From positions 1 to 20,458 of IMG/VR virus record IMGVR_UViG_3300025872_000393: 20,458 bases of DNA. One strand, 5' to 3'. This DNA is from a virus. The first letter of the stretch is position 1. Every line of letters starts with the position of its first letter. The position numbers were made by a program, and so were the translations under genes. The notes under the pieces were generated by a model. It saw nothing but the letters and a program-made list of their open reading frames with translations, ran no database searches and was not told the DNA's origin. This document shows, piece after piece, positions 1-20,458 of this stretch.

Positions 1-869
1 TGAATACGCCATCAGCCGTCGCTGGTACAGCTCCGACGGCGCTCTTCGGAGCCATCGCCAACAGACCCGGCGCTGCCGCGACGATCATGGCGGTGGATCT
101 GTCCACGGTGGGGTCCGGGTCCAGTCTCGTCGATGGCAGTGATGCGAGAGGCAATCACTATCGCTTCATCGATTGCAAGCTGGGGTCGTCAGTCGCGGTC
201 ATGTCGGGAACGCATCCTGGTCAGGGCGGTTCGATTGTCGAGTTGATCAACTGCGACAGTGCCGACACGAACTATCGATTCTATCGTCAGAATTACGAGG
301 CGACCGAGCAGCACGAAACGACGGTGGTGCGCACGGGCGGCACGTCGGACGGCACCACGACGGTCAGTCGCAAGATCGTGACCACGGCGAACGTGTCGAC
401 GTGGAAACCGTACGAAACGCAGCCCGCCACGCTCTGGTGCGCGGCGGTCTCGACGACGATCACGATCCCCGTGCTCACGGACGGCGTGACACTCACAGAC
501 GCCGAGGCATGGCTCGAAGTCGAGTATCTCGGCACGTCCGGCTATCCGCTCGGCGTCGTCGCCAGCGACCGTGTGAGCGACTTCATCTTTGGCACGCCTG
601 CCACCCAGACCACTGACAGCACGTCGACCTGGACGACGACGGGTCTGTCCTCGCCAGTGAAGCAGCAGTTGTCGGTGACGTTCACGCCACAGAAAGCGGG
701 CCTCGTGCGGGCGCGTGTGTGCGTGGCGAAAGCCTCGACGACGGTCTACTACGACCCGAAGATTCTGAGCACGAGCGGACGGCAGTACATGGCTGACGCC
801 GGTGTGGTCAACGAAGGCGCGAGCGGTTCCAGTACGGGCGTCTCGCGCTCGCGTGTGGTGAACGGCTGA
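1..869 (+). CDS. Beta-rich virion appendage protein, 5'-truncated
   Basis: The frame is open from the first bases of the window (position 3) to the TGA at 867-869. The ATG at 87 is therefore probably an internal methionine and the gene begins outside the window. The visible part (about 288 residues) is rich in Thr, Ser, Val and Gly with few Lys. Its central segment (HETTVVRTGG, then VSRKIVTTAN) and the later LEVEYLGTSG and SVTFTPQKAG stretches look like beta-sandwich strands. I recognise this style from uncharacterised tail-associated proteins of environmental phages, but not a named domain. The stop overlaps the next gene's ATG (TGATG), so the two are probably co-translated. Together with the following fibre-like genes this suggests a surface appendage or receptor-binding component. 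That role is inferred; no catalytic motif is visible. Confidence 0.6.
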   Translation, partial: NTPSAVAGTAPTALFGAIANRPGAAATIMAVDLSTVGSGSSLVDGSDARGNHYRFIDCKLGSSVAVMSGTHPGQGGSIVELINCDSADTNYRFYRQNYEATEQHETTVVRTGGTSDGTTTVSRKIVTTANVSTWKPYETQPATLWCAAVSTTITIPVLTDGVTLTDAEAWLEVEYLGTSGYPLGVVASDRVSDFIFGTPATQTTDSTSTWTTTGLSSPVKQQLSVTFTPQKAGLVRARVCVAKASTTVYYDPKILSTSGRQYMADAGVVNEGASGSSTGVSRSRVVNG

Positions 870-2590
870 TGCGCATCCTCAAGCAGAGCACGGCCTACAA
901 CCTGACCGTGCTGATGGTCGACAGCACCGACCACGTCACCGGCAAGACCGGCCTCACGCTGACGATCACCGCGAGCAAAGACGGCGCGGCGTTCGCATCA
1001 ATCACGCCGACGGTCACCGAGCTGGCGACCGGCTGGTACAAGCTGGCGCTGACGTCGAGCCACACGGACACGGTCGGCGACCTCGCGCTGCATATCACGG
1101 GCACCGGCGCCGATCCGACTGACGTCGCCATGGTTGTGCGGGCGCGGGTGACCGACGACCTGGCCTATCCGGCGACCTCTGGACGGTCGCTCGCCGTGGA
1201 TACCTCTGGGCAGGTCACCGTCGGCGGGTATGCGTCTGGGCAGGTGCCGCTCCAGCCGACCGTCGCGGGCCGCACGCTGGACGTGAGCGCTGGCGGCGAG
1301 GCCGGGATCGACTGGGCCAATGTCGGCAGTCCGACGACGACGCTCGGCCTGACCGGCACGACCATCAGCACGACGCAGGTGGTGGCCTCAGTGAGCGGCG
1401 CTGTCGGGTCTGTCACGGCAGCCGTCACGGCGGGCACCGTCAGCGACAAGACCGGCTACAGCCTCACGGCGGCCTACGACGCCGCGACGACGGCCTCGCA
1501 GCTCGACGCGGCCGGTGTCCGTACCGCGGTCGGCCTCGCCTCGGCCAACCTCGACACGCAGATCGGCACGCTGGCCACGGCGTCGGCGCTGTCGACGGTG
1601 TCTGGCTACATCGACACCGAGGTCGCCGCGATCAAGGCCAAGACGGACAACCTCCCGGCCTCACCTGCGGCAACAGGCGACATCCCGAGCGCGGCGACGG
1701 TGGCCAGCCAGGTGCGGACAGAACTTACGACGGAGCTCGGGCGCATTGACGCCTCGATCTCGTCGCGCCTGGCCTCGGCCAGCTACACGTCGCCGCTGGA
1801 CGCAGCCGGTATTCGCACCGCGGTCGGTCTCGCGTCGGCCAACCTAGACACCCAGATCGACGCGCTCCCGACGGCCGCTGAGACAGCTACGGCGGTACGG
1901 TCTGAACTCACGACAGAACTCGGGCGTCTCGACGTCGCGGTCAGCAGTCGCGGCACGGGCACGGCGCTCGACGCGTCCGGGGTGCGGTCTGCGGTCGGCC
2001 TGGCGACGGCCAACCTCGACACGCAGCTGGACGCACTGCCGACGGCATCTGAGAACGCCAGCGCCGTGCGGACCAACCTAACGACGGAACTGGGACGCCT
2101 GGACGCGGCCGTCTCGACGCGCCTGGCGTCAGCCAGCTACACCGCGCCGCTCGATGCCGCTGGCACCAGGTCGGCGGTCGGCCTCGCCTCGGCGAATCTC
2201 GACACGCAGCTCGACGCGCTGCCGACCACCGCGGAACTGACCACGGCCCTCGCCGGCGCGGACGACGCGGTGCTGGCGGCGATCGCGGCGCTCAACAACC
2301 TGTCCTCGGCCGGTGCGCAGGCGGCGGCGGCTGCGGCGCTGTCGGCCTACGGTGCGGCCACCGGCGCACAGGTCGGCGCGGTCCTGACCACGCAGATGAC
2401 GGAGAGCTATTCGGTGGACGGGTCCGCACCCACCGCGGCCCAGGCGCTGTATGCCGTGCTCCAGCGGCTCACGGAATTCAGCATCACCGACAGCACCATC
2501 ACCGTGAAGCGACTCGATGGCAGCACGACCGCGTTTACGCTGACCCTCGACGACGCCTCGGCGCCGACCTCGAGCACGAGGAGCGCGTAA
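869..2590 (+). CDS. Fibre-like virion protein with internal repeats
   Basis: A 573-aa protein starting at an ATG that overlaps the upstream stop by one base. Residues 1-100 form a beta-rich N-terminal domain (LTLTITASKDG, GWYKLALTSSHTD, DLALHITGTG) that resembles an Ig-like or base-attachment domain. Residues about 210-460 carry four copies of an Ala/Leu/Thr-rich motif of the type LDAAGVRTAVGLASANLDTQ, at residues 212, 310, 367 and 428. They are linked by segments of the type VRTELTTELGRIDASISSRL that would form helices. A short C-terminal beta domain ends the protein (ITDSTITVKRLDGSTTAFTL). This plan of attachment domain, repetitive shaft and small tip is typical of trimeric phage fibres. 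The fibre role is inferred from composition, repeats and the downstream adaptor-like gene. No enzymatic motif was found. Confidence 0.6.
   Translation: MRILKQSTAYNLTVLMVDSTDHVTGKTGLTLTITASKDGAAFASITPTVTELATGWYKLALTSSHTDTVGDLALHITGTGADPTDVAMVVRARVTDDLAYPATSGRSLAVDTSGQVTVGGYASGQVPLQPTVAGRTLDVSAGGEAGIDWANVGSPTTTLGLTGTTISTTQVVASVSGAVGSVTAAVTAGTVSDKTGYSLTAAYDAATTASQLDAAGVRTAVGLASANLDTQIGTLATASALSTVSGYIDTEVAAIKAKTDNLPASPAATGDIPSAATVASQVRTELTTELGRIDASISSRLASASYTSPLDAAGIRTAVGLASANLDTQIDALPTAAETATAVRSELTTELGRLDVAVSSRGTGTALDASGVRSAVGLATANLDTQLDALPTASENASAVRTNLTTELGRLDAAVSTRLASASYTAPLDAAGTRSAVGLASANLDTQLDALPTTAELTTALAGADDAVLAAIAALNNLSSAGAQAAAAAALSAYGAATGAQVGAVLTTQMTESYSVDGSAPTAAQALYAVLQRLTEFSITDSTITVKRLDGSTTAFTLTLDDASAPTSSTRSA
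1502..2260 (+). repeat. In-frame repeats, about 57-61 residues each, in the fibre-like gene
   Basis: Copies of the LDAAG(V/I)R(T/S)AVGLA(S/T)ANLDTQ motif begin at 1502, 1796, 1967 and 2150. From the second copy on, the unit is 57 to 61 codons and includes an ELTTELGR-type helix segment. The first copy is separated from the second by a divergent insert containing IDTEVAAIKAKTDNLP. The copies differ at many synonymous positions, so they are selected at protein level and are not a recent DNA tandem duplication. They probably form a helical or coiled-coil shaft. Confidence 0.8.
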
Positions 2591-2594
2591 GACC

Positions 2595-2855
2595 ATGGCG
2601 ACCCAGAACCGCATTCCGACCCTCGGCTTCGGCGCGTCCATCGCTGCCGTGGTCCTGCTCGGCTGGGGTGGCGCGCCGGTCGAGCAGGTGGGGACGCCGG
2701 ATCTGGTGATTCAACTGCCCGCCGACCAGTGGGTCGTGCAACTGCCCAGCGACCAGATCCTCGTGCAACTCCCCAGCGAGGACAGCCGTGTCCGGGTGCC
2801 ATCCGACACCTATGTGATGCAGGCGCCGGCTGACGACCGAGGCGTGACCCTATGA
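2595..2855 (+). CDS. Small protein with five 9-residue beta repeats
   Basis: An 86-aa protein whose ATG lies 4 bases after the upstream stop. Its end overlaps the next gene as ATGA. Residues 11-27 are hydrophobic (FGASIAAVVLLGWGG) and could be a membrane-contacting or buried segment. Residues 37-81 are five exact-length 9-residue units with consensus xVVQLPSDQ, and the prolines fall at 42, 51, 60, 69 and 78. Each unit would give one short strand and a turn. I recall comparable short proline-Asp repeats in small phage genes beside fibre-tail adaptors, but know no function. The context suggests a virion or tail-fibre accessory protein. The sequence is too short and repetitive for a firmer call. 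Confidence 0.6.
   Translation: MATQNRIPTLGFGASIAAVVLLGWGGAPVEQVGTPDLVIQLPADQWVVQLPSDQILVQLPSEDSRVRVPSDTYVMQAPADDRGVTL
2703..2837 (+). repeat. Five tandem 27-bp (9-residue) coding repeats
   Basis: Residues 37-81 of the small protein split into LVIQLPADQ, WVVQLPSDQ, ILVQLPSED, SRVRVPSDT and YVMQAPADD. Phase is perfect over 45 residues, with Pro always at unit position 6 and Asp or Glu at position 8. The first three units are the most alike, also at DNA level (repeated CAACTGCCC-like blocks). Confidence 0.9.
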
Positions 2856-3196
2856 GCACCGTGACGATACAGCCAGGCGCGTTGGTGCGGCTCGACCCGA
2901 GCGACCAGCGCGTCATCCAGTTCGATTTCGACACGCTGAACCTACCCGTCGGTGTCGCCCTCACCAGCTACACGCTCACCATTACGGCCATCCGACAGGC
3001 CACCGTGGGCGCGGCGTTGACCAAGGACAACGCGGGATATGTCAGTGGCAGTAACCAGCGCAAGGTGCAGGCCCGCTTCCTGGCCACCACCGCGACCGTG
3101 GGCGACCTCTACGAAGTGGAGTGCGTGGGCGTGAGCGACGAGACACCCGCGCAGCAGAAGGCGTACAGCATCCAGGTGCTGATCGAGAACAAGTAA
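2852..3196 (+). CDS. Putative phage fibre-tail adaptor protein
   Basis: A 114-aa protein with a 4-base ATGA overlap with the gene before it. It reads as one Ig-like beta sandwich. A first strand region (VIQFDFDTLNL) is followed by a Thr-rich strand (TSYTLTITAIRQA), a variable loop with GYVSGSNQRKVQARF, then ATVGDLYEVECVGVSDE and a last strand (YSIQVLIENK). Small proteins of this type (a linear-field opening, 'LTSYTVT', then 'GTxYxVxCxVxTS') are often annotated as fibre-tail adaptors in tailed phages. The position directly after fibre-like genes agrees. The name rests on pattern memory and context, not on a catalytic motif. Confidence 0.5.
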   Translation: MSTVTIQPGALVRLDPSDQRVIQFDFDTLNLPVGVALTSYTLTITAIRQATVGAALTKDNAGYVSGSNQRKVQARFLATTATVGDLYEVECVGVSDETPAQQKAYSIQVLIENK

Positions 3197-3197
3197 C

Positions 3198-3503
3198 GTG
3201 GCTGGGCTCCAGCCCTGCGCGCGCGCTGGCTGTCCGATCTTGGTCAGGCGCGGCCTGTGTCAGCGGCATCGCGTGGAGAGTGGTCGCGTGCTCTACAAGA
3301 GCGCGCAGTGGCAGCGGCTGCGCCGAGCCGTCCTGCAGACGCACCCGCTCTGCGTGCGGTGTCTGGACAGCGACCAGGTGACTATCGCGACCGACGTGGA
3401 CCACATCGTGCCGCATCGCGGTGACCCGGCGCGGTTCTGGGATCGCGAGAACCTCCAACCGCTCTGTCATGCGTGTCACAGCGTCAAGACGCGCGGCGAG
3501 TGA
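3198..3503 (+). CDS. HNH endonuclease (packaging-associated)
   Basis: A 101-aa protein with a GTG start one base after the preceding TAA; I see no ATG start in this frame. An N-terminal zinc knuckle is suggested by C7, C12, C21 and H24. The HNH fold follows, with a C52-x2-C55 pair, the DVDHIVPHRG segment holding the D68-H69 core, N85 in the RENLQPLCHACH segment, and a second C90-x2-C93 pair ending with H94. All key positions are present. Small HNH proteins coded just before terminase genes, such as gp74 of HK97, act with the terminase in cos cleavage and DNA packaging. The location directly upstream of TerS fits this role rather than a homing endonuclease. Confidence 0.9.
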   Translation: MAGLQPCARAGCPILVRRGLCQRHRVESGRVLYKSAQWQRLRRAVLQTHPLCVRCLDSDQVTIATDVDHIVPHRGDPARFWDRENLQPLCHACHSVKTRGE

Positions 3504-3602
3504 CTGCACAGGGGGGTGGCGGGGGTAAATCTCTCACAAGGCGAGGCTTACGGGGACCGTGCCGGTCGGATTTTCAACTCTGCATAGGTTGGTGCATCAG
3601 GC
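3504..3602. other. Intergenic region; candidate cos site
   Basis: About 100 bases with no gene lie between the HNH and TerS genes. In order it contains a G-run (GGGGGGTGGCGGGGG, 3510-3524), then TAAATCTCTCAC, a perfect dyad GACCG-TGC-CGGTC at 3555-3567, and an AT-richer GGATTTTCAA stretch. In HK97-like phages cos lies between the HNH gene and the small terminase. The G-run, AATCTCT and dyad-then-TTTT layout resembles, from memory, sequences seen at that position in other phages. The nick positions cannot be told from sequence alone. Confidence 0.4.
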
Positions 3603-4088
3603 ATGAAGCGCAGCCATAAGCTCAGGGCCATGGGTGACGTGCAGGCGGTGGTGGACCGGGCGCCGGACCTGAGTGCTGCCGCGCGCGAGCTGGGTGTCGA
3701 CCGCTCCACCATCACCCGGTGGATGCAGCGCGGCAAGCTGCGGGCGAAACCACCCGCGCCCCTGCGCGAGGGACAGGCGCCGCCGCCCCCGCCGACGTCC
3801 AGCGACTGGACGGGCTGGGCGGACGCCGTGCGGCACGCCTACACGTTGAGCGAGACCGACCTGCAACTGGTCGGGCTTGCGGAGAAGGCGCTCGGCCTGG
3901 CGTATGGCGCGGAGTCGGCGCCGCTGGTCGTGCTGGCCGCGATGACCAAGTTTGGCGGGCTGGTGCGGCAGCTCAACCTGCAAGCGTCGGCGTCCGCGCC
4001 GGCCGGTCAGCCTCAGGCCCGCGTGTCCACGCGCGCGTCGGTCAGACCCACGGCTGATCCGCGCGCCATCCTCATGGCGGTCAAGTGA
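3603..4088 (+). CDS. terS: Terminase small subunit (P27-like)
   Basis: A 161-aa protein. Residues 22-46 form a clear helix-turn-helix (DLSAAARELGVDRSTITRWM), which in small terminases recognises the packaging site. A Pro-rich linker (about 57-66) follows, then a helical segment (WADAVRHAYTLSETDLQLVG) and further helices to about residue 130. That resembles the oligomerisation region of the P27 family. The C-terminus is basic and Ala/Pro-rich. The ATG at 3603 has only a weak AGG upstream; the in-frame ATG at 3630 would remove nine residues and is an alternative. The end overlaps the TerL start by four bases (GTGA). The adjacency of HNH and TerL makes the call firm even though small subunits diverge quickly. 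Confidence 0.8.
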   Translation: MKRSHKLRAMGDVQAVVDRAPDLSAAARELGVDRSTITRWMQRGKLRAKPPAPLREGQAPPPPPTSSDWTGWADAVRHAYTLSETDLQLVGLAEKALGLAYGAESAPLVVLAAMTKFGGLVRQLNLQASASAPAGQPQARVSTRASVRPTADPRAILMAVK

Positions 4089-6748
4089 TCCTCACGGTTC
4101 CCGTCGACACGGTGCTGTACCCGACGCTGGGGCCGGCGGTGTGCGCGTTCATCGAGGAGCGGCTGGTGTTCGGCCCTGGCGACCTGCGTGGCCAGCCAGC
4201 CGTGCTCGACGACGAGAAGCGCGCGCTGGTCTACCGCATGTACGAGATCTACCCGCAGGGGCATCCGCTGGCCGGTCGGCGCCGGTTCAAGCGGGCGGGC
4301 CTGTCGTTGCCCAAGGGGCTCGCGAAGACGGAGCTGGCCGCGTGGATTGCGATCTGCGAGCTGCACCCCGAGGCGCCCGTGCGGTGTCTGGGCTGGACCG
4401 AGGACGGCGAGCCGATCGGCGGGCCGGTGACGGACCCATATATCCCGCTGGTGGCGTACACCGAAGAGCAAAGCGATGAGCTCGCCTACGGGGCGATGCG
4501 CGTCATCATCGAAGAAGGCCCGTGCGCGAAGGACTTTGACGTCGGGCTGGAGCGGATTCAGCGCATCAACGGCGACGGTAAAGCCGTGTCCCTGAGCTCG
4601 AGTCCCAACGCACGCGATGGTGCGCGCACGACCTTCTGCGTTATGGATGAGCCGCTGGCCATCGATACGCCGGTGATGACGACAGAAGGCTGGAAGACGA
4701 TGGGAAGCATCGTCGACGGCGACTACGTCTATGGCAGGGATGGCCATCCCGTGCGTGTCCTTGGCGGGTCGGACGTCCACGAGGGACGCCCCTGTTTCCG
4801 AGTCACCCTGTCAGATGGCGACACGATCGTCACTGACGAACGACACCGCTGGAAAGCGATGTCCTCCAGCAATCCAGGTGTCGAGCGCGTTGTGACGACG
4901 CTGGAGATGTTCGAGGCGGGCACTGATACGCCTCACGGAAAGCGATGGAGGCTACCGAGAGCGTCCGGCTATGACGGTGTGACGCAGGATCTGCCGATTG
5001 ACCCGTATGTGCTGGGGCTCTGGTTGGGCGACGGTGACGCCCGCAACGCGACGATTGCGGTAGGCGAGGCCGACCTTGTCGACACGCGTCGACAGATAGA
5101 AGCGTGTGGCTATGTGGTCACTCAGTGCGTGACTGGAGAAGGGCGCACGCCGATGCTGTATGTCACCGTGCCAGATGCGCGTCACAGCGGCTGGGCGGTC
5201 GCGCAGGGCGGACAGTCATCGGCGCGGTCACTCGTCGGCCAGTTGCGACACTTGCACCTGCTGACCAACAAGCACATCCCTGCTGTCTACATGCTTGCGG
5301 ATCGGTCGCAGCGATTGGCGCTGCTACAAGGGCTGATGGACGCAGACGGTTACACCAATAGCACGGGCACCTGTACCTTTGTGCAGGGGCGTCACGCTCT
5401 GGCCGAGCGTGTGTGTGACCTCGTGCGGTCCCTCGGGACGCCGGCGCGCATCTGTCAGCGCAAGGACGAGCGGTCGCGGACGGGCTACACCTACAAGGTG
5501 CATTTCACGCCCAAGTATTCGCCGTTCAGATTGCCACGCAAAGCGGCGCGGTGTCCTGGCCGTTCGCTGGCGTGTGAACGCTGGCCGCTTGTGGTGAGTA
5601 TTGAGCGTTGCGAATCGGTGCCGGTGCGGTGCATCGCGGTAGATTCGGACGATCATCTGTTCCTTGCCGGTCGTGGCTTACGGTTGACGCATAACACGCA
5701 TTGGTGGACCCTGCCGCGACTGAAGCAGGCCCACCAGACGATGCAGAACAACCTGGCGAAGCGCAAGCTGGCCGATCCGTGGATGCTGGAAACCACCACG
5801 GCTCCGGAACCCGGTACCGGGTCGGTGGCCGAGGCCACGATGGACTACGCCAAGGCTGTCGACGATGGCCATATCACCGACAGCGCGTTGTTCTTCTTCC
5901 ACCGGCAAGCCAGCGATAGCCACGACCTGACCACACCGGACGGCGTGCGGGCCGCCATTATCGAGGCATCAGGCCCCGCGGCGGCGTGGCGGGATATCGA
6001 CGCCATTGCGGGGCTGTGGGCAGACCCGACGACCGACAAGGCCTACCTCGAGCGCGTCTGGTGCAATCGGTTGGTGAAGGGCGCGACCCAGGCGTTCGAT
6101 GTGGTGCGCTGGCAGGAGCTGACGCGGCCGTCACCGGTGCAGCCAGGCGATCTGATCGTGCTGGGCTTCGACGGTGCCATGTTCTTCGACTCCACCGCGT
6201 TGGTGGCCACGCACGTTGAAACGGGTTTTCAGTGGCTGTTGGGTCTGTGGGAGCGGCCCAAGTTACTGCCGACCGACCAGACCTGGCAGGTGCCTGCGCA
6301 CGACGTCGATCGTGCGGTGCGAGACGCGTTCGAGGTCTATGACGTGTGGCGCATGTACGCCGATCCGGCCTATTGGCAGTCCTGGCTGGCGACGTGGCGC
6401 GGCGCCTTTGGTGACGAGCGCGTCATCGAATGGTTGACCACGCGGCGATTGCAGATGGCGCGCGCGATCGAGGGCTTTACCACGGCCATCGCCACCGGGA
6501 CGCTCTCGCATGAAGGGCACAAGGACGTCACGCGCCACATCGCCAACGCGCGCCGGGAAGACCTGAAGGGCTATCGCGACGAGCAGGGACGTCCGCTGTG
6601 TTTGATTCGGAAAGAGCGACCCGACTCTCCGTTGAAGATGGATGCGGCCATGGCATCGATTCTGAGCTGGGAAGCGCGCACGGATGCGATCGCGGCCGGC
6701 GCGCACTCGGTGATGGCGGCAGGTTCTGTGGAGGCGTGGATAGCATGA
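4085..6748 (+). CDS. terL: Terminase large subunit, interrupted by an intein
   Basis: An 887-aa precursor with a GTG start (GTGA overlap with TerS). Removing the intein (residues 190-537) leaves 539 residues, the usual TerL length. The ATPase has a variant Walker A, LSLPKGLAKTE (73-83), with Ala where Gly is normal before K81-T82. Its Walker B is FCVMDE, with D188 and the catalytic E189. After the intein the sequence resumes with THWW and then ETTTAPEPGTGSVAE, typical of HK97-type terminases. The RNase H-like nuclease has LGFDGAMFFDSTAL (D696, D702) and a late KMDAAMAS (D853). The protein would pump and cut concatemeric DNA at the portal. The intein splits the ATP-hydrolysis site, so the unspliced precursor should be inactive. 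The TGA overlaps the next ATG (ATGA). Confidence 0.95.
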   Translation: MILTVPVDTVLYPTLGPAVCAFIEERLVFGPGDLRGQPAVLDDEKRALVYRMYEIYPQGHPLAGRRRFKRAGLSLPKGLAKTELAAWIAICELHPEAPVRCLGWTEDGEPIGGPVTDPYIPLVAYTEEQSDELAYGAMRVIIEEGPCAKDFDVGLERIQRINGDGKAVSLSSSPNARDGARTTFCVMDEPLAIDTPVMTTEGWKTMGSIVDGDYVYGRDGHPVRVLGGSDVHEGRPCFRVTLSDGDTIVTDERHRWKAMSSSNPGVERVVTTLEMFEAGTDTPHGKRWRLPRASGYDGVTQDLPIDPYVLGLWLGDGDARNATIAVGEADLVDTRRQIEACGYVVTQCVTGEGRTPMLYVTVPDARHSGWAVAQGGQSSARSLVGQLRHLHLLTNKHIPAVYMLADRSQRLALLQGLMDADGYTNSTGTCTFVQGRHALAERVCDLVRSLGTPARICQRKDERSRTGYTYKVHFTPKYSPFRLPRKAARCPGRSLACERWPLVVSIERCESVPVRCIAVDSDDHLFLAGRGLRLTHNTHWWTLPRLKQAHQTMQNNLAKRKLADPWMLETTTAPEPGTGSVAEATMDYAKAVDDGHITDSALFFFHRQASDSHDLTTPDGVRAAIIEASGPAAAWRDIDAIAGLWADPTTDKAYLERVWCNRLVKGATQAFDVVRWQELTRPSPVQPGDLIVLGFDGAMFFDSTALVATHVETGFQWLLGLWERPKLLPTDQTWQVPAHDVDRAVRDAFEVYDVWRMYADPAYWQSWLATWRGAFGDERVIEWLTTRRLQMARAIEGFTTAIATGTLSHEGHKDVTRHIANARREDLKGYRDEQGRPLCLIRKERPDSPLKMDAAMASILSWEARTDAIAAGAHSVMAAGSVEAWIA
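4652..5695 (+). mobile_element. Class 3-type intein with LAGLIDADG endonuclease in TerL
   Basis: A 348-residue in-frame insertion between TerL E189 and the Thr of THWW. Residue 1 is Pro (PLAIDTPV), not the Cys/Ser/Ala of class 1. Block B is VTDERHRW with H65 and W67. Block F is VRCIAVDSDDHLFLAG with C327. The end is LTHN (T346, H347, N348), followed by extein Thr +1. A Pro at position 1 with the Trp/Cys/Thr triad matches class 3 inteins, described for the mycobacteriophage Bethlehem DnaB intein, in which the block F Cys acts as first nucleophile. The endonuclease motifs are VLGLWLGDGD (120-129) and LLQGLMDADG (224-233), both with their acidic residue, so homing may still be active. Codon use looks somewhat more relaxed than in the flanking TerL. 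Confidence 0.92.
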
Positions 6749-6936
6749 GGACCGACACCCGCAAACCCGGCCGGCCATCGGTGGCACCAGGCCAGTCGTC
6801 GTCGCCCGTCTGCGTCCGGTTACCCGCGCGCATGTACGACGCGGCCTACCAGCGCGCCCGGGAAGAGCGGGTCTCGCTGACCGAGCTGGTGAGGCGCGGA
6901 TTGGCGCGCGTGCTCACCGACGAGCGCGAGCGCTAG
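6745..6936 (+). CDS. Small ribbon-helix-helix protein
   Basis: A 63-aa protein. The ATG at 6745 overlaps the TerL stop as ATGA; an in-frame opening further upstream lies inside TerL and is not used. The N-terminus is basic and flexible (RKPGRPSVAPG). Residues 21-57 look like a CopG/Arc-type ribbon-helix-helix: strand PVCVRLPARMY, helix 1 DAAYQRAREERV, turn SLTELVRRGLARVL for helix 2. Such proteins bind DNA as dimers with the strand in the major groove. Its place within the packaging operon suggests a local regulator or a packaging accessory. An AT-rich inverted repeat follows directly after its stop and would be an attractive operator, but this link is only a guess. Confidence 0.7.
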   Translation: MRTDTRKPGRPSVAPGQSSSPVCVRLPARMYDAAYQRAREERVSLTELVRRGLARVLTDERER

Positions 6937-6952
6937 GTTTTGTAATTAAAAC
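6937..6952. promoter_or_regulatory. AT-rich inverted repeat, possible operator or promoter element
   Basis: GTTTT (6937-6941) and AAAAC (6948-6952) form perfect 5-base arms around GTAATT, directly after the stop of the ribbon-helix-helix gene. It is a striking AT island in very GC-rich DNA, in the only gap between TerL and the methyltransferase-glycosyltransferase gene. It could be an operator for the upstream protein or part of a promoter (TGTAAT resembles a -10). No convincing -35 box is visible, so the role is open. Confidence 0.35.
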
Positions 6953-6972
6953 TCGGCGTTTGTCGCGCTGTC

Positions 6973-6993
6973 GGTCCATGCTGGCGATGGACC
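6973..6993 (+). promoter_or_regulatory. Hairpin directly before the GTG start of the fusion enzyme
   Basis: GGTCCAT (6973-6979) and ATGGACC (6987-6993) are exact reverse complements around the 7-base loop GCTGGCG. The hairpin ends one base before the GTG at 6995. No good Shine-Dalgarno is visible outside it, and the weak GATGGA (6986-6991) would be buried in the stem. Such a structure should hold back ribosome binding until it is opened, as in the mom leader of phage Mu. A stem-loop of this size can also occur by chance. Confidence 0.5.
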
Positions 6994-6994
6994 C

Positions 6995-8299
6995 GTGCAG
7001 CATTTCTTTGCAGACATTCCCGGCTGGTGTGATTTCGCGGACCTCTACCGCGATGTGGTCCGTGCGCTGCCAGACGGAGCCCGGATCGTCGAGGTGGGCG
7101 TCTGGCAAGGCCAGAGCACGGCGGCCCTCGGCGTGGAAATTGCCAATAGCGGGAAAGCCATCCGCTTGGATGTGGTCGATTGGTTCCAAGGGTCGCCGAA
7201 CGACGGACTCGACTCGCTGGATGATCAGCGCGCGCGGTTTGACCGGCACGTCGCGCCCATTCGGCACCTGATCCGTGACGTTCACGCCGAACGGTCCACC
7301 GAGGCGGCACGGCACTACCCGGACGGCTCGCTCGACTTCGTCTTCATCGACGCGGCGCACGACTCGGCGTCGGTGCTGGCGGACCTCAACGCTTGGTATC
7401 CCAAAGTTAAGCCTGGCGGCCTCTTGGCCGGCCATGACCATGACTGGGCCACCGTGCAGCAGGCGCTGTACCCGTGGAGCTGGCAGCACGGCGTGTCCGC
7501 ACAGCCGGTCTCGAGACGGTGCTGGCAGGTACGCAAGCCGGTGCCGATCGATCCGGCGCTGTTGGTCACGCCTGCGGGAGACCGGCGGTGTGTGGTGGCG
7601 GTCTGCAGCAACGAGCGGACGGTCTATCGGCAGACGGCGGCGAGTCTGTTGTCACTGGGCTGGGGTGCGCGGGTCACCGAGGCGGCGGCGCGGCATGGCT
7701 TCGTGGATGTCTCGGTGACGTGGGAGAGCAAAGCGCTCCTCGTCTCGGACCTGCGGAACCGCGTGGCCACGATGGCGCGCGGACTGCACGCCTCGCATAT
7801 TTTGTTTTTGGACGCCGACATGACCTGGCCGAGCGATGTGCTCGACCGGATGCTGGCGCATCACGACCAGGGCATCGTGTCTGGCCTGTATCACCTGAAG
7901 AACTGGCCGCACTGGCCGGTCGCGTTGAATCAGCCCACGGCGAACACGGCCACCACCAGCGTGGACTACCACTACGACACGGCCGTGCATGAGCAGACGG
8001 GCCTGGTACGTGAGGCACTGGTGGGCATGGGCTGCACGCTGGTGCCGACGGTGATCTTCGAGGCCATGCCGCAGCCGTGGTTCGAGTATCGCCAGAATAT
8101 GCATGGTGCCTGGGCGGTCACGGAAGACGTGCCGTTCTGTGAGAAGGCCGCGGCGCTGGGTGTCCCGATCTGGGTCGACCCGAGCGTGAAGTGCCGGCAT
8201 ATCGGGGCCGATCCGGTCGGCGAGGCGCATTACGAACGCGCGCGCGTCGAACTGCACATGCTGGATCAACTGCGCACGCGCGAGGCGGTGCCCGCATGA
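6995..8299 (+). CDS. Methyltransferase-glycosyltransferase fusion protein
   Basis: A 434-aa protein with GTG start; the frame is closed upstream at 6947 and holds no ATG or other GTG between. Residues 1-180 are a class I SAM-dependent methyltransferase of the Methyltransf_24 type: motif I IVEVGVWQGQST (31-42), an acidic LDVVDW after strand 2 (58-63), FIDAAHD (117-123), KPGGLLAGHDHDW (139-151). From about residue 197 a GT-A glycosyltransferase-like domain starts (RRCVVAVCSNERTVYRQTA). It has a DxD-type motif in ILFLDADMTWP (D273, D275) and a later VGMGCTLVPTVIF segment with acidic residues (TEDVPFCEKA) as in family-2-like enzymes. The substrate is unknown; capsid or tail glycan, or DNA, are all possible. 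It sits inside the packaging/head operon and its stop overlaps the portal ATG (ATGA). Confidence 0.8.
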   Translation: MQHFFADIPGWCDFADLYRDVVRALPDGARIVEVGVWQGQSTAALGVEIANSGKAIRLDVVDWFQGSPNDGLDSLDDQRARFDRHVAPIRHLIRDVHAERSTEAARHYPDGSLDFVFIDAAHDSASVLADLNAWYPKVKPGGLLAGHDHDWATVQQALYPWSWQHGVSAQPVSRRCWQVRKPVPIDPALLVTPAGDRRCVVAVCSNERTVYRQTAASLLSLGWGARVTEAAARHGFVDVSVTWESKALLVSDLRNRVATMARGLHASHILFLDADMTWPSDVLDRMLAHHDQGIVSGLYHLKNWPHWPVALNQPTANTATTSVDYHYDTAVHEQTGLVREALVGMGCTLVPTVIFEAMPQPWFEYRQNMHGAWAVTEDVPFCEKAAALGVPIWVDPSVKCRHIGADPVGEAHYERARVELHMLDQLRTREAVPA

Positions 8300-9564
8300 C
8301 GTGGTGGGATCGTCTGCGGGGACGCGCGCCGAAGCCAGAGCGGCGCGGCACGTTGGCGGAAGTGGATTTCTGGCTGCGCGACGGCATGGGCAGCGCCGTG
8401 GCGGCCGGCGTGGAGGTCACGCCGACCACCGCGCTGAGCGTGCCGGACATCTACGCCTGCATCAATGTGCTGGCCGAAGATGTCGGACGGTGTCCGTTGA
8501 AGCTGCGCGCCAAGCGACCCGATGGCGACTTGGCGGATGCGGTCGATCACTATCTCTGGGAGATCCTCCACGATCTGCCCAACCCGGAAATGACTGCGAT
8601 GCAGTTCCGCGCGCGTCTGACGCGCGACCTGCTGGCGCACGAAGTGGCGTATGCCGAGATCGTGCGAAAGCCCAACGGGACGGTCCAGGCGCTCTGGCCG
8701 CTGGACCCGACACGGATGGCGGTCGATCGGGATGCGCTGAATCGCAAGCGCTACACCTATCGCCTGACGGCTGGGGTGCAGACGTGGATCTTTGATCCGG
8801 ATACGCCACCGCTGCTGGAATTGCGGCACCCGTCACCCATCCACCAGTGCCGCGACCTGATCGGTCTGGCGCTGGCGCTGGATCGCTACGCGGGCAAGTT
8901 CTTCGCCAACGGCGCGCGGTTGTCGGGCTTGCTCATGGCGAAGACGGGGCTGAAGCCGGACCAGCGTCAGAACATCAGCGAGATGTTCACGAAACTCCAC
9001 AGCGGCGTCGAAAATGCGCACAAGGTGGGCGTGCTGGAAGGCGACCTCGAATTCAAGCCCCTGACGAGCCCGAATAACGAAGCGCAGTTCAACGAGACGC
9101 GCAAAGTGATTCGGTCGATGATTGCCGGCACGTTCCGCGTGCCGCCGCACAAGATCGGTGACCTCGACCGCGCGACGTTCTCGAATATCGAGGCGCAAGA
9201 TCGCGATTATGTGAACAGCGGGCTCGACCCGCTTCTGGTCTTGTGGGAGCAATGCCTCCGTCGGGATGTGCTCACGACGCGACAGTATCCGCGCTACCAG
9301 GCCATCTTCGACCGTGAGGCGCTGATTCAGGCGGACGCGCAAAGCCGCGCCGAGTCGTTGGCGATCGGTCGCCAGAATGGCTGGTGGTCGGCCAACGACG
9401 TGCGGCGCAAGCTGCACGAGAACCCGATCCCGGCGGACCTGGGCGGCGATCTGTATCAAATGAACGGCAACATGATCCCGTTGACCGGCGCGCCCGACGC
9501 GGCGGACCCGACGCCACTGGACACTCCGGAGCCGGCCGATGCGCCGGGCCAGCAGGTGATGTGA
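8296..9564 (+). CDS. Portal protein (HK97 family)
   Basis: A 422-aa protein; the ATG at 8296 overlaps the upstream stop (ATGA). An in-frame GTG-type opening at 8191 would lie inside the upstream gene and is rejected. Typical portal signatures are seen: SVPDIYACINVLAEDVGRCP in the first 70 residues, then LPNPEMTAMQFRARL, AYAEIVRKPNGTVQALWPLD (wing/stem start), and NNEAQFNETRKVIRSMIAGT followed by FRVPPHKIGD, RATFSNIEAQ and LWEQCLRRDVLT. The C-terminal about 30 residues are Pro/Asp/Ala-rich and probably disordered. Twelve copies would form the ring through which TerL pumps DNA and to which the connector protein binds. The length and the protease gene directly after (TGATG overlap) are standard for HK97-type phages. 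Confidence 0.95.
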   Translation: MTWWDRLRGRAPKPERRGTLAEVDFWLRDGMGSAVAAGVEVTPTTALSVPDIYACINVLAEDVGRCPLKLRAKRPDGDLADAVDHYLWEILHDLPNPEMTAMQFRARLTRDLLAHEVAYAEIVRKPNGTVQALWPLDPTRMAVDRDALNRKRYTYRLTAGVQTWIFDPDTPPLLELRHPSPIHQCRDLIGLALALDRYAGKFFANGARLSGLLMAKTGLKPDQRQNISEMFTKLHSGVENAHKVGVLEGDLEFKPLTSPNNEAQFNETRKVIRSMIAGTFRVPPHKIGDLDRATFSNIEAQDRDYVNSGLDPLLVLWEQCLRRDVLTTRQYPRYQAIFDREALIQADAQSRAESLAIGRQNGWWSANDVRRKLHENPIPADLGGDLYQMNGNMIPLTGAPDAADPTPLDTPEPADAPGQQVM

Positions 9565-10145
9565 TGGACACTGAGCGACGGACACTCACGGCTCCCGTTG
9601 AAGTACGCGCCGACGCGACCACGCCGGTGGCGCTGGTGGGCTATGCCGCGCTGTTCGATACGCCGACCGAGATCGCGGGCCTCTTCGAGGAGCGCATCGC
9701 GCCTGGCGCGTTCGCGGACGCGGTGGCTCGCGATGACGTGCGCGCGTTGTTCAACCATGATGCGAACTACGTCTTGGGGCGTAATACCTCTGGCACCTTG
9801 ATCCTGCGCGAAGACCCGCGCGGTCTGCGGTATGAGATCACGCCGCCGGATACCCAGTGGGCGCGCGATCTGCTCGTCAGCGTCCAGCGGGGGGACATTT
9901 CGCAGTCGTCGTTTGCGTTCGCGGTTGATGAGGAAAACTGGGATTACCCCAAAGGCGCGATGCCGGTCCGCACGATCACGCGGGCGCGGCTCTACGACGT
10001 CTCGCCGGTGACGTATCCCGCCTATGAGTCGACGACCGTCTCGGCGCGGAGTCGCGCGGCGGCACAGCGGGCGACAGAGGCGTGGCAGGTCGAGATGGAA
10101 CTGGCGCGGGAGCGATGCCGACTGATCGACGCGTCGACGCGATGA
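9564..10145 (+). CDS. Prohead protease (HK97 type, peptidase U35)
   Basis: A 193-aa protein from the ATG at 9564, which shares one base with the portal stop. A longer in-frame opening at 9384 overlaps the portal and is not used. Family motifs are clear: VGYAALFDTPTEI near the N-terminus, FEERIAPGAFADAV, ALFNHDANYVLGR with catalytic H65, GDISQSSFAFAV with the nucleophile at S116, and ARLYDVSPVTYPAYESTTVS near the end of the core. The last 40 residues are helical and basic. The enzyme is packed in the prohead and trims the N-terminal delta domain of the capsid protein. The capsid gene here has such a domain and no separate scaffold gene is seen. Confidence 0.95.
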   Translation: MDTERRTLTAPVEVRADATTPVALVGYAALFDTPTEIAGLFEERIAPGAFADAVARDDVRALFNHDANYVLGRNTSGTLILREDPRGLRYEITPPDTQWARDLLVSVQRGDISQSSFAFAVDEENWDYPKGAMPVRTITRARLYDVSPVTYPAYESTTVSARSRAAAQRATEAWQVEMELARERCRLIDASTR

Positions 10146-10288
10146 AGGACGACGCGTTGCGCGACGTGCGGTGCCAACGCTGCGCGCGGCTGTTGTGTAA
10201 AGCCACCACGTTGCGTGGTGCGGGCATGGTGGAGATCAAATGCCCGAAGTGTGATGCGTTCAACTACGTGATGGGGCGGCCAGAGTAG
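10142..10288 (+). CDS. com: Com-family zinc finger protein
   Basis: A 48-aa protein; the ATG at 10142 overlaps the protease stop (ATGA). An in-frame ATG at 10082 would overlap the protease and gives an atypical N-terminus. Residues C11-x2-C14 and C34-x2-C37 form a zinc ribbon in the arrangement VRCQRCARLLCK ... VEIKCPKCDAFNYV. This is the hallmark of the Com family (phage Mu Com). Mu Com binds the com-mom mRNA and opens a stem that hides the start of the DNA-modification gene mom. No mom homologue is seen here. The possible targets are the hairpin before the fusion enzyme at 6973-6993 and that before the capsid gene at 10348-10381. That is a hypothesis; Com-like genes are also found alone in many prophages. 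Confidence 0.8.
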   Translation: MKDDALRDVRCQRCARLLCKATTLRGAGMVEIKCPKCDAFNYVMGRPE

Positions 10289-10309
10289 CGGCACGCCCTC
10301 GGACGACAA

Positions 10310-10337
10310 GCGCCACTGAGCGCCACTAACCACTGAG
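10310..10337 (+). repeat. Short tandem repeat before the capsid gene
   Basis: GCGCCACTGA (10310-10319) is followed at once by GCGCCACTAA (10320-10329) and a partial third copy CCACTGAG (10330-10337). The period is about 10 bases, one turn of B-DNA, so it could be a protein-binding site, but nothing else supports a function. Confidence 0.45.
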
Positions 10338-10347
10338 AGGCCCGCGC

Positions 10348-10381
10348 GAAAGGCCCGCCAAACGCGCGCATAGGGTCTTTC
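10348..10381 (+). promoter_or_regulatory. Leader hairpin directly before the capsid start codon
   Basis: GAAAGGCCC (10348-10356) can pair with GGGTCTTTC (10373-10381); one of nine pairs would be G-U. The loop is 16 bases and the stem ends 4 bases before the ATG at 10386. The only purine-rich candidate ribosome site (AGGG, 10372-10375) would be partly in the stem. An alternative stem using GCGCG (10344-10348) and CGCGC (10363-10367) is possible. The 97-base gap 10289-10385 is one of the longest non-coding stretches here. It may control or stabilise capsid mRNA, which must be made in large amounts. Confidence 0.4.
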
Positions 10382-10385
10382 AGCT

Positions 10386-11558
10386 ATGGCTCAGGAACTT
10401 CGCGACCAGCGCGCCAAGCTCGTTCACGATTGGCGCCAGATTCTCGACAAGGCTCAGGCCGAGCAGCGTGCGCTCTCGGTGGACGAGCGCACCCAGATCG
10501 AGAAGATCGAATCCACCATCGACGCCCTCAAGGCCACCATCGACGCCCGCGAAAAGCTCGACGCGCAGGAACGCGCCTTCGTGCCCGAGTCGCAGCGTGT
10601 GTCGGCGCCGGTGGTCCAGTCGGCCGTTGTCACGCCGGCGGACGCCTACCGGAGCGCGTTCTGGGCCTCGATGCGGACGGGCAGCATCGCGCCAGAAGTG
10701 CGCGACCACACGGTCGGCACCGACTCGCTGGGTGGCTACCTCGTGCCCGACGAGTTCCGGCGCACGCTCATCACCGCGCTGGACGAAGAGAACGTCATGC
10801 GTCGACTCGGCCAGGTGTTCACGACGCAGAGCGGGATCATGTCGATCCCGGTCAACAGCGCACACGGCTCGGCGTCGTGGAAGGCCGAGGAGGCCGCGTA
10901 TTCCACGAGCGACGAGACCTTCGCGGAAGTGCAACTGCGCGCCTACAAGGCCAGCGCCCTCATCAAGGTCAGCGAGGAGCTGCTGCACGACAGCGCGTTC
11001 CCGCTGGACTCGTTCCTCGCCACGGAGTTCGGCCGCCGCCTCGGCAAGCTCGAGGAAGAAGCGTTTGTCGTCGGCACGGGCTCGGGTCAGCCGACGGGTG
11101 TCGTCGGCGGTTCCACGCTGGGCACGACGGCGTCCGCGACCAACGCGATCACGGTCGACGAGGTCACCGACCTCTACTACGCCATCGGCCGCGCGTATCG
11201 CAGCCGCGCGTCCTGGCTGATGAAGGACTCGACGGTCAAGGCGCTGCGCAAGCTCAAGACTGGCGTGAGCGGCGACAATACCTACCTCTGGCAGGCCGGT
11301 CTCCGTGACGGGGAGCCGGACACCCTGCTCGGCCGTCCGGTCTACGTGTCGGAATTCATGCCGGCCATCGCGACGGGTGAGAAGGCGATCCTGTTCGGCG
11401 ACTTCTCCTACTACTACATCGGCGATCGCAACCAGATGTCGATGCAGCGCTTGGTGGAGCTCTACGCCGCCAATGGCCAGGTCGGGTTCCGTCAGTTCAA
11501 GCGCACGGACGGCAAGTTGGCGCTGGCCACCGCGATGTATCACCTGAAGCTGGCGTAA
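10386..11558 (+). CDS. Major capsid protein (HK97 fold)
   Basis: A 390-aa protein. Residues 1-60 are charged and helical (LRDQRAKLVHDWRQILDKA, DERTQIEKIESTIDALKATI), a coiled-coil delta/scaffold domain expected to be removed by the prohead protease. The cut is probably between about residues 70 and 105, where the sequence becomes Val/Ala-rich; the exact site cannot be read. The HK97-fold core begins near GGYLVPDEFRRTLI (116 onward) and includes SWKAEEAAYSTSDETF (E-loop region). A long spine helix runs through EELLHDSAFPLDSFLATEFG, then GTGSGQPTGVVGG (230 on) and a late beta region with LLGRPVYVSEFMP and ILFGDFSYYYIGDR. It is the main shell protein. Its start has no strong Shine-Dalgarno and lies behind a predicted hairpin. 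Confidence 0.95.
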   Translation: MAQELRDQRAKLVHDWRQILDKAQAEQRALSVDERTQIEKIESTIDALKATIDAREKLDAQERAFVPESQRVSAPVVQSAVVTPADAYRSAFWASMRTGSIAPEVRDHTVGTDSLGGYLVPDEFRRTLITALDEENVMRRLGQVFTTQSGIMSIPVNSAHGSASWKAEEAAYSTSDETFAEVQLRAYKASALIKVSEELLHDSAFPLDSFLATEFGRRLGKLEEEAFVVGTGSGQPTGVVGGSTLGTTASATNAITVDEVTDLYYAIGRAYRSRASWLMKDSTVKALRKLKTGVSGDNTYLWQAGLRDGEPDTLLGRPVYVSEFMPAIATGEKAILFGDFSYYYIGDRNQMSMQRLVELYAANGQVGFRQFKRTDGKLALATAMYHLKLA

Positions 11559-11576
11559 CCGGGAGACGCATCCGTC

Positions 11577-12014
11577 ATGGGCCGCAATTTCCTGAGTCAC
11601 GCGAAGTTCATCAAGGTCAAGGACCACACGGCGGCGGGAACGACCGACGTGGTGTCCGACATCGTGGACACGGCGGGATACCGCGGGGTGGCGTTTGTCA
11701 CCTCGCTGTCGACCGCCAATGCCACGAACTTCATCACCGTGCAGCAGCACACCGCGAACCAGACGACCGGCATGGCCGATCTGGCAGGGTCTAAGGTGTC
11801 GAGCGGCACAACCGATGAAGACCTGATCGTCGAGATTGCCGACCCGCGCGAGCGGTATCTGCAGGTCACGGTGTCCCGCGGGGCCTCGACGACCTGCGAA
11901 TCGATCTGGGCGGTGCTCTACGGGAAGAACGAGCCGGTGGGGGCGTCCGGGAATTCGGTCGCCGGCACGCAGATCGCTGAACTGTCCGTCGCTCCGGCGG
12001 AAGGTACGGCGTAA
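11577..12014 (+). CDS. Unknown beta-rich protein after the capsid gene (decoration candidate)
   Basis: A 145-aa protein starting at ATG 11577 with a GGGAG element 11 bases upstream. It is rich in Thr, Val and Ala with short alternating strands (DVVSDIVDTAGYRGVAFVTS, NFITVQQHTANQTTGM, ERYLQVTVSRGASTTCESIW), consistent with a small beta-sandwich. I do not recognise a family with confidence. Small beta-rich proteins coded directly after the major capsid gene are often head decoration or head-fibre proteins, which is the favoured but unproven role. Thr-rich beta proteins with a similar look (the 13583 gene) occur again further on, and the two may be distantly related. No catalytic residues or signal peptide are visible. 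Confidence 0.6.
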   Translation: MGRNFLSHAKFIKVKDHTAAGTTDVVSDIVDTAGYRGVAFVTSLSTANATNFITVQQHTANQTTGMADLAGSKVSSGTTDEDLIVEIADPRERYLQVTVSRGASTTCESIWAVLYGKNEPVGASGNSVAGTQIAELSVAPAEGTA

Positions 12015-12018
12015 CGCG

Positions 12019-12222
12019 ATGCGGATTCGTCTGCTCACAGCGCTGGTTAGCCCGACGCAGTCGTGTGAACCCGGCGATCTGTACGAGACCGATGAAGGCA
12101 CGGCCGCGCGGTTCATCGCGAAAGGCTACGCCGTGCCGGTGTCGATCGGCGGGGTCGAGCTGGCCGTGACGCCAGAGGCTCCGGAGCGGGCGGTTCGGCC
12201 ACGCGGACGGAGGCGCGCGTGA
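12019..12222 (+). CDS. Small conserved-type protein before the head-tail connector
   Basis: A 67-aa protein from the ATG at 12019, five bases after the previous stop; an opening at 11836 in the same frame would overlap that gene and is rejected. The pattern RIRLLTALVSP, then CEPGDLYETDEGTAARFIAKGYAVPV, is common in small phage proteins just before the connector gene ('x-x-GDVxxLpdxxAxxLIaxGxAepV'). Its function is not known to me. The C-terminus is basic (RPRGRRRA). Its stop overlaps the connector GTG (GTGA), so it belongs to the same translational unit. A single small alpha/beta domain is likely. Confidence 0.65.
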   Translation: MRIRLLTALVSPTQSCEPGDLYETDEGTAARFIAKGYAVPVSIGGVELAVTPEAPERAVRPRGRRRA

Positions 12223-12797
12223 TTGGGCTCACCCTGGTCACCGCGCCCACCGTTGAACCTCTCACGGTCGACGAGGCGCGGCGGACCCTGCGCGTGGATC
12301 TGTCTGACGAAGACGGGGAAATTGCCGACCTGATTACGGCTGCGCGGGTGCTCGTGGAAGAGCGCACGCGCCGTCGCTGTCTGACCCAGACCTGGGATTA
12401 CGCCATCGACAGCTTCCCCGTGCGGCGCGAACCGCTGATCGTGCCGTATGGACCGCTGCAGTCGGTGACGTCCGTCACGGTCTATGACGAGTCCGACGTG
12501 GCGTCTGTGTGGAGTAGTGCGAACTACGTCGTCGACACACGGATGGCGCCTGGGCGTCTGATGCTGACCGCCAGTGCGTCGTGGCCGCGGTCGACGCGGC
12601 GCCAGGTGGCTGGCGTCGTGCGGTTTGTCTGCGGGCACGGGCTGACACGGGACACCGTGCCGATGCCCGTCCGGCAGGCCATGAAGGTGGCGCTCCTGGC
12701 ACTGTACGAGCGTCGGGCGATGACGATGGACGAGGAGCGCGCGGTCGAGGCGCTCGTGAGCCCGTGGACCGTGTCCTCCCTCGTGGGCTCCGCATGA
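12219..12797 (+). CDS. Head-tail connector protein (HK97 gp6-like)
   Basis: A 192-aa protein with GTG start overlapping the previous stop. Typical features of the gp6/gp15 connector family: an opening LTLVTAPTVEPLTVDEARRT, then LRVDLSDEDGEIADLITAAR, the Arg-rich VLVEERTRRRCLTQTWDYAI segment, a middle beta part (LIVPYGPLQSVTSVTVYDES), a variable insert, and a final helical part (MPVRQAMKVALLALYERR). About 12 or 13 copies would form a ring under the portal to receive the adaptor protein. The length is usual for the longer members of the family. The order portal, protease, capsid, then this gene supports the call. Confidence 0.88.
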   Translation: MIGLTLVTAPTVEPLTVDEARRTLRVDLSDEDGEIADLITAARVLVEERTRRRCLTQTWDYAIDSFPVRREPLIVPYGPLQSVTSVTVYDESDVASVWSSANYVVDTRMAPGRLMLTASASWPRSTRRQVAGVVRFVCGHGLTRDTVPMPVRQAMKVALLALYERRAMTMDEERAVEALVSPWTVSSLVGSA

Positions 12798-13141
12798 CGG
12801 CCGGCGACCTGCGTGACCGCGTGACCATTCAACGCCGAACGGAAACGTCTGACGGCCACGACGGCGTGACCGAGACGTGGTCGTTGGTGCGCAGTCGGGT
12901 CTCGGCGCAGGTGCAGCCTCTGGCTGGGCGCGACCTCGAGCGGGCGCGGCAGATTGACCCGCGCATCTCGCACGACGTCACCCTGCGCTACTGGCCGTCG
13001 TATCGGGCCGACCTCGACGGCGGCCGTGCGCGTCTGGTGCAGCACGGCCTCGTCGATGTGACGCTGGAGATCGTCGGGCCGCCGATCGATGTCGACGGGC
13101 GGCATGTGTGGCTGCGGATGCCCTGTCGCGAGGCCGCGTGA
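12794..13141 (+). CDS. Head-tail adaptor / head closure protein
   Basis: A 115-aa protein from the ATG at 12794 (ATGA overlap); the in-frame opening at 12581 lies inside the connector gene. It has the signature of the phage head-tail joining family: GDLRDRVTIQRRTETSDGHD, then TETWSLVRSRVSAQVQPLAG, GRDLERARQIDPRISHDVTL and a terminal VDGRHVWLRMPC. The fold is a small beta barrel with an insertion. It closes the portal exit after packaging and gives a docking surface for the tail terminator. It is flanked by connector and terminator genes in the standard order, with 4-base overlaps on both sides. Confidence 0.88.
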   Translation: MTAGDLRDRVTIQRRTETSDGHDGVTETWSLVRSRVSAQVQPLAGRDLERARQIDPRISHDVTLRYWPSYRADLDGGRARLVQHGLVDVTLEIVGPPIDVDGRHVWLRMPCREAA

Positions 13142-13572
13142 GCGGGTCACCGGTGCAGGCCGTGGTCGATGGCGTCAAGGCGCGGCTCGACGCCGATGCC
13201 ACGCTCGCCGGGCTGGTCACCGGCATCTATGGCTACGTGCCGGCCGCCAGCCGCGCGACGTTGCCCTATCTGGTGCTCGGCCGCCGCGGCCGCGGCACCG
13301 ATGGCGGCGCGATGCAGACCGCGGGCGGGCGCGTGAGCCTCCAGCTCGATGTGTGGAGCGACCACAAGGGACCGAGCCAGGTGCACGCGATTCTGAGCCG
13401 CGTGGCGTGGGTCCTCGAGCGGGCCGCCATCACGGTGCGTGGCTACGCGCTGGTGCAGGGCTCGCTGACGTGTGAGGCCGAAGAGGTGTTCGATGAGCCC
13501 GATGGTGACAGCCCCGAGCGGGTGCTGGTGCATGGGGTGCAACGGTGGCTGTGTGACGTCCACGATCTGTGA
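13138..13572 (+). CDS. Tail terminator/completion protein (DUF3168 type)
   Basis: A 144-aa protein starting at the GTG of a GTGA overlap with the adaptor. The opening helix (VQAVVDGVKARLDADATLAG) is followed by LVTGIYGYVPAASRATLPYLVLG, the conserved 'v-dxvPxxtxxPYvvig' block of the DUF3168 family. The core then runs on through SLQLDVWSDHKGPSQVHAIL and ends AEEVFDEPDGDSPERVLVHG, with the usual final strand. The family forms a hexameric ring at the head-proximal end of the tail tube and stops tube growth. The position between the head-tail adaptor and the tail genes fits. A clear intergenic break and a strong ribosome site follow, so this gene ends the connector set. Confidence 0.88.
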   Translation: MSGSPVQAVVDGVKARLDADATLAGLVTGIYGYVPAASRATLPYLVLGRRGRGTDGGAMQTAGGRVSLQLDVWSDHKGPSQVHAILSRVAWVLERAAITVRGYALVQGSLTCEAEEVFDEPDGDSPERVLVHGVQRWLCDVHDL

Positions 13573-13582
13573 GGAGTGAGGC

Positions 13583-14086
13583 ATGTCTGGAACCCTTGAT
13601 CACTGCAATGTGTCGCTGAAGATCGACAGCCTGGCGCTGTCGGCTCTGGACATCCAGACGGCGCAAGACCCGATCTTGATCTCGCTGCTGTCGACGCTGT
13701 CGAACGGCACCGGGTCGGGCCAGGCGACGGCGCAGTGGGCGGACACGCGCACGCTGACGGCGTCCGCGACGGAAAACCTCGACCTGGCCGGGTCGCTGGC
13801 CAACGCGTTCGGCAGCACGCTGACCTTCACCAAGATCAAGCTGCTCTACGTCAAGGCGTCGAGCGCGAACACGAACGACGTGCAGGTGGCCCGCGGGTCG
13901 AGCAACGGCCTGGTGTGGTTCCTCGCGGCGTCGGATGGCTTCAAGCTGCAGCCGGGCGCCTGGAACTGCTTCTATGACCCGGTCGGCGTGGCGGTCACGG
14001 CCGGCACGGGCGACATTCTGACGATCACGAACAGCGCCGGCAGCACGTCGGTCACCTACGACATCCTCATTGTCGGCACCGACTGA
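13583..14086 (+). CDS. Unknown Thr/Ser-rich beta protein (virion candidate)
   Basis: A 167-aa protein with a good Shine-Dalgarno (GAGGAG at 13571-13576, six bases before the ATG), unlike most neighbours that rely on overlaps; it may therefore be made at a high level. It is beta-rich and neutral to acidic: SLKIDSLALSALDIQ, a Thr/Ala-rich middle (RTLTASATENLDLAGSLANA), KIKLLYVKASSANTNDVQVA, and a strand-rich end (ILTITNSAGSTSVTYDILIV). I do not recognise a family. Its location between the tail terminator and tail tube genes suggests a structural protein, perhaps a tail or head surface decoration or a second tube component. The stop overlaps the next ATG (TGATG). Confidence 0.6.
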   Translation: MSGTLDHCNVSLKIDSLALSALDIQTAQDPILISLLSTLSNGTGSGQATAQWADTRTLTASATENLDLAGSLANAFGSTLTFTKIKLLYVKASSANTNDVQVARGSSNGLVWFLAASDGFKLQPGAWNCFYDPVGVAVTAGTGDILTITNSAGSTSVTYDILIVGTD

Positions 14087-14313
14087 TGACGCCTGATCCG
14101 GTGGGACGCATCGCCGACGCGCTTGAGCGCATCGCCACGGCGCTGGAGGTCTGGGTGGGCGCGGGCCTGCCGACCGAGGAGGCGCCGAGCCCGTGCGTCC
14201 ATCCGGACGACGCGCGGGTGTCGTTCGGCGTCACGAACGGCATCGCGGACTGGAGCTGCAAAGTGTGCGGCTATCGCACGGTGGAGACCGAGACATGGCA
14301 GACGAGGAACTGA
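14086..14313 (+). CDS. Small zinc-ribbon-like protein
   Basis: A 75-aa protein with one-base overlap with the previous gene. Residues 5-24 form an amphipathic helix (VGRIADALERIATALEVWVG). A possible zinc site follows: C37-x-H39 and C58-x2-C61-G (PCVHPDD, then WSCKVCGYRT). The two half-sites are 18 residues apart, as in many zinc ribbons. The family is unknown to me. Helix-plus-ribbon proteins of this size in phage structural operons have no fixed role. The last 19 bases overlap the start of the next gene. The reading frame is supported by the overlaps and by the regular third-position GC pattern. Confidence 0.55.
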   Translation: MTPDPVGRIADALERIATALEVWVGAGLPTEEAPSPCVHPDDARVSFGVTNGIADWSCKVCGYRTVETETWQTRN

Positions 14314-14591
14314 TGCCCCCGACACCGACGGCGCTCGGCCCGGGCGATGACGATCCCCGATCGCCCGCGGCGACGGTCAGCGGACCGGCCGTTCCGCCGC
14401 TGAAGCCCGGCGACAGCGTCGGCGAGGCCCCGGCGAGTGACCCGCCCAGCGCGCCGCCGGCGCCGGGTCCGGGCGCACTGGTCGGCACGGACACGACGGC
14501 GGGCGTGACGCTCTTGGCGCCGCCGCCGCCGAGACCCGGCGCCACTCCGGTGGTGCGTTCAATGGTGCGAATTCCGAAGACAGGAGCATAA
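14295..14591 (+). CDS. Proline-rich, probably disordered small protein
   Basis: A 98-aa protein from the ATG at 14295, with GGAG eight bases upstream; an opening at 14193 in the same frame overlaps the zinc-ribbon gene and has no such support. After an acidic start (MADEELMPPTPT) it is almost all Pro, Gly, Ala, Ser and Asp, with runs such as PPSAPPAPGPGA and APPPPRPGATPV, and ends with a short basic tail (VVRSMVRIPKTGA). No domain is recognisable and it should be unfolded. It may be a linker or tail-associated flexible protein. The low-complexity composition means it could also be a chance opening, but the ribosome site and the tight fit between genes favour a real gene. Confidence 0.5.
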   Translation: MADEELMPPTPTALGPGDDDPRSPAATVSGPAVPPLKPGDSVGEAPASDPPSAPPAPGPGALVGTDTTAGVTLLAPPPPRPGATPVVRSMVRIPKTGA

Positions 14592-14594
14592 GCA

Positions 14595-15011
14595 GTGGCC
14601 AAACATATCCTCTACAACGCGTCCCTGGTCGCCAATTCGGTCGACCTGAGTGATCATGTGTCCAGCGTCGAGTTCACGGTCGGCCTGAACGCGCAGCCCG
14701 CCGCCGCCATGGGCGAGCTACAGGACTACTCGATGGCCGGCACGCAGAAGATCAGCGCCATCAAGGCCAAGTTCTACGCGGACTTCGCCTCGAGCAAGGT
14801 GTACGCGACCTTCTGGTCGCTGTTCGTCAACCGCACCACGTTCAATGTGGTGGTCAAGGCGGACGCGGGTGCCACCGCGGCGACGAACCCGGCCTGGACC
14901 GTGCCGGTCATCATCAGCGATTTCCCGGTCGTCAACGGGGCGCGCGGCGATGCCCACATGGTGGATGTCACGTTCGAGCCGGCCGGCACCTACAGCGTGG
15001 CGACGTCGTAA
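14595..15011 (+). CDS. Tail tube (major tail) protein candidate
   Basis: A 138-aa protein with a GTG start and an AGGAG element at 14582-14586. It is a compact beta protein: ILYNASLVANSVDLSDHVSS, then VEFTVGLNAQPAAAMGELQD, QKISAIKAKFYADFASSKVY, TFNVVVKADAGATAATNPAW, and a last strand pair in AHMVDVTFEPAGTYSV. The pattern of an early 'DLSDHVxSVEF' strand and a late 'GDAHMVDVTFEPAG' strand resembles small tail tube proteins. The place directly before the G/GT chaperone and tape measure is the standard one for the tube protein. It ends TAATG with the next gene. It would assemble as stacked hexamer rings around the tape measure. The call rests mostly on order. Confidence 0.7.
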   Translation: MAKHILYNASLVANSVDLSDHVSSVEFTVGLNAQPAAAMGELQDYSMAGTQKISAIKAKFYADFASSKVYATFWSLFVNRTTFNVVVKADAGATAATNPAWTVPVIISDFPVVNGARGDAHMVDVTFEPAGTYSVATS

Positions 15012-15415
15012 TGGCGACGGGCTTCCTGTCCAAGGATGCGTTCACCGCCGCGGCGGGCAAGCTGCCGGTCGAGCGCGTCGAACTGCCCGAGATGGGCGGG
15101 CACGTCTACGTGCGCGGCATGTCGGGGGTCGAGCGCGATACGTGGGAGCGCTCGCTGGTGGTCGGCAAGGGTAAGCGCCGTGACTACAACCTCGACAATG
15201 TCCGCGCGAGGCTGGCCGCGCGGACGATCTGTGATGAGGCCGGCGTGCGCACGTTCACCGATGCGGATGCCGACGCGCTCGGCACCATCCGCGTCGATTG
15301 CCTCAACCGGATCTTTGAAGTCGCGCAGCGTCTGTCGGGCGTGAGCGATCAGGACCTCGACGACCTGGGAAAAGGTTCCGAGCTGGAGGCTGGGAGCGGT
15401 TCGTCTACGAACTGA
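15011..15415 (+). CDS. Tail assembly chaperone, short form (gpG-like)
   Basis: A 134-aa protein starting one base into the upstream stop (TAATG). It has the look of tail assembly chaperones: short N-terminal part (FLSKDAFTAAAGKLPVERVE), then VYVRGMSGVERDTWERSL, a helical LDNVRARLAARTICDEAGVR, ADADALGTIRVDCLNRIFEV, and a Ser/Gly tail (GSELEAGSGSSTN) that is poorly conserved in style. In lambda, gpG and the frameshifted gpGT keep the tape measure soluble and recruit tube protein. The zero-frame stop is at 15413-15415. The odd Gly/Ser tail after the slippery site is what is expected if the conserved part continues in the -1 frame. Confidence 0.85.
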   Translation: MATGFLSKDAFTAAAGKLPVERVELPEMGGHVYVRGMSGVERDTWERSLVVGKGKRRDYNLDNVRARLAARTICDEAGVRTFTDADADALGTIRVDCLNRIFEVAQRLSGVSDQDLDDLGKGSELEAGSGSSTN

Positions 15416-15597
15416 CCGAGCGGCTCGGAGGTATGACCGTGGACGAGTTGCTGGCGCGCATCTCGTCCGCGGAGCTCTCAGCTTGGTATGCGCTGTCCCG
15501 TGTGCGCCACGACGAAGCCGAGCACCAGCGGCATCTGGCGGAATCCGGCGACGGCACCGTGATCGTCTCGGGCCGCGAGGATGAGGACGACGACTGA
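15011..15597 (+). CDS. Tail assembly chaperone, long form (gpGT-like, -1 frameshift product)
   Basis: If ribosomes slip back one base at 15367-15373, translation passes the short-form stop and ends at the TGA at 15595-15597, giving 195 residues (121 from the first frame and 74 from the second). The extension reads RFRAGGWERFVYELTERLGG, then MTVDELLARISSAELSAWYA, and ends acidic (SGREDEDDD). The 'G-MTVDELLxRISSxELxxWYA' pattern is the usual T-part signature. Its only ATG (15433) is deep inside, so it has no start of its own, which supports frameshifting over a separate gene. The final TGA overlaps the next ATG (TGATG), as with true genes here. Confidence 0.85.
15367..15373 (+). other. Slippery heptamer GGGAAAA for -1 frameshifting
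   Basis: The zero-frame codons are CTG GGA AAA GGT, so the site reads G GGA AAA in X-XXY-YYZ form; lambda uses GGGAAAG. It lies 42 bases before the short-form stop. A small hairpin (GTTCG-TCTA-CGAAC, 15399-15412) follows at 25 bases, further away than the usual stimulator spacing, so its role is doubtful. Confidence 0.85.
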
Positions 15598-16115
15598 TGG
15601 CCACCTATGCAGGACACGCCGGACTCGCAGGCAAGATCCAGGGACTGCGTGAGGCGAAGCGTGCGTTCCAGGCACTGCCGGAGGTGACGCGTGAGGCCAT
15701 GCTGGCGGCCACGGAACTGACGGCCCGCGAGCTGGCGCGCGCCGCCCAGGACCACATCGCGCGGTCGCCCTCGATCCGCACCCGAAGCCTCTATCACGCC
15801 ATCGCGTGGAAGGTCACGAAGACCAACGGCCGCGCCAAGGTGGGCGTGAGTGCGGGCCGCACGACCTACTACAACATCCAGACGCGCAAACGGCAGACCA
15901 TCAAAGGCACCTACCGCGCGCAGGGTGGCCAGAACCGGCTGATTCGGCCGGACCGCTACGCGCACTTTGTCGAGTTTGGAACGCGGACGGCCACGGCTGA
16001 ACCGTTCATGATTCCGGCGGCCGACAGCCAGAAGGGGCCATTCCTCGACCGCTGTCGTGCGGCGGGTCGAAAGATTGAGCAGAATACCGCCGCGATTGGA
16101 GCGCGCAGCCTGTGA
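15597..16115 (+). CDS. HK97 gp10-like tail protein
   Basis: A 172-aa basic protein starting in a TGATG overlap. It matches the HK97-gp10-like pattern: an opening helix (GLREAKRAFQALPEVTREAM), a long Ala/Glu-rich helix (AATELTARELARAAQDHIAR), then RSPSIRTRSLYHAIAWKVTK, KVGVSAGRTTYYNIQTRKRQ, and the hallmark HFVEFGT (123-129) followed by AEPFMIPAA. The family acts at the head-tail joint or tail completion. In HK97-like phages it usually lies between head closure and tail terminator genes. Here it sits between the chaperone and the tape measure, so the gene order is rearranged. The end overlaps the next GTG (GTGA). Confidence 0.85.
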   Translation: MATYAGHAGLAGKIQGLREAKRAFQALPEVTREAMLAATELTARELARAAQDHIARSPSIRTRSLYHAIAWKVTKTNGRAKVGVSAGRTTYYNIQTRKRQTIKGTYRAQGGQNRLIRPDRYAHFVEFGTRTATAEPFMIPAADSQKGPFLDRCRAAGRKIEQNTAAIGARSL

Positions 16116-18652
16116 CCATCGCGTCACTCATTGTCGATATCGCGGCCAACCAGGCCTCACTGGTCAAAGCCGTCGACGAGAGCAACAAGAAGCTGGACTC
16201 CATCACGGGGTTTGCGGCGAAGGCCGGGGCGGCGCTGGCGGGTGCCTTTGCGGTCACGAGGGTGATCGACTTCGGGATGCAGGTGATCGACCTCGCCGGG
16301 GACCTCACCGACCTGTCCGCGAAGACGGGGATCAGCACGACCGGACTCCAGCGGTTGGGCGCCGCGACGGAACAATCCGGGGTCGGCCTCGACAAGGTGT
16401 CGACTGCCACCGTGAAGCTGGCGAAAAGCCTGATCGACGGGGACAAGTCGACGGTGGGTGCGCTGGAGAAGCTGGGGCTGTCCGTGTCGAGCCTCAAGCA
16501 GATGGCGCCCGAGAAGCAGTTCCTCGCTGTCGCCGATGCGGTGGGCGGCATCCAGAATCCGACCGAGAAGGCCTGGGCTGCCATGCAGGTGTTCGGCAAG
16601 GGCGGCGCCGAGCTGCTGGCCGCGTTCGATGGCCACCTGACCGAAGCCGCGCAACACGCCGAAGACCTCGGCCTGATCATCGACGAGCAGACGGTGAAAG
16701 CCGCCGACGACTTCGGCGACCAGTTGATGCTGCTCGGGAAACAGTTGATGGGCATCGTGGCCACGGTGGTCGGCCCGCTCCTGCCCGCGCTCTCGGCGTT
16801 GGGCAACATGTTGGCGTGGGTGGGGCGCGACATCCTGCAGCCCGTGCTCGGCACGTCCATCAAGGTTGTGATGACCTTGCTGGCGGGGTTCTGGGAAGTG
16901 CTGTCGGGCCTGCTGGCGAAGCTGGCCGAGCTCGGCTCCAAGATTCCCGGCATCGGCGGCAAGTTTGCCGAGATGGCGACGTGGCTCAAGGAGTCGTCCA
17001 AGGCCAGCGGCGACTACATGGCCCACCTGTGGGACAACACGACCAAGGTGGAATCGTCTGCGCTGAAGGCGACACCGGCCCTGCTCGGGCTGGGCAAAGC
17101 GTCGGAAGATGGCGCCAAGGGCGCGCGCACGCAGGCCGACGAGCTGGACCGCCTGCGCGAGAAGATCGACGCGATCCATGCGAGCGCCGCGACGGGACTC
17201 TACAACCGTGGCAGCGCGGGCGACTTCGGCGCAGGCGCCGTCGACAGCGAAGTGAAGCGCGTGCAGGAACTGATCGACGCGCAGAAGAAAGCGGCGTCGG
17301 TCGAGATGAGCACTGCGGGCGGCGTGGTCGCGGTCGGTGTGCAGTTGGACGTCGAGCAGGCCAAGGGCGCACTGGCCACGTTGAATGAGATGGCCTCGCG
17401 GTCATTCAGCGGCATCCTCACCGGCGTGGTGGCCAAGCTGCCGCAGACGCTGCAGCAGGCGTTCACCGGCGGCGGTGGCTTCGCGGGTGCCGGGAAGGCG
17501 CTCGCCTCCCAGTTGGGCAGCGGCCTCGGCGGCACACTGTTCGAGGCCGGTGGCGCCCTCAATGGCCTGGGCAACAAGATGGCCCGCATGTTCGGGTCCG
17601 CGTTCGGCCTCGCGCTCCCCGGGATTGGCTCGGCGATCGGCGCGATGGCGGGGCCCCTGCTCAGCACACTCACCGGGAAGATCGCCGGGCTGTTCTCCAG
17701 CACCGAGAAGCAGGTGAATCCCGTGCGCCAGGCGTTTGTCGACGCGGCGGGTGGATTGGCCACCTTGAACGAGAAGGCGGCCGGCGCGGGCGTCACGTTG
17801 AACGCCCTGCTCGACGCGCGCACGCCCGAGGCCTACAAGCGCGCCATCGACGACCTGAACGCGGCGTTCCAGTTCCAGGACGACGCGATGAAGACCCTCG
17901 ATGAAGCCGTGAAGCGCTACGGGTTCTCGATCGAGGAACTGGGACCGGCGATGCAGCGCCAAGAGCTGGATAAGCAGGCGCAGGGGCTCTACCAAGACTT
18001 CAAAGTGCTGACGGCGGCGGGCATCGACATCGACACGGTGCTCGGGCGGATGGGCGAGTCGATCAACGCGTTCGTGGCGGACTCCCTGCGCACGGGCACG
18101 GAGGTGCCGGCTGCGATGGCGCCGATGCTGCAGCGCATGGTGGAGATGGGCACACTGACCGACGAGAACGGCAACATCATCACGGACCTCGAGGCGGCGG
18201 GCGTCCATTTCTCGATGACGATGTCGGAAGGCTTCAACGCCCTGATCGGCTCCGTGCAACGCCTCACTGACGCGATCGCGCGCGGGCTCGGGGTCGCCAT
18301 CGAGAACATCCCCAACCCCGAGGTGGAGGGGCATGTGTCCTGGAATGTCGACCCGTTGCCGGGTCGGCCCGACATGGGCGGCATGACCGCCGATATCGTG
18401 CCGATGGCCGAGGGGGGCCGGGGCCGCGTGACGGGGCCGACATTGTTTCTCGCCGGTGAAGCCGGGCCGGAAGACTTTGCCTTTTCTGGCGGCGGACACC
18501 GGTTCGGCACGGGCGACGGCGGCCCGTCCATCGACGTCTCGGCGCTCCAGACGGAGCTGCAGGCACTGCGCGCGGAACTGGCGCAGCAGCGGCGCGGCTT
18601 GCCGACGGCGATCGGACTGGCGGTGCGTGACGCGGTGGTGCTGGCGCGATGA
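16112..18652 (+). CDS. Tail tape measure protein
   Basis: An 846-aa protein with a GTG start (GTGA overlap). The start is typical: TIASLIVDIAANQASLVKAV, then a hydrophobic GAALAGAFAVTRVIDFGMQV. Further parts are helical Ala/Lys-rich blocks and hydrophobic stretches such as LMGIVATVVGPLLPALSALG, VVMTLLAGFWEVLSGLLAKL and ALPGIGSAIGAMAGPLLSTL, expected to help DNA entry through the inner membrane. The C-terminus has GRVTGPTLFLAGEAGPEDFA, a common tape-measure ending. At about 0.15 nm per residue, a known rule of thumb, the tail would be roughly 125 nm long. No lytic transglycosylase or peptidase domain is evident. The next gene overlaps by four bases (ATGA). Confidence 0.93.
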   Translation: MTIASLIVDIAANQASLVKAVDESNKKLDSITGFAAKAGAALAGAFAVTRVIDFGMQVIDLAGDLTDLSAKTGISTTGLQRLGAATEQSGVGLDKVSTATVKLAKSLIDGDKSTVGALEKLGLSVSSLKQMAPEKQFLAVADAVGGIQNPTEKAWAAMQVFGKGGAELLAAFDGHLTEAAQHAEDLGLIIDEQTVKAADDFGDQLMLLGKQLMGIVATVVGPLLPALSALGNMLAWVGRDILQPVLGTSIKVVMTLLAGFWEVLSGLLAKLAELGSKIPGIGGKFAEMATWLKESSKASGDYMAHLWDNTTKVESSALKATPALLGLGKASEDGAKGARTQADELDRLREKIDAIHASAATGLYNRGSAGDFGAGAVDSEVKRVQELIDAQKKAASVEMSTAGGVVAVGVQLDVEQAKGALATLNEMASRSFSGILTGVVAKLPQTLQQAFTGGGGFAGAGKALASQLGSGLGGTLFEAGGALNGLGNKMARMFGSAFGLALPGIGSAIGAMAGPLLSTLTGKIAGLFSSTEKQVNPVRQAFVDAAGGLATLNEKAAGAGVTLNALLDARTPEAYKRAIDDLNAAFQFQDDAMKTLDEAVKRYGFSIEELGPAMQRQELDKQAQGLYQDFKVLTAAGIDIDTVLGRMGESINAFVADSLRTGTEVPAAMAPMLQRMVEMGTLTDENGNIITDLEAAGVHFSMTMSEGFNALIGSVQRLTDAIARGLGVAIENIPNPEVEGHVSWNVDPLPGRPDMGGMTADIVPMAEGGRGRVTGPTLFLAGEAGPEDFAFSGGGHRFGTGDGGPSIDVSALQTELQALRAELAQQRRGLPTAIGLAVRDAVVLAR

Positions 18653-20169
18653 GTTATTTCGTGCGGGCGGCGTTTCGCATCGAGGCGCAACTCACGGCCG
18701 GCGTGTGGACAGACCTGTCGGACGACGTGTCCGCCGCCGAACCGATCACGGCGCGGCGTGGCATCACGGGTGGCGATCCCATGGACCGTGTCGCGTCCAC
18801 CGGCACGCTCACCTGGGCGATGCGGAACGACGCGCAGAACAGCGGACGTACGCAGGGGTGGTATTCCCTGAATGCGTCACGGGTCCGCAGTGGGTGGACG
18901 TTCGGCATCCCCATCCGGCTGGTGGGCGTCTGCGGGAGCGGCACGTATACGCTGTGGCGCGGCAAGCTGCGGGCGGTGGCGCCGATTCCTGGTCTCTACC
19001 GAGAACGGCGGGTCGCCTGCACCGCGTACGACTGCATGGGCGACCTGGCCGAGGCGGATGCGCGGAGCGTTGCACCACAGGTCGCCCAGACCGAGAACGC
19101 GCTCGTGGCCGCGGTGCTCGCGGCACTGCCGAGCACGGCGCAGCCGCCGGCGACCTCGTACGACACCAGTCTGGATACCTACCCGTATGCCCTCGACAAC
19201 GCGAACAGCGGGACGAAGGCGCTCGCCCTGATCGCGGATGTGATCCGCTCCGCGCAGGCCTATGCCTACCCGCTCGCGGATGGGACGTTCCACGTTGAGA
19301 ACCGGCAGCGGCGCAGCACGACCAGCGCCAGCTTTGCCTTTGCCGACGACACGCTCGACGACCTCGAGCTGCCCTCCGACCTGTCGCAGGTCTACAACCA
19401 CGTTCGGGTGACCACGCATCCGCGGTATGTCGACGCGGCGGCCACCACGGTGCTCTACGGGCTGACGAATCCGCTGGCGATCGGCGCCGGCGCCACGTTG
19501 ACGGTGTGGGGTGACTACAAAGACCCGACGAACAGCCTGAAATTGATCGGCGGCACCAGCACGGTGACGCCGGTGGCCACGACCGATTACACCGCGAACA
19601 CGGCCGCGGACGGCAGCGGGACGACCCTCACGAGCAGTCTGAGTGTGACGGCGACGGCGTACGCCGCCTCGGTGCAATTTGTGATCACGAACACGGGCAC
19701 GACGAGCGGGTACATCACCAAGCTGCAACAGCGCGGTGCCGGGATCTATGACACGTCGCCAGTGAGCTATGAGGCCGTATCGACGCAGGCGTATGGCGAT
19801 CGGCTGTTGGAGATCGACCTGCCGTACCAGACGGACGGGGCCGTGGCCCAGGCGCTGGCCGACTACCTCGAGGCGCAGTACAACGCGCTGGCGGGTCAGA
19901 GCCGGTCCGTGTCGTTCAACCCGCAGCGGTCGTCGGCGCTGATGACGCAGGCCATGTCTGGCGAGATCGGCGACGTCATCACGATCACGGAGACGATGAC
20001 GGGCGTGTCCGCGCTGGCGGCCGTGATTCAGGGGATCGCGTGGGAGATCACACCCGGGCCGATCGCGCGCGTGCACTACGTCCTGGCGCCACGCGGGCCG
20101 GCGGCGCTGATGGTGTGGGACGATGCCACCGTGGGCGCGTGGGATACCGCGAAGTGGAGTTATGCCTAA
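18649..20169 (+). CDS. Tail tip / baseplate hub-like minor tail protein
   Basis: A 506-aa protein starting in an ATGA overlap with the tape measure gene. The N-terminal part (SYFVRAAFRIEAQLTAGVWT, then SAAEPITARRGITGGDPMDR) resembles hub proteins that start with a small beta domain. The middle (FGIPIRLVGVCGSGTYTLWR, CTAYDCMGDLAEADARSVAP, ALALIADVIRSAQAYAYPLA) has the 'CxAxDxxxxL' pattern of tail hub domains. An inserted Thr/Ala-rich beta region (TLTSSLSVTATAYAASVQFV) follows, and the end is YGDRLLEIDLPYQTDGAVAQ with IGDVITITETMTGVSALAAV and a Trp-rich tail (VWDDATVGAWDTAKWSYA). Directly after the tape measure, a tail-tip or hub role is the expected one. The exact family is not certain. Confidence 0.75.
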   Translation: MSYFVRAAFRIEAQLTAGVWTDLSDDVSAAEPITARRGITGGDPMDRVASTGTLTWAMRNDAQNSGRTQGWYSLNASRVRSGWTFGIPIRLVGVCGSGTYTLWRGKLRAVAPIPGLYRERRVACTAYDCMGDLAEADARSVAPQVAQTENALVAAVLAALPSTAQPPATSYDTSLDTYPYALDNANSGTKALALIADVIRSAQAYAYPLADGTFHVENRQRRSTTSASFAFADDTLDDLELPSDLSQVYNHVRVTTHPRYVDAAATTVLYGLTNPLAIGAGATLTVWGDYKDPTNSLKLIGGTSTVTPVATTDYTANTAADGSGTTLTSSLSVTATAYAASVQFVITNTGTTSGYITKLQQRGAGIYDTSPVSYEAVSTQAYGDRLLEIDLPYQTDGAVAQALADYLEAQYNALAGQSRSVSFNPQRSSALMTQAMSGEIGDVITITETMTGVSALAAVIQGIAWEITPGPIARVHYVLAPRGPAALMVWDDATVGAWDTAKWSYA

Positions 20170-20458
20170 ATGTCCATCGCACATGTCACCGCTGGGACCA
20201 CCGCGACCGCGGCGGCGCAGAACGCGCTGATCGATCAAGTCAACACGAACACCGCCGCCATCGCGACGTTGACGGCTGGGCAGATTGCGTTCCCGGCCAC
20301 GCAGAACGCCAGTAGCAACGCCAATACGCTCGATGACTACGAGGAAGGCACCTACACGCCAACGTGGACAAGCGCCGGCACGGCGCCGGCGATTGGCAAC
20401 GGGACGCTGTCTGGCCAATACGTCAAGGTGGGGCAGGTCGTGTGGGTGTACATCAAGA
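20170..20458 (+). CDS. Tail fibre protein, 3'-truncated by the window edge
   Basis: The frame starts at the ATG directly after the previous TAA and is open to the last base (96 complete codons). The first 35 residues are Ala/Thr/Asn-rich (TTATAAAQNALIDQVNTNTA) and probably form a short coiled coil. Next comes FPATQNASSNANTLDDYEEG followed by TYTPTWTSAGTAP and LSGQYVKVGQVVWVYIK. The 'LDDYEEGTxTPTW ... GxYxKVGxxVxV' pattern is common near the end of phage tail fibres and tailspikes, where it forms a small beta domain. The gene may therefore be short or may be followed by further fibre domains outside the window. A receptor-binding role is likely but not proved. Confidence 0.65.
   Translation, partial: MSIAHVTAGTTATAAAQNALIDQVNTNTAAIATLTAGQIAFPATQNASSNANTLDDYEEGTYTPTWTSAGTAPAIGNGTLSGQYVKVGQVVWVYIK

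Follow-up and report, generated by a model that had tools for sequence, protein, structure and literature searches.

Inteins of the large terminase subunit (TerL) are known from mycobacteriophages, in which Kelley et al. (2016) recorded seven insertion sites; one of these, TerL1-e, lies in the Walker B motif and holds class 3 inteins (PMC5050341). The intein of Gaia gp2 belongs to this type and was seen to splice, and to do so quickly, in a reporter (PMC5050341). The combination of Trp B:12, Cys F:4 and Thr G:5 defines the class 3 intein; members of this class do not need a nucleophile at position 1, and usually have Ser or Thr as the +1 residue (PMC5222942; PMC3196547). In the TerL of HK97 the Walker B motif is D153-E154, and the mutation E154A abolishes both ATPase activity and packaging (PMC9410871).

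Here, a window of 20458 bases, the record of an uncultivated phage with an HK97-like head gene cluster, was analysed around an insert in its terL gene, and our favoured reading, with a probability of about 0.93, identifies this insert as a homing intein of class 3 and of TerL1-e type. When translated, Gaia gp2 reads LNE/ALALDTP...THN/SHH (a slash marks a junction), which is the junction of the window. Both are class 3 inteins with a LAGLIDADG domain, inserted in the Walker B motif of the N-terminal TerL ATPase right after the glutamate, but the two inteins are only 39% identical and their TerL hosts 29%, and Gaia has Ala1 and Ser+1 where the window has Pro1 and Thr+1. The TerL of the Gordonia phage JonJames (OR159664), a protein annotated only as terminase large subunit, also has a class 3 intein with a LAGLIDADG domain, at the junction ADE/A...THN/THLW; this intein is 44% identical to that of the window, but begins with Ala1 and resides in a TerL of 34% identity. 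Since Gaia gp2 and JonJames share both junction and class with the window, its intein is a divergent new example of a kind already described, and as a single case it leaves the knowledge of inteins unchanged.

The terminase gene and its insertion

The TerL precursor is encoded on the plus strand by an open reading frame with a GTG start at 4085-6748, corresponding to 887 amino acids. In translation its junctions read FCVMDE/PLAIDTP...RLTHN/THWW, and the insert occupies precursor residues 190-537 (4652-5695), that is 348 amino acids in frame with zero stops, starting with PLAIDTP and ending with LTHN. Joining of the exteins gives a TerL of 539 amino acids. The N-extein (4085-4651, plus strand, 189 amino acids counted from the GTG start) matches the PHROG 9 terminase large subunit family (E 6e-54), and alignment places Walker A around K77-K81 (PKGLAKT) and Walker B at TFCVMDE, the last residues of which are D188-E189. 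The C-extein (5696-6748, plus strand, 350 amino acids) starts with Thr+1 in THWW and comprises the coupling region (LETTT) and an RNase H-like nuclease whose aspartates D696, D760 and D853 (precursor numbering) are kept. The Pfam search did not recognise this TerL, unlike PHROG and HK97 TerL, to which it matched; the HK97 TerL structure 6z6d was found in the profile search (E 2e-8) and again in the fold search (E 1e-11). Together with K81 and D188-E189, the three aspartates complete the set of residues that marks an HK97-type large terminase.

E189 (4649-4651, plus strand), the -1 residue of the intein, is by motif the equivalent of HK97 E154, and K77, G78, K81, D188 and E189 are invariant in both TerL alignments, A5 (n=25) and A6 (n=19). 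The role of E154 in HK97 and the invariance of E189 thus place the intein, by motif equivalence, on the catalytic glutamate, and the precursor would presumably be unable to hydrolyse ATP before splicing. The AlphaFold model of the whole precursor (pTM 0.48) is too weak for active-site geometry. The initial annotation had located the insert directly after the Walker B glutamate, with Thr at +1, and translation and TerL alignment bear this out; it did not relate this site and class to the published TerL1-e type.

The genes around terL are those of a phage head cluster. A probable terminase small subunit (3603-4088) with weak helix-turn-helix matches precedes terL directly and overlaps its start, and the portal protein (8191-9564; Pfam Phage_portal, E 1e-87), the prohead protease (9384-10145; Pfam Peptidase_S78, E 1e-45) and the major capsid protein (10386-11558; Pfam Phage_capsid, E 4e-75) follow, all on the plus strand. 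A gene at 6995-8299, between terL and the portal gene, starts with a methyltransferase domain, while the C-terminal portion of its product is akin to a phage glycosyltransferase family. Searches of the records gave no close phage match to the window and no plasmid match to the start of the terS-terL region.

Since the source is an uncultivated metagenomic record, a chimeric contig or other assembly artefact may come to mind. However, the junction is in frame and falls at a conserved codon boundary, and the same arrangement recurs in independent contigs (L008, L009, L042, L062, L063 and others) and in the isolated phages JonJames, Gaia and Nebkiss, which leaves such an artefact with next to no probability.

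Splicing residues, fold and endonuclease

The insert (4652-5695, plus strand) was characterised by phmmer, alignments, trees, AlphaFold2 and Foldseek. Against the PDB, phmmer returned the class 3 DnaB inteins 6bs8 and 6own (M. smegmatis) and 6rix and 6riy (M. chimaera), with E values (8e-26 to 4e-24) that chance would not give; their alignments span intein residues 2-69 and 314-348. PI-SceI aligns to the middle (117-286). The N-terminal splicing (HINT) part extends over 4652-4981 (plus strand), as judged by alignment to 6bs8 residues 2-69 and with an approximate boundary towards the endonuclease, and holds Pro1 and the invariant block B residues His65 (4844-4846) and Trp67 (4850-4852). The C-terminal splicing part (5549-5695, plus strand), aligned to 6bs8 105-139, contains the block F residue Cys327 (5630-5632) and the block G residues Thr346-His347-Asn348 (5687-5695), all invariant in alignments A3 and A4.

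The complete class 3 triplet is consequently in place as W67 (Trp B:12), C327 (Cys F:4) and T346 (Thr G:5), and so are the remaining class residues H65 (His B:10), H347 (His G:6), N348 (Asn G:7) and Thr+1. Among aligned relatives His65, Trp67, Cys327 and the THN end do not vary, and the +1 residue is Thr or, less often, Ser. Position 1 is Pro and offers no Cys, Ser or Thr nucleophile; a start aligned to Cys or Ser would have spoken against the proposed class, and the alignment sets it at a non-nucleophilic position 1 instead. Trp67, Cys327, Thr346, His347 and Asn348 were all located where the initial annotation had them, and its assignment to class 3 holds, with every signature residue present and with end-to-end alignment to solved class 3 DnaB inteins.

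The AlphaFold2 model of the intein, built on 21 natural relatives, reached pLDDT 90 and pTM 0.89. Foldseek matched it along the whole chain to PI-SceI (E 2e-18) and also to I-DmoI (E 3e-6), and 6bs8, 6rix and 6riy, with TMt 0.80-0.85 (6bs8 0.85), indicate that its HINT fold is nearest to class 3 members. The DnaB inteins of M. smegmatis (DnaBi1, 6bs8) and M. chimaera (MchDnaB1, 6rix) share the splicing domain, W67, Cys F:4 and the THN end with the window (E 8e-26), but the mycobacterial DnaB class 3 inteins are mini-inteins without endonuclease that begin with Ala1 and reside in a helicase. PI-SceI (the VMA intein) resembles the window intein in combining HINT and a two-motif LAGLIDADG endonuclease in a single chain, yet it is a class 1 intein (Cys1) of the yeast vacuolar ATPase and only 15-16% identical. 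Taken together, the alignments and the predicted fold show the insert to be a real class 3 intein, and it is almost certainly functional in splicing.

Non-nucleophilic residues at position 1 are common to class 2 and class 3 (PMC5222942), and one may consider a class 2 route in which Thr+1 itself, and not Cys327, is the first nucleophile and attacks the N-terminal junction. Against this route stand the complete W-C-T triplet, the class 3 nature of the nearest relatives, and the loss of splicing upon C-to-A replacement at F:4 in each of the three class 3 inteins so examined (PMC5222942), and we regard it as extremely unlikely.

The middle of the insert is a LAGLIDADG homing endonuclease domain (4982-5548, plus strand; residues about 111-299, boundaries approximate) with matches to Pfam, PI-SceI and I-DmoI; the Pfam families LAGLIDADG_3 and Hom_end both score above cut-off in the intein. 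Block C carries the first motif, YVLGLWLGDG (5006-5035, plus strand), with the acidic D127 and with L121, G122, G126, D127 and G128 invariant. Block E carries the second, LLQGLMDADG (5321-5350, plus strand), with the acidic D230 and D232 and with L224, L225, G227, L228, D230, D232 and G233 invariant. The endonuclease accounts for roughly half of the inserted residues, is of the two-motif PI-SceI architecture and looks intact; the initial annotation had overlooked it.

Decayed class 3 inteins are known, Arth_1007 being one (PMC3196547) and an apparent remnant in our scans (L179) another, and an intein that no longer splices would mean a defective phage or a contig derived from a dead prophage. 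In the window, however, no catalytic residue for splicing is lost, the LAGLIDADG motifs keep both of their acidic residues, and the TerL halves are intact together with their active-site residues. Compared with the relative L008, moreover, codon positions 1-2 are 61-76% identical and position 3 is 27-28% identical, which indicates purifying selection in both halves. Because of the kept catalytic residues and this codon pattern, decay is very unlikely.

By analogy with characterised class 3 inteins, the homing class 3 intein proposed here would act as follows. The precursor would be translated in one piece of 887 amino acids, and Cys327, primed for the reaction by His65, Trp67 and Thr346, would attack the Glu189-Pro1 bond to form the class-specific branched thioester. 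Transesterification would pass the N-extein to Thr+1, Asn348 would cyclise with the help of His347 and release the intein, and an acyl shift would join E189 to T190 in a 539-residue TerL with an intact Walker B. The LAGLIDADG endonuclease would cut intein-free terL at or near GATGAG/ACGCAT, and repair of the cut allele would copy the intein into it, allowing it to spread among TerL lineages at one site.

Empty sites and movement between lineages

The closest intein-free TerL, that of L023, reads VMDETHWW without a gap and is 93% identical to the TerL of the window in protein and 84% in DNA. The site is likewise uninterrupted in GAL1, MacGully and WhoseManz (DE/TH) and in Sabbb (DE/PH), and the flanks are contiguous in about 24 intein-free viral contigs too. 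Retention of some of the 348 residues in intein-free homologues would have weighed against an intein; the entire insert is absent from them.

Scans of viral and genome contigs, together with phage records, yielded 154 distinct class 3 inteins, and 21 of these sit at the Walker B junction. Drawn from uncultivated and isolated phages and from bacterial genome contigs, these 21 mark the Walker B motif of TerL as a widely used class 3 site. In the intein tree (91 rows) Walker B-site inteins are separate from those of the P-loop (K/T), with 6 changes versus 19 in shuffles. All but one of the 21, the window's included, fall in one group (SH-aLRT 93) with some portal-site and other-site inteins, and the Gaia intein lies just outside the main Walker B-site group on a weakly supported branch.

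A TerL tree computed without the inteins gives a different picture. The sister of the window is the intein-free L023 (100/100), and this pair sits in a clade in which seven TerLs lack an intein and one carries it, whereas the intein tree puts the intein of the window together with the L008 and L009 inteins (100/100). AU tests in which each tree was made to adopt the grouping of the other rejected both constraints (p 0.002 and 9e-5), on groups picked after the trees were seen, and the window and most of its relatives are metagenomic fragments. Since the two trees conflict and both swaps are rejected, the intein has moved laterally between TerL lineages at one site, as judged from these sequences most likely by homing. 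GC3 is 0.72 in the intein and 0.83 in TerL. Nucleotide identity between the window and L023 along terL revealed no clear co-conversion tract at the insertion site, with 0.82 and 0.92 in the flanking 60-base blocks and 0.84 overall; homing is therefore deduced from the trees and the intact endonuclease and not directly seen.

Presence of the intein changes at least eight times on the TerL tree, so that gain, loss or both must be frequent and the intein is not trapped at this site. It had been proposed that an intein placed on a catalytic residue is hard to lose precisely, and this finds no support in the changes on the tree or in the 93%-identical intein-free sister. A link between splicing and packaging competence, proposed along with it, is conjectural. 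One may also speculate that conditional splicing, e.g. through oxidation of Cys327, gates or times DNA packaging, and that selection retains the intein as a regulator. The closest solved relative, M. smegmatis DnaBi1, belongs to a helicase with an intein that reportedly senses oxidative stress (PMC6195587), and mutation of the HK97 equivalent of the residue split off by the insert abolishes ATPase activity and packaging (PMC9410871). However, the Gaia intein at the same site splices quickly in a reporter (PMC5050341), the patchy presence and the nearest relative without intein fit a selfish element, and no feature of the sequence points to regulation. Such a regulatory role is unlikely. For the homing intein favoured here, the terL of the window and the 93%-identical empty allele constitute a clean pair for testing both homing and any effect of splicing on packaging.

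Related inteins in the scans

Several TerL genes in the scans hold more than one class 3 intein. L077:398-4555 (IMGVR_UViG_3300044762_000004) has three in one TerL open reading frame, and L078 (IMGVR_UViG_3300044514_000006), 99.85% identical to L077, has the same three-intein TerL. The first is a 133-residue mini-intein with a TGN end at Walker A (VMPQK/SGKGP), the second has 343 residues and is at SEEQ/TDN, and the Walker B intein has 341 residues at PQDE/CGLW with Cys+1, a residue which among class 3 inteins known in 2016 was found only in Bvi IcmO (PMC5222942). Minus the three inteins, the L077 TerL is 54% identical over 95% of its length to uninterrupted Arthrobacter phage TerLs. Two class 3 inteins per TerL, with inserts of endonuclease size, occur in L008:1354-5064 and L104:808-4596, at the Walker A Lys (K/T or K/S) and at the Walker B junction (DE/T or DQ/T).

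In L067-L072, L074, L076 and L079 the host of the class 3 intein is an HK97-type portal protein, interrupted at QGAGE/TRIAAAAGVPP, the portal identity of the group being read from the L072 sequence only. On the tree these portal-site inteins make up one clade within the TerL Walker B-site group, which looks like a jump of the intein between two adjacent head genes that have a similar Glu/Thr codon pair. The portal-site clade and the multi-intein TerLs may be of greater value than the window's intein on its own.

Position 1 varies with the -1 residue among the 154 class 3 inteins: after Lys it is Ala in 74 of 92 and Pro in 1 of 92, and after other residues it is Pro in 43 of 62. Only two independent pairs lie on supported branches, and the association is therefore inseparable from descent, which explains much of the pattern. 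Two apparent remnants were also recorded, a decayed class 3 intein with Arg at F:4 and an IHN end in Mycolicibacter arupensis (L179) and, in Nonomuraea zeae (L140), an intein of intact appearance with only 9 residues of C-extein after it.
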